NCBI RefSeq assembly: GCF_017357825.1
Contig: NZ_CP046072.1
Location: 1,116,001-1,180,000 of the forward strand
Direction: 5' to 3'
From: Sulfurimonas aquatica
GTDB taxonomy: Bacteria; Campylobacterota; Campylobacteria; Campylobacterales; Sulfurimonadaceae
DNA length: 64,000 nt
Shown piece after piece: positions 1 to 64,000 of the stretch. The notes under the pieces are model-generated. The model worked only from the letters and a program-made list of their open reading frames with translations. It had not been told where the DNA came from and ran no database searches. Numbering within the stretch: the first letter of the stretch is position 1; each line of letters opens with the position of its first letter. Made by a program: the position numbers and the translations under genes.

Positions 1-261
1 CTCTTTTATCTTTTTTCTTGTAAAGAACTAGAGAGATCCGTCTTTAAAACTAATATTTTTAATAATAAATTATTGCTTTTAGGCGTTGCAATGATGATAT
101 TTGTTCAAATACTATATACACATACCAACTTTATGAACATTACATTTAAGAGTGAGGCATTAGATATCCTAACATGGAGTCAGATTATAATTATATCTGT
201 TGGTGTTTTATTTGTTGTAGAGATTAAAAGAACGATTGAAGCGAAACTACTAAATGCGTAA
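1..261 (+). CDS. Cation-transporting P-type ATPase, C-terminal end (partial, 5' end outside window)
   Basis: The reading frame is open from the first base and ends in TAA, giving the last 86 residues of a larger protein. It begins LFYLFSCKELERSVF, the usual pattern of the C-terminal membrane domain of type II (calcium-type) P-type ATPases. Two hydrophobic helices follow, then a W-x-x-I segment and a basic tail (VVEIKRTIEAKLL). A TTG at 73 could be mistaken for a start, but the homologous sequence continues upstream of it, so this is a truncated gene rather than a 62-aa protein. It would pump cations across the inner membrane, with the catalytic domains lying upstream of the window. Ion specificity cannot be read from this part. 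It converges on aroE with a 15-nt gap. Confidence 0.82.
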   Translation, partial: LFYLFSCKELERSVFKTNIFNNKLLLLGVAMMIFVQILYTHTNFMNITFKSEALDILTWSQIIIISVGVLFVVEIKRTIEAKLLNA

Positions 262-276
262 GAAAGGCATTATACT

Positions 277-1071
277 TTATAGTTGAAAACTATGAAGCAT
301 ATGCTTTTTAATATCCTCTTTTTTTAGCACAGCATTTACAAAAAGCTCATTTGCTAAAATACCTTGACCTAAAAGCATATCTGCACCATCTTTATAAATA
401 ATATTTTTACTCTTTGCCATTTTTAAGAATGGCGTTAACTTACCATAAATGGCATCTGCTACATACCTTGTGTTGTTTAGCAGTATTTCTACTAGCTCTT
501 TTGGTGCTGGGAGTTCTTCATCTTTTAATCCAGCACTAGTAGTGTTGACAATTAAGTCATATTTACTACTTTCATAATTACTCCAATGAAAACATTCACA
601 TCCAAGTTCTTTAAAGTAAGAGAGTCTTCCTTCACTTCTATTCATTATGCTAACTGAAAAGTTTTCTTGTAAAAATCTCGCCGCTAATGCCTTGGCCGTA
701 CCACCGGCTCCAAGAATAAGGATGTTTTTAATATTTTTAAACTCTTCAATAGAGTAGATAAAACCATCAGCATCTGTGTTATAGCCAATAAGCTTACCAT
801 TTTCATTTACAAGAGTGTTTACAACGCCCACTGTTTTTGCAAAGCCTCGTATCTCATCACAAGCTTCAAACGCAGCTTCTTTATGTGGGACAGTAACATT
901 AGCACCACTAAGCCCCAGTGAGAAAAAAGTCTCTTTGAGTTTAGAACCATCAAGTAGATGGGTTCTAGTGTAACAAGCAGGATAGTTTAGATTTTTAAAA
1001 ACAGTGTTATGCATAAGAGGAGAGCGAGAGTGTGACACGGGGTCACCAAATATAGAGAAGAGTTTTTGCAT
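277..1071 (-). CDS. aroE: Shikimate dehydrogenase AroE
   Basis: 264 aa, normal for AroE, the NADPH-dependent reduction of 3-dehydroshikimate to shikimate in the cytoplasmic aromatic amino acid pathway. The N-terminus has the substrate-binding pattern PVSHSRSPLMHN (about residues 11-22). NVTVPHKE (about 58-65) carries the catalytic lysine. NTDADGF and the nucleotide-binding loop GAGGTAKA (about 121-128) follow, and the C-terminus has the DGADMLLGQG motif. The ATG overlaps the trpE stop codon (TAATG type, minus strand), so the two are probably translationally coupled at the end of the operon. Both act in chorismate-related metabolism. Function is well supported by motifs. Confidence 0.96.
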   Translation of the reverse strand: MQKLFSIFGDPVSHSRSPLMHNTVFKNLNYPACYTRTHLLDGSKLKETFFSLGLSGANVTVPHKEAAFEACDEIRGFAKTVGVVNTLVNENGKLIGYNTDADGFIYSIEEFKNIKNILILGAGGTAKALAARFLQENFSVSIMNRSEGRLSYFKELGCECFHWSNYESSKYDLIVNTTSAGLKDEELPAPKELVEILLNNTRYVADAIYGKLTPFLKMAKSKNIIYKDGADMLLGQGILANELFVNAVLKKEDIKKHMLHSFQL

Positions 1072-2480
1072 TAGTCTTTATCTAAATCTTCAAGAGAATG
1101 GATAAGCGCTCCGAGTTTATTCTCTACCTCTTGGTATTCTGACTCTTTTTGTGAATCAGCTACGATTCCTGCTCCAGCTTGAAGAATTACACAATCTTCT
1201 TTAACCATAGCTGTTCTTATTGTGATAGTACTATCCATATTACCATCAAAACCAAAGTAGCCTATGCTACCACTATAAAAACCGCGTTTAAGACCTTCAT
1301 ACTCAGCTATAAGCTCCATAGCGCGTATCTTTGGAGCACCCGTCATAGTTCCTGCTGTAAACGTAGCCATAAATAAATCAAACATATCTTTGTCATCATC
1401 AAGCTGGGCAACAACATCTGAAACTATGTGCATAACATGAGAGAAGCGTTCTATATGCATCATGTCTTCAACTTTTACAGTGCCCGTCTTTGCAACGCGG
1501 CTTACGTCATTTCTACCCAAGTCTATTAGCATAAGATGTTCAGATAACTCTTTAGGATCAGCTAATAGTTCAAGTTCTAGCTCTTTATCTAACTCTTTTG
1601 TTTTTCCGCGTTTGCGAGTTCCTGCAATTGGACGAAGAAGAAGTTCCCCATCTTGAAGGCGAACCATTACTTCAGGGGATGAGCCAACAATGCTAAAATC
1701 TTCATATTCCATCAAAAACATATAAGGAGAGGGGTTTTTACCTCGTAAAATTCTATAAAAGCTAAAAGGGTCAACTTTAATGTTTCGTGTAAATCTATTA
1801 GTCATGAGTATCTGAAATACATCACCACTTTTTATCATCTCTTTTGACTTGTCAATCATTTCAAAGAACTTTTCTTTTGAATGAGCAAAAGTTCCTTTGT
1901 CTTTACCAATATTATGAACTCTATGCTTATATGTATAGGTCCCTTTTAAGTCATCATGAATAGCTTCAAATTTTTCACTATACTCTTTTAACGTGCTTAC
2001 AAGAGTTATTTTATGGTTTTTATGTGAGTAGACAAGTATCATCTTTGGTAGGATTAAATCAAGATCAGGAGTATTTAGATCATCTCTAAGATTATCCATA
2101 CTTGAGGAGAGTTTTGGCTCAAAAACTTTAACCATATCGTAACCAATATAACCTATAAAGCCATCTACATAGCCAACTTTCAATTCTGCTATTGCATTTT
2201 TATAGGGAGTAGTATCTATAGATTTATAGTAATTTTTTAAAAAATCAAAAGGATTTTCTTCTTTTACTTCTTTAGTGCCATTACTCTTTGTATAGACTGT
2301 TTTATTATCTATATATTGAAGGCGTTCTCTTGCTCCAATACAGATGAAACTGTAGTTCCCATCACTCTGATCCGCACTCTCAAAGAGATAGGTAATCTCC
2401 TCTGAAAACATCTCTTTGAGTTTTGAGTAAACGGCAATAGGTGCAAATTGGTCTAGAGTAAATTGTTTAGAATATATCAA
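1071..2480 (-). CDS. trpE: Anthranilate synthase component I (TrpE family)
   Basis: 469 aa chorismate-binding enzyme that converts chorismate with ammonia or glutamine to anthranilate, the first step of tryptophan synthesis. The N-terminal domain has the TrpE-like 'LFES..sdGNYSFI' pattern (residues about 32-46). The catalytic domain has NPSPYMF, PIAGTRKRGKT, LLADPKELSEHLMLIDLGRND, FTAGTMTGAPKIRAME and GAGIVADS. PIAGTR and NPSPYMF favour TrpE over PabB, but a PabB role cannot be excluded because no trpG is nearby. The start is TTG preceded by AAGG. It lies 16 nt after the SPOR gene and overlaps aroE by one base, so it is part of the long minus-strand operon. Confidence 0.85.
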   Translation of the reverse strand: MIYSKQFTLDQFAPIAVYSKLKEMFSEEITYLFESADQSDGNYSFICIGARERLQYIDNKTVYTKSNGTKEVKEENPFDFLKNYYKSIDTTPYKNAIAELKVGYVDGFIGYIGYDMVKVFEPKLSSSMDNLRDDLNTPDLDLILPKMILVYSHKNHKITLVSTLKEYSEKFEAIHDDLKGTYTYKHRVHNIGKDKGTFAHSKEKFFEMIDKSKEMIKSGDVFQILMTNRFTRNIKVDPFSFYRILRGKNPSPYMFLMEYEDFSIVGSSPEVMVRLQDGELLLRPIAGTRKRGKTKELDKELELELLADPKELSEHLMLIDLGRNDVSRVAKTGTVKVEDMMHIERFSHVMHIVSDVVAQLDDDKDMFDLFMATFTAGTMTGAPKIRAMELIAEYEGLKRGFYSGSIGYFGFDGNMDSTITIRTAMVKEDCVILQAGAGIVADSQKESEYQEVENKLGALIHSLEDLDKD

Positions 2481-2496
2481 TACTGAACCTTCTAAA

Positions 2497-3171
2497 CTAC
2501 ATTTTTACTAAAAATGCACCTGGCTCAACTTTTGAGCGAAGAACTTTTCTAGCATCTTTTGCTTCTTTTGATGTATTAAATGGTCCTACAAGAACTTTGT
2601 TTAAAATACCAACTTTGTGATATTCATAATTAAAGCCTAAGTTACTTATAGAACTTAAGAATTTTTTGTTTGGTGCATATTTTGAGAATGATCCAACTTG
2701 AATGTAGTAAGTTTTATCGCTTGCACTGCTACTTTTAGCAATGGCTTTTGACGGCTGAACATGTTTTACACTTTTCTTAGCTATCTCTTTTTTTACTACA
2801 GCTTTTTTTACTACCACTGGTTCTACTATCTCTTGTGTCTCTTCAGCGATCAAATCTTCTTCTAAACTCTCTTGTTTAAGCTTTTTAGCAATCATATCTA
2901 AATCAGCATCTGAACTACTCTCTTGAACTACATCAACCTCTTCAAAAAGTGGTTCTTGTGTAGCTGTTGAGGGAAGTTGTTTTGTTGGCTCAGGAGGAAG
3001 TACAGCTTGAGGTAAGTTACTTGTTCCACTTGAGCTTAATGAGTTCATTAACATAACGACAATGATTAAGATAACACCAAGTGTAGCAACTGCTAAGATG
3101 ATTTTCTTGTTAGAGTTGGCTGTTGTGCCTTTATTCAATATTATGTCGTTTAATTCATTTTTATCATTCAT
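2497..3171 (-). CDS. SPOR-domain inner-membrane protein
   Basis: 224 aa with a short cytoplasmic N-terminus, one membrane helix (about residues 24-45, IILAVATLGVILIIVVMLM), a long acidic/basic low-complexity periplasmic linker, and a C-terminal SPOR domain (about 152-224) starting TYYIQVGSFS. SPOR domains bind denuded septal peptidoglycan, so a cell-division or envelope role is likely, as for FtsN/DedD-type proteins; that assignment is by family and architecture only. Genes of this type sit near DUF1882 and glyA in other Campylobacterota. It is 16 nt upstream of trpE and 99 nt downstream of the DUF1882 gene. Confidence 0.85.
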   Translation of the reverse strand: MNDKNELNDIILNKGTTANSNKKIILAVATLGVILIIVVMLMNSLSSSGTSNLPQAVLPPEPTKQLPSTATQEPLFEEVDVVQESSSDADLDMIAKKLKQESLEEDLIAEETQEIVEPVVVKKAVVKKEIAKKSVKHVQPSKAIAKSSSASDKTYYIQVGSFSKYAPNKKFLSSISNLGFNYEYHKVGILNKVLVGPFNTSKEAKDARKVLRSKVEPGAFLVKM

Positions 3172-3270
3172 GGTCTTGCCTTAAGAATTTTATTTGATTT
3201 ATAATAGCAAAAATAGTCTAAATAGTACATTTTTTTCTAAAAACTTATTGGAGTTCTTAGAAAAAATTTA

Positions 3271-3813
3271 CTACATATGTTTAGACCAAGCTGCTCCGCG
3301 TTCTTTTGCATATACTTCATATGGGAGAGTGAGAATATTATACTCATCAGGCATGTCAGAATTTGGAAACATTCTCCACTGTTTTGGTTGCTTACTCGCT
3401 AGTTTCATACTTATCATCTTTCCAAGCTGTATAGCTTCAGCTAATGTAGTATGCCCTTTATGAATATAGACATGAAGATGCCCCTCTGTCTTTGTTTTGT
3501 ATGCGGTGAAGTTAATATAACCCTCTTCGCGAAGAAGAAGTTGTGCTTTATGATAAAAACGTTCAGGGTCTCTACCATTATAGTCAATCACAATGTTTTC
3601 AACTTTACCGCGGGAGTTTACAATAGAGTGAGCTACTGTAATGTCACCCTTTATATGTTTGTTAATGACAGTTTGATTTAACGGAGCGCTTATTTTTTCA
3701 AACTTGTTGTAAAATGTACGTCCTTTAAAAGATATTTTATCCACTACGGACTCTTTTTTTTCCCAGTAGTGATCGCTTACCATTTTAATAAGTTTTAAAT
3801 CCATTGCTGTCAT
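3271..3813 (-). CDS. DUF1882 family conserved protein
   Basis: 180 aa cytoplasmic protein without signal peptide or membrane segments, recognised as the DUF1882 family of Campylobacterota; its function is unknown. The sequence shows an N-terminal half with SFKGRTFYNKFEKI, then a conserved-looking core: VIDYNGRD (about residues 75-82), KTEGHLHVYIHKG (about 108-120) and MFPNSDMPDEYNILTLPYEVY (about 148-168). The spacing of an Asp pair, a G-H-x-H strand and a later Asp near the C-terminus recalls archaeo-eukaryotic primase/RepB-like folds; this is an inference. It lies 10 nt after glyA, in the same operon. Confidence 0.88.
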   Translation of the reverse strand: MTAMDLKLIKMVSDHYWEKKESVVDKISFKGRTFYNKFEKISAPLNQTVINKHIKGDITVAHSIVNSRGKVENIVIDYNGRDPERFYHKAQLLLREEGYINFTAYKTKTEGHLHVYIHKGHTTLAEAIQLGKMISMKLASKQPKQWRMFPNSDMPDEYNILTLPYEVYAKERGAAWSKHM

Positions 3814-3823
3814 TATTTATCCT

Positions 3824-5071
3824 TTAGTATGTTGCTTGGTTATAAATTACAAAGTTTTGTGCTAAAGCCTTTAACTCTTCTTTGATAGTTGCTTGAAGGT
3901 CTGTATTTGTAATGTCATCTAAAACATCAGCCATTTTATTAGCAATGATTTCAAACTCTTTTTCTTTCATACCACGAGATGTAAGTGCAGGTGAACCAAC
4001 ACGAATACCTGAAGTTACAAATGGACTTCTAGTCTCACCTGGAACAGTATTTTTATTAATAGTGATACCAGCATTGCCTAAGGCTGCATCAGCATCTTTT
4101 CCAGAGATCTCTTTACCTACAAAAGATACTAAGATAAGATGGTTGTCAGTTCCACCAGATACTACATCATAACCACGTTTCATCATAACTTCACCAAGTA
4201 CTTTAGCATTTGCTTTTACTTGTTTAGCATACTCTTTCCATGCAGGAGAGAGATTATGTTTGAAGCCAACTGCTTTTGCAGCGATAACATGAACTAATGG
4301 TCCACCTTGGAGCGCAGGGAAGATTGCTGAGTTCATTTTCTTAGCTATATCTTCATCATTTGTCATAATCATACCACCACGAGGGCCAGCAAGCGTTTTA
4401 TGGGTAGTTGTAGTTACAACGTCTGCATAAGGAAATGGTGAAGGATGCTCACCAGCAGCTACAAGACCTGCGATGTGTGCAATGTCTGCAAATAAAATTG
4501 CTCCAACATCATCAGCTATTTCACGGAATTTTTTAAAATCGATTTCACGAGCATATGCTGAAGCACCACAAACAATTATTTTTGGCTGAACAATTCTAGC
4601 AATATCTAAAACTCTTTCATAGTTAATACGACCATCAAGTTCAACACCATAAGTAAAACTAGAGTAGTTTTTACCTGAAAAACTAGGCTTTGAACCATGT
4701 GTTAAGTGACCACCATGACTTAAGTCCATTCCTAAAAGTTTATCACCAGCTTTTAGTAGTCCAGCATATACTGCACCATTTGCTTGGCTTCCTGAGTGTG
4801 GTTGCACATTTGCATAAGAACATCCAAATAGTTCACATGCTCTATCTATAGCTAATTGCTCAACGCCATCAGCATACTCACATCCACCATAGTAGCGTTT
4901 AGCTGGATAACCCTCAGCATACTTGTTTGTAAACACTGAACCCATTGCTTCCATAACTGCTGGAAGCGTGAAGTTTTCAGATGCAATCATCTCCAAGTGA
5001 TCAGTTTGTCTCTCTAACTCTTGCTCACATAGATTAAATATCTCTTCATCAAATTCTTTTAAAAAACTCAT
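3824..5071 (-). CDS. glyA: Serine hydroxymethyltransferase GlyA
   Basis: 415 aa, the expected length. This PLP enzyme interconverts serine plus tetrahydrofolate with glycine plus methylene-THF in the cytoplasm. Visible motifs are the N-terminal 'LEMIASENF', [46 protein letters not shown] and the PLP-lysine motif [15 protein letters not shown] (about residues 219-233), then GG-TDNHL and the C-terminal [15 protein letters not shown]. It starts 3 nt after lysS ends and precedes DUF1882 by 10 nt, so it is co-transcribed. Nothing unusual is seen. Confidence 0.98.
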
Positions 5072-5074
5072 TTA

Positions 5075-6592
5075 TTATTTCTCCTCTTCTTGTGTGTTAT
5101 GTTCTTCATGTATTGGTTTCATTGCTGGAAATAGTAGCACATCTCTGATTGAATGTTCATTAGTTAGAAGCATAACAAGTCTATCTATACCTATTCCTTG
5201 CCCAGCTGTTGGTGCCATACCGTAACTGAGTGCTTCAACAAAATCACTATCCATCTCATGTGCTTCATCATCACCACTATCTTTAGCCGCCATCTGCCCT
5301 TCAAAACGTGAAAGTTGATCTATTGGGTCATTTAGCTCGCTAAATGCATTTGCTATCTCACGACCAGCAATAAAGAGCTCAAAACGCTCTGTAATATCTG
5401 GGTTTTCATCACTTCTACGAGCAAGTGGAGATATTTCCACTGGATACTCAGTAATGAAAGTAGGGTCTATGAGTTTCTCTTCAACAAACTCATCAAACAG
5501 CTCACCTTGAAGTTGACCTAAATTCATGCCAGGTTTAACACTGATATTTTTAGATTTTAGATACTCTACAATTTTATTTTTATCGCCTGTTACTTCAGCT
5601 GGAACACCGCCAATAGTAGTTAAAGACTCAATAAGTGGAATCTCTACAAAGTTGTCAAAGTTTACTTCTATATCTCCATAAGGTAGACGAGTTGGTAGGT
5701 CTAAATGCTCAAATAAGTATTGGAAGTACTCTTTTGTAATCTCTATGAGGTCTTTATATGTCTTGTATGCCCAATAAAATTCTATAGAAGTAAATTCAGG
5801 GTTATGAGTAGCATCCATTCCTTCATTTCTAAAGTTACGATTTATTTCAAATACAGCTTCAAAACCACCAACAATTAAACGCTTAAGGTAAAGTTCTGGT
5901 GCGATTCTTAAAAATCTATCTATGCCCAGTGCATTGTGATGAGTAACAAACGGTTTTGCATTTGCCCCGCCAGCAATTGGATGCATCATTGGAGTTTCAA
6001 CTTCTAAGAAACCCTTGTCTTCAAAAAATCTTCTTGTTAAAGATATAACTTTTGAGCGTGTTTGAAATGTTTTTCTTACATCAGCATTCATAATAAGGTC
6101 AAGATAGCGTTTACGGTACCTTATCTCTTTATCTGTGACACCATGGAATTTTTCAGGAAGTGGACTAATAGCCTTTGTAAGAATTTTCAACTCATTTACA
6201 TGTAAAGAGAGTTCACCTTTTCCTGTTACAAAAGGGTAACCTGCTACTTCTATTATGTCACCAACTTCGATATTTTTTTTGAACATATCGTTATAAAAAC
6301 CTTCTGGTAAGTTATCGCGGGTAACGTAAACCTGAAGCATTCCACTCTCATCTTCAATCTTTACAAAACTTGCTTTACCCATAACTCTTAAAAGTTTAAT
6401 CCTACCACTCACTATATAGTGGCGTTTTTCATCGCGTTTATCTTCTTTATCTTCTATGTCAGAGTTTACATTTAAGTATTTTTCTATAGTTGTATTTCTT
6501 TTAGAATGATTAGAATATGGATTATAGCCCGCTTCTTTTAAAAGATTTGCTTTTTCAATTCTCTGTTGTATAAATTTATTTTCAAAAATCAA
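5075..6592 (-). CDS. lysS: Lysyl-tRNA synthetase, class II (LysS)
   Basis: 505 aa, normal for bacterial class II LysRS, which charges tRNA-Lys. The N-terminal OB-fold anticodon-binding domain covers about residues 55-160 ([20 protein letters not shown]). The class II core has motif 1 around [18 protein letters not shown], motif 2 [18 protein letters not shown] and motif 3 near the C-terminus, [10 protein letters not shown]. The start is TTG preceded by AAGGA at suitable spacing. The protein ends in an acidic HNTQEEEK tail. It lies between fur (72-nt gap with a weak hairpin) and glyA (3-nt gap). Confidence 0.98.
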
Positions 6593-6642
6593 TAATTTTC
6601 CTTCGTTTATTTTTATATTGTTTATATCTTTAAAGTGAAACT

Positions 6643-6670
6643 CAATAAGAGTTCTTTGTAGTTCTTATTG
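6643..6670 (-). terminator. Weak hairpin overlapping the end of fur
   Basis: The arms CAATAAGA (6643-6650) and TCTTATTG (6663-6670) form an 8-bp stem that includes the fur stop codon region. Read on the minus strand it is followed by a T-rich but not strongly U-tract sequence (GAGTTTCACTTT). It could attenuate transcription between fur and lysS, or be a processing site. It is a weak terminator candidate at best. Confidence 0.35.
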
Positions 6671-7135
6671 ACAATCTTTACAAATACCATATATTTGCAT
6701 TGAGTGGTCTACCATTTTAAAGCCGAGCTCTTTGGTAATCATATGTTGACGAGATTCAATCTCTTTATCAACAAACTCGGTAATATTTCCACACTCTGTA
6801 CAAATGAGATGGTCATGATGCTCTTTAGCACCGAGTTCATATTTTTTCCCTTGTGCACCAAATGAAAGTGATGTCACAACACTAGACTCTTCAAGTAGGG
6901 CTAATGTTCGGTAGACTGTAGCTATGCCTGTTTTAAGTTCAGGCTGCTTTTCTTGTATGAGATGATGAAGTGCTTCTGGTGTTAAGTGTTCATCTGAGCT
7001 ATAAAGAGTCTCAAGTATAACTTCTCTTTGAATAGTGAATTTTAAATTATTCTTTTTCAGAAGCTCTTTAAAATTATTCAGAAGTTGTTCATATTCAACT
7101 GTTCTATCTTGGAAGTTTGTTGTTACCTTACTCAT
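6665..7135 (-). CDS. fur: Ferric uptake regulator Fur
   Basis: 156 aa Fur-family repressor. The N-terminal winged helix has LKFTIQREVILETLYSS and the recognition region ETGIATVYRTLALLEES (about residues 72-90). The metal-binding dimerisation domain has KEHHDHLICTECGNITEF with a CxxC pair and a second CxxC at the very C-terminus (GICKDCQ), the structural zinc site typical of Campylobacter and Helicobacter Fur. PerR cannot be fully excluded from sequence alone, but the HHDH pattern and overall match favour Fur. It follows cvpA with a 1-nt gap, in one operon with a diguanylate cyclase. No obvious Fur box was found near the operon start. Confidence 0.88.
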   Translation of the reverse strand: MSKVTTNFQDRTVEYEQLLNNFKELLKKNNLKFTIQREVILETLYSSDEHLTPEALHHLIQEKQPELKTGIATVYRTLALLEESSVVTSLSFGAQGKKYELGAKEHHDHLICTECGNITEFVDKEIESRQHMITKELGFKMVDHSMQIYGICKDCQ

Positions 7136-7136
7136 A

Positions 7137-7754
7137 TTAATTCTCTTTTAACTCTTGTTTTATTTCTTCAATTTTTTTAACTGCTTCTTCTTCTACAAGT
7201 TTTTTTGTTTTTTCTTCAATAGCTTGTGTGCTATTTGAAATACTCTTATTAATATCATCACTCATATTTACTGGGTCCATTTTCATGATAAATGAGCCTG
7301 TTTCAACCATAATAGGAAAGAGTATACTATTTTCAAGTGCACTATCAATACTAGACTTCACAGCTTGGACACTATATGCAGCATGAGCTATGACTGCTGC
7401 AATTAAAAAGAATTTACTCGCACCAAAGACAAAACCAAGGATTTTATCTACAGGACCAAGTCCACTCATAGCACTGAGTTTTTTAAATATAAAACCAATG
7501 AGGACCATTAGTAACCAAAATATAGCTAGTGTAGTCAAAAATCCCATAAAGCTAATAGCAGAGGTACTTTCAAAGTTAAAGATTAAGTTATTTAAATACT
7601 CTCCAACTTCATCACCAGCTCTAGAGGCAACAAAAATACCACCTATAATTCCTACAAGTCCGAAGACCTCTTTAAAAAATCCGTTTATAATTCCCTTTAA
7701 TCCTAGTAAAAGGATTATAGAAGCTGCGACAATATCAAAGTAGTTTATATCCAT
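7137..7754 (-). CDS. cvpA: CvpA family membrane protein
   Basis: 205 aa with four predicted membrane helices (about residues 6-25, 28-46, 68-92 and 104-128) and a charged helical C-terminal tail (EEKTKKLVEEEAVKKIEE). The N-terminus 'NYFDIVAASIILLLGLKGIINGFFKEVFGL' type pattern and the GLGPVDKILGFVFG motif are typical of CvpA (colicin V production protein family). Its molecular role is not settled; in enterics it is linked to envelope homeostasis. It is sandwiched between a diguanylate cyclase gene and fur with single-base gaps. Confidence 0.85.
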   Translation of the reverse strand: MDINYFDIVAASIILLLGLKGIINGFFKEVFGLVGIIGGIFVASRAGDEVGEYLNNLIFNFESTSAISFMGFLTTLAIFWLLMVLIGFIFKKLSAMSGLGPVDKILGFVFGASKFFLIAAVIAHAAYSVQAVKSSIDSALENSILFPIMVETGSFIMKMDPVNMSDDINKSISNSTQAIEEKTKKLVEEEAVKKIEEIKQELKEN

Positions 7755-7755
7755 A

Positions 7756-8670
7756 TTATTTTAATTCCGTTGTGATTTGATTTTTACCATTTTTTTTTGA
7801 TTTATAGAGTGCTTTGTCTGCTCTATTTAATATACTATCAGGCGTATCATCTTGATAGTATATTGTTTTACCAATGCTCATAGTTACATTAAGTGATTCA
7901 CCCTTATATATAAACTTATTTGAACTTATAAGAGCAAGAATTCTATCTGTTACATCTACTGATGTTTTCATGTCTATTCGGTTAAGAATAATAACAAACT
8001 CTTCTCCACCAAATCTAAAGACTTTATCTCCATCACGTAAAGTTTTTCTTAATAAGTTTGCTATAAATATTAAAATCTTATCTCCTGCAATATGCCCATA
8101 GGTATCGTTTATCTGTTTAAAGTCATCTACATCTAATATAAGGAGATGTAAGTCATACTTATTTGTTTCTTTTAAACATAAATCATCTAAAAATGTCGAG
8201 AGAGCTCTTCTATTGAAAATCTTTGTTAAAGAGTCTAAGTTTGAATTTTGTTCAAGCTCTTTAATCTTATTCATAAGATTATTGATTACATCATTGGCTT
8301 GTTGAACTTCACTCATCATATGTTCTTGAATGTCCTTAAACTTTTCGCTTATCTTTGGAATATCAATCTGCAAATAAGAACTATTTTCTATGGTCTGTTT
8401 ATGTAGTTGGGCTAACTCTTGAAATTTATTGTTTGTATTTTTATAACTTAAAAGACTCTCTTTAGCTATATCTTCATAAATACTTTTAAATTCAAGATCA
8501 GCATGAATTTCTGAAGTAGTACCTTTGCAGTCTGCATCAAGAATACTTTTAGATGAAGCACATAAATATGAGGAAATATCTCTAGCACTTGTACCATCTT
8601 GTGAGTCAATTTTATCAGTCAACTCATAGTACATTTTATTTATTAGAGATTTAAGTTCATCTTTTTGCAT
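7756..8670 (-). CDS. GGDEF diguanylate cyclase
   Basis: 304 aa soluble protein. The N-terminal ~150 residues are helical without a recognised sensor domain and carry two cysteines (CASSKS, DADCKG). The C-terminal GGDEF domain (about 140-304) has DSLTKIFNRRAL, DVDDFKQINDTYGH and the active-site loop RFGGEEFVIIL, so catalysis of c-di-GMP synthesis from GTP is expected. No clear RxxD inhibitory site was noted. It is the first gene of the minus-strand run toward cvpA and fur, and its divergent partner is the DAHP synthase gene across a 150-nt promoter region. Confidence 0.92.
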   Translation of the reverse strand: MQKDELKSLINKMYYELTDKIDSQDGTSARDISSYLCASSKSILDADCKGTTSEIHADLEFKSIYEDIAKESLLSYKNTNNKFQELAQLHKQTIENSSYLQIDIPKISEKFKDIQEHMMSEVQQANDVINNLMNKIKELEQNSNLDSLTKIFNRRALSTFLDDLCLKETNKYDLHLLILDVDDFKQINDTYGHIAGDKILIFIANLLRKTLRDGDKVFRFGGEEFVIILNRIDMKTSVDVTDRILALISSNKFIYKGESLNVTMSIGKTIYYQDDTPDSILNRADKALYKSKKNGKNQITTELK

Positions 8671-8820
8671 AGCTGTCCCAGATCAAAATATTTCATTATT
8701 ATACACTTATAATCATAAATAGAGCTTTTATCAAATTATTTCAGCTTAAAAAATCGTATAACCAAGAATTTAGCTATTTTTAGATAAAATTGCCAAAAAT
8801 TATTATATATAAGGTCTAAT

Positions 8821-10170
8821 ATGAGTACTTGGAGCCCATCTAGTTGGAGAGAAAAACCGATTTTACAACAGCCAACTTACCCAAATAAAGCAGAACTGGA
8901 TAGAGTTTTAGAAGAACTTAAAAACTATCCACCATTAGTTTTTGCAGGTGAAGCTCGTTCACTTAAAAGCCAATTAGCTGGTGTAGCTAATGGAGAAGGA
9001 TTTTTACTTCAAGGTGGCGATTGTGCTGAGAGTTTTTCAGAGTTCAAAGCACAAAATATCCGTGATAGCTTTAAAGCAATGTTACAGATGGCTGTTGTGA
9101 TGACTTATGCGGGTGGATTACCAGTTGTAAAAGTTGGCCGTATTGCTGGTCAGTTTGCAAAACCACGTTCAAGTAATACAGAAACATTTGATGGTGTAAC
9201 TCTTGACTCTTACCGTGGTGATATTATTAACGGTTCTGATTTTACACCTGAAGCTCGTACTCCAGATCCCCAGAGAATGATAAAAGCATATAATCAGTCT
9301 GCTGCTACACAAAACTTACTCCGTGCTTTTGCATCAGGTGGGTTAGCAGACTTACATCAAGTTCATAAGTGGACACTTGACTTTGCACATCAAGGTGGTG
9401 CAACTCAAAAGTATGAAGCACTTGCAGATGAGATTGGAAAATCTTTAAAGTTTATGGAAGCTTGTGGTATCACATCTAAAACATATAGAACACTTAGAGA
9501 GACTGACTTTTACACTTCTCATGAAGCACTTTTACTTCCTTATGAAGAGGCATTTACACGAAAAGATTCCACAACTGGTGACTGGTATGATACATCGGCA
9601 CATATGTTATGGATAGGAGATAGAACACGTCAACTTGATGGTGCTCATGTTGAATACTTAAGTGGCGTTCACAACCCAATAGGACTTAAAGCTGGTCCAT
9701 CAATGGATCCAGAAGATCTAGTAAAACTATGTGCAAAACTTAACCCTAATAATGAAGCGGGTCGTTTAAATGTTATCGTGAGAATGGGTGCTGGAAAAGT
9801 TGGGGATGGGCTTCCTGCACTTATCCGTGCTGTTGAGAGAGAAGGGCAAAAAGTAGTATGGTCATGTGATCCAATGCATGGAAATACTATAAAGTCTTCT
9901 AACAACTATAAAACACGTCCTGTTGATGCCGTACTTACTGAGATGAAAGAGTTTTTCCAGGTACATAAGTCCGAGGGTACTTTTGGTGGTGGCGTTCACT
10001 TAGAGATGACGGGTAAAAACGTTACTGAGTGTATCGGTGGTAGTTTTACTGTAACTGAAGAGGATTTAAGCTCTCGTTATCATACACATTGTGACCCGCG
10101 TTTAAACGCAGACCAATCTTTAGAGTTGGCGTTTTTGATTGCAGATAGTCTAAAAGATGCACAAAAGTAG
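8821..10170 (+). CDS. 3-deoxy-7-phosphoheptulonate (DAHP) synthase, class II
   Basis: 449 aa, matching class II (plant/actinobacterial type) DAHP synthases that condense PEP and erythrose 4-phosphate at the start of the shikimate pathway. Motifs are WSPSSWR at the N-terminus, [11 protein letters not shown] (metal-binding Cys), [12 protein letters not shown], the PEP-binding region ending in [29 protein letters not shown] and HCDPRLN. The class II type is characteristic of Campylobacterota. The ATG at 8821 follows AAGG. It is monocistronic, with a hairpin terminator right at its stop. Functionally it links to aroE and trpE in this window. Confidence 0.96.
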
Positions 10171-10193
10171 AGTTTAAAAACTCTACTTATTTT
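10167..10193 (+). terminator. Intrinsic terminator of the DAHP synthase gene
   Basis: A 9-bp perfect stem GTAGAGTTT / AAACTCTAC (10167-10175 and 10178-10186) overlaps the stop codon and is followed by TTATTTT. It separates the converging DAHP synthase and ABC-F genes and could serve both strands. Confidence 0.7.
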
Positions 10194-12135
10194 AAGAGTT
10201 TATCTCTTCTTCTTTCTCTTGTATAGTTAAAAGCTCTTCAACTTTTAGCTCATAGAGCTCTTCAAGCTCAGCAAGCTCTTTTGCTATGCTAGTTATACCT
10301 TTTTCTTCATAACATTTTGGATCGGCTAGACACTCATTTGTATTTTCTATCTTCTCTTCTAGCTCTTCAATCTCAAGAGGTAGTTTTTCTAGGGCAATTT
10401 TCTCTTTAAACGTAAGCTTTAATTGTTTTACTTTCTCTTTGATTATCTCTTTTGGCTTTACTATCTCGTTTAAAGCACCCTCCATATCGTCAAGCTCTTT
10501 TAACTCTTTTTCTAACTCAAGGTACTGAGTATACTCTTGATGTGACTCTTCTATCGTTTTGTCAGCTTTAAATATAAATAGTTTTTTTGCAATCTTATCT
10601 ACGAAGTATCTATCATGAGAAACTATGATGACTGCACCTGCAAAGTTTGTGAGTTGCTCTTCAAGAATGTTAATAGTAGGTATGTCTAAATCATTTGTGG
10701 GCTCATCAAGTATGAGTATGTCTACGTCTTTAGTAAAGAGTAGGGCAAGGGCAACGCGGTTTTTTTCACCACCACTAAGAACTCCTACTTTTTTATCTAA
10801 AAACTCTCTAGGAAATAAAAAGTTTTTAAGATACCCATAAACATGTAGGTCACTCCCTCTTACGCTGACTCTATCTCCACCATGAGGACAAAATGTCTCA
10901 ATGAGGTTTTTATCATCATCAAGTAGTTCACGATGCTGGTCAAAATAACCTACTGTGAACTCTCCGCGTTTAATAGTCCCAGTAGTAGGTTCCAAGCGTC
11001 CTAGAAGAGCTTTAAGTAGCGTTGATTTTCCACTGCCATTAGGTCCTACGATAGCTATAACGTCTTTTTGAAGTACGCGAGTCGTAAAGTTTTTAAGTAG
11101 CTCTTTGTCACCAAGCGTAAGACCAAGGTTCTCTATTTCAAAGAGCATCTTTTGTTTGTTTATACTTTTATCACGATTAAAGTGTTTTGCCTCGCGTTGT
11201 AGCTCGACTGACATTTTACGAATTTTTGCAGGGTTTGTTTTTGCGTCCTCACGAAGATTCATCAATCGCTCTTTTCTTCCTTCGTTGCGTTTAAGACGAG
11301 CGCGAACGCCACGGGCAAACCATTCGTTCTCGCGTTTAAGAACTCCAAGTAGGTTGTCATGCTGTTTTTGTAGAGTCCGTATATACTCTGCTTTTTGCGT
11401 AAGATAGTTTGAATAGCCACCGCTGTACTCTTTTAAAACGCAATCATCCACTTCAACGCTCTTTGTCGCAATCCTATCTATGAAGTATCTATCATGAGAA
11501 ATAAAAACGAGAGTGAATTTCTCTTTTAAAAGAAGCTCTTCTAAAAACTCCACCATATATACGTCAAGATGATTGGTAGGCTCATCCAGTAAAAGTATGT
11601 CTGGCTTTTGAAGTAAGAGTGAGGCGAGGGCGACACGGCGTTGCTCGCCTCCACTTAAAAGAGAGATAGGCTTGTCTTCGTAGCGTTTAAGGTCAAAATG
11701 CTGGATAATGCGTTCTATCTTATCATCCAAGTTCCATGCATTATGGTGTTCGATATAACGCGAGAGTTTTTCATGCTCATCAATCAGTAGTTTATTTTCA
11801 AAATCATCTGCGAGTTTTAAAGAGAGTTCATTGTACCTCTCTTTTGCCGCGTTTAACTCTTTAAGTCCATGCTCTACAGCTTGGCGAACGTTATGACCTT
11901 CGACAAAATTAGGACGTTGGTCGAGCATTTTTACTTCAAGATCATTCTTAGTGATTCGTCTCCCGCCATCTTGGGCGAGTGAACCATTGATAATTTTCAT
12001 TAGAGTAGATTTTCCACTTCCATTTTTACCAATGATGACTATGCGTTCGCCCTCATCTACATGAAAGTTTACTTCAGTAAGAATTTTTTGAGCAGAGTAG
12101 TGTTTTGAAATGTTTTGTAGGTCTATTAATGCCAT
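10192..12135 (-). CDS. uup: ABC-F family ATPase, Uup-like
   Basis: 647 aa soluble protein with two ABC ATPase domains and no membrane segments. Domain 1 has GKNGSGKST, LLSGGEQRRVALA and LLLDEPTNHLD; domain 2 has GPNGSGKST, LSGGEKNRVALA and LILDEPTNDLD. The inter-domain linker is rich in Arg/Lys (RGVRARLKRNEGRKERL), as in ABC-F proteins. The C-terminal ~90 residues form a charged coiled coil like the Uup C-terminal domain. ABC-F proteins act on ribosomes; Uup is also linked to DNA transactions such as transposon excision. The exact role here is inferred from the C-terminal coil. Confidence 0.85.
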   Translation of the reverse strand: MALIDLQNISKHYSAQKILTEVNFHVDEGERIVIIGKNGSGKSTLMKIINGSLAQDGGRRITKNDLEVKMLDQRPNFVEGHNVRQAVEHGLKELNAAKERYNELSLKLADDFENKLLIDEHEKLSRYIEHHNAWNLDDKIERIIQHFDLKRYEDKPISLLSGGEQRRVALASLLLQKPDILLLDEPTNHLDVYMVEFLEELLLKEKFTLVFISHDRYFIDRIATKSVEVDDCVLKEYSGGYSNYLTQKAEYIRTLQKQHDNLLGVLKRENEWFARGVRARLKRNEGRKERLMNLREDAKTNPAKIRKMSVELQREAKHFNRDKSINKQKMLFEIENLGLTLGDKELLKNFTTRVLQKDVIAIVGPNGSGKSTLLKALLGRLEPTTGTIKRGEFTVGYFDQHRELLDDDKNLIETFCPHGGDRVSVRGSDLHVYGYLKNFLFPREFLDKKVGVLSGGEKNRVALALLFTKDVDILILDEPTNDLDIPTINILEEQLTNFAGAVIIVSHDRYFVDKIAKKLFIFKADKTIEESHQEYTQYLELEKELKELDDMEGALNEIVKPKEIIKEKVKQLKLTFKEKIALEKLPLEIEELEEKIENTNECLADPKCYEEKGITSIAKELAELEELYELKVEELLTIQEKEEEINS

Positions 12136-12233
12136 TAAATAATCTTCATATATTTTTTTGAATGATACCTAAAGAGCCCTTAATAATACTCAATTATAAT
12201 TAGAGTATTAAAGATAGCCTTAATGGAGATAGT

Positions 12234-12674
12234 ATGAAGTCAATTATGTTTGTATGTTTAGGAAATATTTGCCGCTCACCAATTGCAGAGGGGTGTGCCA
12301 AGAAAATTGTAAAAGAGAACTCCTTAGATATAAAAATAGACTCATCTGGGACTAGTAACTGGCATACAGGTGAAGCTCCTTGTGATAACTCTATAAAAGT
12401 GTGTCAAATGAATGGAGTAAACATTTCAGGTCAAAGAGCTTCTCAATTTAAAAAAAGTGATATAGAGAAGTATGACTTAATAGTAGCTCTTGATGATAAA
12501 AATGTTACGTCGCTAAAAGAGCTTGGGGCTTTAAATGTTGTAAAACTAGGTGCTTATGGGTATGAGTCAGAGGATGTTCCTGACCCTTACTTCTTTGATG
12601 GATTTGAGGGCTTTGATAAAGTTTATAAAATGATAAATGAGTGTGTCACAAACTTGTTAAAAGAAGAGATATAG
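12234..12674 (+). CDS. Low-molecular-weight protein tyrosine phosphatase
   Basis: 146 aa, the usual size. The N-terminal phosphate-binding loop is VCLGNICRSP, with the catalytic Cys at residue 8 and Arg at 14 (C-x5-R-S). The general-acid region is DVPDPYFFDG near residue 120. It would dephosphorylate phosphotyrosine (or phosphoarginine) proteins in the cytoplasm; its substrate is unknown. A GGAG ribosome site lies before the ATG. The next gene, a flavin amine oxidase, begins essentially at its stop codon, so the two form a small operon. Confidence 0.93.
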   Translation: MKSIMFVCLGNICRSPIAEGCAKKIVKENSLDIKIDSSGTSNWHTGEAPCDNSIKVCQMNGVNISGQRASQFKKSDIEKYDLIVALDDKNVTSLKELGALNVVKLGAYGYESEDVPDPYFFDGFEGFDKVYKMINECVTNLLKEEI

Positions 12675-12676
12675 CC

Positions 12677-13690
12677 TTGGCATTAAAAACAAAAGAAAAA
12701 ATTATTATAATCGGCGCGGGAATAAGTGGCGTTTATCTTGCATACTTACTTCAAGAAAAATATGAGGTAATTATTTTAGAAGCAAGAGATAGGGTAGGGG
12801 GAAGAATTTTTAGTATTGATGGACATGATATGGGCCCCTCTTGGGTCTGGCCACATCAAAAAAATATTTTAAAATTAATGGATGAACTGGGTTTGGAGCT
12901 TTTTAGACAAAACTCTAAAGGTTATGCCATTTATGATACTGAGGCAAAGGTGGAAGTTTTTTCCGCTCCACAATCTACTCCATCTTTTAGAGTTAAAGGC
13001 TCCTTAACAAAGTTAATAGACGCATTAAAAGATCAACTTGAAAATGTGGAAATATATCTAAATAAAGAGGTTCTATCTGTTAAAATAAAAGAGGGATTTG
13101 TGAGTGTATTTACGACTAATAAAGAGTATATTGCTAATTATGTTATTTCTACGCTGCCTCCAAGAGTTACCAATAGGATCAACTTTGAGCCAAAACTACC
13201 AGATGAGTTAGAGAAGAAAATGTTAGCTACTCAAACATGGATGGGAAATAGTGCTAAATGTGTAGTGGAGTTTAAAAAGAATATTTGGCAAGAGAAAGGT
13301 TTAAGTGGTTTTATGTTTTCACATGTGGGACCATTAGGAGAGATTCATGACGCTTCTTGTGAAGGAAAACATGCTCTATTTGGTTTTGTAAATGCTAACG
13401 CAAATATGGAAGATTTTGATTTACAAGTAACAGAGCAGATGATAAGGGTTCTTCAGATAAAGAGTGATGATATTTTGAAAATATACTTAATAAATTGGAA
13501 AAGTGAGAAATTTTCGTCTACTAAAGAGGACTCAAAGCCATTAAAAGCTCACCCAATATATGGGATTGATACAAGTGCATATAGCCAAAGAGCACTCTTT
13601 AGCTCAACTGAGTTTTCTTATGAAGAGGGTGGTTATATAGAAGGTGCCATAATTAACGCTAAAAAAATATATAACAAACTAGTTAACTAA
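12677..13690 (+). CDS. FAD-dependent amine oxidase family protein
   Basis: About 337 aa from the TTG at 12677, which sits 2 nt after the phosphatase stop and has an AAGAAGAG ribosome site. An upstream GTG at 12641 would give 349 aa and overlap the previous gene, and is less likely. The Rossmann FAD motif IIIIGAGISGVYLAYLL is followed by the acidic strand end ILEARDRVGGRIF. The C-terminus has the second FAD contact, EEGGYIEGAI. It belongs to the monoamine oxidase/protoporphyrinogen oxidase-like superfamily. The substrate cannot be read from sequence, and at about 337 aa it is shorter than typical 430-450 aa amine oxidases. Confidence 0.82.
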   Translation: MALKTKEKIIIIGAGISGVYLAYLLQEKYEVIILEARDRVGGRIFSIDGHDMGPSWVWPHQKNILKLMDELGLELFRQNSKGYAIYDTEAKVEVFSAPQSTPSFRVKGSLTKLIDALKDQLENVEIYLNKEVLSVKIKEGFVSVFTTNKEYIANYVISTLPPRVTNRINFEPKLPDELEKKMLATQTWMGNSAKCVVEFKKNIWQEKGLSGFMFSHVGPLGEIHDASCEGKHALFGFVNANANMEDFDLQVTEQMIRVLQIKSDDILKIYLINWKSEKFSSTKEDSKPLKAHPIYGIDTSAYSQRALFSSTEFSYEEGGYIEGAIINAKKIYNKLVN

Positions 13691-13992
13691 AGATAAAAAC
13701 ATAAAATTTTTGCCGTATACCAGTCTGCAATGCCTTGGTCGTTATATGGGTACTCTCTTTGTTCAAATGGAATTACGCTATTTCTAAGTTTAGAGCGTAT
13801 AATCCCAACAACGATAAAAGAGAGTAAAAGTACACCAATCGCAATAAAGTAATCATACATAAACCACACCACTAAGCCTGTAAGATAGGGGGAGAACTGT
13901 AAAAAAATCCTTAAAGTAAAAGAGATAAGCTTACACTTCTTTGAAGTTAGTTTAGGAGTTGGTTCAATTTGGTTGATAAAATCTGTTTTCAT
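13687..13992 (-). CDS. Small two-helix membrane protein, unknown function
   Basis: 101 aa. It has a hydrophilic N-terminus, two adjacent membrane helices (about residues 28-47 and 48-66), then a basic segment (RSKLRNS) and a C-terminal region PFEQREYPYNDQGIADWYTAKILCFYL. No family was recognised. It converges with the amine oxidase gene (4-nt overlap) and is divergent from htpG. The ATG and clean hydrophobic pattern support a real gene. Confidence 0.6.
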   Translation of the reverse strand: MKTDFINQIEPTPKLTSKKCKLISFTLRIFLQFSPYLTGLVVWFMYDYFIAIGVLLLSFIVVGIIRSKLRNSVIPFEQREYPYNDQGIADWYTAKILCFYL

Positions 13993-14037
13993 AGAGTTAT
14001 TGTAGCTAATATTTTATTATTTATACTAAAATCAGAT

Positions 14038-14078
14038 ATAGACTAAATAAACTTTAGTCACATAGACTAAATAAACTT
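14038..14078 (+). repeat. 17-bp direct repeat upstream of htpG
   Basis: The 17-mer ATAGACTAAATAAACTT occurs at 14038-14054 and again at 14062-14078, a 24-bp period. It lies 68 bp or more before the htpG ATG, in the promoter region shared with the small membrane protein gene on the other strand. Tandem identical sites about two helical turns apart suggest a regulator-binding site, but no known heat-shock operator (CIRCE or HAIR) was recognised. Confidence 0.7.
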
Positions 14079-14145
14079 GATTCAAACTACTGTTGTTAAC
14101 TTTTTTTTGTTAGACTTGCGAAAATATAAATAAAAGGAATTAATT

Positions 14146-16041
14146 ATGGCAAAACATCAGTTTCAAACAGAAGCAAATCAAATACTAAACTTAATGATCC
14201 ACTCACTCTACTCAAATAAAGAGATATTCATTCGTGAGCTAGTTTCAAATGCGTCTGACGCATTAGATAAATTAAATATGTTAGTTTTAACAGATGATAA
14301 ATATAAAGATGTAGCGTTTAATCCTCGTATTGACATTGTTGCAAATAAAGAAGCAAAAACTTTAACAATTAAAGATTCTGGTATCGGTATGAACGAGGAA
14401 GATTTAATGAATAACCTTGGTACTATCGCAAAATCTGGTACTAAAGCATTCTTAGAAAACCTTTCTGGTGATCAAAAAGAGGATTCTAATCTTATTGGTC
14501 AGTTCGGGGTTGGTTTTTACGCTTGTTTTATGGTTGCGCATAAAGTTGAAGTTACAACTAAAAAAGCTGGAGAGGATCAAGCATTTTTATGGACAAGTGA
14601 AGGTACGGGAGAATTTGAGTTAGAAAATACAACTCAAGATGGACATGGTACTACAATTGTAATGCATTTAAATGATGATGAAGATGAATTTTTAGAAACT
14701 TATAGAGTTGAATCAATTATTAAAAAATACTCTAACCATATTCCATTCCCAATTTTTATGGATAAAGAGAAGCATATCCCTGCGGTTATGGATGATGAAG
14801 GCAAAGAAGAGTTAGAACCATCAAGAACAGAGATGGAAAATGAACAGATTAACCGTGCAAACGCACTATGGACTATCGCTAAAAAAGACGTGACTGATGA
14901 TGAGTATAAAGATTTTTACAGCTCAATAGCACACTCTTCTGAAGAGCCATTAACATGGATGCACAACAAAGCTGAGGGTGCAGTTGAATATACTACGCTT
15001 TTTTATATTCCAAGTAAAGCTCCTATGGATATGTATAGAGTTGATTATCAAACTGGTATCAAGCTTTATATCAATCGTGTTTTCATTACTGATGATGAAA
15101 AAGAACTTATGCCTACATACCTACGTTTCTTACGCGGAGTAATTGATTCTAAAGATTTACCACTTAATGTATCTCGTGAGATTTTACAATCAAACGCAGT
15201 AATGAATAAGATACAAAAATCTTCTGTAAAAAAAGTTCTCTCTGAGCTGGCTAAGATGTCTAAAAAAGATTCTGCTAAATATGATGAGTTTTATAAAGAG
15301 TTTGGAAATGTTTTAAAAGAGGGTCTATATAGCGATTTTGAAAACCGTGAGAAAATTTTAGAACTTATGAAGTTTAACACTATCAACTCTGATGAAACAG
15401 TAATGATAGAAGATTTTGTTAAAAACATAGATGAAGAGAAGAAAGAGATTTACTATATTACAGGTAAGACATCTTTAGCAATGCTTAAAAATTCACCTGC
15501 GTTAGAGCGTTTTAAAGCACGTAATATCGACGTACTGGTTCTTAACGAAGAAGTAGACACTATCATCTTCCCAATGGTTACAGACTACAAAGAGTATAAA
15601 CTCGTTCCTGTTGCTGATGCAAAGTTTGAAGAGAGTGAAGAAGAGAAAAAAGCTGAAGAAGAAGTTGCTAAAACTTATGAAGGACTAGCAAAAGAGTTTA
15701 AAGAAGCTCTTGGTGATGCTGTTAAGTCTGTTGAGACTACATCTGAGCTAACTGATTCTCCAGTTGCTATTAAGATAGACAAAGAAGATCCAACTTATAT
15801 GATGGCTCAAATGATGAAACAGATGGGACAGGGTGGTGACACACCTCCACCCGCTCCAATCTTTATGATTAATCCTAATCATGAGCTTATTAAAAAGTTA
15901 AATGATTCATCTGATACAAACCTTGTAAATGATGCAGCACATGTACTTTTAGACCAAGCAAAACTGTTTGATGGGCAGGAGTTAAGTGATACAGCAGACT
16001 TTATATCTAGACTTAATCGAATCATTACTAAAGCAATATAA
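14146..16041 (+). CDS. htpG: HSP90-family chaperone HtpG
   Basis: 631 aa, the normal length. The N-terminal GHKL ATPase domain has FIRELVSNASDALDK, the D-x-G-x-G motif KDSGIGMN, LGTIAKSGT and the glycine lid QFGVGFYACFM. The middle domain has YLRFLRGVIDSKDLPLNVSREILQ, the conserved catalytic Arg loop region. The C-terminal dimerisation domain includes MMAQMMKQMG and INPNHELIKKL. It is a cytosolic ATP-dependent chaperone. AAAAGGAA precedes the ATG. It is monocistronic, with a strong hairpin after the stop; a direct repeat upstream may regulate it. Confidence 0.98.
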   Translation: MAKHQFQTEANQILNLMIHSLYSNKEIFIRELVSNASDALDKLNMLVLTDDKYKDVAFNPRIDIVANKEAKTLTIKDSGIGMNEEDLMNNLGTIAKSGTKAFLENLSGDQKEDSNLIGQFGVGFYACFMVAHKVEVTTKKAGEDQAFLWTSEGTGEFELENTTQDGHGTTIVMHLNDDEDEFLETYRVESIIKKYSNHIPFPIFMDKEKHIPAVMDDEGKEELEPSRTEMENEQINRANALWTIAKKDVTDDEYKDFYSSIAHSSEEPLTWMHNKAEGAVEYTTLFYIPSKAPMDMYRVDYQTGIKLYINRVFITDDEKELMPTYLRFLRGVIDSKDLPLNVSREILQSNAVMNKIQKSSVKKVLSELAKMSKKDSAKYDEFYKEFGNVLKEGLYSDFENREKILELMKFNTINSDETVMIEDFVKNIDEEKKEIYYITGKTSLAMLKNSPALERFKARNIDVLVLNEEVDTIIFPMVTDYKEYKLVPVADAKFEESEEEKKAEEEVAKTYEGLAKEFKEALGDAVKSVETTSELTDSPVAIKIDKEDPTYMMAQMMKQMGQGGDTPPPAPIFMINPNHELIKKLNDSSDTNLVNDAAHVLLDQAKLFDGQELSDTADFISRLNRIITKAI

Positions 16042-16048
16042 TAAAAAT

Positions 16049-16075
16049 TAATGAGTGCTTTTGTAGCACTCATTA
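16049..16075 (+). terminator. Terminator hairpin after htpG
   Basis: A perfect 11-bp stem TAATGAGTGCT / AGCACTCATTA (16049-16059 and 16065-16075) with a 5-nt loop starts 7 nt after the htpG stop. The A-run on its left side (16043-16047) also makes it usable from the other strand; the T-run on the plus side is weak. Confidence 0.7.
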
Positions 16076-16139
16076 TAAGTATTAATCCTTTTTCTTAAAC
16101 AAATCCTTTAATTTATATAAATAATGTTATTTTATAAGC

Positions 16140-16625
16140 ATGAATGAATCTACAATATCTGATAAAAAAAATAAGAGACAAAAGGGTATAGCATCACTAG
16201 TTGCTAGATCTAAAAAAGTTTGTAACTCTTTTTTAAAAAATGAATATACTTATTCTGATGCTGAAGCTGTAAGAGAGTTGGGTTTAGACTCAGAACTTAT
16301 AGCTAGACTCATTGAAGATTATATACAACAGATAATGAGAGCGATAGTGAGTTTTGAAGAGCTTCTGTATGAGCTTCAAAGTGCTAAAGATGCAAAAAAA
16401 GAGCTAGATTACACTGAATTTCGTGACTTGGCTCATAAAAACTTAGGAGTGGCACGTAATCTTCGTATTAAAGATGCTGAGATGTTACTTGAAGAGTTAA
16501 TGAAGAAAGATGACTTAGAGTATCTATTTAGCTGTACTGAGGCACTCTATGCATGCACAATTGTACTAAATCCTGAATGTGCATATGATGCTCTTGCACT
16601 CATAGAAGTAAAGAGTTCATTTTAA
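16140..16625 (+). CDS. Possible solitary histidine-phosphotransfer (HPt-like) protein
   Basis: 161 aa, soluble and mostly helical. The segment LGLDSELIARLIEDYIQQIM (about residues 48-67) is like the first helices of HPt proteins. DLAHKNLGVARNLRIKDAEML (96-116) fits the HPt pattern around a phosphorylatable histidine: His99, then Gly at +4, Asn-Leu at +8/+9. The usual Lys at +3 is Leu here. If correct it would relay phosphate between kinases and receivers. No kinase or regulator is adjacent; it sits alone between htpG and a minus-strand operon. The assignment is inferred from motif spacing only. Confidence 0.5.
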   Translation: MNESTISDKKNKRQKGIASLVARSKKVCNSFLKNEYTYSDAEAVRELGLDSELIARLIEDYIQQIMRAIVSFEELLYELQSAKDAKKELDYTEFRDLAHKNLGVARNLRIKDAEMLLEELMKKDDLEYLFSCTEALYACTIVLNPECAYDALALIEVKSSF

Positions 16626-16792
16626 CGATTTTGTAAAGATTGTGAGATAATCTCTAGTTTACCTTTTGCTTTTTTTATAACTACATGTTCTTTCTGTTGA
16701 ATAGGAAGTGCAAAGGTAAGTAAAATAAAGATAAATGAAAAAACAATTCCACCAAGTATACTAAGTGTCATTTTTAATTTAAAGTCATTCAT
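16622..16792 (-). CDS. 56-aa single-helix membrane protein
   Basis: Reading the minus strand from ATG at 16792 gives 56 codons. The product has a short basic N-terminus (MNDFKLKM), one strong membrane helix (about residues 9-30, LSILGGIVFSFIFILLTFALP) and a basic C-terminal tail (KKAKGKLEIISQSLQNR). A GAGGG-type ribosome site (GAGGGTTTGAAG) precedes the ATG, and the gap from the upstream membrane-protein gene is 14 nt, so it looks like the last gene of a three-gene operon. Its stop overlaps the stop of the convergent HPt-like gene. It is short enough to be missed by length cut-offs. Function unknown. Confidence 0.65.
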   Translation of the reverse strand: MNDFKLKMTLSILGGIVFSFIFILLTFALPIQQKEHVVIKKAKGKLEIISQSLQNR

Positions 16793-16806
16793 CTTCAAAC
16801 CCTCAT

Positions 16807-17109
16807 TTAATTAGAATTTCTTTCGTTGGTCATGTAAACCCAAAACTCTTTATGTGAGAGACCTTTATTTAAAAAGTATAACTGAAGAATTGTTACTCTA
16901 TAGAGTGTAATTACCATTTTTGCATAGGGTATTAAAAAACTTATTCTAATCATCATAGACTGTTCTTTATCACCTTTTGTCTCTATCATCTCTTTTATAC
17001 CAATGTTATTACTTAGATAAATACCAAATAACAGAGAAAATAAAAAGTTTAAGATAAGACCAAAAACTATATATGCTACTAAATCTTGTTCAAACATTCC
17101 GCCAATCAT
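16807..17109 (-). CDS. Small membrane protein, unknown function
   Basis: 100 aa. One long hydrophobic stretch (about residues 9-34, LVAYIVFGLILNFLFSLLFGIYLS) and a second, weaker one (about 52-75, IRISFLIPYAKMVITLYRVTIL) are separated by a charged loop (ETKGDKEQ). No family was recognised. It lies 42 nt after the DUF3817 gene and 14 nt before the 56-aa gene, all on the minus strand, so a three-gene membrane-protein operon is likely. Confidence 0.62.
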   Translation of the reverse strand: MIGGMFEQDLVAYIVFGLILNFLFSLLFGIYLSNNIGIKEMIETKGDKEQSMMIRISFLIPYAKMVITLYRVTILQLYFLNKGLSHKEFWVYMTNERNSN

Positions 17110-17151
17110 TATTTTATAATCCTTATATGTAAAAATATTATTATAGCAAAC

Positions 17152-17442
17152 TTATTCATAACTTTTGATTCTATTTTTTGTAAAGAGAGTTCCAAAAGGG
17201 ATAAGCGAAGCTATAAAAAAGATTATATTTTCTTTAAACGCCCATTTAGTTGTATACCATGCCTGCAGTAGTAATATGCAAAAAAGTACAAACAGTATTC
17301 CATGAATCATACCTGCTACTTTTACTGCTTCATTAATGCCAAGTAGATATTTCAAAGGCATGGCAACAAAAACTAGAATTAGATAAGAGTAACCCTCAAT
17401 ACTGTTAATAAGACCAAACTTTTTTACACTCTCTTTTATCAT
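17152..17442 (-). CDS. DUF3817 family membrane protein
   Basis: 96 aa with three membrane helices (about residues 18-34, 43-63 and 72-87). The pattern EGYSYLILVFVAMPLKYL, then the GMIHGILFVLF stretch and SLIPFGTLF, matches the DUF3817 integral membrane family. No function is established for the family. It is the first gene of the minus-strand trio and is divergent from oadG across 157 nt. Confidence 0.8.
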   Translation of the reverse strand: MIKESVKKFGLINSIEGYSYLILVFVAMPLKYLLGINEAVKVAGMIHGILFVLFCILLLQAWYTTKWAFKENIIFFIASLIPFGTLFTKNRIKSYE

Positions 17443-17599
17443 AACTACTCACTTTTTATGGTTTATTTTTAATTTTTGGAAGTATATAATCAAAAAGTAA
17501 CAATTAGGCCAATTTATAAAAATTATAAATGAGTACAAAACTTTATTTAAACATCTTTATACTATACTAAGACAACAAATTATTGAAAAAGGTGATTTT

Positions 17600-17833
17600 A
17601 TGGAAACAAACCTGATATTGGAGGGTTTTAAATTTATGGGGTTAGGAATGGGAACAGTGTTCGTATTTTTAATTATTATGATAATAAGTATGAACATTAT
17701 GTCAACTATTATCCATAAATTTTTCCCAGAAGTACAACCAAAGCCGGTAGCACCTGCTACACAAAATAAAAATAAAAATGCTAAAGTTATTGCAGCTATC
17801 TCTGCAGCAATTTCTCATCATAGACAAGGGTAA
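17600..17833 (+). CDS. oadG: Oxaloacetate decarboxylase gamma subunit (OadG)
   Basis: 77 aa small membrane subunit. It has one N-terminal helix (about residues 13-35, GLGMGTVFVFLIIMIISMNI) and a soluble tail rich in Pro/Ala/Lys (QPKPVAPATQNKNK). OadG tethers the carboxyltransferase alpha subunit to the beta subunit and in characterised pumps supplies a metal-binding tail. Identity rests on the GMG-x-VFxFL pattern and on being directly upstream of oadA (8 nt) and oadB. An AAAAAGGTG ribosome site precedes the ATG. Confidence 0.9.
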   Translation: METNLILEGFKFMGLGMGTVFVFLIIMIISMNIMSTIIHKFFPEVQPKPVAPATQNKNKNAKVIAAISAAISHHRQG

Positions 17834-17841
17834 GGATTATA

Positions 17842-19632
17842 ATGGCTAAAAAGTTTATAGATGTAATGGATACAACTTTTAGAGATGGATTCCAGTCAGT
17901 TTTTGGTGGTCGTGTACTTATGGATGATTTTTTTCCAGCAGTAGAAGCAGCTAAAAAAGCAGGAATAAATCACTTTGAGTTTGGTGGTGGTGCTAGATTT
18001 CAATCTCTCTATTTTTACTTAAGAGAAGATGCTTTTGAAATGATGGATAAATTCCGTGCTATTGTTGGACCAGATGCAAACCTTCAAACACTTGCTCGTG
18101 GTGTAAATACGGTTATGCTAGATACTGGTTCAAAAGAACTAATAGATCTGCATGCAAAAATGTTTAAAAAACATGGTACAACTACTATTCGTAACTTCGA
18201 TGCACTTAATGATGTAGAAAATTTAAAATACTCAGGTGAGAGAATCTCTCACCATGGACTAAAGCATGAAGTAGTTGTGACAATGATGGATTTACCACCG
18301 GGATGTCATGGAGCTCATGATGTTACTTTTTATGAAAAAACTCTACGTGAGATTTTAGATGCGGGTATTCCATATGATAGTATCTGTTTTAAAGATGCAT
18401 CTGGTACTTCAAATCCTCAAAAAGTTTTTGAAACTATTAAAATGGCTAGAGGTTTAGTTCCTGAGGGAACACACTTACGTTTACACACTCATGAAACTGC
18501 AGGTGTTTCTGTTTCTGCATATATGGCGGCTCTTGAAGCGGGTATTGATGGTATTGATATGGCTGCTGCTCCTGTAAGTGGTGGAACATCACAGCCAGAT
18601 ATTTTAACTATGCTTCATGCAACTAAGGGCATGGATTTTGACCTTGGTGGTTTAGAGATTGGTAAAATATTGACTTATGAAAAAGAGTTACAGCACTGTC
18701 TAAGTGATTATTTCATGCCACCAGAAGCAACTATGGTTTCTCCAGTGATTCCATTTTCTCCAATGCCAGGTGGTGCACTTACTGCAAACACTCAAATGAT
18801 GCGTGATAATGGTATATTAGATAGATTTCCAGAAGTTATTGCAGCTATGCAAGAAGTTGTTGAAAAGGGAGGTTATGGTACTTCTGTAACACCAGTTTCT
18901 CAGTTTTATTTCCAGCAGGCACTTAACAATGTAATGCAGGGTCCTTGGAATGCAATAGCACCTGGATATGGAAAAATGGTCCTCGGATATTTTGGTAAAA
19001 CACCAGTTGCTCCGGATCCAGAAGTTGTAAAAATTGCTGCAGAAAAGTTAGGATTAGAACCTACAACTGAAAAAGCACTTGATTTAGCAGATGCTGATCC
19101 AGCTAAATCTCTTCAACATGCTATAGATGAGCTTAAAGCTGCAGATCTTGAAATAACAGAAGAAAATATCTTCATTGCAGCTGCATGTCAAGAAAAAGGT
19201 ATCGCTTTCCTACAAGGGAAAGGTGAGTTAAATGTTCGTAAAATATCTCAAATGAAAAATGATTGTGAAGGAAGTTCAATGGGTAATGGTAATTATACAG
19301 TAGTAGTAAATGGTGAAAAGTTCAGTGTTCAAGTTGCAGAGGGTGATGCAGATATTCAGGTTACAGCGGTAAATGGTGAAATTGCTAAACCTTCTGTTCC
19401 AACTGAATCAGCAGCTGGTGACTTAGATGTTAAAGCTCTTCTTCCAGGTAGCGTTTGGAAAATTATTCTTAATCCAGGTGATCAAGTGAATGACGGTGAT
19501 GTTATTATGATTCTTGAATCAATGAAAATGGAAATTGATGTTGTAGCAACTCAAGCTGGAACTCTTAGATCTATAAATGTGGCTACAAACGACAAGGTTG
19601 TAGAAGGCCAAGTAGTAGCAGTAATAGGATAA
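17842..19632 (+). CDS. oadA: Oxaloacetate decarboxylase alpha subunit (carboxyltransferase plus biotin carrier)
   Basis: 596 aa. The carboxyltransferase TIM-barrel is at about residues 5-270: [11 protein letters not shown] (usually DTTLRDGxQS), [10 protein letters not shown] with the catalytic lysine region, [10 protein letters not shown] and [20 protein letters not shown]. The conserved PYC_OADA domain follows. The C-terminal biotinyl domain (about 525-596) has the biotin lysine in [18 protein letters not shown] replaces the more common EAMKME. It transfers the carboxyl group from oxaloacetate to biotin, coupled through OadB to sodium export. It is the middle gene of oadGAB. Confidence 0.95.
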
Positions 19633-19636
19633 TTAT

Positions 19637-20962
19637 ATGAAATTATTTGTATTAAAGTTACTTGCTCTTTTTATGCTTTTTTCTTTCACTAGTGCTTTTG
19701 CTAGTGGACATCCGGAAGTAAGCGATGCTACTTCGGCACATAAAGAAGAAAACTACCAAACTAAACCATTCTCAGAAATGATTACTGGTTTTTTAAAGTC
19801 GACTGGTGTTGTTGCTATCCTAAGCCCAGATCCAGATGAATTAAGTTCTGATGGTAAACCTATGAGCAACTTTCATAAGGGCTGGGGTCGTGTTTTAATG
19901 ATTCTGGTTACATTCTTCCTATTTTGGCTAGCAATTAGAAAAGGTTTTGAGCCACTTCTACTTTTACCAATAGCATTTGGTGGGTTGTTAGCAAATATTC
20001 CAGTAGCTAATATTGCTGGTGCACATGGATTCCTTGGTGTTATTTATAATATGGGTCTATCAAATGAGATGTTTCCAATCCTTATCTTTATGGGTGTTGG
20101 TGCTATGACAGACTTTGGTCCACTTTTATCAAATCCTAAAACAGCACTACTTGGTGGAGCTGCTCAGTTTGGTATATTTGGAACACTTGTTGGTGCAGTT
20201 GCACTTTCTCAAGCTGGATTTGTTGATTTTACACTACAACAGGCATCAGCTATTTCAATTATTGGAGGAGCGGATGGTCCGACATCTATCTTTATCGCGA
20301 CAAAACTTGCTCCTGAACTTTTAGGTGCTATTGCGGTTGCTTCATATAGTTATATGGCTATGGTTCCAATTATTCAACCTCCGATTATGAAAGCACTAAC
20401 AAGTGATTCTGAGCGTCGTATAAAAATGACTACACTTCGTCATGTGTCGCGTTTAGAGAAGTTAATTTTTCCAGTAATGGTTTTAACTCTTGCTATTATG
20501 GTTTTACCAGAGTCAACACCACTTATCGGTGCATTTATGTTTGGTAACTTCTTAAAAGAGTCTAGTGTTGTTGAGCGTTTAAATGATACTCTTCAAAATG
20601 CGCTTATAAATACTGTTACTATTTTCTTAGGTCTTGGTGTTGGTTCTAAGCTTGCAGCTGATCAGTTCTTAGTTCCAGATACTATGTTTATCATGGCTCT
20701 TGGTATTGTTGCATTCTCAGTTGGTACTGCTTCAGGTGTTATTATGGCTAAGATTATGAACCTATTCCCAGGTAATAAGATTAATCCATTAATTGGTTCA
20801 GCAGGTGTATCTGCAGTTCCAATGGCAGCTCGTGTATCAAATAAAGTTGGTATGGAGTATGACCGTACAAATATGCTTCTAATGCATGCAATGGGTCCAA
20901 ATGTTGCGGGTGTTATTGGTTCAGCCGTAGCAGCCGGTGTACTTATCTCTCTCTTCCAGTAG
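19637..20962 (+). CDS. oadB: Oxaloacetate decarboxylase beta subunit (sodium pump)
   Basis: 441 aa polytopic membrane protein. The N-terminal ~75 residues start like a signal peptide ([19 protein letters not shown]) and include a periplasmic-type stretch not present in all OadB. The core has the sodium-site motif [11 protein letters not shown] (about residues 203-213), [11 protein letters not shown] and the late [16 protein letters not shown] motif. It decarboxylates carboxybiotin and exports Na+. It starts 4 nt after oadA. A GC-rich inverted-repeat element lies directly downstream. Confidence 0.95.
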
Positions 20963-20985
20963 TTTGGATAGAGTTAGTTGCTAAA

Positions 20986-21063
20986 ATTCAAATAGCGGCG
21001 CATCTTCTGCGGCGCTACACTCGTCATGCACATGTGTGCACTTCCTCGTTATGCTACTTGAAT
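20986..21063. repeat. GC-rich 78-bp element with inverted-repeat ends
   Basis: The ends ATTCAAATAGC (20986-20996) and GCTACTTGAAT (21053-21063) are inverted repeats with one mismatch. Inside are two direct copies of GCGGCGC (20995-21001 and 21009-21015) and a small palindrome TGCACA-TG-TGTGCA (21027-21040). The base composition is far richer in G and C than the surrounding sequence. It lies between convergent oadB and cheV, so it could be a dispersed intergenic repeat, a structured RNA or a shared terminator. No run of T follows either arm. Confidence 0.6.
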
Positions 21064-21165
21064 CTACACCACTCTTTAAATTTATTCGATTAATTAGTTG
21101 TATATAATTTTTTTGAACTGATATGTATATATAAATGAAGTGAGTAAAAGAAAAGAGGGTGTTAA

Positions 21166-22104
21166 CTATTTCATAGTTGAAATAATTAACGGTATTACAT
21201 TATGACTTTTTGTTTTATCAATAAAGGCATCTGCACCAAGAACTTCTGCTTCGCGTTTATTATTTGCACCTGTCATTGATGAGTTTACTATAATTGGAAT
21301 ATCTTTTGTATGTGGATTTGTTTTTAATCTTTTTATTACAGTAAAACCTGACATCTCAGGCATCTCTATATCTGTAATGATAGCTGGAATATTTTGTGTG
21401 TTTTCACCAAGCGCGTCTATATAGTCGATAAGCTTTTGACCATTATTAAATAGTTGCATATTTATATTTGCATTCTTGAAAATCTGAATTAAATGTCTTT
21501 GTGCAGTTTTTGAATCTTCTGCTATAAGGACTGTGCCAGTTTTGAGCTTGTCTGGAATATTTAACTCTAAGAGCTCAGTAGTATCTGCTGCTACATCAAC
21601 CATAGCATGAGGGATAACTTCTGAGAGAAATTTTTCATAATCTAAGATAAGACACAATGATCCATCTTCGAGTCTGGTATCATTCATTACAACGCCATCT
21701 TCTTTTAATCTATAACTGTCAGGCGCGTGCATCTCATTCCAGTTTTTCTTGATAACCCTAAACGCAGACATTATTCTAAGACCTATAATTACACCGTTAA
21801 AATCACATATGAGAATATTTGATCTATGCACATCTTGTTTATTTAAAACTGTTCCTAGCCATAAGGGAAGGTTGAGTATAGGGATTTGAAGACCACGAAG
21901 AAGAATTGTTCCTTCTAGTAGTGGATTTGATGATGGAAGTTGTGTTAGATAGTGGTTCTTAGATTCAACGACTTCACGTGTTTTAAAAACGTTTATTGCA
22001 TAATATGCAGAATCTTCTTTATCATTTATTCTAAAGACGAGGAGTTGTAGTTCATTGTTTTTTGCTAAGTTAGTAGCAGCATCGACATTATCTAGTACAG
22101 ACAT
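21166..22104 (-). CDS. cheV: Chemotaxis protein CheV (CheW-REC)
   Basis: 312 aa. The N-terminal CheW-like domain (about residues 15-165) has the coupling pattern LLVFRIND...YYAINVFKTREVVE and GTILLRGLQIPILNLP. The C-terminal receiver (about 190-312) has acidic pair IAEDS, phosphoacceptor Asp245 in ITDIEMPEMSG, and the conserved Lys in FIDKTKSH. CheV couples chemoreceptors to CheA and can adjust signalling through phosphorylation. It converges on oadB and is divergent from the adaptor gene at 22222. Confidence 0.93.
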   Translation of the reverse strand: MSVLDNVDAATNLAKNNELQLLVFRINDKEDSAYYAINVFKTREVVESKNHYLTQLPSSNPLLEGTILLRGLQIPILNLPLWLGTVLNKQDVHRSNILICDFNGVIIGLRIMSAFRVIKKNWNEMHAPDSYRLKEDGVVMNDTRLEDGSLCLILDYEKFLSEVIPHAMVDVAADTTELLELNIPDKLKTGTVLIAEDSKTAQRHLIQIFKNANINMQLFNNGQKLIDYIDALGENTQNIPAIITDIEMPEMSGFTVIKRLKTNPHTKDIPIIVNSSMTGANNKREAEVLGADAFIDKTKSHNVIPLIISTMK

Positions 22105-22221
22105 TACACACCCTTTAATTGTATATCTTGTGATAATACCTGAAATAGAATGAAATATTCTTGAATATTAATAATGTAATGTTAAAATAGTCATATCTAT
22201 TTTAAAGGTAAAACCACTCTT

Positions 22222-23019
22222 ATGAAATTATTTATACTTATCTTATTAACTACGTCAGCTCTTTTTAGTAATGTTTATTATTCAAAAGTTGAGCCTTATG
22301 AGATACGAAATATCTCTTCAAACGTTACGGGAGTGGTTAGATCAGTAAAAGAGCATTTACTTGGTAAAAAGCTCTCAAGTAGAACTTATATAGAGATTGA
22401 TTCTGAATTAGATACAGAAGAATTAAATGCTATAAAAAATAAGATTGGCTACTTAAAGAGTACCTTAAACTCAAACGAAAGTATTTTGAAAAACTTAGAT
22501 GAGTCTCTTGTAAGAAAACGAGACAATTATGCCAAAGTCAAAGAGTTGAAAATAAAGTCTAGCGTTGAAAAAGATAGAGAGTTTTATGATCTAATTAACA
22601 GTGAAAACTCTTATCTTTCTACGCTAAAAGAGATAAACTCTTTGAAGATTCAAATATCTGATCTTGAACTGCGAAGAGCTCAACTACAAAGAAGCATAAA
22701 AGATAAAAACTTAGTTGCACAGGGTTATACTCTCTACTCACTAAATGTAAAAGTTGGACAAGTTGTAACTCCTTCTACTCCACTAGCAACAGTTGTAGAT
22801 ACGTCAAAGGCCATACTTACAATATATCTTAATCAAGAAGATGTTTTAAGTGCGAGAAAAACTACTATTTACATTGATGGAGAAAAAACAGATTATAAAA
22901 TTGATAGACTTTTGAGTATTGCAGATAGTAAAAACATATCCAAATATATGGCTCAAATAGTTGTTAAATCACCAAGGTTGTTCTCAAAGTTGGTAAAAGT
23001 AGAACTCAAGTCAAAGTAG
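22222..23019 (+). CDS. HlyD/membrane-fusion-type periplasmic adaptor protein
   Basis: 265 aa. An N-terminal signal peptide (MKLFILILLTTSALFSN) is followed by a half lipoyl-like strand set (ISSNVTGVVRSVKEHLLGKKL), a coiled-coil hairpin (about residues 60-160), the second lipoyl half (LNVKVGQVVTPSTPLATVVD) and a beta-barrel end. This is the layout of periplasmic adaptor subunits of tripartite pumps. No inner-membrane pump gene is adjacent; a TolC-like gene lies 3.5 kb downstream. It abuts the molybdopterin oxidoreductase ATG with no gap. Confidence 0.75.
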   Translation: MKLFILILLTTSALFSNVYYSKVEPYEIRNISSNVTGVVRSVKEHLLGKKLSSRTYIEIDSELDTEELNAIKNKIGYLKSTLNSNESILKNLDESLVRKRDNYAKVKELKIKSSVEKDREFYDLINSENSYLSTLKEINSLKIQISDLELRRAQLQRSIKDKNLVAQGYTLYSLNVKVGQVVTPSTPLATVVDTSKAILTIYLNQEDVLSARKTTIYIDGEKTDYKIDRLLSIADSKNISKYMAQIVVKSPRLFSKLVKVELKSK

Positions 23020-24756
23020 ATGCAAGATAATCTTACTGCTTGTCCACTAGATTGCTATGATGCTTGTGGTATTGAGTATGATAAGGGCAGATTAAAAGGA
23101 GTCCGTAGTGGCCTTACACATGGCTTTTTATGCCAACATTTAAATCATTACTCAAAATTTTCTAGAATTTTATCACCGCGTTATAGAGGTGAGAGTATCA
23201 GTATGGATGAGGCACTTTTTAAGTTAAAAGGGATGCTGCTAGATACTCCTAAAAAAGAGATACTTCACTATAGGAGTAGTGGAAATTTTGGTTTAATGCA
23301 AGAGGTGAGCGATCATTTTTTTGCTTCTTTAGGAGCTACTTTAACAAATGGTTCTCTATGTGATGGCGCAGGAGAAGCTGGTATAGTTAAAGGTCGTGGA
23401 AGTAATAAAAATATGCCAATAGATGAGATGAGTAAATCTGATGTAGTAATTGTCTGGGGAAGAAATCCACATGTTACATCTTCACATCTTTTACCTATAA
23501 TAAAAAATAAAAAACTTATTGTCATTGATCCCATTAAAACAACTATAGCAACACAGGCTGATATATTTATACAGATAAAACCTCACTGTGATAGCTACTT
23601 GGCAATGATATTAACAAAGTTTTCATTTCTCAACAAGTTATTTGATGAAGAGTATTTAAACAAGTATGCTAGTAAATATAAAGAGTATTATCAGCAACTT
23701 GAAAATATAGATCTACTTAGTACACTTGATTATATTGGAGTTACTTTAGAGCAGATTGAGAATATTTACACTTTAATACAGAGTAAAAAAGTAGCTATTG
23801 TGACAGGTGTTGGTATTCAAAAGTATAAAGATGGTGCAGATACTACTCACTCTATTGATGCATTGGCGACAGTTCTTGGGCTTTTTGGTAGAGAAGGATG
23901 TGGCGTGAGTTATCTTGGCAACTCCAAAGAGGCTATAAACTCTCCATTTATGACTCAATCTCGAAGAGTCTCAAAGGTAAATACTCCTTTTAATGAGTTT
24001 AAAACAGTTTTTATTCAAGCTGCAAATCCCCTTTGTCAAATGCCAGATACTCATAGAGTAAAGAGCACACTTTCATCTACTCAAAACATTATCTATTTTG
24101 GACTTTATGAAAACGAGACAAGTGATGTAGCTGACCTAGTTATTCCCGCTAAAAACTTTCTAGAAAAAAGTGATATAAGAACTTCTTACTCTCATAATAA
24201 TATGATGATGATGCAAAAACAATATGAAAGCGAAATAGGCATAAGTGAATATGACTTAGTAAGCTATCTATGTCATGCATTTAAGATAGATTTTAAGGAC
24301 GAGGCAGAATATATAAAGCATTTTATGAATTTTAGCAAGATTAACGGGGATACTTTAAAGGTATCAAATAGAGAAGAGATACCATACACTAATGGATTTG
24401 ATACCGATGATAGGGAGTTTAATTTTCCAGAAAAACTAGAGATAGCTAAAGAGTCTAAAGACGGTTTTTATCTTATATCTTGTAAAAGTCCAAAAAGTCT
24501 AAACTCACAGTTTAAACGCGAAGAGTTTGTCTATCTTCATAGCTCACATGATTTCCTTGAAAATGAGCAAGTGAAACTCTCCTCAAAACAAGGCAGCGTA
24601 ACTCTTAAAGTCAAGCATAACGACAACTTAAGAAGAGACTCTATATTAGTCTATAGCGGGACGATGGGAGTGAATAATTTAACATGCTCTGAACATTCTT
24701 CTGAGGGTAAAAATGCAATTTATCAAGAAAACAGAGTTCAGATAAGTAAATGCTAG
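23020..24756 (+). CDS. Molybdopterin oxidoreductase (DMSO reductase superfamily)
   Basis: 578 aa. The N-terminal Fe-S motif is C8-x3-C12-x3-C16...C38 (ACPLDCYDACG then GFLCQ), placing it among [4Fe-4S] molybdopterin enzymes. No Tat signal is present, so it is probably cytoplasmic. NGSLCDGAGEAG (about residues 110-121) lies where the Mo-ligand residue is expected, with Cys114 a candidate. VVIWGRNPHVT and QAANPLCQMPDTHRV are typical cofactor-binding segments, and the C-terminal molydopterin-binding domain has HSSHDFLENEQVKLSSKQGSV. The substrate is unknown. It is shorter than most family members (700-900 aa) but complete in motif order. Confidence 0.82.
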   Translation: MQDNLTACPLDCYDACGIEYDKGRLKGVRSGLTHGFLCQHLNHYSKFSRILSPRYRGESISMDEALFKLKGMLLDTPKKEILHYRSSGNFGLMQEVSDHFFASLGATLTNGSLCDGAGEAGIVKGRGSNKNMPIDEMSKSDVVIVWGRNPHVTSSHLLPIIKNKKLIVIDPIKTTIATQADIFIQIKPHCDSYLAMILTKFSFLNKLFDEEYLNKYASKYKEYYQQLENIDLLSTLDYIGVTLEQIENIYTLIQSKKVAIVTGVGIQKYKDGADTTHSIDALATVLGLFGREGCGVSYLGNSKEAINSPFMTQSRRVSKVNTPFNEFKTVFIQAANPLCQMPDTHRVKSTLSSTQNIIYFGLYENETSDVADLVIPAKNFLEKSDIRTSYSHNNMMMMQKQYESEIGISEYDLVSYLCHAFKIDFKDEAEYIKHFMNFSKINGDTLKVSNREEIPYTNGFDTDDREFNFPEKLEIAKESKDGFYLISCKSPKSLNSQFKREEFVYLHSSHDFLENEQVKLSSKQGSVTLKVKHNDNLRRDSILVYSGTMGVNNLTCSEHSSEGKNAIYQENRVQISKC

Positions 24757-24793
24757 TATTAATGTTATAATTTAAAAAATAAAAGGTGTAATC

Positions 24794-25408
24794 ATGAAAA
24801 AAATCGTTTTAATAGTCTCTATGTTTTTCGCTATAAGTTTGTCGGCTAATATGTTAAGTAGTTATACTCAACATGAGTGTCGCAAAGCAGTTAATGACTA
24901 TTCTAAAGAGTGTATGGCTGGAAATATGGACGCATGTTACAACCTTGGATACATGCATAGTAAAGGAAGATGTGTAAACTTTGATTATGATTTAGCAAAT
25001 AAATTATACACAGATGCTTGTAATAATAAACATGCACAATCATGTACAAACTTGGGAATTATGTATGAGTATTCTCAAGGTGCTCATAAAGATGACTATC
25101 ACTCTGCTGTTTTGTATAACAGAGCATGTCAACTTGGAGATACTTCAGGTTGCTACAATCTCGCAGTTATGAATTATAATGGTCGGGGTATACGAAAAGA
25201 TAGAGCTCAAGCCTCTCGTTTATATGACAAGGCGTGTAGAGCAAATAACTACCAGGCTTGTTATAATTTAGCTGAGATGTATAGAAAAGGTAGAGGTGTA
25301 GTTGAAGATAAGAAGTATGCTAAAACACTCTATGAAAGATCATGCAATATAGGATATAAAAGTGCTTGTAGCAAGGTTAGAAGACTTGTTGACGAAGGTA
25401 TAAAATAG
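24794..25408 (+). CDS. Cysteine-rich Sel1-repeat protein (Hcp-like)
   Basis: 204 aa secreted protein with signal peptide MKKIVLIVSMFFAISLSAN. Four to five Sel1-like repeats follow, each with the pattern (A)CYNLGxMxxxGxG...A..L(Y)..AC, and cysteines spaced about eight apart (for example ACYNLGYMHSKGRC). This is the Helicobacter cysteine-rich protein (Hcp) architecture, where disulfides clamp each helix pair. It is periplasmic; Hcp proteins are implicated in protein-protein interactions and some bind beta-lactams. It sits between the Mo-enzyme and argD. The specific role is unknown. Confidence 0.9.
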   Translation: MKKIVLIVSMFFAISLSANMLSSYTQHECRKAVNDYSKECMAGNMDACYNLGYMHSKGRCVNFDYDLANKLYTDACNNKHAQSCTNLGIMYEYSQGAHKDDYHSAVLYNRACQLGDTSGCYNLAVMNYNGRGIRKDRAQASRLYDKACRANNYQACYNLAEMYRKGRGVVEDKKYAKTLYERSCNIGYKSACSKVRRLVDEGIK

Positions 25409-25442
25409 ACCTAAAATATAATTTTAAAATAATGGAAAGAGA

Positions 25443-26624
25443 ATGAATACGAAAGAGCTAGATAAAAAGTATGTTTTACAGACTTATGGTCGTGTGGACG
25501 TTGAGTTTGTTAGCGCTAAAAACGCAACTTTAAAAGATATAAATGATAAACAATATATCGATTTTACATCAGGTATAGGCGTTGTAAGTGTTGGCCATGC
25601 AAATGAGAGAGTAAATAGTGCAATCTCAAAGCAACTCTCAAACATAACACATATCTCAAATCTATACTACATAGAACCACAAGCTCGAGCAGCTCAAAAG
25701 GTGGTAGAGGCTAGTGGTTATGATATGGCGTGTTTTTTTGGAAACAGTGGTGCTGAAGCAAATGAGGGAGCTATTAAGATAGCAAGAAAACATGGTGAAC
25801 GCGATGGAAAGATTAAACGCTATAAAATTATTACACTACAGCACTCATTTCATGGGCGTACTATCACAACTGTAAAAGCTACGGGACAAGAAGCTATGCA
25901 TAACTATTTTGGGCCATTTCCCGATGGTTTTGTTTATGCAAATGGAATAGATGAGATAGAAGCTCTACTTGATGACCATACTGCTGGCGTTATGATAGAA
26001 CTTATTCAAGGCGAAGGTGGCGTTGAGCCTCAAGATAAACAAAAAGTGCAAGCTCTAGCAAAACTTTTAAAAGAGAAACATATACCACTAATAGTAGATG
26101 AAGTTCAAACCGGAGCATATAGAACTGGAGAGTTTACGGCTTCTCAAGTTTATGAAATTGAACCCGAAATCATTACTTTGGCAAAAGGCGTTGGAGGGGG
26201 TATCCCAGTAGGCATCGTTATGACGAGTTTGAAAGAGGTTTTATGTCCTGGCGACCATGGTTCTACCTTTGGTGGAAACTATTTAAGTTCAACCGCGGTT
26301 TGTGAGGTTGTAGATATTTTAAATGAGAAAAAGGCGAGTGGAGAACTTGAGAAAACTTCACAATACTTTAATCAAGAGCTAGAGAAATTTTATGTTTCAA
26401 ATAAAGCTATTTTCACTCAAAAAGTAGGCATAGGAATGATGTGTGGGCTTCGTGTTAAGGATGCTGATACTTTGAGTAAGGTTATAAATACAGCAAGAGA
26501 AAATGGAGTTATGCTTCTTAAAGCGGGAAGAAATACTCTACGTTTTTTACCACCACTTACAATTACAAAAGAGGAAATTGATGAAGGTTTTAAATCTCTC
26601 GTTAGCACTATGGCTTCTATCTAG
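25443..26624 (+). CDS. argD: Acetylornithine aminotransferase (ArgD family)
   Basis: 393 aa class III PLP aminotransferase. Motifs are FTSGIGVVSVGHANERV, FFGNSGAEANEGAIKIARKHG, HSFHGRT, PLIVDEVQTGAYRTGEF and the PLP-lysine segment ITLAKGVGGGIPVG (about residues 240-253), then HGSTFGGNYLSS. Length and motifs fit N-acetylornithine transaminase of arginine synthesis, which in many bacteria also acts as succinyldiaminopimelate transaminase. A GGAAAGAGA ribosome site precedes the ATG. Its 3' end overlaps the start of the TolC-like gene by 44 nt. Confidence 0.92.
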   Translation: MNTKELDKKYVLQTYGRVDVEFVSAKNATLKDINDKQYIDFTSGIGVVSVGHANERVNSAISKQLSNITHISNLYYIEPQARAAQKVVEASGYDMACFFGNSGAEANEGAIKIARKHGERDGKIKRYKIITLQHSFHGRTITTVKATGQEAMHNYFGPFPDGFVYANGIDEIEALLDDHTAGVMIELIQGEGGVEPQDKQKVQALAKLLKEKHIPLIVDEVQTGAYRTGEFTASQVYEIEPEIITLAKGVGGGIPVGIVMTSLKEVLCPGDHGSTFGGNYLSSTAVCEVVDILNEKKASGELEKTSQYFNQELEKFYVSNKAIFTQKVGIGMMCGLRVKDADTLSKVINTARENGVMLLKAGRNTLRFLPPLTITKEEIDEGFKSLVSTMASI

Positions 26625-27801
26625 TTCACTCCTACTCTCTAGAGAAAAAAGTAGTAATTTAGATGAATATATATCAGAATATAAAAAAGAGCAGTTTAAG
26701 TATGACTATCAAAAAAATGAAGCGGAGGCATCTAAACTTCATGATTCTTGGATAGCTCCACTTCAAGTGACTTATACTAACTCGAGAAGTAAACCGGGAG
26801 ATAAAGAACTTTCTAATGAAAATGCGGCTATTAAAATGGATCAGCCTATTTTTCAAAGTGGTGGAATTTACTACGGAATAAAGTTTGCAAATGCAAGTAA
26901 ACTATACTCTAATTACTCTATAGATGTTGCAAAGAAAAAGATGATTAAAGAGACCGTAGCGACTTTAATGCAAATCAAACAGAGTAAGCTAAGAGAAGAA
27001 GCACAAAAACTAAAAATTAAAAATTCGCAAATGAACTTAGAACAGAAAAAAGAGCAGTACTTAAGTGGACAACTTGATTCTGGATTTTTAGATGATGCTA
27101 TCATTCAAAGAAACATTGTTGTACAAGCACTTTATGATATTCAGACAACAAAAGAGAAACTAATAAATAAGTTTAACTCTTTGAGTGATTTAGATTATAA
27201 AAATACTTCCATACCGCATCTTGAGCTTTTAGATAAAGAAAATTTTCTCAAATACAATATCGTTCTTAAACAAAATGAAGCAGAGATTGAAAAAACTAAG
27301 TATTACAAAGATGTAACTGTTGCAAAGTATCTACCAAGAGTTAATTTTACTGCAGGATATACTTGGTCAAACAATGAGCAATTTATATCAAATACTTTTG
27401 TTGTTAAAAATGAACTTTCATATTATAACTACGGAGTAAGAGCTTCTATGGCTTTAGATATTAATGCTTTTAGAGATGTAGAATCAGTTAAAGTCGATTA
27501 TCTAAAAGCACAAGTGGTAAAAAAAGATAAACAACGCGAACTCAATGAACTTTTTAAACAAGTTATGCATAACATAGAAAATTTTGATAAAAAAATTGCC
27601 TTGAGTAATGATAATAAAAATCTCTACTCAAAACTTTTAGAAGATACTAATGAACTCTATAAGGCTGGATATAAAACAGAGTATGATGTAAAAACACTTG
27701 AAAACTCTTTAGATATGCAAGCCATAGATACTAAAATATATGAGATAGATAAGCAGTTAGAACTACTAACTCTTTATGAGATGTATGTTAATGAAATTTA
27801 G
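26581..27801 (+). CDS. TolC-family outer-membrane protein
   Basis: 406 aa from ATG 26581, chosen because it gives a signal peptide (MKVLNLSLALWLLSSSLLLS) and has GAGG at good spacing; an ATG at 26503 would lie deep within argD. The mature part is a long helical protein with repeated coiled-coil segments and the duplicated TolC-like layout, with a beta segment such as LPRVNFTAGYTWSNNEQF in the second half and a C-terminal AGYKTEYDVKTLENSL stretch. It would form the outer-membrane channel of an export system, perhaps with the adaptor at 22222. It overlaps argD (44 nt) and MidA. Confidence 0.83.
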   Translation: MKVLNLSLALWLLSSSLLLSREKSSNLDEYISEYKKEQFKYDYQKNEAEASKLHDSWIAPLQVTYTNSRSKPGDKELSNENAAIKMDQPIFQSGGIYYGIKFANASKLYSNYSIDVAKKKMIKETVATLMQIKQSKLREEAQKLKIKNSQMNLEQKKEQYLSGQLDSGFLDDAIIQRNIVVQALYDIQTTKEKLINKFNSLSDLDYKNTSIPHLELLDKENFLKYNIVLKQNEAEIEKTKYYKDVTVAKYLPRVNFTAGYTWSNNEQFISNTFVVKNELSYYNYGVRASMALDINAFRDVESVKVDYLKAQVVKKDKQRELNELFKQVMHNIENFDKKIALSNDNKNLYSKLLEDTNELYKAGYKTEYDVKTLENSLDMQAIDTKIYEIDKQLELLTLYEMYVNEI

Positions 27802-28795
27802 TAAATATATGACTGAGTGGTTGTATGGTAACGATGGTTACTATGCAAGTTATAAAAGCATAGGTAAAAGTGGTGATTTCTACACGGCTGTAAGTACAAG
27901 TAAATTCTTTGGTGGAACAATTGCAAAGCATATCATCTCCTTAGTTGATGAAGGTTTTTTACTTCCTAACGCAACTATCTGTGAGATAGGTGCGCATCAT
28001 GGCTACTTTCTTGCGGATGTTTGTGAGTTTATCTATACCTTAAGACCAGTACTACTTTCAAGCTTTAATTTTGTAATCATTGAGCGTTTTGATGATCTGC
28101 AAAACCATCAAAAAGAGTACTTTAAAGACTCTTTTGGAGATGTTGTAAAGTTGACTCATTATAAATCACTAAGTGAACTACAGTGTGAGAATGCTTTTTT
28201 TATAGCAAATGAGATTTTTGATGCTTTTCCTTGTGAACTCTACTACAAAGGTAAATCGGCTAGAGTTGATGGACATAATGTAGAGTTTGATGTAGAAGAT
28301 GAGTGGGTAGAAAGTAAGGCTAAGAAGTATCACAAAGATAGAGGTGAGATAGCCATAGGGTATGAAGAGTTCGCATTAGAGATGGCTGCTGCTGCTAAAA
28401 AGTTTGAGTTTATGAGTTTTGATTATGGTGAGATGCAGGCTCGTCCCGATTTTTCTCTGCGTGTATATACAAAACATAAAGTGATTCCCTTCTTTTTAGA
28501 AGAAGATAAAGAGGACTTTGTTAAACGCGAAGAGCTATTTGCTAAAAGTGATATTACCTATGATGTTACATTTGCACATGTAAAAGATGCCTATGCAGAA
28601 GCAGGAATAGAGTTCCTTGAGTTAAAGGCTCAGATGGTTGCCTTGGTCGATATGGGAATTTTAGAGCTCTTAGAGATTTTAAAAGAGAATGTCGATGAAA
28701 AAATTTATAAACAAGAACTCGAGAAGGCAAAGATGCTTATAATGCCTAACTTTTTGGGTGAGAGATTTAAAATGATTCGATTTAGAAAACTATAG
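27791..28795 (+). CDS. SAM-dependent methyltransferase, MidA/NDUFAF7 family (DUF185)
   Basis: 334 aa from ATG 27791 (MKFSKYMTEWLYG); an in-frame ATG at 27776 would add five residues and overlap the TolC-like gene further. MidA-type motifs are GDFYTAVSTSKFFGGTIAKHI, the SAM-binding strand ICEIGAHHGYF, IIERFDDLQ, and ANEIFDAFP with the conserved acidic pair. The mitochondrial relative methylates an arginine of complex I; the bacterial substrate is not settled. The C-terminus ends LGERFKMIRFRKL. Confidence 0.87.
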   Translation: MKFSKYMTEWLYGNDGYYASYKSIGKSGDFYTAVSTSKFFGGTIAKHIISLVDEGFLLPNATICEIGAHHGYFLADVCEFIYTLRPVLLSSFNFVIIERFDDLQNHQKEYFKDSFGDVVKLTHYKSLSELQCENAFFIANEIFDAFPCELYYKGKSARVDGHNVEFDVEDEWVESKAKKYHKDRGEIAIGYEEFALEMAAAAKKFEFMSFDYGEMQARPDFSLRVYTKHKVIPFFLEEDKEDFVKREELFAKSDITYDVTFAHVKDAYAEAGIEFLELKAQMVALVDMGILELLEILKENVDEKIYKQELEKAKMLIMPNFLGERFKMIRFRKL

Positions 28796-28892
28796 TGTGT
28801 ACAATAATAGTAATATATAAAGTTTAAACTATATCTTTTGCTTTATGAAGATATTTAATCTATAATGTATAAATAGATAAAAAAGGTAATTA

Positions 28893-29291
28893 ATGAAGAT
28901 ACTTATACTTGATGCAAGTGAATTGTCTCGAGATAGAACAGAAAAGCTTTTATGTAGCATGGGTGTTTTATGTAGCGATATATACACATTTGATAATGGT
29001 GAAGATGCACTTGAATTTATTGATGACTATAGTGTAGATTTACTTTTTTCTTCATTGGAATTATCAAAAATGGACGGTGTCTCTTTTGCCGATATATTTC
29101 TTCATAAGTTTCCAAATATGGTTTCAAGGCTTTTTATTACTTCATCATCTCAAGGGGGTGAAAGCTTTCAAGAGGTAAAAGAGGTTGGTGCTAAAAGATT
29201 TATAAAAAAGCCAATTGATGAGAAGTATTTTCAACATTTTATTTCAAAAGAGATAGATAAAATAAGAATTAAAAATAAAGTGAAAGTTTAG
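28893..29291 (+). CDS. Degenerate (pseudo-)receiver domain protein
   Basis: 132 aa, one receiver-like fold and nothing else. Aligned on the conserved DG (61-62), the phosphoacceptor Asp position is Ser54 (FSSLELSKMDG). The acidic pair at the N-terminus is reduced to Asp7-Ala8 (ILILDAS). The switch Thr84 (FITSSS) and the conserved Lys106-Pro107 (IKKPID) remain. Standard aspartyl phosphorylation is therefore unlikely; it may act as a constitutive or protein-binding receiver. A TATAAT at 28861 and an AAAAAGG ribosome site precede the ATG. It stands alone, converging on pilT. Confidence 0.85.
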   Translation: MKILILDASELSRDRTEKLLCSMGVLCSDIYTFDNGEDALEFIDDYSVDLLFSSLELSKMDGVSFADIFLHKFPNMVSRLFITSSSQGGESFQEVKEVGAKRFIKKPIDEKYFQHFISKEIDKIRIKNKVKV

Positions 29292-29321
29292 AGTTACGAA
29301 AAACTTATAATACTAGATGCT

Positions 29322-30419
29322 CTAAAGGGCACCTAGCATTGAAATAAGTTCTTCTGGTCTATTTGAATTTTTAATAGCATTCTCTTTAGAAATAATATTT
29401 TTCTGAAGTAGATCTATAAGTATCTGTGTTTGAGTAGACATATGTGTTTCTGTTTGGTTAAGTTGCATTTGTGAGTAGAGCTGGTGAACTTTATCTTCTC
29501 TAATCTGATTTTGAATAGCTGGATTTGTGATGAGAATTTCCTGTGTTGCTACCTTTCCCCCACCAACTTTTGGTATAAGTGTTTGAGAAATTACAGCTAT
29601 CAGTGAGGATGCAAGTTGTGCTCTAACTTGAGCTTGAGCATCTCCATCAAAAACATCGATAATACGGTTAATGGTTCCAGGAGCCGAGTTTGTATGCAGC
29701 GTACCAAAAACTAAGTGACCAGTCTCTGCAGCGGTTAGTGCAGCACCAATAGTCTCAGCATCCCTCATTTCTCCAATAAGTATGATATCAGGATCTTGTC
29801 TCAAAGAGTATTTAAGAGCCGCGGCAAATGACTTAGTGGTACTTCCAACGTCACGTTGTGAAAAAAGAGATTTTATGTTCTTATGAACAAATTCCACCGG
29901 ATCTTCTACAGTGATAATATGACGGCGTTCTGTTAAGTTTATCTCGTGAAGCATAGATGCAAGTGTTGTTGATTTACCACTTCCTGTTGGTCCTGTAACA
30001 AGTATGAGACCTTTTTCTTTTTTAATAAGTTCTTTAAAAATAGGGGGATTTCCATACTCATCAAGTGTTGGAATATCTATTGGAATCATACGAAATGCAC
30101 AAGCTATACCATGAATAGTTCGGTAGTAGTTTGCACGAAAACGTCCAATGTCTTTTAATTCAAATGAGAAGTCAAGTTCATTCTCTTCTTCAAATATCTT
30201 CTTCTGTTTATCTTCAATAAGAGAGTATGCCATAGTCTCAATATCATTTGCATCCATTACAGGAAGGTTAAGGGCACGAAGCTCTTTATCTATTCTGATT
30301 TGGGGTTCACTTCCAACAACGAGGTGCAGGTCAGATGAGTCAAACGCTAAAACACTCTTTAGTAGTTTTTGGATGTCTAAACGCTTCTTTGTCCCAGCTT
30401 CTGGTATCTCTTCACTCAT
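29322..30419 (-). CDS. pilT: Type IV pilus retraction ATPase PilT
   Basis: 365 aa. The N-terminal PAS-like domain includes SSDLHLVVGSEPQIRID. The RecA-like ATPase has Walker A GPTGSGKST (about residues 141-149), the Asp box EDPVEFVH, Walker B RQDPDIILIGEMRDAET and the His box GHLVFGTLHTNSA. The AIRNLIRE-type motif of PilT is represented by AIQNQIREDKVHQLYSQMQ. It hydrolyses ATP at the inner membrane to depolymerise type IV pili. No pilus structural genes are in the window. It overlaps the ArsC/Spx-like gene by 4 nt. Confidence 0.93.
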   Translation of the reverse strand: MSEEIPEAGTKKRLDIQKLLKSVLAFDSSDLHLVVGSEPQIRIDKELRALNLPVMDANDIETMAYSLIEDKQKKIFEEENELDFSFELKDIGRFRANYYRTIHGIACAFRMIPIDIPTLDEYGNPPIFKELIKKEKGLILVTGPTGSGKSTTLASMLHEINLTERRHIITVEDPVEFVHKNIKSLFSQRDVGSTTKSFAAALKYSLRQDPDIILIGEMRDAETIGAALTAAETGHLVFGTLHTNSAPGTINRIIDVFDGDAQAQVRAQLASSLIAVISQTLIPKVGGGKVATQEILITNPAIQNQIREDKVHQLYSQMQLNQTETHMSTQTQILIDLLQKNIISKENAIKNSNRPEELISMLGAL

Positions 30420-30757
30420 AGAAAACTCCTTTGGTAAATATCATCTTTATAGCCTACTAATAGGCTTCCATTAAACTCGACTACTGGTCTTTTAATTAAC
30501 AAGTTTTCTTTACAAAGCCAACCTTTTTGCTCATCTTCATTAAGATTCATCTCTTTAAGTTTTAAGTTTCTGTATGTAGTACTTCTAGAGTTAAAGAGTG
30601 TCTTCATATCTGTCTTCTCTAACCACTCAGAAATTTTTTCACAAGGAAGCGGTTCTGACTTAAAATCGAAAAGTTCATACTCTAAGTTATTTTTTTTGAA
30701 AAATGAGAGAGCTTTTTTTACACTATCACAATTTTTTATGCCGTAAACTTTTATCAT
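30416..30757 (-). CDS. ArsC/Spx-like thioredoxin-fold protein (YffB type)
   Basis: 113 aa. The N-terminus MIKVYGIKNCDSVKKAL fits the YffB/Spx branch of the ArsC family, with a single cysteine at position 10 in a CxxS arrangement (CDSV). TYRNLKLKEMNLNEDE and LLIKRPVVEFNGSLLVGY complete the family pattern. True arsenate reductase activity is uncertain; YffB-like proteins may be glutathione-dependent thiol reductases. It overlaps pilT by 4 nt and follows gatC by 8 nt, so the three form one minus-strand transcription unit. Confidence 0.83.
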   Translation of the reverse strand: MIKVYGIKNCDSVKKALSFFKKNNLEYELFDFKSEPLPCEKISEWLEKTDMKTLFNSRSTTYRNLKLKEMNLNEDEQKGWLCKENLLIKRPVVEFNGSLLVGYKDDIYQRSFL

Positions 30758-30765
30758 ATCTTTTG

Positions 30766-31056
30766 TTACTCTATTATTTTTGGAACTATAAAGAAGTGGT
30801 CTGCGCTATTTGGAGCATTATTTAAAATGTCGTCATTTATCTGTGTGCTTGAAGAGACTTTATCCGCGCGTAGTGGAGTTGCATTATCATTCATTGCAAA
30901 CTTTTCATCTACTCCATCAGTATCTAACTCACTTAAGTTATCTACAAAGTTAACTATCTCAGTAAGTTCTGAAATAATCTCTTCGCGTTTATCTTCACTA
31001 ACTTTTAAAAAAGATAATTTTTCTAATCTTGATAGTAGTGCATCATCAACTTGCAT
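30766..31056 (-). CDS. gatC: Aspartyl/glutamyl-tRNA amidotransferase subunit C (GatC)
   Basis: 96 aa, the standard GatC length. The motif LSRLEKLSFLKVSEDKREEI is followed by ELTEIVNFVDNLSELDTDGV, and the C-terminus has the ATPLRADKV and FFIVPKIIE tail. GatC stabilises GatA-GatB, which amidates Glu-tRNA-Gln and Asp-tRNA-Asn. gatA and gatB are not in the window. It is divergent from the YfgM-like gene. Confidence 0.95.
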   Translation of the reverse strand: MQVDDALLSRLEKLSFLKVSEDKREEIISELTEIVNFVDNLSELDTDGVDEKFAMNDNATPLRADKVSSSTQINDDILNNAPNSADHFFIVPKIIE

Positions 31057-31198
31057 GTTAATATCCTATAGTAATTTGGTTTATTTTAATAAATTTTATC
31101 ATATAAAACTTAGTATAAGAGAGGTATTTGATAAAACTTTAACAAAATATGCGATAATATTGTGAACTTTTTATAATATGACAAAACAAGGATAATTT

Positions 31199-31795
31199 TT
31201 GAGTTTAAAAAATGATATTGAGATGGTAAAAGAAGAACTGACTTCAGAAGAGAAGTTTTTTGAAAAAGCTGTAGTTACTGAAAAGTTTGTAAAAAAATAT
31301 AAAAACTTAATGATAGGTTCCGTTGTTGTTATTGTCCTTCTTGTTGCTGGAAACATAACTTATACTATAAACAAACAAAATACTATAGATGCGGCTAATG
31401 AAACATTAGAAGAGCTACAAAAAGATACTACTAATCAGACTACGTTAGCAAGACTAAACTCTTTAAGTCCAGCGCTTCATGACGTATGGGTTTACTCTCA
31501 AGCAGTTGCTAGTGAAGATTTAAACACTTTAGATACTCTTAAAGATTCAAAAGCAGCTTTAGTTGCAGATTTGGCATCTTACACTCTTGCTCAAAGTTCA
31601 AACGATCTTTCAAAACTAGAAGCTTATTCTTTAAAAGAGAATGCGATATATAAAGATTTAGCTCGTGTTCAAGCGGCAGTTTTACTTTTAAATAGTGGAA
31701 AAATAGATGAAGCTCATAGTAAACTAAGTATGATTAGTATCGATTCTGCTCTTTCAAAAACTGCTACTGCTCTAATGCACTACGGAGTTAAGTAG
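31199..31795 (+). CDS. YfgM-like membrane-anchored TPR protein
   Basis: 198 aa from TTG 31199 with AAGGA upstream. It has a charged N-terminus, one membrane helix (about residues 37-57, MIGSVVVIVLLVAGNITYTI) and a helical periplasmic domain ending in repeat-like pairs (ARVQAAVLLLNSGKIDEAHSKL) that resemble tetratricopeptide repeats. YfgM is a periplasmic ancillary chaperone at the Sec translocon in enterics. The adjacent downstream gene is a BamB-like lipoprotein, the same neighbour as yfgM in E. coli, which supports the call. Confidence 0.72.
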   Translation: MSLKNDIEMVKEELTSEEKFFEKAVVTEKFVKKYKNLMIGSVVVIVLLVAGNITYTINKQNTIDAANETLEELQKDTTNQTTLARLNSLSPALHDVWVYSQAVASEDLNTLDTLKDSKAALVADLASYTLAQSSNDLSKLEAYSLKENAIYKDLARVQAAVLLLNSGKIDEAHSKLSMISIDSALSKTATALMHYGVK

Positions 31796-31797
31796 TA

Positions 31798-32790
31798 TTG
31801 AAATACTTATATTTTATCGCTCTTGTACCTGTAGTTTTTTTCTCTGCATGTAGCACTAAAGAGGTCTATGAACCTAAGCAAGTAGCATCAGAGTGGAAAA
31901 GTCATAACAGATATAAAAATCAGATAATAGACACATCGGCAAATGTGGCACTTTTAGAAGATATGAGTGTTTTAACTGCGAGTGGCAATTTAAAAGTAGA
32001 TATTAATGCTTCACATAGATTGATATCTCAGAGTGATGGGTGGATTATAACAGCTTCTATAGATGGTGATTTGCTTCTTACTTCTAAGGATGATTCATCT
32101 AAAGTTAAGAGCTTTAACCTTAAAAAAACCGTTGCTGGTGCGAGTGTAAACGCAGATGATTTAGCAGTGATTTTTGCTGATAATGAAATTGCAATTTATG
32201 ATATACCTACAAAAGAACTCCTCTTTAAAGAGCAAGGCGCAAAGTATTTAGCGGCTGATTCAAGAATTGTAAATCCCCATTTTATGAAAGAGTTAGTACT
32301 TTTTTCAACCCTTGATGGTAAGGTTATCATCGTAAACAATACCCTCAAAAAGAGACTAAGAACTGTCATAGTATCTTCAGAAGACAGCTTTAACAATGTT
32401 ATTGCATTAGCAATAGTAGATAATAAAATCATAGCGAGTACTGGCTATAAGCTTCTTTCCATGAGTCAAAAAGAAATCCGTGCAAAGTACGAGATACGAA
32501 ACGTCACTAATGATGAAAATAGCATTTTTATAGCAACAAAGCAGGGCGAAATTATCTCTTTAACTCCTGACTTACAAGTAAACTCAAAAGTAAAACTTCC
32601 ATTTGCACATTTCTATGGAATCATATCAAGCGGAGATAAACTCTATGTACTTGAAAAAGAGGGTTATCTAATAGTTGTTGATAAAAAGAGTTTTGAGTAC
32701 ACTGTACATGAAGTAGATTTTGATGATGGTCTGGTCTTCACTGCAGATAGTGCTTTTTATGTAAATGATAAGAAGATTTCTATAGAGTAA
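31798..32790 (+). CDS. BamB-like beta-propeller lipoprotein
   Basis: 330 aa from TTG 31798. A lipoprotein signal ends in FFSAC (lipobox, Cys at about residue 18). The rest is built from repeated four-strand blades (GWIITASIDGDLLLTS, NKIIASTGYKLLSMS, GDKLYVLEKEGYLIVVD) like PQQ-type beta-propellers. BamB is an accessory of the outer-membrane BAM complex. Sequence similarity alone would be modest, but the propeller form plus the YfgM-like gene 2 nt upstream make this the best reading. The stop overlaps the recombinase ATG (TAATG). Confidence 0.68.
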   Translation: MKYLYFIALVPVVFFSACSTKEVYEPKQVASEWKSHNRYKNQIIDTSANVALLEDMSVLTASGNLKVDINASHRLISQSDGWIITASIDGDLLLTSKDDSSKVKSFNLKKTVAGASVNADDLAVIFADNEIAIYDIPTKELLFKEQGAKYLAADSRIVNPHFMKELVLFSTLDGKVIIVNNTLKKRLRTVIVSSEDSFNNVIALAIVDNKIIASTGYKLLSMSQKEIRAKYEIRNVTNDENSIFIATKQGEIISLTPDLQVNSKVKLPFAHFYGIISSGDKLYVLEKEGYLIVVDKKSFEYTVHEVDFDDGLVFTADSAFYVNDKKISIE

Positions 32791-33617
32791 TGTCTAACGA
32801 GCTTGAGGCATTTTTAGAGTATATAAGTGTAACAAAGGCTCTTAGTAAAAAAAGTGTAGAGGCATATAAAAGTGACTTGAGCCAAATAGAAGAAACTTTA
32901 GCTAAGCCACTCATAACATTAGAATCACATACTCTCCTTTCAACTCTTTCTATCTACAAAAATAAACGCACACTCAACAGAAAACTCTCATCAGTAAATG
33001 CCTTTTTTGAATTTTGCTATAAACAACACTTCTCCTCACAAGTAACAAAACTAAAGTTTGCAAAGATACCTAAACTTCTTCCAAAGTTTCTCTCTTATAA
33101 AAAGATACAAGAGGGCTTATCTCTCATCGATAGGTCTACATGGATAGGACAACGCGACTATGCATTAATCCTTTTTTTGTATGCAAGTGGAGCGAGGATA
33201 ACAGAGTGTTTAGAGTTGAGTCGTGGTGATATAGAGGGAGAGTGGTTACATATCAGACATGCTAAGGGTGATAAAGAACGCATCGTCCCCCTAGCAAAAC
33301 TTGCAAAAAAAGAGATAGATATTTACTTAAATATGTCAGGATTTGATAAAGAATTTATCTGGTGCAATTACAAGGGTAGTAAACTAAGTCGTATTTCAGC
33401 ATATAAGATAACACAGAAGTATTTGGGAGTATCTCCTCATATTCTTCGTCACTCTTATGCAACCTCACTCATTACAGGTGGGGCTGATTTAAGGGTTGTT
33501 CAAGAACTTTTAGGGCACTCTTCGCTTTTAACAACCCAGATATATACACACATACAAAAACAAGATTTAAAAGAGACTGTAGAGGTTTGTCACCCTATGG
33601 CCAAGGAGAGATTATGA
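32790..33617 (+). CDS. Xer-type tyrosine recombinase
   Basis: 275 aa. The N-terminal SAM-like core-binding domain covers about residues 1-90. The catalytic domain has Arg in YASGARITECLEL, Lys in HAKGDKERIVPL, HxxR in SPHILRHSYATSL, His in LLGHSSLLTTQIYTH with the nucleophile Tyr. All six catalytic residues are present, so it should cut and rejoin DNA. It may resolve chromosome dimers (XerH or XerD role) or serve another site. Codon overlap with the BamB-like gene upstream and an ATGA overlap with the HD gene downstream show it is in an operon, unlike most mobile integrases. Confidence 0.88.
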   Translation: MSNELEAFLEYISVTKALSKKSVEAYKSDLSQIEETLAKPLITLESHTLLSTLSIYKNKRTLNRKLSSVNAFFEFCYKQHFSSQVTKLKFAKIPKLLPKFLSYKKIQEGLSLIDRSTWIGQRDYALILFLYASGARITECLELSRGDIEGEWLHIRHAKGDKERIVPLAKLAKKEIDIYLNMSGFDKEFIWCNYKGSKLSRISAYKITQKYLGVSPHILRHSYATSLITGGADLRVVQELLGHSSLLTTQIYTHIQKQDLKETVEVCHPMAKERL

Positions 33618-34090
33618 ATGAAGTAAAAAACAAAATATTTTCATACCCTTTTTTAAGTTCTCTTTTTTATATGCAAAATAAATGGCATCAGCATGGTGTA
33701 CTTATACATACACTCCGCGTTACTTATTACACTCTCAAAGCTGGCGATTTTAAGTTTTTAGCAGCTGGCTTACTTCATGACGTTGGCAAGCCATTTACCG
33801 CGTTTAAAAAAGATAAAGAGGATCACGAGTTTCATGAGTGGAGTTTTACCGACCATGAAGAGAGAAGTTACCAAATAATAAAAAATTGGCCTTTTGTAAG
33901 TGAATATACTAAAGATATAGTGCGTTATCACTATCTTATAAGAGATATTAAAAAGTCTAAAAAAGAGAACCTCAAAAGATATGCACAAAAGCAAGAGATT
34001 TGGGATACGCTCGAAGAAGAGATAAAAAATGATTTAGCACAGTTTTTAGTTTATGATGACATGGGCAAAGGTAAAAAACGTAGAGAATAG
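33614..34090 (+). CDS. HD-domain phosphohydrolase
   Basis: 158 aa from ATG 33614, which has AAGGAGAG upstream and overlaps the recombinase stop (ATGA). An upstream GTG at 33587 would lie inside the recombinase gene. Motifs H-x-n-HD are seen as HGVLIHTLRVTYYTLKAGD and AAGLLHDVGKPFT, with a later DHEERSYQI and D in FLVYDDMGKG. It resembles small HD hydrolases acting on nucleotides or tRNA ends, and the substrate is unknown. It belongs to the operon with the Xer recombinase. Confidence 0.82.
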   Translation: MNEVKNKIFSYPFLSSLFYMQNKWHQHGVLIHTLRVTYYTLKAGDFKFLAAGLLHDVGKPFTAFKKDKEDHEFHEWSFTDHEERSYQIIKNWPFVSEYTKDIVRYHYLIRDIKKSKKENLKRYAQKQEIWDTLEEEIKNDLAQFLVYDDMGKGKKRRE

Positions 34091-34202
34091 TATGAACTTA
34101 CTTACTTTTACAAATTATGAAGTTTATGAGTATATAATTACTACTAAGAATGGATTACTTAAATAGGTAATTTTTTAATAGAGTTACATTGTAGGAAGAT
34201 TT

Positions 34203-35018
34203 ATGAAAAGTTCAATGATAGATAGTATAAAGTCCCTCCCTCCACTTTCTAAAACAATTATGGATATCAATAGAGTATATGCAAATGAAGATGCGAGCAT
34301 AAATGATTTAGTTAAAGTGCTAGAGCATGACCCAATGATAGTTGCCAATCTCTTAAAAACAGCAAACTCTCCTCTTTACTCGTTTGGAAAAGAGATTAAA
34401 AATGTGGCTCATGCAGTCTCTCTTTTTGGGATGAGCATGACTCGCTCTATAGCTCTTGGAAACTCTGTAAGAAAACTTTTAAATGTAGATATGCAACCTT
34501 ATGGCATTACAAGTGACGACTTTGCTAACATAGCATCAAAACAGGCGGCACTTATCTTTAGCTGGTATAAGAAGGTTGATAAGTCTAAAGCTGATGAGCT
34601 CTACTTGGCAGCTTTTTTACAAGAGACTGGAAAGATCATCATCTCAAGTGATGTTATACAAGAGGATGAGGCTACAAGCTTTGAATCTGAAATAGAGTTT
34701 GCTAATAATATAGCAGATGTTGAACGCGCTTATGTTGAAGTGAGTAGTGCCGAAGTTACTGCTGAAGTTTTTCAACACTGGAACTTTTCAAATCATTTTG
34801 TTGAGATGATACGCTATGCAGATAAACCAGAAGATGCTCCCCAAGAGATTAGAGAGTACTCTATGGCACTCCATATTGTAAAGACTGCTGTCTCTATAAA
34901 TAAGCCTCTTGATGAGCAATCAATCAACTTTGCACTTAGAAAGGCACGAGATGCTGGATACGACCATGAGCTACTTGAAGACTCTATAGATGAAATGTTA
35001 GATAATATACAAGGATAG
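34203..35018 (+). CDS. HDOD-domain signalling protein
   Basis: 271 aa. The HDOD pattern includes IKSLPPLSKTIMDINRVY, VKVLEHDPMIVANLLKTANSP, the HAVSLFGMSMTRSIALGNSV segment and AAFLQETGKIIIS, where the HD residues of true hydrolases are replaced (QETG). HDOD proteins are non-enzymatic regulators often tied to c-di-GMP, motility or stress signalling. It ends 2 nt before polA starts, so the two are probably co-transcribed. Confidence 0.88.
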   Translation: MKSSMIDSIKSLPPLSKTIMDINRVYANEDASINDLVKVLEHDPMIVANLLKTANSPLYSFGKEIKNVAHAVSLFGMSMTRSIALGNSVRKLLNVDMQPYGITSDDFANIASKQAALIFSWYKKVDKSKADELYLAAFLQETGKIIISSDVIQEDEATSFESEIEFANNIADVERAYVEVSSAEVTAEVFQHWNFSNHFVEMIRYADKPEDAPQEIREYSMALHIVKTAVSINKPLDEQSINFALRKARDAGYDHELLEDSIDEMLDNIQG

Positions 35019-35020
35019 TA

Positions 35021-37738
35021 ATGAGTAAAACAGTTACCATAATAGACACCTTTGGCTTTTTCTTTAGAAGCTTTTATGCCCTTCCACAACACCTAAAAAA
35101 TAAAGATGGTTTTCCAACAGGACTTTTAACTGGTTTTACAAACTTTATCTCGACTCTTCAAAAAGAGCATGACAGTGATTACATCATCTTTGCTATTGAC
35201 ACGAAGGGAAATACTTTTAGAAATGAGATAGACCCTAACTATAAGGCAAATAGAAGTGCACCGCCACCGGAGCTCTCTATGCAACTCCCTGTAGCTATAG
35301 AGTGGATAGATAAGATGGGTTATAAAACTCTTGGTATGAGTGGGTATGAAGCGGATGATATGATAGCAACTGTGACATACCTAGCAAAAGAGCAGGGACA
35401 TAAAGTAAGAGTAGTATCTCACGATAAAGATCTTTATCAGCTCATAGATGATGATAGAGTGACTATAGTCGATGCCATTAAACGCAAAAGCGTAAATGAA
35501 GCAGCTTGTTATGAGAAGTATGGTGTTACGCCGAGCCAATTTATAGATTATCAGTCAATACTAGGGGATAGTGCGGATAACGTTCCTGGCGTTAAGGGAA
35601 TAGGTAAGGTTGGAGCTGAAAAACTTTTAAAAGAGTTTGAAACGCTTGATAAGATTTATGAAAACCTTGAAAGCATAAAGGGTGCTAACCAGAAAAAACT
35701 CATAGAGTCTAAAGAGCAAGCTTATATGTCCAAAGAGCTCGTAACTCTTAAGCACGATGTATTTGACACTATAGACTTTGAAGAGTATAAAATGGATATT
35801 GAAAATCCATTTTTAAATATCTATGACGAGCTGGTTCAGTATGAGCAAAACGCGGTTCTTCGCGTTCTTCACGCTAAAAATATGGTGAGTGATGAAGATC
35901 AAAAAAGCGCCATTGCCAATGTGATGCCAGATGAGATGCAAATGCCACAGTTGGACTTTAAAGCTACACTAATTACCGATGTTACAATTTTAAATAAAAT
36001 ACTAGATAAACTCACACCAGATACAGTGGTGGCGTTTGATACAGAGACGACAGGTTTAGAGTATGACAAAGATAAGCTCGTTGGTTTTAGTTTTTGTACG
36101 GATGAGAAAGAGGCATTTTATGTTCCCTTTGCTCACTTTTATCTTGGAGTGCCTGAGCAAATTAGTGAAGAAGATATAAAAGTCGCTATTAGAAAAATCT
36201 TCAACTCAAAAGTAGTTGGGCATAACATCAAGTTTGATATGCACTTTGTAAGTAGGTTTTTAGAAGATGACACTCTTGAAGTTTATGCCGATAGTATGAT
36301 TTTAGCTTGGCTGATAAACTCTGAGTCTGCACTCTCTCTTGATAAACTCAGCGATAAGCTCTTAGGCCATGAGATGGTGGCGTTTAAAGATACTGTCAAA
36401 AAGGGTGAAACATTTGCTGGAGTAGAACTTGAAGACGCTTGTAAGTATGCTGCTGAAGATGCTTTTATAACTGCAAAACTTTATAATCTTTTTCTACAGA
36501 AGTTAGAACTTCAAGACGCTATGCATCTTATTGAAGAAGCAAGGGATGTTGAGTTTCCTTTTATTAAAACACTCCTTACAATGGAGAAAGAGGGGATAGA
36601 AGTAGATAGTGCATTTTTAGAAGAGTTTTTGGTTGAGGTCAAGGCTACTCTATCATCTCTTACTAGCTCTATCTATGAGCTTGCAGGAACTGAGTTTAAC
36701 ATCAACTCGACAAAACAACTCGGCGTTATACTTTTTGAAACGCTAGAGTTACCTGTTGGAAAGAAAACAAAAACAGGTTACTCAACAGACGAGAAGGTTT
36801 TAAGTGGTCTTAAAGACGCTCATAAAATCATTCCTAAACTTTTAGAGTATCGCGAGGTTTATAAACTTTTCTCAACTTACATTGAGCCACTACTAAAGCT
36901 TAGTCGTGAGAGTAGTAGAAGTCGTATTCACACCTCTTTTGTTCAAACGGGAACTGCAACGGGGCGTTTAAGCTCTAAAAATCCAAATCTGCAAAACATT
37001 CCAACGCGAACACCACTTGGCGCAAAAATCCGTCAGGCGTTTGTAGCGGGTAAGGGCAAGAAACTTATAGGGATAGATTATTCTCAGATAGAGTTGCGTT
37101 TACTTGCACACTTCTCAGAAGATAGCGTTTTAGTGGATGCCTTTAAAAACGACAAAGACATTCACCTCCAAACCGCCATAGTGCTTTTTGGTGAAGAAGA
37201 CGCTCCTAGCAAGCGCTCAGTGGCAAAAACTGTAAACTTTGGACTTCTGTATGGAATGGGACAAAAAAAGCTTTCAGACACTCTTAAAATCACTACTAAA
37301 GAGGCAAAAGAGATAATAGAGAAGTATTTCGAATCTTTTCCTACGGTAAAGACATATTTTCGCTCTATAGTTGACCGTTCTAAAGAGTATGGCTACATCG
37401 AGACGCTCCTTAAACGCCGTCGTTATTTTGACTATGAAAATGCAACACCAATGTTTAGAGCGGCATATGAGAGAGAGTCTGTAAACTCTGTTTTTCAAGG
37501 AAGTGCGTCTGACCTTATAAAGCTAAGCATGAACAAAATTCATCAAGTGATAGAAGAGGAAGAACTTAACGCGACTATGCTTTTACAAATTCATGATGAA
37601 CTTATCTTTGAAGTAAATGCTGAGGAAGCTGATATGTTGGGAGATAAGTTCCGTGCTATCATGGAAGGCATTATGGAGTTAAACATTCCACTTAAAGCGA
37701 GTCTCAACATTGGCGATAACTGGAGTGAGTTGAAGTAG
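35021..37738 (+). CDS. polA: DNA polymerase I (PolA)
   Basis: 905 aa with all three activities. The 5'-3' exonuclease domain (about 1-290) has IDTFGFFFRSFYAL, SGYEADDMIAT and GDSADNVPGVKGIG. The 3'-5' proofreading domain (about 310-500) keeps the metal-binding DTETTGLEYD, GHNIKFDMHF and YAAEDAF. The polymerase domain has motif A DYSQIELRLLAHFS, motif B RSVAKTVNFGLLYGMGQ and motif C LLQIHDELIFEV. It fills gaps and removes RNA primers in replication and repair. A small hairpin GAAGTA-GTTT-TACTTC lies at the stop shared with the convergent flagellar gene. Confidence 0.98.
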   Translation: MSKTVTIIDTFGFFFRSFYALPQHLKNKDGFPTGLLTGFTNFISTLQKEHDSDYIIFAIDTKGNTFRNEIDPNYKANRSAPPPELSMQLPVAIEWIDKMGYKTLGMSGYEADDMIATVTYLAKEQGHKVRVVSHDKDLYQLIDDDRVTIVDAIKRKSVNEAACYEKYGVTPSQFIDYQSILGDSADNVPGVKGIGKVGAEKLLKEFETLDKIYENLESIKGANQKKLIESKEQAYMSKELVTLKHDVFDTIDFEEYKMDIENPFLNIYDELVQYEQNAVLRVLHAKNMVSDEDQKSAIANVMPDEMQMPQLDFKATLITDVTILNKILDKLTPDTVVAFDTETTGLEYDKDKLVGFSFCTDEKEAFYVPFAHFYLGVPEQISEEDIKVAIRKIFNSKVVGHNIKFDMHFVSRFLEDDTLEVYADSMILAWLINSESALSLDKLSDKLLGHEMVAFKDTVKKGETFAGVELEDACKYAAEDAFITAKLYNLFLQKLELQDAMHLIEEARDVEFPFIKTLLTMEKEGIEVDSAFLEEFLVEVKATLSSLTSSIYELAGTEFNINSTKQLGVILFETLELPVGKKTKTGYSTDEKVLSGLKDAHKIIPKLLEYREVYKLFSTYIEPLLKLSRESSRSRIHTSFVQTGTATGRLSSKNPNLQNIPTRTPLGAKIRQAFVAGKGKKLIGIDYSQIELRLLAHFSEDSVLVDAFKNDKDIHLQTAIVLFGEEDAPSKRSVAKTVNFGLLYGMGQKKLSDTLKITTKEAKEIIEKYFESFPTVKTYFRSIVDRSKEYGYIETLLKRRRYFDYENATPMFRAAYERESVNSVFQGSASDLIKLSMNKIHQVIEEEELNATMLLQIHDELIFEVNAEEADMLGDKFRAIMEGIMELNIPLKASLNIGDNWSELK

Positions 37739-37740
37739 TT

Positions 37741-38016
37741 TTACTTCTTCGTCATGTTGTAGATAAAACTAAAAACTTCGGCAATAGCCTTATACATCTC
37801 AGCTGGGACTTCTCTATCTAAGTCAACTTTAGAGAGAAGTTCCACTAAATCTTCATCTTTTTTTATCGGTATGTCATTCTCTTTTGCAATTTTTATGATT
37901 GTCTGCGCAGTGTGACCTTCACCTTTAGCAGTTACTTTTGGAGCTGAGCTTACAGAGGCGTCATATTTTAACGCGACCGCTTTTTCTTTTATCTCTTTAA
38001 CTTCAATATCTTTCAC
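37741..38016 (-). CDS. FlhB C-terminal-domain-like protein (FlhB2/FlhX type)
   Basis: 91 aa matching only the cytoplasmic C-terminal domain of FlhB, beginning KAVALKYD and continuing GEGHTAQTIIKIAKENDIPIKKDEDLVELLSKVDLDREVPAEMYKAIAEVF in family pattern. The NPTH autocleavage motif is absent. Such stand-alone domains occur in Campylobacterota and can take the place of the cleaved FlhB fragment in the switch from hook to filament export. Its start overlaps the FliK-like gene end by 4 nt. Confidence 0.88.
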   Translation of the reverse strand: MKDIEVKEIKEKAVALKYDASVSSAPKVTAKGEGHTAQTIIKIAKENDIPIKKDEDLVELLSKVDLDREVPAEMYKAIAEVFSFIYNMTKK

Positions 38017-38951
38017 GCTTTTACCTCAAATCCAAGAGCTATGCTTGAGTGTGCGTCTTCATATGCAGGTGCTTCATCCTCAACAAAACGAATGGAAGAG
38101 GGGTTGATTCCTACATCAAGTAGTTGGCGTTTAAGTTGCGGCAAGTTTTCTTGCAATAGTTTTTTAAGAGCGCTATTTTGCGTGTTGATATTCATACTGA
38201 GTTGATTTGTCTCAAACATTCCTAAACGCAGTTTAATCTCTCCGTATTCTTTTAGTTTTAGCTCTATATCGCAGAAGAATTTATCCTCTTTAGCCGTTTT
38301 TATATTGATGCTTCCCTCTTCTAATGCATCCCAAGAGTATGGAAGATACAAAGATGAAGAGTCGTTTAAATGCGATAGGAGTTGATGATAGTCTATCTGC
38401 AGAGTTAGCTTATCTATCTGTTTTAAAAGTTCCTGTTTGTTTGGGTGCGTAGAGCTACTTAACTCCTCTTGTGTTTTAAGAAGTACCGCTTTTAAATCAT
38501 GTGAGAGAAGCTCTTTTATTTGAACTCCTGAGAGTGTTTTATCTAGGTGTTTTATCTTAGACTCTAAGAAAACCCCAGAGTTTTCAATCTTTGACTTAAG
38601 ACCTTTTTCATCTATATTTTTTATGTCGCTGAGCATTGTTTGGAGCAGTTTTTCTAGTGGCAGTGGATTTTTATCTTGCTTTAGTAGTGCGAGCAGCTCT
38701 TTTAAGTTATTTGCTCCATTGCCTATCTCTTTAAGAGTAGGGTTGTTTTTGACTAAGGAGAGCAGTAACTTATTTTGTGATTCATCATTTGCGCTATCTT
38801 TTAGTATGCTTGAGAGTAGTGATTTTAACTCTTTTCCCTCAGAGAGTTTTGCAAGTTCTTTTGGCGAAGCGTCTTTTATGACTTCACTCAGCGCCTTGTT
38901 TGTATTTGGCAAGAGGATGTTAAGCGTCTGCTTTGTATCTATACCTACCAT
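38013..38951 (-). CDS. FliK-like flagellar hook-length control protein
   Basis: 312 aa, soluble and Leu/Lys/Ser-rich with long helical N-terminal repeats (ELAKLSEGKELKSLLSSILKD). The C-terminal part GEIKLRLGMFETNQLSMNIN...LPQLKRQLLDVGI fits the FliK C-terminal (Flg_hook) pattern. FliK measures the hook and signals to FlhB-C to change export specificity. The 4-nt overlap with the FlhB-C-like gene supports a joint role. The call rests on the C-terminal pattern and this neighbour. Confidence 0.68.
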   Translation of the reverse strand: MVGIDTKQTLNILLPNTNKALSEVIKDASPKELAKLSEGKELKSLLSSILKDSANDESQNKLLLSLVKNNPTLKEIGNGANNLKELLALLKQDKNPLPLEKLLQTMLSDIKNIDEKGLKSKIENSGVFLESKIKHLDKTLSGVQIKELLSHDLKAVLLKTQEELSSSTHPNKQELLKQIDKLTLQIDYHQLLSHLNDSSSLYLPYSWDALEEGSINIKTAKEDKFFCDIELKLKEYGEIKLRLGMFETNQLSMNINTQNSALKKLLQENLPQLKRQLLDVGINPSSIRFVEDEAPAYEDAHSSIALGFEVKA

Positions 38952-39045
38952 AAAGCCCTCTTTGTAAATTTTAAATCACCTTCATTTTATAGCAAATATT
39001 CAAAAAATTTCCTTATAATGTTAGAAAAATTTAAAAGTAGAAGAT

Positions 39046-39585
39046 ATGCATAAAGAACTACAACTCAAACACTACTTTATTAGCTCTGACATTACAACTC
39101 TTAAAGAGAAAATGAGTAAGTACTACCCAGAGTATATACTCTACAGAGACAAAACAAATCCAGATTACGCTTTAAACGCAAAAAAGTTTATAGAGATTTG
39201 TAGTGACTTTAAAGAGAGTAATGCCTTTTTACATCAAGAGTATGAGCTGGCGTTTAAGTTAAATGCCACTGGCGTTCATCTCACTTCTACACAGTTTGAA
39301 GATATAAAAAAAGCAAAAGAGTTAGGACTAAAAGTCATAGTAAGTACGCATACTCATGAAGAGGTTTTAGAAGCTGAAGCTCTTGGAGCTGATTACGTTA
39401 CATATAGTCCTATTTTCGCTTCTCCTGGAAAAGGTGAGCCAAAGGGGATAGAAGACTTGAAGTCATTACTAAAAAAATGCAATGTAAAAGTTTTTGCTCT
39501 TGGTGGAATTATAAATGAAGTGGAAGTAGAGCAGATAGCTAAAACCAAAAGTTATGGTTTTGCTTCTATAAGGTATTTCGATTAG
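39046..39585 (+). CDS. ThiE/TenI-like thiamine phosphate synthase family protein
   Basis: 179 aa, shorter than usual ThiE (about 210). The TIM-barrel motifs seen are GVHLTSTQFEDIK, VIVSTHTHEEVLEAEALGADYVTYSPIFASPGKG and VFALGGI. The N-terminal strand (KHYFISSDI) and EYILYRDKTN stand in for the usual LYLITD and the Arg/Lys-containing phosphate contacts. It may catalyse pyrimidine-thiazole joining in thiamine synthesis or be a TenI-type protein. It converges on the TonB-dependent receptor with a 4-nt overlap. Confidence 0.78.
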   Translation: MHKELQLKHYFISSDITTLKEKMSKYYPEYILYRDKTNPDYALNAKKFIEICSDFKESNAFLHQEYELAFKLNATGVHLTSTQFEDIKKAKELGLKVIVSTHTHEEVLEAEALGADYVTYSPIFASPGKGEPKGIEDLKSLLKKCNVKVFALGGIINEVEVEQIAKTKSYGFASIRYFD

Positions 39586-41741
39586 AAAGTGTAAGTGTAG
39601 TTTATATGGTAGTTCCTTCCTTCTCTAAGTATCCCACCGTTTGTACGATAGTAATAACTTGGAAGTCTAACCTCTTCATCAAGTAGATTTTTCACACTGA
39701 GTCTGATTTTTGATGAGTCTGAGAATCTATAAGTGATAGTTTCATCTAAAATTTGATAATAATCTACTGTGGTACTCTTGGTTTCAAATGCATCATTTTG
39801 AAGTGTTTGTGAGTAGTACTGCCAAGTTGTACCAAAGGAGAGTTTACTAAAAGGAGTGTATACGTACATCGCTTTAAACATAAAGTTTGATATATCTGGC
39901 ATATCTTGGTTAAATTCTGGAGTTATTACAATAACCTCTTGTCCATTTATTGTTTCTATATTGTCATCTATTGGATTAATATATTTTGCATCTATATATG
40001 AAGCATTAAGGTAGAGATTATGTGCTTTTTTTGTTCTAAAGAAGTACTCGAACTCAACTCCTTTGTTTGTTCGTGAATTCATATTTTGGTAACCCTCTGG
40101 AGTACTAAACGTAAGTTCATCAATATCGATAACATTGTAAAGCTCTGAATAGTATAGATTTAGAGAGAACTTATGGTTTAAGTTTGGAATGTAGGTCAAA
40201 GAAGCTTCATAGGTATTTGTCTCTTCTGGCTTTAAGTTTTCATCTCCAGCGCGGTAGCCTAAGTGACCATTTGTATAGGCCTCTGTGAAGGTCGGTGCTC
40301 TAAAAGCTGAGCCATAAAGTAGTTTTGCTATAAGTTTGTCGTTTGCTCTATAGACTAAACCTGCTCGTGAACTTAGTCTTGTATCTAAGTCTGAGTAGTC
40401 ATCTACTCTAGCGCCAAGAACAAGATCAACACTGTCACTTAGAGCTATGAGGTCTTGAATATGAGCGTACAAAATAGTTCTCTGCGTTTTGCTAAAGATT
40501 TTTTTATTTGTAGGGTCTGTGCTTAGTGTTTGATAGTATGCAGGCTCCGGCCCTTTAAAATAGTTCAGTAAGGCATCAAAAGCATTGATACTTTTAAAGT
40601 AGTCTATGTTATCGATAATTTTATTTTCAATGCTACTAGAAAAGTCATTGGCAATTAAGTCAGTTTGTCTAGCACCGATACCAAAAGAGATACTGTTTGA
40701 AGCTACTTTAGGGAGTGTTAGTATCACATCCGCTTTAAGGTTTTGCTCCTCTTGGTAGTCAAAAACATAAAAAGCTTCGTTCATCGTTAATCCAAAACTG
40801 GCAAATTGTGCGGCAAAATTAGTAGGGTCAGGGTCTAGATAGCCTTTGATATCTGATACTCTATTTGAGTAACCAAATTTTGTCTCAAGTTTGTAATTTT
40901 GAATATTTGTCTTGTATGAGAGTTGTGAAAGAAGGTAGGTATCTTTATGTCCTCTGTCTTGATTAGGGTATATATCACCTTTTAGAGAGTAGAAGTTACC
41001 ATAGTGACTACTTTTATATCTTGTTAAAAACTCAAAACCACCATTTTTTGCCTTAAAACCAAGGGAAAGGTTTTCCATAGTCTCATCAGTTGTGTCTCCA
41101 TCGGGATCGCTCAGAGTTTTATCGTTTTGTGCATAGTAAGCATCACTCATTATGCTCCAATCTCCAACTTGAGTGTTGAGATTTCCACCTGTATTCATGT
41201 TTTTATAACTTCCGCCACCCCAATAGAACTTATTGGTATTGCTATTTTTACCTAGCTTTGTGATGATATTTACTGCACCATAAAATGCACCAGCACCATA
41301 AACAGTCGAAGCAGGTCCACGGAGTATCTCTATCTTCTCTACAAGATCAAGTGGAAAGTCCATGTAAAAGCCACTTGTTCCAGAGGCTTCGTTATTTATA
41401 GCTACTCCATCTATAAGTACTTTTATCTTGTCAGATATAAATGAGTTTGGATTTTTAAAACCACGGATATTTGTTATTGGTTTTCCCAGTTGAGCCATTT
41501 GCATCTGGATTCCAGGGAGCATGCCAAGAGCTTCGCCAATATTTAAAACACCACCATCTACAAAGGTCTGTGCATCTATAACCGTTACAACAGAAGGTAA
41601 ATAGTCAACATTTAGTGATTTTTTCGTGGCAATATTACTTGCTTCATTTAACAAAGATTCAAAATCTTCCATCATTGCAGAATCTCCACTAGCAAAGAGT
41701 AGTGGGGAAGTCAGAATAGATGTTATAAATAGTTTTTTCAT
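39582..41741 (-). CDS. TonB-dependent outer-membrane receptor
   Basis: 719 aa with signal peptide (MKKLFITSILTSPLLFASG). The plug domain (about residues 45-160) has PSVVTVIDAQTFVDGGVLNIGEALGMLPG, NIRGF, VLIDGVAIN and EILRGPASTVYGAGAFYGAVNIITK. A 22-strand barrel follows, ending in an aromatic residue (YHINYTYTF). No clear TonB box motif was pinned down. The ligand is unknown. It is divergent from a DUF4154-like gene, histidine kinase and response regulator, which suggests signalling linked to uptake. No Fur box was recognised in the 102-nt intergenic region. Confidence 0.93.
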   Translation of the reverse strand: MKKLFITSILTSPLLFASGDSAMMEDFESLLNEASNIATKKSLNVDYLPSVVTVIDAQTFVDGGVLNIGEALGMLPGIQMQMAQLGKPITNIRGFKNPNSFISDKIKVLIDGVAINNEASGTSGFYMDFPLDLVEKIEILRGPASTVYGAGAFYGAVNIITKLGKNSNTNKFYWGGGSYKNMNTGGNLNTQVGDWSIMSDAYYAQNDKTLSDPDGDTTDETMENLSLGFKAKNGGFEFLTRYKSSHYGNFYSLKGDIYPNQDRGHKDTYLLSQLSYKTNIQNYKLETKFGYSNRVSDIKGYLDPDPTNFAAQFASFGLTMNEAFYVFDYQEEQNLKADVILTLPKVASNSISFGIGARQTDLIANDFSSSIENKIIDNIDYFKSINAFDALLNYFKGPEPAYYQTLSTDPTNKKIFSKTQRTILYAHIQDLIALSDSVDLVLGARVDDYSDLDTRLSSRAGLVYRANDKLIAKLLYGSAFRAPTFTEAYTNGHLGYRAGDENLKPEETNTYEASLTYIPNLNHKFSLNLYYSELYNVIDIDELTFSTPEGYQNMNSRTNKGVEFEYFFRTKKAHNLYLNASYIDAKYINPIDDNIETINGQEVIVITPEFNQDMPDISNFMFKAMYVYTPFSKLSFGTTWQYYSQTLQNDAFETKSTTVDYYQILDETITYRFSDSSKIRLSVKNLLDEEVRLPSYYYRTNGGILREGRNYHINYTYTF

Positions 41742-41843
41742 ATATTAAGTCCGTGTTTAAATTTAGTTAGTATATATATGATACAATTTATAGGGTTATA
41801 TTAACTTTAATCTTATAATTTTAACTTATGAAGAGATATTGAA

Positions 41844-42398
41844 ATGCTGAGTTTTTTACGCTGTATATTACTTTTTTCATTGTTAATGGGTGCACCTGTA
41901 AGGGCCTCTTATTATGATGAAGATATATTAGATATATATGCAAAAATTTTACCCCGTTTTGTATTAATGACTAAGCAAGAAAATATAGAACAGAAAAAGA
42001 TTACAATCTGTTTAGTACATGAAAAACTTGACCGAACAAATGCTAAAGCTTTTGTGAAAAAAGTTAACAATATCTATCCTGATGGAATAAAAAAATACCC
42101 AATAGAATTTAACTACACATTTTACTCTCATATTCAAGGTTGTGAAAATACAAACCTAATTTTTTTATTTTCTACTAGAGGTGAAAACCTTGAAGAGGTG
42201 GTAGAGTTCGCTAAAAAGAAAAAAATATTAACTGCATCATATGATGAAGAAATGATTAAATATGCTGCTGACTTTTCTCTATTTTTAGGAAGAAAAATAG
42301 TCCCTTATATAAATATGGACTCCATTATGGAAAAAGAGATTAAGCTCAACAATGTCTTACTCCAAATATCAAAAATATACTCAAAGAGGCATGACTAA
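41844..42398 (+). CDS. YfiR/DUF4154-like periplasmic protein
   Basis: 184 aa with a signal peptide (LRCILLFSLLMGAPVRA). The pattern YAKILPRFVLMTKQ, KKITICLVHEKLD, and the C-terminal AADFSLFLGRKIVPYINMDSIMEKEIKLNNVLLQISKIY resembles the DUF4154/YfiR family, whose members bind in the periplasm to partner cyclases or kinases. Its stop overlaps the downstream histidine kinase ATG by one base, so they are coupled. A role as a periplasmic sensor for the kinase is inferred. Confidence 0.72.
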   Translation: MLSFLRCILLFSLLMGAPVRASYYDEDILDIYAKILPRFVLMTKQENIEQKKITICLVHEKLDRTNAKAFVKKVNNIYPDGIKKYPIEFNYTFYSHIQGCENTNLIFLFSTRGENLEEVVEFAKKKKILTASYDEEMIKYAADFSLFLGRKIVPYINMDSIMEKEIKLNNVLLQISKIYSKRHD

Positions 42399-44104
42399 TG
42401 TTTAAGTTTGAGTATAAAATTATTATTAGTATTATTGTCTTTACACTATTTATAGTTGGGGCTCAGCGTTACCAGACTTCTCAAAGTATCATGAGTCAGT
42501 TTATGCAGGCAAAAAAAGAGAAAAATGAACTTTTAATTACTACTGTAGTGCCAATAGTCAGTTTAAATCTTTCCCTTGGTTTGGATGATGCCTATAAAGA
42601 GTATCTAAAGAAAATCACCACTCAAAATAGCTATATAGAATCTATTCGACTTGTAGATATGAATGAGAGGCTTATCTATCTCTACGAGAGAAATGCGGAG
42701 ACTCTTTGGAATAAAGATGGTATGAGTTACGCTCATGCAAATGTGATTGATAATCTTACAGGCGATAAACTTGCAAAGATAGAATTTTTATTTTCTAGTA
42801 AAGATTATGAAGAGATAGTGGAGAAAAACACAAGTGTAAGTATTGAGATTTTACTAGCTACTCTAGTTCTCTTGGGTACTTTTATATTTTTAGTTAAACG
42901 CGAGTTTAGGCATCTCAAAAAGTTATTGAAAAATGTTTTAAAATACAGTCCTAAGGAAAATAACTTTCCACTGCAAAAATCTAATCATTCTGATGAGTTT
43001 GGATTAATACAAAATGCAATTATCTCCATGGTATTAAAAATAAATAGCTACTCTCAAGAGCTAGACATGTTAAACAGATCCTTAGAAGAGAAGGTGGAAA
43101 CTAGAACTAAAGAGTTAGAAAAAGAGAAAGATAGAGTAGATGAATTACTCAAAATCAAATCAAAATTTATAGCAAATATCTCGCATGAGATTAGAACTCC
43201 GATAAACGCCATTATAGGCATGACGCATCTTGTAAGCGAGACTGATTTAGATAATAAACAGAGAAGTTTTGTAGACAAAATAGAATCAGCATCTAAGAGT
43301 CTCCTTAGCATTATCAATGATATATTAGACATCTCTAAGATTGAAGCTCAAAAGTTACATATAGAGAGTATTGATTTTGATATGAATGAACTTCTCTTAA
43401 GTGTGAGAGATATCATAGAGTACAAGGCTCAAGAAAAAGAGCTGGCGTTTGATATAGTTTATGAATCGCAAGAGTCTTACTATAGTGGAGATGCATTGAG
43501 AATCTCACAAGTCCTTTTAAATCTTTTAAATAACGCCATAAAATTTACACAGAGTGGCTCAGTGAGTTTAAGGGTTGAAGAGTTAGAAGACTCTATAGTA
43601 AGTTTTCGCATCAAAGATAGTGGCATAGGTTTAAATCAAGAAGATATAGAGACTCTGTTTAAGCCCTTTACTCAAGCAGATGATAGTACTACAAGAAAGT
43701 ATGGTGGAACGGGACTTGGACTTAGTATATCAAAAGAGCTAGTAGAGTTGATGGGTGGTAAAATGGATGTTGTAAGTAAGGTAGATGAGGGAAGTGAGTT
43801 TAGCTTTGTCATAAAACTACAAAAAGTTAAAAAGCCTTCAGTGCAAAAGAGAAGAGTTGCAAAAAAAGAGCACTTAGAGTTGAGTGCTAAAGAGAAGTTG
43901 TCTTCAAGTAAAAGGGATGAACTTTTTACTCAGTTATACGAAGCCGCTAAGAGCATGTTTCCAAAAGCATGTGAACCACTCATAAATGAGATAGAAAAGT
44001 ATAAACTCTCTGAGGATGATGAAGAGTTCTATAAAAAAATAAAGGGACTTTTTAGGAGATATAAACTTAAAGAGATAGTAGTACTAATGGAGGGATATCT
44101 ATGA
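42398..44104 (+). CDS. Membrane sensor histidine kinase
   Basis: 568 aa. There are two membrane helices (about residues 7-22 and 148-166) around a periplasmic domain of about 125 residues, then a HAMP-like linker and a coiled coil. HisKA has His263 in NISHEIRTP. The ATPase has LLNLLNNAIKFTQ (N box), RIKDSGIGL (G1), PFTQADDST and GGTGLGLSISKELVELMGG (G2). The ~75-residue tail after the ATPase is helical and of unknown function. Its start overlaps the YfiR-like stop, and its end overlaps the response regulator by 4 nt. Confidence 0.93.
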   Translation: MFKFEYKIIISIIVFTLFIVGAQRYQTSQSIMSQFMQAKKEKNELLITTVVPIVSLNLSLGLDDAYKEYLKKITTQNSYIESIRLVDMNERLIYLYERNAETLWNKDGMSYAHANVIDNLTGDKLAKIEFLFSSKDYEEIVEKNTSVSIEILLATLVLLGTFIFLVKREFRHLKKLLKNVLKYSPKENNFPLQKSNHSDEFGLIQNAIISMVLKINSYSQELDMLNRSLEEKVETRTKELEKEKDRVDELLKIKSKFIANISHEIRTPINAIIGMTHLVSETDLDNKQRSFVDKIESASKSLLSIINDILDISKIEAQKLHIESIDFDMNELLLSVRDIIEYKAQEKELAFDIVYESQESYYSGDALRISQVLLNLLNNAIKFTQSGSVSLRVEELEDSIVSFRIKDSGIGLNQEDIETLFKPFTQADDSTTRKYGGTGLGLSISKELVELMGGKMDVVSKVDEGSEFSFVIKLQKVKKPSVQKRRVAKKEHLELSAKEKLSSSKRDELFTQLYEAAKSMFPKACEPLINEIEKYKLSEDDEEFYKKIKGLFRRYKLKEIVVLMEGYL

Positions 44105-45045
44105 AGAAAAAGATACTGGTTGTAGATGACACGGCTGAGAATGTTGATATTTTAGTAGAATTGCTCTCTAAGAAATATGATGTGATGGCTACATTGGAGT
44201 CTACGATGGCTATAGAGATGGTAAAAGAGAATAAACCGGACCTTATACTACTAGATATTATGATGCCAGAAATAGATGGCTATGAGGTCTGTAGAAGATT
44301 AAAGCTTGATAAGAAAACAAAAAAAATACCTATTATATTTATTACGGCTAAAGCAGATGAAGAGAGTATTGAAAAAGCCTTTGATGCTGGTGGGTCTGAC
44401 TATGTAACGAAACCATTTAAACCAAAAGAGTTACTTGCAAGAGTGAGCAAAGAGTTAAAGGCTCAAAAGCTTATCAACCAGTTAGAAGCTTCAAAAAAAG
44501 AGTTAGAGCTACTCTCATCGACTGACTATATGACAAAACTTTACAATAGAAGGTATTTTATTGAAACAGCAAATAGTTGCTTTGATTTGGCCAAGAGAAA
44601 CAGTACGCCTTTATCTCTAGTTATGCTAGATATTGATAATTTTAAACAGATAAATGATACCTATGGACATAAAGTAGGGGATGATGTTATTATTACTTTA
44701 GCATCGATTATGATAGATGTAACACGAAAAAGTGACATCGTCTGTAGATGGGGTGGTGAAGAGTTCCTTATACTATTTCCCCAAACAAGTATAGAAGGCA
44801 CACTAGAAATATCTAATAAGATTAGGCAAAGTGTAGAAGCTTTTGCACTAAGAGTTAGTAAGAGGAAAAAGATATACTTTACTATAAGTCTAGGTGTATG
44901 TGGTGTTGATTTTAATTGGGATAGGGATATTGAGTCTTGTATCTCAAAAGCAGATGATGCTCTTTATGCAGCAAAAAGAAATGGGAAAAATTGTGTTATT
45001 TCTTGTAAGGACTCTAACTTAACTTGCCAGCTAGATAACCACTAG
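44101..45045 (+). CDS. Response regulator with GGDEF output
   Basis: 314 aa. The receiver (about residues 4-120) has acidic pair VVDDTAEN, phosphoacceptor Asp52 in LLDIMMPEIDGYEV, Thr in FITAKAD and Lys in VTKPFKPKE. The GGDEF domain (about 145-305) has DYMTKLYNRRYF, LDIDNFKQINDTYGHKVGDDV and active-site CRWGGEEFLILFP. It should make c-di-GMP when phosphorylated by the kinase it overlaps. The 3' end overlaps the convergent flavoprotein gene by 32 nt. Confidence 0.95.
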   Translation: MKKKILVVDDTAENVDILVELLSKKYDVMATLESTMAIEMVKENKPDLILLDIMMPEIDGYEVCRRLKLDKKTKKIPIIFITAKADEESIEKAFDAGGSDYVTKPFKPKELLARVSKELKAQKLINQLEASKKELELLSSTDYMTKLYNRRYFIETANSCFDLAKRNSTPLSLVMLDIDNFKQINDTYGHKVGDDVIITLASIMIDVTRKSDIVCRWGGEEFLILFPQTSIEGTLEISNKIRQSVEAFALRVSKRKKIYFTISLGVCGVDFNWDRDIESCISKADDALYAAKRNGKNCVISCKDSNLTCQLDNH

Positions 45046-46252
45046 CAAAGCTCCACTGGAGGTTATACCCACCACATGGCCCATCAAGGTTCATTACCTC
45101 TCCACAAAAGTAGAGACCATTTACTAGCTTACTCTGCATAGTCTTTGGGTTTATATCTTTAAGACTTACTCCACCTCGCGTTATCATTGCCATTTTAAAA
45201 CCATCATGTCCTGTAACACTCAGTGGTGTCCATGCCAAAAGAGATATGAGTTTTGCTTTTTTTGCACCATCTATTTTTTTATACGTTAACTCCAAGTCAA
45301 TATCGGCTAACTTACATATTTCACTTGAGAGCGCGGTTGGAAGAAGCGTAGAGACAAGTTCAACTATGCTTTGAGCTGGATTTTTTTGGTACTCGTTTTG
45401 TAGTTCGGTTTTTATCTGCTCCTCATTTCTTCCTTTAGTGAGGTTGAGTAGAAGTGGAACTTCCTCATACTTTTTAAGTAGTGGCGTTACCTCTCTAGCA
45501 AAATCAAGAACAACGGGCCCACGGATGCCGTTTTTTGTAAAGATAAGGTCGCCATTTGCTCTAAGTTTTTTATGCTTTTTAAGATTAACTCTGAGCTCAA
45601 CCTTTGCAATAGTATCAGCTCTACAATTAGCAACCCAATCTTCTTTTGTTTGTAGGGGCATCATGGCGGGACTTAAGTCAGTTATCTTGTGACCGAGTTC
45701 ACCCGCAAGGGTATAGCCATCACCCTCTGCTCCTAGAGTTGGATAACCAAGTCCTCCGGTTGCCACTATCACATTTTTTGCGTAAAATGTGTCCGTAGTT
45801 GTTTTTACACCACTTATATGCTCCCCATCGATGAGTAGTCTTGTAACTTTTTGCTCACATAAAATCTCAATGCCTAATCTTTTCATCTCATCATCAAATC
45901 CTGAAATGATAGTAGCGGAGGAGTGTGAAGTGGGAAAGACTCTAAAGCCATCTGGAGCATGCGTTTCAACGCCAATCTCTCCTAGAAACTTTATGAGTTC
46001 CTTGTGATCAAATGCCAAAAGTGCGTCTTGCATAAAACGACCATCTCTACCAAAACGAGCCATAAACTCTTCGTTACTAAGAGTATTGGTAAGGTTACAT
46101 CTTCCTCCACCAGTCGCTTTTAACTTTGAGGCTATTTTAGGCAACTTTTCAAGGAGTAAAACTCGTTTAGAGTTTCTAGCGGCAACTATGGCAGCTATAA
46201 TTCCCGCTCCACCAGATCCTATAACTATGAGGTCGTATTGGTTCTCTTTCAT
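45014..46252 (-). CDS. BaiN/HI0933-like FAD-dependent oxidoreductase
   Basis: 412 aa from ATG 46252 (MKENQYDLIVIGSGGAGIIAA). A longer open frame to 46399 would overlap the divergent DTW gene and adds no family match, so it is rejected. It has the FAD Rossmann motif at residues 9-20, KLKATGGGRCNLTNT, NVIVATGGLGYPTLGAEGDGYTLA, and the C-terminal GGVSLKDINPKTMQSKLV and GEVMNLDGPCGGYNLQWSFASGYLAG. The family is widespread and its substrate is not established. The 3' end overlaps the GGDEF regulator gene. Confidence 0.9.
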   Translation of the reverse strand: MKENQYDLIVIGSGGAGIIAAIVAARNSKRVLLLEKLPKIASKLKATGGGRCNLTNTLSNEEFMARFGRDGRFMQDALLAFDHKELIKFLGEIGVETHAPDGFRVFPTSHSSATIISGFDDEMKRLGIEILCEQKVTRLLIDGEHISGVKTTTDTFYAKNVIVATGGLGYPTLGAEGDGYTLAGELGHKITDLSPAMMPLQTKEDWVANCRADTIAKVELRVNLKKHKKLRANGDLIFTKNGIRGPVVLDFAREVTPLLKKYEEVPLLLNLTKGRNEEQIKTELQNEYQKNPAQSIVELVSTLLPTALSSEICKLADIDLELTYKKIDGAKKAKLISLLAWTPLSVTGHDGFKMAMITRGGVSLKDINPKTMQSKLVNGLYFCGEVMNLDGPCGGYNLQWSFASGYLAGKLS

Positions 46253-46293
46253 GATGATATTGTAGTATAATTCGCCTAAAAAAATATAGGTAA

Positions 46294-46950
46294 ATGATGA
46301 GTCAAACATTTTATGGTGATAGAGAGAAGTGTTACAAGTGCTATAGGCCCAAAAGCTCATGTATGTGTAAGCACTTTGAAAACATAAAGACTCAGACAAA
46401 GTTTGTCGTGCTCATGCACCCTAAAGAGTTTAAAAAAGTCAAAAACAACACTGGGCACTTTACCCATCAAACGCTAGAAAATTCCGAACTATTTATAGGC
46501 ATAGATTTTAGCGATAACGCAAGAATAAATGAGATAATTAAGAGTCATGATAGTTACATACTTTTTCCATCAGACAATGCGCTTAATCTAAGTGAGACAA
46601 ATCCAAAAAAAAGTGATAAAGAGTTAGCTATCTTCATCATTGACTCAACTTGGGCATGTACTACGAAGATGTTTACCTTGAGTAAAAACTTACAAGCACT
46701 TAAGCATATGAGTTTTACAACTTCTAAAAGCTCTCAGTATAAGATAAAGGTGCAACCAGAAGATTATTGTCTCTCTACCATTGAGTCTACCTTAGTAGTG
46801 CTAGAAGAGTTGAACAGGTGGAGTGTAGAGTCTGTAAAAGAGTCTCAGATAGATGGTTTTTTAAAACCATTTGAGGAGATGATAGCATATCAGCAAAAGC
46901 TGATAGAAAACCCTCTCTCAAACGCAGTAAGGTTTAAAAGAGGTCGATAG
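46294..46950 (+). CDS. DTW-domain tRNA-uridine aminocarboxypropyltransferase
   Basis: 218 aa (216 if the second Met is used). The N-terminus has four cysteines (EKCYKCYRPKSSCMCK) fitting a metal site. The core has FVVLMHPKEFKKVKNNTGH and the signature IIDSTWACTTKM (D-S-T-W), then TSKSSQYKIKVQPEDYCLSTIES. DTW enzymes (TapT/YfiP type) transfer the aminocarboxypropyl group of SAM to uridine in tRNA (acp3U). It is divergent from the BaiN-like gene across 41 nt and convergent with yggS. Confidence 0.88.
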   Translation: MMSQTFYGDREKCYKCYRPKSSCMCKHFENIKTQTKFVVLMHPKEFKKVKNNTGHFTHQTLENSELFIGIDFSDNARINEIIKSHDSYILFPSDNALNLSETNPKKSDKELAIFIIDSTWACTTKMFTLSKNLQALKHMSFTTSKSSQYKIKVQPEDYCLSTIESTLVVLEELNRWSVESVKESQIDGFLKPFEEMIAYQQKLIENPLSNAVRFKRGR

Positions 46951-46964
46951 TGTTTTGTCATTGA

Positions 46965-47639
46965 CTACTTATTAAACATTATAGAGCCTAGTCTTACCAT
47001 ATTCGATCCACACTCGATTGCAAGTTCAAAGTCATTACTCATACCCATAGAACATATAGTGGCGCTTGGAAGTTGTTTGTAGATCTCATAGGTAGTTTCA
47101 AAACTTTTTTTGATGAGCTCTTTATCTTCTGAGTGCGCTCCGATGCTCATAACGCCTTTTAGTTTTATATTTGGACACTCTTTCGTTATCTTCTTATACA
47201 TAGACAAAGCTTCTTCGGGCATAAAACCATGCTTAGAGTCCTCTTTAGCTGAGTTTATCTGCATGAGACAACTAAGAGTCATACCTTTTGCTAGAAGTTT
47301 TTTTTGAAGTTCCTCAGCTAACTCAAGAGAGTCAAGAGCTTGAAATAGAGTAGGGCGAATGTCTAAAAGGTTATTTATCTTATTTTTTTGAAGGTTACCT
47401 ATGAAGTGCCACTCAAGAGGTAACTCCTCTAGTGCTTCACTCTTTGCTTTTAAGTCTTGAACCTTGTTCTCGCCATAAGCACGTTGACCTATCTCATAAA
47501 GAGTTTCTATCTCTTGAGCTGTTGAGTACTTACTTACCGCGATGATTTTTACTATGTGATGTCCACTTACTCTTAGTCTAGCAGTTTCAACTCTTCTTAT
47601 TACACTATCTATATATATTTTATGTTCTATCTCTGTCAT
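46965..47639 (-). CDS. YggS/PLPBP family PLP homeostasis protein
   Basis: 224 aa single-domain PLP-binding protein. Motifs are KIIAVSKYSTAQEIETLYEIGQRAYGENKVQDL (with the PLP-binding Lys in AVSK), EWHFIGNLQKNK, CLMQINSAKEDSKHGF, GVMSIGAH and SMGMSNDFELAIECGSNMVRLGS. It regulates the free PLP pool rather than being an enzyme. It has no tight downstream partner; 205 nt separate it from the DUF4177-like gene upstream. Confidence 0.94.
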   Translation of the reverse strand: MTEIEHKIYIDSVIRRVETARLRVSGHHIVKIIAVSKYSTAQEIETLYEIGQRAYGENKVQDLKAKSEALEELPLEWHFIGNLQKNKINNLLDIRPTLFQALDSLELAEELQKKLLAKGMTLSCLMQINSAKEDSKHGFMPEEALSMYKKITKECPNIKLKGVMSIGAHSEDKELIKKSFETTYEIYKQLPSATICSMGMSNDFELAIECGSNMVRLGSIMFNK

Positions 47640-47810
47640 ATTTATTACCCGATTTACCTATTTATATTGTATAAAAGATCTAAAATAATACCTAATGCTA
47701 TAAGGATTATATAGATTAAAAAAAGAATTATATCGGATTGTTTTTAATATCAGTAATGAAGATGAGACATATTAATATAAAATTATATACTTAGAAGATA
47801 GTGTGAAAAT

Positions 47811-47837
47811 TTCTCGGGGCATGAGTTGCCCTGAGAG
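47811..47837 (-). terminator. Terminator downstream of the DUF4177-like gene
   Basis: On the minus strand a stem CTCAGGGC / GCCCCGAG (47813-47820 with 47828-47835, one G-T pair, extended by one A-T pair) has a 7-nt loop and is followed by AAATTTTC. It starts about 8 nt after the gene's stop. It is GC-rich against an AT-rich background. Confidence 0.7.
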
Positions 47838-47844
47838 TTTAAAA

Positions 47845-48075
47845 TTAAGCTCTTTCTAAAAAGAGTCTATATCCATTTGTTTCGTGTGAAGGAACAACTT
47901 GCGTTAATCTCCACCCATCTTTATATAAAGATGTAAGAGTCGTTTTTGAATCTTGCATTTTAGCCACTACGTCTATGGCACCGTCATTTTTTGCTTGCTT
48001 TTTAATATCTGAGATTTGGATTAGTTCAGAGTCTTCATTGTATAGAACGGCGCAAAAGTATATTTTAATTTCCAT
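47845..48075 (-). CDS. DUF4177-like small protein
   Basis: 76 aa, soluble. The N-terminal strand MEIKIYFCAVLYNED is followed by a helix and the C-terminal LTSLYKDGWRLTQVVPSHETNGYRLFLERA, which resembles the DUF4177 pattern (helix, then GWxL..V, then a strand ending in hhLxR). Its function is unknown. It is monocistronic, with its own hairpin terminator and 99 nt of upstream distance to rseP. Confidence 0.65.
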   Translation of the reverse strand: MEIKIYFCAVLYNEDSELIQISDIKKQAKNDGAIDVVAKMQDSKTTLTSLYKDGWRLTQVVPSHETNGYRLFLERA

Positions 48076-48174
48076 TTTGTAAATCCTTAGTTTTTTTTAA
48101 ACAATTTAGTACTGTTTAGTGGGATGATTATATCCAAGATTTTAAGATAATATCTTTAATAAATTATATTAAAT

Positions 48175-49227
48175 TTAGCCCATCAAACGATTTACGTCAT
48201 TAAAGAGTCCAAGGCCCATAAGCCCGAATAAAATCACCCATCCAGCTATAGTAAGTTTTATGATAATAGCTTCACTCGCTTCTCGTCTAAATATGAGTTC
48301 ATAAACGTTAAACATAATATGCCCACCATCAAGCGCTGGAATGGGAAGCAGGTTTAAAACGCCAAGGTTTACAGATATGAGCGCTGCAAAAAACAAAACG
48401 CTCATCCATCCAGAGTCTGTAGCGTCTGAGGTAAGCTTGACTATGCTTATAACGCCACCTAACTCTTTAGCGGGAACTTCGCCAAATAGAAGTTTTTTAA
48501 CACCCGTAAATATCATAGTCGAAGCAAATATAGTCTGCTCGGTCGCATAAGAGAATGTCTCGCTGACGCTTAACTCTAGTGGGTGTGTAACGCCAGCTGA
48601 GCCTATTCCTATCATTTTCTTATAAATAGTCTCACCAAACATATTTTTAGATTCACGTAGTTTTGGCGTTAGGAGTTTATACTCTATAAAACCATCTCTG
48701 ATGATCTCAAGGTTAAGAGTTCCCTCAGATGAAGCAATCATATCTGCCATCTCTTTCCACTCGGTTATCTTAACGCCATCTATAGAGCTTATAGTGTCGT
48801 TTGTCTCTAGTCCCGCTATAAATGCGGGAGAGTCTTTAAGAACTTGCCCTATAACGGGTGAGAGAACGTTTGGCGAGCCAAGAGCTATGAAGAAGTAGAG
48901 TATAAACGCGAGAATGAAGTTAGCACCAGGACCAGCCAGAAGTATAAATATCTTCTGTAGTGGTGTTTTAGTGTTGTAGCTATCTTCATCATAACTTTTT
49001 TTCGTTGGATCGCTGTCATCTTGGCCTTTCATCCTAACATAACCACCAAGGGGAATGGCAGAGATACTCCACTCTGTATCAAACTTTCTAAATGAGAAGA
49101 GTTTTTTTCCAAACCCTATACTAAAGACCTCTACGTAAACACCCATATATCGAGCAGCAAGATAGTGGCCAAGTTCGTGAAAAAATATAAGTCCGCTTAG
49201 GACTAAAAGAGAGACAATCATTCCCAT
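48175..49227 (-). CDS. rseP: Site-2 intramembrane metalloprotease RseP
   Basis: 350 aa M50 peptidase. The HExxH zinc motif is in the first helix (LIFFHELGHYLAARYMG, about residues 14-30). The PDZ domain is at about 125-200 (AFIAGLETNDTISSIDG). The third zinc ligand is in NLLPIPALDGGHIMF near residue 310. It would cleave anti-sigma factors or remnant signal peptides in the inner membrane. Its ATG shares one base with the pgsA stop, so the two are a coupled minus-strand operon, a common Campylobacterota arrangement. Confidence 0.95.
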   Translation of the reverse strand: MGMIVSLLVLSGLIFFHELGHYLAARYMGVYVEVFSIGFGKKLFSFRKFDTEWSISAIPLGGYVRMKGQDDSDPTKKSYDEDSYNTKTPLQKIFILLAGPGANFILAFILYFFIALGSPNVLSPVIGQVLKDSPAFIAGLETNDTISSIDGVKITEWKEMADMIASSEGTLNLEIIRDGFIEYKLLTPKLRESKNMFGETIYKKMIGIGSAGVTHPLELSVSETFSYATEQTIFASTMIFTGVKKLLFGEVPAKELGGVISIVKLTSDATDSGWMSVLFFAALISVNLGVLNLLPIPALDGGHIMFNVYELIFRREASEAIIIKLTIAGWVILFGLMGLGLFNDVNRLMG

Positions 49228-49778
49228 TAGTTTTTCTCCTTTAAAAGAGCGTTTTTAAAGCCCCAAAGATACTCAAATCCAGAGTAAAGCGTAAGAAATA
49301 CTGCAAACCATAAAAGCTCAGTGCCTAAAGGCCAGTGCATAAGTAAAAAGCCTATGGCTATCATCTGTGCCACAGTTTTTACTTTTCCAGCCCATGAGGC
49401 TTTTACGCTTAAGCCTTCACTCACGGCAACTGTACGAATGCCAGTGATGAAAAGCTCACGAACAATGATGATGTAGATAGCCCAAGCCGAAGCTTCTCCT
49501 ATCATCATAAGACCAAGAAATGCGGCTAGTGTAAGCATCTTGTCAGCTAATGGGTCTAAGATGGCTCCAAGCATTGTCATCTGGTTCCACTCTCTTGCGA
49601 TATAGCCATCAAAAAAATCAGTAGCAGAAGCCAAAACAAAAAGCAGCGAAGCAAAGTAGTAGTTCCATGTTATGTGAAATCCATTATCTGTAAAAAGCTG
49701 CGGATTTAAGATAATCCAGAACATTAATGGAGCTAGTAAAATTCTAAGTGAAGCCAAAAAATTTGGTAAGTTTAGCAA
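49227..49778 (-). CDS. pgsA: CDP-diacylglycerol-glycerol-3-phosphate 3-phosphatidyltransferase
   Basis: 183 aa membrane enzyme making phosphatidylglycerol phosphate. The CDP-alcohol phosphotransferase signature D-G-x2-A-R-x8-G-x3-D-x3-D is seen as DFFDGYIAREWNQMTMLGAI followed by LDPLADKM (about residues 57-85). Four to five helices surround it. The start is TTG (49778), preceded by AAGGA. The 1-nt overlap with rseP shows co-translation. It is the last stable housekeeping gene before the plastic region that begins at 49855. Confidence 0.95.
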   Translation of the reverse strand: MLNLPNFLASLRILLAPLMFWIILNPQLFTDNGFHITWNYYFASLLFVLASATDFFDGYIAREWNQMTMLGAILDPLADKMLTLAAFLGLMMIGEASAWAIYIIIVRELFITGIRTVAVSEGLSVKASWAGKVKTVAQMIAIGFLLMHWPLGTELLWFAVFLTLYSGFEYLWGFKNALLKEKN

Positions 49779-49857
49779 AAAATATCCTTGCGTTTATAGT
49801 TAGGGAATTTTAGCTTTTTGGCTCTTAATATAGGCTTGGTCTATTAGAATAATAGTG

Positions 49858-49863
49858 TATAAT
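49858..49863 (+). promoter_or_regulatory. Promoter -10 box directly before the truncated SprT-like gene
   Basis: A perfect TATAAT ends 6 nt before the ATG at 49870. Standard spacing would put transcription start at or next to the A of the ATG, with no room for a leader or ribosome site. A TTGGTC at 49836-49841 is a possible weak -35. Confidence 0.6.
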
Positions 49864-49869
49864 TGTTCT

Positions 49870-50223
49870 ATGAAAAAAAGGCTGGAAATTTTCTTTATCC
49901 TTGTTATTGTTGTCGCTTTAGCCATTTTAATAAATAACTTTTACAAGAGTTATAGTTTTAAAAATAGTGATATCCCACAAAGCTATAAAGAGAGAATAAA
50001 AGATAAAGAACAAGAAGTACTAAGGAATATGCAAAGTGCTTATGGTTTTACAGTACGGTTTCCTCTTGAAGTGACTGATAAGTTTAGGGGAAGACTCTAT
50101 GGAGTTACCTCATATGATAAAGGGGATATAAAAATCTATCTTAACAAAAAGGTTATGCAAGAGAGTATGGACTATAGAGATACACCTGTAAGTTTTTTAT
50201 TATTGTACTTCATAGATTCCTAG
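49870..50223 (+). pseudogene. Truncated SprT-like metallopeptidase paralogue
   Basis: 117 codons from ATG 49870. It is clearly related to the gene at 50303: shared patterns are NxYKSYxFKNxDxPxSYK, NMQxxYGFT, VTDKFxGRLYGxTSY and IKIYLNKKVMxESM. The match stops just after ESMDY, before the zinc-binding HEYAH of the intact copy, and the frame runs on into an unrelated hydrophobic tail (SFLLLYFIDS). The N-terminal membrane anchor (about residues 5-21) is retained. Without the active site it cannot be a protease, so it is probably a decayed duplicate, though expression cannot be excluded given its good promoter. A GTG at 49855 is an alternative start but lies upstream of the -10 box. Confidence 0.75.
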
Positions 50224-50291
50224 GATTATATATGGTTGTGTAGTTTAATATGGGTTTGTTTATCATTGATGAAAATGTAGCAGATTCTAGG

Positions 50292-50297
50292 TATAAT
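50292..50297 (+). promoter_or_regulatory. Promoter -10 box directly before the SprT-like gene
   Basis: TATAAT ends 5 nt before the ATG at 50303, so a transcript would begin at or within a base or two of the start codon. No purine-rich ribosome site exists between. A TTGATG at 50266-50271 is a loose -35 at 20-nt spacing. Confidence 0.6.
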
Positions 50298-50302
50298 ATT
50301 TC

Positions 50303-50794
50303 ATGTTTATAAAGAAATTAGAGTTTATATTTGCGAGTGTTATTCTTCTTGCAATGTCTGTTCTTGGATTGAATTACTATAAGAGTTATGCATTTAAAAA
50401 TAATGATTTACCCGAAAGTTATAAAAAACATATAGAAATGAAAGAAAAAGAAGTCCTTTCCAATATGCAAAAGCATTACGGATTTACCTTAGATATTCCG
50501 TTGATTGTTACAGATAAGTTTCAAGGAAGACTTTACGGTCTTACTTCGTATAAAAATGGTCAGATAAAAATTTACCTTAATAAAAAAGTGATGAAAGAAA
50601 GTATGGAATATATTTTGGGGACTGTAATAGCACATGAATATGCTCATGCTATGATGTTTCAGCAAGGTTATATGCATACGAAAGACGATGGACACTCATC
50701 GCTTTGGCAAAAGACTTGTGTAAAACTAGGTGGTGAAGATTGTCAACAATATGTTGATCAACAAGAGATTATAATGTCCAAAATGCCGTTTTAA
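50303..50794 (+). CDS. Membrane-anchored SprT-like zinc metallopeptidase
   Basis: 163 aa. An N-terminal membrane anchor (about residues 9-23, FIFASVILLAMSVLG) precedes a soluble domain with the zinc motif HEYAH at 111-115 (VIAHEYAHAMMFQQ) and a later His131 in DDGHSSLWQKTC, matching SprT-like/gluzincin layouts. It should be exposed to the periplasm. Cys139 and Cys147 could pair. The ATG is 5 nt downstream of a TATAAT with no ribosome site. It is a tandem paralogue of the truncated copy at 49870. The biological substrate is unknown. Confidence 0.8.
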   Translation: MFIKKLEFIFASVILLAMSVLGLNYYKSYAFKNNDLPESYKKHIEMKEKEVLSNMQKHYGFTLDIPLIVTDKFQGRLYGLTSYKNGQIKIYLNKKVMKESMEYILGTVIAHEYAHAMMFQQGYMHTKDDGHSSLWQKTCVKLGGEDCQQYVDQQEIIMSKMPF

Positions 50795-50879
50795 AATGGC
50801 ACAGAAAAATTATAAAACAATCTTCTATTAAAGTCATAGGGTTTTAGGGTTTAAGTATGAACAAAATGGTTCAATTAAT

Positions 50880-51155
50880 TTAATACACTTCATCGTGTGA
50901 ACCTATTTCTATTGGAATAATTTCTTTTTCTGTGATAATGAGTTCAAGAGTGATGCGGTAGCTGATATTAATCGAGATCGAATGAAGATCTGAAAGTTTT
51001 CCAGTAAGTTTGTGCAACCTTAAGGATGGGTGGTGAGGATTTGCTTCGAGAAGTCTAATTGTCTTTTCATACTGAGAAAGTAGCTCAGGATGCTTCTTGA
51101 TAAATTTTCGTATACGCTTTTCATATTGCTCTGTAAAGATTAACTTATAAGTCAT
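50880..51155 (-). CDS. RelE/ParE-superfamily toxin
   Basis: 91 aa from ATG 51155 (MTYKLIFTEQYEKRIRKF); an in-frame ATG at 51179 would add eight residues. The fold pattern is a first strand, two helices (YEKRIRKFIKKHPELL), then LRLHKLTGKLSDLHSISINISYRITLELII and a final IGSHDEVY strand, typical of RelE/YafQ mRNA interferases. Basic residues and a late His/Asp are compatible with RNase activity. The start lies inside the antitoxin gene (11-nt overlap), the usual antitoxin-first operon. Confidence 0.86.
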   Translation of the reverse strand: MTYKLIFTEQYEKRIRKFIKKHPELLSQYEKTIRLLEANPHHPSLRLHKLTGKLSDLHSISINISYRITLELIITEKEIIPIEIGSHDEVY

Positions 51156-51399
51156 CGTGAAGTGCCTTGATGTGCTCATCGGCAGTTAATATTTTTGCTT
51201 TTCCCTCTTTTATCTCTTTATGTGTCTCCATCAATGCAGCTTCAAGTTCACATTCTCTAAGATAATTATAGTGTTCTAAATTCATTACGACATATTTAGA
51301 TTTCCCACGTACACTAATAATCGCTTCATCATCTTGCTTAAGTGCCTCATCTAGAAGTGTGACACCTCTTGTTTTAAGGTCATTTGCCATAATAGTCAT
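51145..51399 (-). CDS. Phd/YefM- or RelB-type antitoxin
   Basis: 84 aa (81 if the Met at the MANDL start is used). The N-terminal half is a DNA-binding and dimer domain (ANDLKTRGVTLLDEALKQDDEAIISVRGKSKYVVMNLEHYNYLRE) of the Phd/YefM kind; the C-terminal half is an acidic helical toxin-binding tail (EIKEGKAKILTADEHIKALHDD). It would repress its own promoter and neutralise the toxin with which it overlaps. Two AGTATT words 12 nt apart upstream (about 51417-51434) could belong to its operator. Confidence 0.86.
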   Translation of the reverse strand: MTIMANDLKTRGVTLLDEALKQDDEAIISVRGKSKYVVMNLEHYNYLRECELEAALMETHKEIKEGKAKILTADEHIKALHDDL

Positions 51400-51510
51400 A
51401 AAATAGTCCTTTTAATAGTATTGTTAAAAGTATTATAACACATATTGTTAATTCTTTACAATTCTTCATGTATATGTCATAAATAGTAACTCTAACAAAA
51501 AGGATTTATT

Positions 51511-51969
51511 ATGTATGTAGGATATGCAAGAGTTTCAACTTCAAGCCAAAATCTTGAGAATCAAATTGATCAACTTAAAGATGCTGGCTGTGTAAAGATT
51601 TTCTCTGAAAAAAAATCTGGTAAAAATAAAGCTGATCGTCAAGAGTTTAATATAATGATGGATTTCGTTCGAGAAGGAGATATACTTTTTATCACAAAGC
51701 TTGATAGATTAGCAAGGTCTGTAATAGACCTTCAGAATATTGCAGAGTTTGAGAGAGATCTTATTAACGAGCGAGTTAGAGAAGGAATTGAAGCTGCAAA
51801 GAAAAAAGGAGTTCAATTTGGAAGAAAAGCTATTCTAGATAGCAAAGAGAAAAATGTCATATATAAAGAACATGAAAAAGGAAAGTCTGTAGCATGGCTA
51901 TCAAAATTCTTCCATGTTGCTCGTAATACAATCTATAGAGCTATTAAAGATGTAGCTAAAAAGAAATAG
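51511..51969 (+). CDS. Serine recombinase (resolvase/invertase) with internal deletion
   Basis: 152 aa, against about 185-200 for the family. It keeps the N-terminal catalytic motif YARVSTSSQNLENQID (Ser9, Arg7) and KLDRLARSVIDLQNI. It then jumps straight to AEFERDLINERVREGIEAAKKKGVQFGRK, so some 40-45 residues normally between LQNI and IAEFE (the end of the catalytic core and part of the E-helix approach) are missing in frame. A C-terminal helix-turn-helix (KSVAWLSKFFHVARNTIYRAI) remains. It likely binds DNA but cannot recombine normally. Good AAAAGGA ribosome site. Confidence 0.85.
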   Translation: MYVGYARVSTSSQNLENQIDQLKDAGCVKIFSEKKSGKNKADRQEFNIMMDFVREGDILFITKLDRLARSVIDLQNIAEFERDLINERVREGIEAAKKKGVQFGRKAILDSKEKNVIYKEHEKGKSVAWLSKFFHVARNTIYRAIKDVAKKK

Positions 51970-51985
51970 TCAATTTGAATGCTTC

Positions 51986-52048
51986 ATAATGTTCCAAAAT
52001 TCAATGCTATTTGGAACAATACTCCCGTTACTGATAATTGTTCCAAAT
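51986..52048. repeat. Inverted repeat plus extra half-site after the serine recombinase
   Basis: A perfect 12-bp inverted repeat ATTTGGAACAAT / ATTGTTCCAAAT lies at 52009-52020 and 52037-52048 with a 16-nt spacer. A third, direct half-site, ATAATGTTCCAAAAT, is at 51986-52000. It begins 17 nt after the recombinase stop. It may be an intrinsic terminator, an operator, or remnants of a recombination site; the triple half-site arrangement makes a DNA-binding site plausible. Confidence 0.6.
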
Positions 52049-52162
52049 ATAAGAGTTTTATTCTGTAGCTAAAATATAACTATAAAATCACAATTACATC
52101 ATATTGATTTGATATACTTATACAAACTAAATAAACCACTAAGTTTGTCACAAGGATTATTC

Positions 52163-52234
52163 ATGGGCTATGCAGAGTACTTTAAGTTGCAATCTCTAGT
52201 TGAGATTCAGACAATAACGAATGTCTACAAATAG
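52163..52234 (+). CDS. 23-aa upstream ORF coupled to the PAS histidine kinase
   Basis: ATG 52163 has a good ribosome site (AAGGA at 52152-52156) and encodes 23 residues, MGYAEYFKLQSL then VEIQTITNVYK, ending at TAG 52232. The kinase ATG at 52221 lies within it in another frame and has no ribosome site of its own (CAATAACGA before it). The short ORF could therefore load ribosomes for the kinase. Alternatively it is the original kinase N-terminus after a frameshift. It is a weak call as a functional peptide. Confidence 0.4.
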   Translation: MGYAEYFKLQSLVEIQTITNVYK

Positions 52235-53954
52235 TATTTATAATCCCAAGGGCATCGTAATCGAATCTGAATACATACTTTTACAAAAACAACTAGAACA
52301 CGAGATTCAAAAACGCGAAGAGGCTCAAAAGCTTTTAGAAGAAAAGAATCTTGAGTTGCAAAGAGTAAACGAAGAGTTGTCAAGTTGCCGATATTCCGCC
52401 TCGCAAGAGTTTCTAGATAACCTTCAACTACTTAACGAATACAAAAAAGCGATAGATTACAGTACCCTAGTCTCAATAACGGATAAAAAAGGTATTATTA
52501 CTTACGCTAACGATGCCTTCGTCAAGCTCTCAGGTTATTCTAAAGAGGAACTTCTGGGTAGTCCGCATAATATAATCCGTCATCCTTCTAGTCCTCCAGA
52601 ACAATTCAAGTCCATGTGGGAGACTCTATTTCAGAAGCGAGCATGGCATGGCGTTCTTAAGAATCTTTCTAAAGATAAGGAAACATATTATGTCGACACC
52701 ACGATAACCCCCATTCTCGATAAAACGGGAGAGATTGAAAAGTTCATGGCGATTCGTCAGGATGTCACAGAGCTAGTTGAAGCTACACAAATTATAGAAG
52801 ATGAAAGAAATCGGACAACTGCCATTATGAATGAGCAGGAAGGAATCGTCCTTTTAAGTTCAAACGAAAAAGACGTCACTTTTATAAATCAGACTTTTTT
52901 TGACACTTTTCCTTTTGACGACCTTAATGATTTCAAAACAAAGCACTCTTCCATCAGCGAGCTCTTTTTGAAGGATAATGGATGCCTTTTTAATAGTGAT
53001 ATTCATGATGATTGGACTAATCCGATGTTTGACTTTCCAAATGGACTGCATATAGTATGTATGATGGACCGAAAGAATGAGAAAAAGTTTTTTTCAGTAC
53101 AAGCCAAAAAAGTCCTCCTTGACAAAAGTCACTTCTTCCTCTTTAGTTTTACGGATATTACCAAGATAAAGTTGATGGAACAAGAGCTTGAAACTTTAAA
53201 TTCATCGTTAAAAGAACGGGTGATTAAAGAGGTAGCTAAAAACAAAGAAAAGACTAATCACATGCTACAACAGTCTCGATTGGCCCAGATTGGAGAGATG
53301 CTCTCCATGATAGCCCATCAGTGGAGACAGCCGCTCGCTTCTATCTCTTCCATTACTGGAACTTTAAGCTTAGATATAATGATGGATAACTATAAAAAAG
53401 AGTTCTTTGAAGAGCGCCTCGAGTCCATTAATAGCCTCACCCAGCACCTTTCTTCAACTATTGATGATTTTCGTGACTTTTTTAAAGCCAAGAAGGAAAC
53501 TGAAGAAACTACCTTAGATAACATTCTCAATTCTAGTCTTGCTATCATAAGTCCCGTATTTGAATCGAAGAATATAACTGTTGAGCATACATCATCACAT
53601 CCTGAGATTATATTGAATACCTATGTGAACGAGCTCAGACAAATTATTTTAAATATTATGAAAAATGCCGAAGATGTGTTACTAGAACGGAAGGTTCCAA
53701 ATGCGAAAATATGGATATACTGCTATAAGGATGACAATTATGCGACTTTTAGTATCGAAGATAATGCTGGAGGAATTCCCGAAGAACATATTCCAAAGAT
53801 ATTCGATCCCTATTTTAGTACTAAACACGAAAAAGATGGTACGGGCTTAGGGCTTTATATGTCTAAGACCATCATAGAAGAGCATTGTAAAGGTAAATTA
53901 TCTGTTAGCAATACTGAAAATGGAGCGAAATTTATTATTCAGCTGCCAATCTAA
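52221..53954 (+). CDS. PAS-domain sensor histidine kinase, soluble
   Basis: 577 aa with no membrane helices. It has an N-terminal coiled coil (about 16-60), PAS1 (about 75-190: STLVSITDKKGIITYANDAF, GSPHNIIRHPSSPP, an aerotaxis-receptor-like pattern), PAS2 (about 200-315), a coiled coil, and HisKA with His366 in SMIAHQWRQPLASIS. The ATPase has LNIMKNAEDVL, IEDNAGGIPEEHIPKIFDPYFSTK and GTGLGLYMSKTIIEEHC. No cognate regulator is adjacent. Codon use looks visibly richer in G/C-ending codons than neighbouring genes, which may mean recent transfer. Confidence 0.92.
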   Translation: MSTNSIYNPKGIVIESEYILLQKQLEHEIQKREEAQKLLEEKNLELQRVNEELSSCRYSASQEFLDNLQLLNEYKKAIDYSTLVSITDKKGIITYANDAFVKLSGYSKEELLGSPHNIIRHPSSPPEQFKSMWETLFQKRAWHGVLKNLSKDKETYYVDTTITPILDKTGEIEKFMAIRQDVTELVEATQIIEDERNRTTAIMNEQEGIVLLSSNEKDVTFINQTFFDTFPFDDLNDFKTKHSSISELFLKDNGCLFNSDIHDDWTNPMFDFPNGLHIVCMMDRKNEKKFFSVQAKKVLLDKSHFFLFSFTDITKIKLMEQELETLNSSLKERVIKEVAKNKEKTNHMLQQSRLAQIGEMLSMIAHQWRQPLASISSITGTLSLDIMMDNYKKEFFEERLESINSLTQHLSSTIDDFRDFFKAKKETEETTLDNILNSSLAIISPVFESKNITVEHTSSHPEIILNTYVNELRQIILNIMKNAEDVLLERKVPNAKIWIYCYKDDNYATFSIEDNAGGIPEEHIPKIFDPYFSTKHEKDGTGLGLYMSKTIIEEHCKGKLSVSNTENGAKFIIQLPI

Positions 53955-54036
53955 GGTATTAATACACTTATCATATTGAATGAGTAATTTCAATCCAGCT
54001 AGGCGAATAACCAATCCAAAGACTTACTGGGGACCG

Positions 54037-54180
54037 TTCAAAAATCTGTGTCAATCGGGTAAAATAAAACTTACTCTATACCGAACCTGTATGTTTTGGA
54101 ACTTTCTCTAAGTTTAAAACTCAATTGTTGAACTATGATATCCTTTTCATGACTATCTGTTGCTGACACAAAAATCTGAA
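54037..54180. repeat. Possible insertion-sequence remnant bounded by imperfect inverted repeats
   Basis: The ends TTCAAAAATCTGTGTCA (54037-54053) and TGACACAAAAATCTGAA (54164-54180) are imperfect inverted repeats sharing TTCA and TGTGTCA. The 110 bp between them hold no ORF of note. Such GTGTCA ends recall terminal repeats of some transposase families, so this may be a MITE-like or internally deleted element. No flanking target duplication was seen. It lies between the PAS kinase and hipA, in the plastic region. Confidence 0.4.
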
Positions 54181-54208
54181 TGCAATCTAGTAACACCCTT
54201 TATAGTCT

Positions 54209-55360
54209 TTAAACGACTTCTTCCCAGCAGTTCTTTAGATTCTCTAAAAAAGCTTCTACCTCTTCATCACTTGATTGATACTTATCTATCTCATCTTTTG
54301 TAATTTTTACAGCTTCTATACAAGTTGCTATTATCTCTTCATACTCTTTTTGAGATAGGCCACAACTCTGTTTAGCAAAAGTTTTATATGTTTTTTCCTT
54401 CCACCAAAGTTTTCCACCACTGAGTTTCAAAGCAGGTATGTCATTTTTAATATATACGGTTGTAGTTATTACATCATATATAGGTGCTAGTCTTGCATCC
54501 TGATAATCATCTTCATACAATACACCGTAGTTCTTTAAGTGTCCGTCTCCATTTCTTAAAAGATGATTCATTATAAGTGCTGTAAAAAAGTCTTTTAATG
54601 CTTTTTTTCTTGTTTGTGGACTAACTACATCTTTTATAACTCTTACTACCTCTTCATAACTACCATTATATTTCTCATCAGTCCCTCTAGCAGTAAGTAC
54701 ACACATATCTTCAAAGCCTAAATATGATTCATCATCTTTTATGTCAAACCGTTTCATTATAAACATTGAAAGATCTTCACTTAGATAAAAATCTGGTGTA
54801 TCAAGACCAGCATTTACAACCGCTCTCATACAAAAGTACTCGTTAAGTGCAAGTTGTGGATATGTTTTCTCCCATGACTTAACTATGTAATGCTCAAACT
54901 TCATTGTATTTTTGTTTTGGGCTGTGAGAAGTAGCTTTGGCTGAACACCTGATACTCCTGAGCGAATTGCATATTTTTGCATTAACTCTTCAAAGAGGTC
55001 TGTTTTAGTATTTTTTAATATATCATCTAACTTTAATCTCTCGCTTTCTTCACTTAAAAAGTTAAACTTTACACGACCAAGCATATAGGGACCGATTAAC
55101 TTTAAAAAATTAATATCATCCATCTCTTGGATTTTTGCAAAGTGGTTTTTTATTGCCTCTTTTAAAGAACCCTCTGGCATATTCATCTCAAAAATTGGAT
55201 GGAGTTTTTTTGAGTTCCAGCTTGATTTGCGTATAGGCATCGTTAAAGATACCACAGAGGTAGAATTATCTAGATAATTAAAAACATATTGCTCATCTTC
55301 ATAAGCTAAGTTACCAGAGAGTTCTTTATTGATATAGACTTTTAAGCTGCTATCTTTCAT
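54209..55360 (-). CDS. hipA: HipA-family serine/threonine kinase toxin
   Basis: 383 aa. The N-terminal subdomain (about 1-100) has the HipA-type VYINKELSGNLAY and LTMPIRKSSW. The kinase part has the Gly-rich loop SGVSGVQPKLLL (about 134-145), IMKRFDI with a catalytic lysine region, the catalytic loop MNHLLRNGDGHLKNYG and APIYDVITTT (metal Asp). HipA phosphorylates glutamyl-tRNA synthetase in E. coli; the target here is unknown. It overlaps hipB by 11 nt, antitoxin first. Confidence 0.92.
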   Translation of the reverse strand: MKDSSLKVYINKELSGNLAYEDEQYVFNYLDNSTSVVSLTMPIRKSSWNSKKLHPIFEMNMPEGSLKEAIKNHFAKIQEMDDINFLKLIGPYMLGRVKFNFLSEESERLKLDDILKNTKTDLFEELMQKYAIRSGVSGVQPKLLLTAQNKNTMKFEHYIVKSWEKTYPQLALNEYFCMRAVVNAGLDTPDFYLSEDLSMFIMKRFDIKDDESYLGFEDMCVLTARGTDEKYNGSYEEVVRVIKDVVSPQTRKKALKDFFTALIMNHLLRNGDGHLKNYGVLYEDDYQDARLAPIYDVITTTVYIKNDIPALKLSGGKLWWKEKTYKTFAKQSCGLSQKEYEEIIATCIEAVKITKDEIDKYQSSDEEVEAFLENLKNCWEEVV

Positions 55361-55592
55361 CTTGCAACTCTTCTAATGTTTTTGGTCTACCTTTCATTCT
55401 TATATTAAGCTCATAGCCGAGAAGATCTAAAATAGTCTCAACTTTTTTGATACCAACTTCATCTACAAAACCATTTTCTATCTTGCTTATAGTCCTTTTA
55501 GTGATACCAGAGTAGTTCTCTAAATCATCTTGGGACCATTTTTTACTCTTTCTTAAAGATTTTATCTCTAAACCTAACTCATTAAGTGTCAT
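55350..55592 (-). CDS. hipB: HipB-type XRE antitoxin
   Basis: 80 aa. A Cro/CI helix-turn-helix occupies about residues 5-65 (LGLEIKSLRKSKKWSQDDLENYSGITKRTISKIENG, read in two parts), followed by a short tail (KGRPKTLEELQDE) that may contact HipA. It would repress the hipBA promoter. The 290-nt region upstream contains AAGTATA and TATACTT arms (55611-55617 and 55654-55660) and a further AAAATACTT that could be operator sites. Confidence 0.9.
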   Translation of the reverse strand: MTLNELGLEIKSLRKSKKWSQDDLENYSGITKRTISKIENGFVDEVGIKKVETILDLLGYELNIRMKGRPKTLEELQDER

Positions 55593-55883
55593 AGTAAGTC
55601 CTAATTTCAGAAGTATATTTCTTATAGTATCAGTAAAATACTTAATAATGTATTATACTTCCTATATTGTTCACTGGAACTATCGAGTATAAATCAGAGA
55701 TGCATCACTCACTATTAGCTACATAGTTTGTACAATTTAGGAGCTTTATATTAATGCACTATAAGCAATAATCGCCATCTAAGAATTAGAAAAATAAATT
55801 TAAAGGAATTGCATATCTCTGATGCTCCTAATCCCCAAAAGAAAGTATATCCTTACCCAAATAGAGTATAATTCCAACAACAT
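55593..55883. other. hipBA upstream region, no gene
   Basis: AT-rich 291 nt between hipB and the decayed ATPase. It probably contains the hipBA promoter. Inverted AAGTATA / TATACTT arms separated by 36 nt lie 19 nt upstream of the hipB ATG. Otherwise nothing convincing was seen. Confidence 0.5.
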
Positions 55884-56516
55884 TTAAGGATGACTTCTTT
55901 TGAAAATTAACAATATGTTAAAGGCATCTATTTTTATACTTTGTGAAGATTTAACTACTATAGCAAAAATCTTACTCCCTTTTTCAAGTATTAAATCTAT
56001 CTCTTTTTTGTCATTTGTTCTGTAGTAATATATCTTAGTTTGAGTTGTACTCTAACTGATGTGCTTTAGCAGCTCACTATAGACAAATGTCTCTACTGCA
56101 TCTCCTTTGTGAACTGAATTTATAAGTTCATCAGCACTGCTAATATCAAGTAGGTGAGAGAATACTCCACTATTTGTCATGAAAAGCTTTTGTGACTTTA
56201 TAAATTGTGTTGAGATATTTGAGCTATACGGTTGAAAAAGCGATATCTGATAAATCATTTCCAATATCTCTTATGTCTCGTTCTACATATGTACTAATAT
56301 AAGAGTTATACCATAATGATTTCCCTCTTATGGAGTCTATCTTTAAAATCTCAGGGTATTCCCCATTGATTATTGCAGTTAAAATTTCTTCATACGATAT
56401 TGCTATACTCTTTAATCCATCCACCCCTTTGCTAAAGAAAATATCTATTAGCCTCTCTAAAAAACAGATTATTATAGAAGCAAACTTTTTTGAATTTGAA
56501 ATAACATTTTAAATAT
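55884..56516 (-). pseudogene. Decayed DUF4143-family ATP-binding protein, C-terminal remnant
   Basis: Three blocks of the family are recognisable on the minus strand. First comes IINGEYPEILK...YNSYISTYVERDIRDIGNDLSDIAF (ending at a stop at 56224). In another frame follows IYQISLFQPYSSN...KLFMTNSGVFSHLLDI...GDAVETFVYSELLKHIS up to an in-frame TAG at 56052-56054. Beyond that stop, in the same frame, the sequence continues TKIYYYRTNDKKEIDLILEKGSKIF then AIVVKSSQS, to TAA at 55884. The order matches DUF4143 proteins, with a frameshift, a missing ~45-residue middle, one nonsense codon, and the N-terminal AAA domain lost. The upstream limit is uncertain. Confidence 0.78.
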
Positions 56517-56867
56517 TTTCCAGTTCAAATACAATATCAGGGTAGTCTTACAGTGTGAATAGTAGAGAAAAGTGCAATAAATTAGATAAATATAGATTCT
56601 ATAAATAGGAAAAATTTATAAAAAAATATGAAAAATGAAATTATTATAAATAATATATATGGAAAATCAGTTTTCAACAGTATGGGTAATTTAGAACCTA
56701 AAAGTAGATCTATTTTTATTGTTCATATAATATTTTAGTATAAATAGTTGTGATAAAATGAGTTGTAAACTTTTTAAAACTATTTGAAAAATACCACTAA
56801 TTGCTGCTCATCGTGGAGCTTTCTCTTTAGTATGGGTGTGAATAGTGATATCTACTAGGAGTATGAA
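56517..56867. other. AT-rich intergenic region before amrS
   Basis: 351 nt with no ORF of note. It holds several A/T runs and two near copies of AGTATGGGT (about 56690 and 56830). AGGAG at 56857-56861 is the amrS ribosome site. It may contain debris of the plastic region, but no element could be defined. Confidence 0.5.
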
Positions 56868-57893
56868 ATGTCAAGTTTAGCATGGCTTAGCAAAAAGTTA
56901 GAGAGTGAAAAAGTACTCTGTCAAGCCTGTTCTCACTCTTGTGTTCTAAAAGAGGGAGAGTATGGTATTTGTGGCGTTAGAAAAGTTGAAAATGGTGAAC
57001 TACAACTCTTGGTCTATGGTTTAGCTGCAGCTATAAACGTAGATCCAGTTGAGAAGAAGCCGATGTTTCACTTTCTACCAAATACTAAGGCCTTTTCTTT
57101 AGGTACGGTTGGGTGTAATCTCTCATGTACTTTTTGTCAAAATTATTCGATTTCTCAGTATCCAAAAGAGAATGCTCATCAGATAGCGGGACGAGAACTC
57201 TCACCCCAACAAATAGTTGATTTAGCAATACAAAATGGGTGTGATTCTATAGCATACACCTATAATGAGCCAATAGTCTTTTTTGAATATACCTATGACA
57301 CTGCAAAGCTAGCACATGCAAGAGGGCTTAAAAACATCTATGTTACTAGTGGCTACGAAACGAAAAAAGCGATTGATCTACTTGCTCCCTACATTGATGG
57401 GATGAACATAGATATAAAGTCCTTTTCAAATGAGTTTTATAAAGAGATTTGTGGAGCAAAACTCAAACCTGTTCTAGAGAGCGTAAAATATGCTAAAGAG
57501 AATGGGATATGGGTTGAGATAACGACTTTAATCATCCCTGATAAAAATGATTCTATGGAGGAGCTTCGCTCCATAGCAAACTTTATTGCTAGCGTTGATA
57601 ACTCAATCCCTTGGCATATCTCAGCTTTTCATCCTATGTACAAGATGTTAGACGCTCCTAGAACGCCTTTTAGCACTCTTAAAAAAGCTTATGATATTGG
57701 CAAAGAAGAGGGTTTAAAATATATATACCTTGGAAATGTGGATGATGAAAAGCGTGAATCTACCTACTGTCCAAAGTGCAATAATGGCGTTATAAGAAGA
57801 AATGGAAGGATAGGGGAGCATGTTACTAACCATCTAGATGAGAATGGCGTTTGTCCCCACTGTTCTTATGAGTTAGAGGGAGTCTGGAAATAA
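56868..57893 (+). CDS. amrS: AmmeMemoRadiSam system radical SAM enzyme (AmrS)
   Basis: 341 aa. The N-terminal Cys cluster (VLCQACSHSCVLKEGEYGICGVR) precedes the radical SAM motif C-x3-C-x2-C in VGCNLSCTFCQNYSISQ (about residues 82-98). SIAYTYNEPIVFFEY, VTSGYETKKAI and MNIDIKSF are family segments. The C-terminus carries further Cys pairs (YCPKCNN, CPHCSYEL). AmrS works with AMMECR1 and Memo family proteins; neither is in the window. The chemistry is not firmly established. AGGAG ribosome site; monocistronic. Confidence 0.93.
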   Translation: MSSLAWLSKKLESEKVLCQACSHSCVLKEGEYGICGVRKVENGELQLLVYGLAAAINVDPVEKKPMFHFLPNTKAFSLGTVGCNLSCTFCQNYSISQYPKENAHQIAGRELSPQQIVDLAIQNGCDSIAYTYNEPIVFFEYTYDTAKLAHARGLKNIYVTSGYETKKAIDLLAPYIDGMNIDIKSFSNEFYKEICGAKLKPVLESVKYAKENGIWVEITTLIIPDKNDSMEELRSIANFIASVDNSIPWHISAFHPMYKMLDAPRTPFSTLKKAYDIGKEEGLKYIYLGNVDDEKRESTYCPKCNNGVIRRNGRIGEHVTNHLDENGVCPHCSYELEGVWK

Positions 57894-57899
57894 TAATCT

Positions 57900-59294
57900 T
57901 TAGAGTTCATTTTTCTCACCATATGAGACAATATGAGTATCTATATGTAATTTTTCTGTTATCATCTCTTTAAAAGTTTGTTGGGCTATCTTTTCTCCAT
58001 GAATAATAAATACTTTTTTAAGATTTTTAATCTTTGAAATCCAGTGAATCATACCCTCTTGGTCAGCATGCGCTGAAAAGCCATTTATAGTATGTATGGA
58101 AGCTTTTACAATAATGTCTTCATTGTAAATATTTATCCACTCAGCACCCTCAATAATCTCTCTGCCTAAAGTTCCCATTGCTTGGTACCCAACAAAAACT
58201 ATGGCGTTTTTACTCTCCCAGATTTTGTGTTTAAAGTGACGGGTGATTCTTCCACCATTGCACATACCGCTACCGGCTATTATGATTGCTCTTGAGTCTA
58301 TGTCGTTGATGGCTTTTGACTCTTCTGGCTCTTCAGTGTAAGTAAGCCATTCAAAGTCAAATACAGAACCATTCTCTTTGATGTTTTCTTGGCAGTTTTC
58401 ATTTAACTCTTCAGAGTACTTATGATAAACGTCTGTAGCTTTTGTAGCCATAGGACTATCTAGAAACACTTGGCACTTTGGCAGCTCTTTTTTCTGATGC
58501 ATATCGCGTAAAATGTAGAGCAACTCTTGTGTTCTCTCAACCGCAAAAGAGGGGATTAAAACATTTCCACCTGCATTTATTGTTTTGATGATCACTTCTT
58601 TAAATTCGGCTATGGTTGATTCTATTGGTTGATGGTTTCTATCGCCATAAGTAGACTCAACATATAAAAAATCCGCTTTTTTACACTTTTGCAAATTTGG
58701 AAGCACAATGTTGTTGTCATTTCCAATATCGCCTGAGAAAACTACCGTATGAGAAACGCCATCTTGCATGTAAGAAATCTCTAAAAAAGCTGCACCGAGG
58801 ATATGCCCAGCGTTACGGTAAGCAACACTAACTCCCTCGCAAATTTCATAATACTCATCGTACTCTGTCTCTACCCACTCTTTGTTGAATGTGCTTTGAA
58901 CGTCGAGAGGGCCATAGAGTGGTTTTTGTAGTTTTTTCTCTGTGGCTTTTCGAGCCGCTTTTTTATACTTTGTTTCAAAGTCTTCATTCATGATTTTTGC
59001 GCTATCCATAAGAATGATATAGGCTAAGTCTTTGGTTGCGGGGGTGGCGTATATCTTGCCTTTAAAGCCCTCTTTTACAAGTTTTGGAATACGACCTATA
59101 TGGTCAAGGTGAGCATGTGTGACTAAGAGGTAATCTATCTTTGAGGGATCAAAAGCAAAAGGTCTTTGATTTTGATCCTCTTCTTCGCCTTGAAACATAC
59201 CACAATCTATCATGATGGAGATACCATCAACTTCTAAAATATGGCAAGATCCAGTGACCTCTTGTGTAGCTCCGTAGGATGTAACTGTTGGCAT
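57900..59294 (-). CDS. Beta-CASP metallo-beta-lactamase RNA nuclease
   Basis: 464 aa. The MBL motifs are THAHLDHIGR (motif 2), GHILGAAFLEI and FSGDIGND. The beta-CASP insert begins around residue 210 with YVESTYGDRNH and includes LIPSFAVERTQELL. Later motifs are IAGSGMCNGGRITRHFK and INGFSAHADQEGM, ending with FIIHGE. It resembles CPSF73-like/YsfL-type RNases, and the cleavage target is unknown. It converges with amrS (6-nt gap). Upstream is a possible but weak Fur-like site. Confidence 0.92.
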   Translation of the reverse strand: MPTVTSYGATQEVTGSCHILEVDGISIMIDCGMFQGEEEDQNQRPFAFDPSKIDYLLVTHAHLDHIGRIPKLVKEGFKGKIYATPATKDLAYIILMDSAKIMNEDFETKYKKAARKATEKKLQKPLYGPLDVQSTFNKEWVETEYDEYYEICEGVSVAYRNAGHILGAAFLEISYMQDGVSHTVVFSGDIGNDNNIVLPNLQKCKKADFLYVESTYGDRNHQPIESTIAEFKEVIIKTINAGGNVLIPSFAVERTQELLYILRDMHQKKELPKCQVFLDSPMATKATDVYHKYSEELNENCQENIKENGSVFDFEWLTYTEEPEESKAINDIDSRAIIIAGSGMCNGGRITRHFKHKIWESKNAIVFVGYQAMGTLGREIIEGAEWINIYNEDIIVKASIHTINGFSAHADQEGMIHWISKIKNLKKVFIIHGEKIAQQTFKEMITEKLHIDTHIVSYGEKNEL

Positions 59295-59388
59295 AATAGA
59301 CTCCTATAGTAATGATTATTATCTATACTATAGCGTCTATTAAATAATTTTATAGTTTATTTGATATAAATATCTGTAAAATATTCTC

Positions 59389-59814
59389 TTAAACTTTTAA
59401 AGAGCTACTCCAGATACCGTGTAGGTTACATCCAGCTTTAGCACTAAGAGTTTTAACGCCATCTAGTTTAACACTAAATGATGCAGTTCCACGAGAGATT
59501 TCAGCTTCTAGTGTAGAAGTTCCTACTTTTTTCCCATCAGCGGATAAAGAGATAAAGTCAATCCAGTGCGCTGGAGTACTTGGGTGAATAATTCCACCTT
59601 GTCCAACTGTGATTTCTACTAAAGTATAACCCTTAGAATCTTTTGTGCCTAGAGTTATCTGTGGCGTATGTTTAAGTTCACCAGGCGCTAGTTTTTTTGG
59701 ATCTTTTGGAGTCATTTCCATACGGTTCATATATGGAGCCTCTTTAGCACTAGCTGTTACTGCAACACCAAGTGCAGCGATTGTAGATAATTTTATAGCT
59801 TCTCTTCTGTTCAT
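59389..59814 (-). CDS. Tat-exported superoxide reductase (neelaredoxin-like)
   Basis: 141 aa. The Tat signal is MNRREAIKLSTIAALGVAVT (twin Arg at 3-4), so the protein is periplasmic. The iron-centre ligands are all present: His49 (KHTPQI), His77 and His83 (IIHPSTPAHWIDF), Cys129 and His132 (GCNLHGIW). The catalytic Lys48 is kept, but the Glu usually just before Lys is Leu47, with Glu46 one position earlier. It reduces superoxide to peroxide without making oxygen. No N-terminal desulforedoxin domain is present. Monocistronic between the beta-CASP and kinase genes. Confidence 0.88.
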   Translation of the reverse strand: MNRREAIKLSTIAALGVAVTASAKEAPYMNRMEMTPKDPKKLAPGELKHTPQITLGTKDSKGYTLVEITVGQGGIIHPSTPAHWIDFISLSADGKKVGTSTLEAEISRGTASFSVKLDGVKTLSAKAGCNLHGIWSSSLKV

Positions 59815-59876
59815 TTTTTATTCCTTATTATTTGGTTGGTTATCTGTAATTTTATCATCTTTATATTAACTCTTTA

Positions 59877-61598
59877 TCACTTGGTAATTAAAACGAAAAT
59901 TATTAAAGTTAAAATAAATGAGATACTTTTCCATAAGAGAAGAGGATTCCTCTCTAATAGTGGTGGACGGCTATTTTTTAAAAACTCAGAGTTAGGATGA
60001 CGTAAATCATAAATAAATTCTGAGAGTTCATTATAACGATAATATGGATTGACTTGAAGCGCTTTTTTAAGAGTCTCTTCTATCCATATCGGTATGTTCT
60101 TCTCATCAGAGTAAAGATGAGTGTACTTTAGTTTTCGTTGCTCTTTTTTTGTTTTATATCTGGCTACTTCCACTCCATAGGGAAGTTTACCGCTTATCAT
60201 CTGGTAAACTATAACGCCAAGTGAGAAGACATCGCTAGATGCAGTGCCACTCTCTCCTATAAAATACTCAGGAGCTGAGTACTGTGCTGTTCCTTGAAGG
60301 TTTTCTTGTTCTATAAAAGAGTTTATATCAGAGATCCCTTCAACTCTTGTTGAGCCAAAGTCTATGATTTTAACAGCACCATTTTTATCTATGAGAACAT
60401 TTTCTGGACGTAAGTCTTGATGGATCATCTCGAGTCTATGAAAGGCTTGAATGCCTCTAGCGATTTGTTCAGCCATTAAACGCACACTCTCCATATCTGG
60501 ATTCGGATTATCAATCATCCATTGCGTTAGCGTTTGTCCTTCTATATACTCTGTGACAATATAGATATAGTTACGCTGTCGAGAAGCGAGATATGATTTG
60601 GCCACATTTGTATTATTTATACGAATGGCGATCCACTCCTCCATCATAAATCTCTCTAGATAAGCCTTGTCATCTTGAAACTCTAAAGATGGTGTTTTTA
60701 TAACGACTTGCTCGTTTGTATCATCATCAATGGCCAAGTAGACATGACTTCTGCTTGTACCACTAAGTTCACGTACAATTGTGTAACCATCAAAGGACTC
60801 TCTTTCACTCAGTATCGGAGCAAATGGTTTGTTGGTAAGCTCTTGCGTTATTTCATTTATCTCTCTATCGGGTAAAGAATCAACTCTAACAAGTTGTACC
60901 GTTATGTTGTCGTCACTCTTATTTGCATAGGCATGCTTACCTAGGATATCTGCTATTTTTTCAAAACTATCACTGTTGTCTATTACTGAACTTATTATAA
61001 ATTTTTCTTCAAGAAACTCGTAAACGCCATCGGTCATAAAGAGATATACATCATTTTCTTGAACTTGAAAACTCTTATAATCAAGATAGATATGTGAATC
61101 AATTCCTAAAGCGCGAGAGAGATAACTTTTCTCACTTGAAACCCAAATGCGATGATCGTCCGTGAGTAGTTCAAGCTCCGCGTCTCTAAGACGATATATT
61201 CGTGAGTCCCCAATATGAAATATATGTGCTGTAGTCGAGCGAAGAACCATCGCACTTAAAGTACAGACATAACCTCTGTTCTTATCATAATGGTATTGGC
61301 CCTGCTTGCTTTGTGAGTACAGCCAAGAGTTTGTAGCGTTAATGACTCTTTGGGCTGATTTATTTACACTCCATGTCTCTGGTGTTGAGAAATAATCGCT
61401 CAAAAATGACGTAACGGCGGTTTTACTAGCGACTTGGCTCACAGCACTACTACTTATGCCATCAGCTAAGGCGATTGCAATGCCTTTACTTGTAAGTTGG
61501 GGTTCTTTTGGGATTAAAACATCATGAAAATCTTGATTTATCTCTTTTACTCCCTTGTCGGAGTACTCGCTAACTGATACTGCAAGTTTTTTTTTCAT
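59877..61598 (-). CDS. PP2C phosphatase - Ser/Thr kinase fusion protein
   Basis: 573 aa. The N-terminal PP2C domain (about 5-245) has GVKEINQDF, IALADGISSSAVSQVASK, FHIGDSRIYRL, FMTDGVYEFL and SDDNITVQLV. The kinase domain (about 268-530) has TIVRELSGTSRSHVYLA (Gly-rich loop), VVIKTPS (Lys), the catalytic HQDLRPENVLID and KIIDFGSTR, then SAPEYFIGE. A C-terminal membrane helix (about 553-570) anchors it. This fused pair is known next to nitrogen-source uptake genes in some bacteria. It follows cynS on the same strand, beyond a terminator-like hairpin. Confidence 0.92.
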   Translation of the reverse strand: MKKKLAVSVSEYSDKGVKEINQDFHDVLIPKEPQLTSKGIAIALADGISSSAVSQVASKTAVTSFLSDYFSTPETWSVNKSAQRVINATNSWLYSQSKQGQYHYDKNRGYVCTLSAMVLRSTTAHIFHIGDSRIYRLRDAELELLTDDHRIWVSSEKSYLSRALGIDSHIYLDYKSFQVQENDVYLFMTDGVYEFLEEKFIISSVIDNSDSFEKIADILGKHAYANKSDDNITVQLVRVDSLPDREINEITQELTNKPFAPILSERESFDGYTIVRELSGTSRSHVYLAIDDDTNEQVVIKTPSLEFQDDKAYLERFMMEEWIAIRINNTNVAKSYLASRQRNYIYIVTEYIEGQTLTQWMIDNPNPDMESVRLMAEQIARGIQAFHRLEMIHQDLRPENVLIDKNGAVKIIDFGSTRVEGISDINSFIEQENLQGTAQYSAPEYFIGESGTASSDVFSLGVIVYQMISGKLPYGVEVARYKTKKEQRKLKYTHLYSDEKNIPIWIEETLKKALQVNPYYRYNELSEFIYDLRHPNSEFLKNSRPPLLERNPLLLWKSISFILTLIIFVLITK

Positions 61599-61632
61599 AT
61601 TTTAAGACCCTTTGAGCTTTAGATAAAAAGAG

Positions 61633-61668
61633 TGTAAGAAAAACCATTATATTTTGGTTTCTCTTACA
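61633..61668 (-). terminator. Terminator-like hairpin between cynS and the phosphatase-kinase gene
   Basis: A 14-bp stem with one mismatch, TGTAAGAAAAACCA / TGGTTTCTCTTACA (61633-61646 and 61655-61668), has an 8-nt loop. Read on the minus strand it is followed by CTCTTTTTATC. It lies in the 94-nt gap after cynS and would reduce or stop read-through to the fusion gene. Confidence 0.68.
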
Positions 61669-61692
61669 TTTTTCAAGTAGATATTATAACTT

Positions 61693-62133
61693 CTACCAAG
61701 ATTTATATGGTAAAAACTTTCCATTCATAGTAATAACAACTCTATCGCCTTTTGGATCTTCTTCTTTGTCGATGTCAAGTGAAAAGTCTATCGCGCTCAT
61801 TATTCCATCTCCAAATTTCTCTTGAACGATCTCTTTCATAGTCTCACCATATACTCCGGTAATCTCATAAAAACGATATACAAAAGGATCTTGTGGAATA
61901 CCAAAATCCCAAGTCTTCATTGGATACTCTTGAATTGTAGCTAAGACATCGCCGCTTAATCCCAAGACCTTACACAGCTTTGTAGCTGCTTTAGGTTTAA
62001 GAGAGTTCGTACCTAAACAAGCAGACGTTAAAAAGACTGGAGAAAGTCCAACCTTGCCTGCTATGTCTTCCCAGCTAAGACCTTTTGATTTCTTAGCTAA
62101 AATTATCTCTTCCGTCATTTCAATTTTTGTCAT
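61693..62133 (-). CDS. cynS: Cyanase (cyanate hydratase) CynS
   Basis: 146 aa, near the usual ~150-156. The N-terminal helix-turn-helix-like domain (about 1-75) has GLSWEDIAGKVGLSPVFLTSACLG. The C-terminal catalytic domain has DPFVYRFYEITGVYGETMK and EKFGDGIMSAIDF. By comparison with E. coli cyanase, the catalytic residues are Arg87, Glu90 and Ser113. It converts cyanate plus bicarbonate to ammonia and carbon dioxide, giving detoxification and a nitrogen source. It lies 31 nt after the FNT channel gene in the same operon. Confidence 0.97.
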   Translation of the reverse strand: MTKIEMTEEIILAKKSKGLSWEDIAGKVGLSPVFLTSACLGTNSLKPKAATKLCKVLGLSGDVLATIQEYPMKTWDFGIPQDPFVYRFYEITGVYGETMKEIVQEKFGDGIMSAIDFSLDIDKEEDPKGDRVVITMNGKFLPYKSW

Positions 62134-62164
62134 CTTAATTATCCTTTATTTTTTTGCTTAACGA

Positions 62165-62992
62165 TTAACCTAAGTTTCTTTTTGGGCTCTCTTTAACATG
62201 TGTAAAGTAAAGAGTTAAACCAGTAAACAGTAGACCACCAACTAAGTTACCCATAGCAACTGGAACTTCATTCCATAAAAGGTAGTCAAGAATTGTAAAG
62301 TCACCACCCATGATTAAAGAGAATGGGAATAAAAACATGTTAACGATTGAGTGTTCAAAACCCATAAAGAAGAACAGCATAATTGGCATCCACATTGCAA
62401 TCGCTTTACCACTTACTGTAGTAGAAACCATAGCACCAACAACACCCATAGCAACCATCCAGTTACATAACATACCACGAATAAATACCGTTATCCATCC
62501 TGTAACACCATGTGCTTGGTAACCTAAAGTACGAGCTTCACCAATACCAGCAACCTTTGTAGCTATTTTTCCACCAAAACCAGCTATATTTGGATCAAAA
62601 GTACCATAAGTGAAAATGAAAGCCATCAAAAATGCAACAGTAAGTGCACCACCTAAGTTACCTAAAGCAACAAGACCCCAGTTACGTAGTATTTGAGGGA
62701 TAGTAACGCCTGGGCGTTTATCTAGCCAAGCTAATGGAACTAACATGAAAACACCAGTTAATAGATCAAACTTCATTAAGTAAAGCATTATAAACCCAAC
62801 AGGGAATAATACTGAAGCTAATATAAATGAGCCTGATTTCATTGCTACAGTAATAGCAAAAACAGCTGCAAGCGCTAGAATCGCTCCTGCCATGAAAGCT
62901 CTTATTAGTGTGTCACTTGTGGACATATAAACCTTAGACTCACCGGAGTCAACCATTTTTGTAACGAATTCAGTTGGTACTATATACGACAT
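62165..62992 (-). CDS. Formate/nitrite transporter (FNT) family channel
   Basis: 275 aa with six membrane helices. FNT patterns are FMAGAILALAAVFAITVA, SVLFPVGFIMLYLMKFDLLTGVF, NWGLVALGNLGGALTVAFL, RGMLCNWMVAMGVVG, WMPIMLFFFMGFEHSIVNMFLFP and NEVPVAMGNLVGGLLFTG. The FEHSIVNM helix carries the central His of the pore. Members pass formate, nitrite or hydrosulfide; the position upstream of cynS suggests cyanate or nitrite uptake here, which is inference. Confidence 0.92.
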   Translation of the reverse strand: MSYIVPTEFVTKMVDSGESKVYMSTSDTLIRAFMAGAILALAAVFAITVAMKSGSFILASVLFPVGFIMLYLMKFDLLTGVFMLVPLAWLDKRPGVTIPQILRNWGLVALGNLGGALTVAFLMAFIFTYGTFDPNIAGFGGKIATKVAGIGEARTLGYQAHGVTGWITVFIRGMLCNWMVAMGVVGAMVSTTVSGKAIAMWMPIMLFFFMGFEHSIVNMFLFPFSLIMGGDFTILDYLLWNEVPVAMGNLVGGLLFTGLTLYFTHVKESPKRNLG

Positions 62993-63195
62993 TTTAATTC
63001 CTTAATTTTTTTACAATCTAATTGTATTAGTAAAAGTATACATTCTAGTGATATAAAAATGTGATATAGATTGTATGATTTTTATACAAGAAAAGCTTAA
63101 TTTTACATTAATTAATAAATGGGATTTAATAATATTATATGTAAAATGATTGATATGTGAAAATATAGAAATGGAAAAAGTGAAGTATATAAAAA

Positions 63196-63243
63196 TAGAC
63201 TTTTTACTCAAAAAAACTAAATTGAGTGTGTGTAAAAAGTCTA
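63196..63243 (-). terminator. Terminator after the ankyrin-repeat gene
   Basis: A perfect 12-bp inverted repeat TAGACTTTTTAC / GTAAAAAGTCTA (63196-63207 and 63232-63243) with an inner ACTCAA / TTGAGT pairing forms a long hairpin. On the minus strand it is followed by TTTTTATAT. It lies 33 nt past the ankyrin gene stop. Confidence 0.72.
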
Positions 63244-63276
63244 ATTTATCAGAGGGTTAAATATTCAATGATTATA

Positions 63277-63711
63277 TTATGAAAGTACCTCATACATAGA
63301 AGTTCTTCCAAATTTTTGGGCTAGCATAGGAGCTGTAGCACCTCTTAAGTTTGCTATTGACTTGTCGGCACCTTTTTCTACAAGAAGCTTGCATAACTCT
63401 GGCATATCATCCATAATAGACTCCATTAGAGGAGTCCAGCCAACACCATCGAGTATGTTTATATCTGCACCTTTATCTAGTAAAAGTTGCACCATCTCTC
63501 TACGGTCTCTTCTAATGGTTATATGTAGCAGTGACCATCCATAATTATTTTGAATATTAAGATCTTCTAATTCATTAACAATAGATGTAAAAAGTCCAAT
63601 GTCATTTTTATATACTACTTTTTCTATAGCTTCAAATATATCTTTGAAGTCCTCGCCATAAGAGTTGATCTTACCTTGTGTTTCTTGTGATAAAGAATTG
63701 ATTGTTTGCAT
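63277..63711 (-). CDS. Ankyrin-repeat protein
   Basis: 144 aa without signal peptide. The N-terminal ~50 residues are helical. Three ankyrin-type repeats follow with the pattern GWSLLHITIRRDRREMVQLLLDKGADIN, GWTPLMESIMDDMPELCKLLVEKGADKS and GATAPMLAQKFGR (each read across repeat boundaries). It is a cytoplasmic protein-interaction module with no assigned partner. The ATG has AAGGAAACA upstream. The upstream gene is divergent. Confidence 0.9.
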   Translation of the reverse strand: MQTINSLSQETQGKINSYGEDFKDIFEAIEKVVYKNDIGLFTSIVNELEDLNIQNNYGWSLLHITIRRDRREMVQLLLDKGADINILDGVGWTPLMESIMDDMPELCKLLVEKGADKSIANLRGATAPMLAQKFGRTSMYEVLS

Positions 63712-63840
63712 ATTGTTTCCTTCTCATATTATTATACTAAAGTATAGCTCTTTAAGTTTAATAAACAGAAACTTCCTCTTAACATATAATTAACATTTAA
63801 TTATATATAATATTCGTATACAATATAAAAGGACAGAAGA

Positions 63841-64000
63841 ATGAAAAAAATACTAATAGTAGCAGCAGTTTTCTTAATGACACAATTGAGTGTTTCGGCA
63901 AATATGATGCAAAACATGCGTCATGCGAATCCTTTACCGAATTTAGTGAGTTTGAGTCTTAATAATGCCTCGACTTTAAAGTTGAGTGAAGCGCAGATAA
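63841..64000 (+). CDS. Secreted Spy/LTXXQ-like periplasmic protein (partial, 3' end outside window)
   Basis: The frame runs open from ATG 63841 to the window end, 53 residues seen. A signal peptide MKKILIVAAVFLMTQLSVSA is followed by NMMQNMRHANPLPNLVSLSLNNASTL then KLSEAQI. The 'LKLSEAQ' near the start of a Met/His-containing mature part resembles the LTxxQ motif of Spy/CpxP-type periplasmic chaperones, which bind metals or unfolded proteins. This is tentative because most of the protein is missing. AAAGGACAGA precedes the ATG. Confidence 0.65.
   Translation, partial: MKKILIVAAVFLMTQLSVSANMMQNMRHANPLPNLVSLSLNNASTLKLSEAQI

Follow-up and report, generated by a model that had tools for sequence, protein, structure and literature searches.

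Two adjacent genes of Sulfurimonas aquatica, each with an exact TATAAT a few nucleotides before its ATG, raise the question of whether they form a tandem pair of SprT-like genes that are expressed from leaderless mRNAs, and whether this arrangement was already present before a duplication that gave rise to the pair. They lie in a 64,000-nucleotide stretch of contig NZ_CP046072.1 (positions 1,116,001 to 1,180,000; hereafter the window, in whose own numbering all coordinates of this locus are given). A pgsA-like gene (CDP-OH_P_transf) diverges from the pair; past it, on the + strand, the first gene (copy 1, 49870-50223) is followed by the second (copy 2, 50303-50794), and the end coordinate of 50794 given in the original prediction is correct.

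An SprT-like protease gene next to a fragment

Three features define the coding part of the locus:

49870 to 50223, + strand: copy 1, a truncated relative of copy 2 with 117 codons, assigned from its identity to copy 2, Pfam and alignment
50176 to 50302, + strand: junction, running from where the homology of copy 1 stops to copy 2; best outside match E 0.021 over 32 nt
50303 to 50794, + strand: copy 2, an intact, probably membrane-anchored SprT-like zinc metalloprotease of 163 aa, assigned from Pfam PF10263, alignment and AlphaFold2

Copy 2 belongs to the SprT-like family PF10263 both by its profile score, which lies above the cut-off (36.5 bits against 25.6, E 4.8e-9), and by its HExxH...H motif. 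The latter is represented by HEYAH at residues 111-115 and H131, which together with two cysteines are nearly invariant in a 34-row alignment. An AlphaFold2 model built on a four-sequence alignment (mean pLDDT 75) has a single long N-terminal helix followed by a small protease domain. We read the modeled helix as a putative membrane anchor, and the positively charged N-terminus suggests that the protease domain would be periplasmic. Copy 2 is thus an intact gene whose predicted product is a small zinc protease of SprT-like (gluzincin) type, probably anchored in the inner membrane.

Copy 1 shows 64% identity to copy 2 over 100 aa, but the homology stops at the residue aligned with position 103 of copy 2, and a 15-residue unrelated tail leads to the stop codon. 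It keeps the putative membrane anchor and is devoid of HEYAH...H, and no SprT-like Pfam match was obtained for it at E up to 1, so that it has neither the profile match nor the HExxH of PF10263. As copy 1 breaks off near residue 103, before the HExxH, and lacks a Pfam match, it is not a second SprT-like gene and is best read, on its alignment, as the decayed remainder of a relative. Hence, of the two tandem SprT-like genes originally predicted, copy 2 is borne out and copy 1 is not; the reading of both as SprT-like proteases is ruled out by the loss of the catalytic half in copy 1, a point relevant to annotation. If expressed, copy 1 would yield an anchor that lacks the catalytic part. The junction (50166-50302 in this search) has no convincing match elsewhere among the sequences searched, the best being the 32-nt match noted above.

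Several observations concern the surroundings of the two copies. Approximately 33 of the 135 genomes of the genus contain a full or partial match, with 78-100% identity, to a segment of about 32 nt (49807-49838) that lies upstream of pgsA on the - strand and perhaps represents a conserved pgsA promoter. Downstream of copy 2 is a toxin-antitoxin-like pair on the - strand (50880-51399) resembling YafQ and Phd/YefM, with both members below the Pfam cut-offs. It is followed on the + strand (51511-51969) by a resolvase-type recombinase of 152 aa. This protein falls short of the usual length and its match is split into two stretches, which may reflect an internal deletion.

Promoter boxes and start codons

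The two boxes are as follows:

49858 to 49863, + strand: -10-like TATAAT of copy 1, at N6, the local peak spacing in a sample of this genome
50292 to 50297, + strand: -10-like TATAAT of copy 2 (ggTATAAT), fitting the layout gnTAnaAT-N5-9-ATG of PMC3847290

In copy 1 the box is followed by TGTTCT and the ATG at 49870, leaving a gap of 6 nt, and in copy 2 by ATTTC and the ATG at 50303, leaving a gap of 5 nt. None of the words AGGA, GGAG, GAGG, AAGG, AGGG or GGGA occurs 3-11 nt 5' of either ATG; copy 2 has an AGG 12 nt 5' of its ATG, which is too far for the 3-11 nt rule and was not counted as a Shine-Dalgarno (SD) site. The observation that started this work, a TATAAT 5-6 nt before both start codons with no ribosome site, therefore stands. 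A consensus promoter scan additionally assigned to the copy 2 box a -35-like ATGAAA with a 17-nt spacer, and listed no matching -35 for the box of copy 1.

RNA polymerase recognizes a -10 element through its housekeeping sigma factor, transcription can begin at the A of the ATG, and ribosomes can translate such a leaderless message. If the two boxes act as sigma-70-type -10 elements, transcription of each copy would begin at the A of its ATG or no more than one base from it, and the resulting mRNAs would be leaderless and read by the ribosome without an SD site; in the case of copy 2 the product would be a membrane-anchored zinc protease. We favor, with a probability of about 0.6, the explanation that copy 2 is an intact SprT-like protease gene and copy 1 a decayed fragment, both driven by -10 elements as leaderless genes; the start sites, leaderless translation, protease activity and membrane topology in this explanation are predictions.

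Spacing of the box in the genome

The bare TATAAT-ATG pattern is not enriched: in the window, 8 instances of TATAATN{5,7}ATG (the two copies among them) compare with an expectation of 5.2, a count of 8 being reached in 15 of 100 shuffles, and TATAATN{5,6}ATG occurs 142 times genome-wide against 129 for a reversed-pattern control. The spacing of the box relative to start codons was profiled in a sample of 464 kb, made up of the window and 20 segments of 20 kb each, which contains 338 genes with a candidate ATG, both copies excluded. Genes were called without a gene finder, as open frames of at least 90 aa from stop to stop, longest first; any ATG within the first 25 codons was taken as a candidate start, and SD sites were scored by a simple word match 3-11 nt before the ATG.

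Among these 338 genes, 9 have TAnAAT at N6 before a candidate ATG and 4 have it at N7, as against one each at N4, N5 and N9 and none at N8. The peak is only local, since counts rise to 3-13 per position at N22-36, where ordinary -10 boxes lie, and are 4-13 over much of that range. Over spacings 0-14, N6-7 accounts for 13 of 40 occurrences (p = 0.0015 against the remaining spacings, with N6-7 picked after the profile had been seen). None of the 13 N6-7 genes has an SD site at that ATG, and 8 have a G two bases before the hexamer. The corresponding figures are 9/13 and 0/13 for the N10-14 genes, 6/9 and 3/9 for the N0-2 genes, and 1/4 and 2/4 for the N3-5 and N8-9 genes pooled. As the hexamer at N6-7 fills the SD zone, the SD deficit is partly forced, and we therefore place the weight on the spacing peak and on the G at -2. 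About 4% of the sampled genes (13/338) carry the TAnAAT-N6-7-ATG layout.

One of these 13 genes, with TATAAT-N6-ATG, lies directly upstream of uvrC. A dRNA-seq-based study predicts just one gene to lack a leader in every epsilonproteobacterium that carries it, and this gene always lies upstream of uvrC (PMC3847290); we equate the two by position only, not by homology. Taken together, the N6-7 peak and this gene make it very probable that the genome uses leaderless genes. Copy 1 is placed at the common N6 and copy 2 at N5, one base short of the peak, a spacing seen in only one of the 338 other genes. The two copies stand out against their neighbors, as originally claimed, but only mildly, for many genes are without an SD site too: an SD-like word is present at the candidate ATG in 32 of the 56 other window genes and in 212 of the 338 sampled genes.

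These counts bear on the possibility that the two boxes are no more than coincidental matches in AT-rich intergenic sequence, with the genes weakly or not expressed and copy 1 a pseudogene anyway. The closeness of the pattern counts to background, in both window and genome, would agree with it, as would the truncation of copy 1 and the signs of decay elsewhere in the family (one homologue, L057, in two frames and a C-terminal remnant in genome G039). However, the background of 1.23 TATAAT per position among the 338 first ATGs (N15-70) implies a chance rate of roughly 0.7% per gene at N5-6, so that two such neighbors by chance are unlikely, yet unremarkable in a scan of many genes. Given also that copy 2 is intact and conserved, we regard this explanation as quite improbable.

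The main rival is a single transcript that arises at the copy 1 promoter or further upstream and runs through both copies, with copy 2 being a leadered, SD-poor gene and its TATAAT incidental. The two copies are on the same strand and only 79 nt apart, and the scan listed no terminator-like site on the + strand between 49700 and 51000. It also found further + strand promoter-like sites upstream of the copies, at 49772-49800, 49825-49853 and 50175-50203 (12 sites in the scan against 7.2 in shuffles), which make leadered starts possible, and the spacing in copy 2 is off the peak. Against this, copy 2 has the fuller ggTATAAT context and no usable SD site. We hold read-through to be unlikely, if less so than the chance explanation, and retain two leaderless genes as the preferred reading.

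Homologues and the age of the arrangement

Within the genus, 41 of the 135 genomes carry homologues, and in a sample of 200 genomes of the family 47 do; the S. aquatica genome itself gives two matches, namely copies 1 and 2. The nearest homologue among the sequences searched shows 71% identity. We compared 47 homologue places, that is 45 besides the copies, of which 43 are within the genus and two outside it (L018 and L031). This set excludes nine further matches outside the genus, repeats (L002, L032, L033 and L038-L047 before the search, identical matches during it), and homologues lacking a start, namely the second piece of L057 and L067 (the G039 remnant), both C-terminal, and a match at a contig end in G197. 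At 5 of the 45 places (L003, L020, L028, L055 and L060) the codon aligned with the family start is not ATG, GTG or TTG, and that position itself was taken as the start; an upstream open frame denotes at least 45 codons from stop to stop and not a proven gene. An SD site is seen at 17 of the 45 other homologous starts and an open frame ending within 60 nt upstream at 23, figures that weigh against the leaderless reading. The comparison of promoter-ATG spacing in homologues, which had been put forward as a check, recovered a comparable box (TAnAAT at N5-7) at only 3 of them (L034, L036 and L010).

Three of the homologues without a regular start codon (L028 in G117, L055 in G210 and L060 in G138) have ATC instead of ATG at the family start, with AGGA 7 nt before it. 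In L028 and L055 the ATC lies 14 nt past the 3' end of the tmRNA gene ssrA as located by ARAGORN (1109-1483 with the frame from 1498 onward, and 2325-2700 with the frame from 2715 onward, respectively), whereas in L060 no tmRNA was found, only what seems to be a remnant of the 3' end of ssrA such as an integration site would have. Possible readings are an AUC start and an island boundary at ssrA.

The SprT-like gene is patchy in its distribution and, judging from the sequences, sometimes multiplied or decaying. The draft genome G189 has four copies on four contigs (L003, L052, L053 and L054), the gene is broken into two frames in L057 (G139), and only a C-terminal piece remains in L067 (contig C7 of G039); the homologue on contig C88 of G127 reads as one intact frame. 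A search of phages gave one match (E 6e-3, over half the protein) and a search of plasmids one, on a Sulfurimonas paralvinellae record. No Pfam name was found for the gene downstream in L013.

The original prediction had further proposed that the box was retained in both genes from before their duplication. A TATAAT-N5-ATG inherited by both copies from an ancestor, which perhaps arose where an upstream dksA/traR-like gene ended in Leu-stop (TTA-TAA-T), finds some encouragement in near homologues: L034 and L036 have TATAAT-N5-ATG and L035 has TATAAA-N5-ATG. In L036 the box overlaps the Leu-stop of a dksA/traR-like gene (PF01258), in L035 the TATAAA overlaps that of a gene with the same C-terminal sequence, and in L034 the box lies over the stop of an open frame of 20 codons, which we read as what is left of such a gene. 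No convincing orthologue of this dksA/traR-like partner was found in the S. aquatica genome, the best match showing 37% identity over 46 residues (E 7e-8).

Alignments of the upstream 60 nt, evaluated with shuffles that preserve single-base composition only, relate L034 to L036 and L035 to L036 (0 of 1000 shuffles as good in each case). For copy 2, the number of shuffles as good per 1000 is 43 with L034, 87 with L036, 626 with L035 and 661 with L003, and for copy 1 it is 186 with L034, 587 with L036 and 847 with L035. The value of 0.043 for copy 2 and L034, which might speak for an ancestral box, is unconvincing as one of eight comparisons involving a copy. Between the copies themselves 138 of 1000 shuffles are as good and the alignment is out of register. 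Moreover, in a tree of 45 rows (L056 and L064 being dropped as too divergent) copies 1 and 2 are not sisters, with sisterhood not rejected (p-AU 0.154), and TAnAAT at N5-7 is absent from 42 of the 45 other starts.

Retention of the box from before a duplication thus finds no support in the upstream alignment, the tree, the homologues or the truncated state of copy 1, and we consider an ancestral box shared by both copies very unlikely, though possible. Still more speculative is a scenario in which the Leu-stop (TTA TAA T) of the dksA/traR-like neighbor gave rise to a leaderless promoter, which came to serve the SprT-like gene within that operon and stayed with it as the gene moved elsewhere and multiplied. 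Were this to be true, stop codons could seed leaderless genes.

Comparison with known systems

The predicted protein of copy 2 shares with the SprT-like family PF10263, which includes SprT and Spartan/SPRTN, the HExxH...H zinc protease domain. It differs from SprT in its N-terminal helix, here read as a membrane anchor. SprT has a C-terminal zinc-binding region, in place of which copy 2 has a short C-terminus and two nearly invariant cysteines. The best PDB match of the copy 2 model is to 6mdw/6mdx, titled 'Mechanism of protease dependent DPC repair', which we take to be human SPRTN, but the match is weak (E 4e-3). The model also suggests a small gluzincin-like fold reminiscent of the minigluzincins jannalysin and selecase and of the BlaR1 protease domain, to which the matches are of low confidence (E 0.012-0.06, 12-17% identity). 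No PDB structural match to the model was obtained at E 0.001 or better, and no solved structure was matched by sequence at E up to 1.

Leaderless mRNAs are known in the epsilonproteobacteria Campylobacter jejuni and Helicobacter pylori and have been predicted in Sulfurimonas, with a layout consisting of a sigma-70 -10 box, gnTAnaAT-N5-9-ATG, and no SD site; in C. jejuni 19 of 471 5' UTRs are shorter than 10 nt, and 12 of these 19 transcripts have the first nucleotide of the start codon as their 5' end (PMC3847290). A literature search on Sulfurimonas and leaderless genes yielded nothing relevant besides this study, whose accessible part makes no mention of an SprT-like gene. Copy 2, with ggTATAAT-N5-ATG, conforms to the published layout, and its gg before the box is like that of C. 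jejuni cj0153c (ggTAAAAT) (PMC3847290). Copy 1, with tgTATAAT-N6-ATG, fits the hexamer and the spacing; the base two before its hexamer is T, so that it is without the G of gn given in that study, a G also missing in 5 of the 13 sampled N6-7 genes. Both copies are free of an SD site, as in the known class. The loose occurrence of the box among homologues has a counterpart in PMC3847290, which reports a like looseness between species.

Leaderlessness of the two copies is hence supported by analogy, their layout matching a class known in epsilonproteobacteria and apparently present in this genome; their start sites are predictions from the sequence. It is plausible by this analogy that both are members of the leaderless class, whose layout is known and not rare. 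Our analysis does not overturn current knowledge; it contributes further likely members to the leaderless class known from epsilonproteobacteria, and provides a sequence-based estimate of 13/338, with a clear spacing preference, for a Sulfurimonas-type genome.
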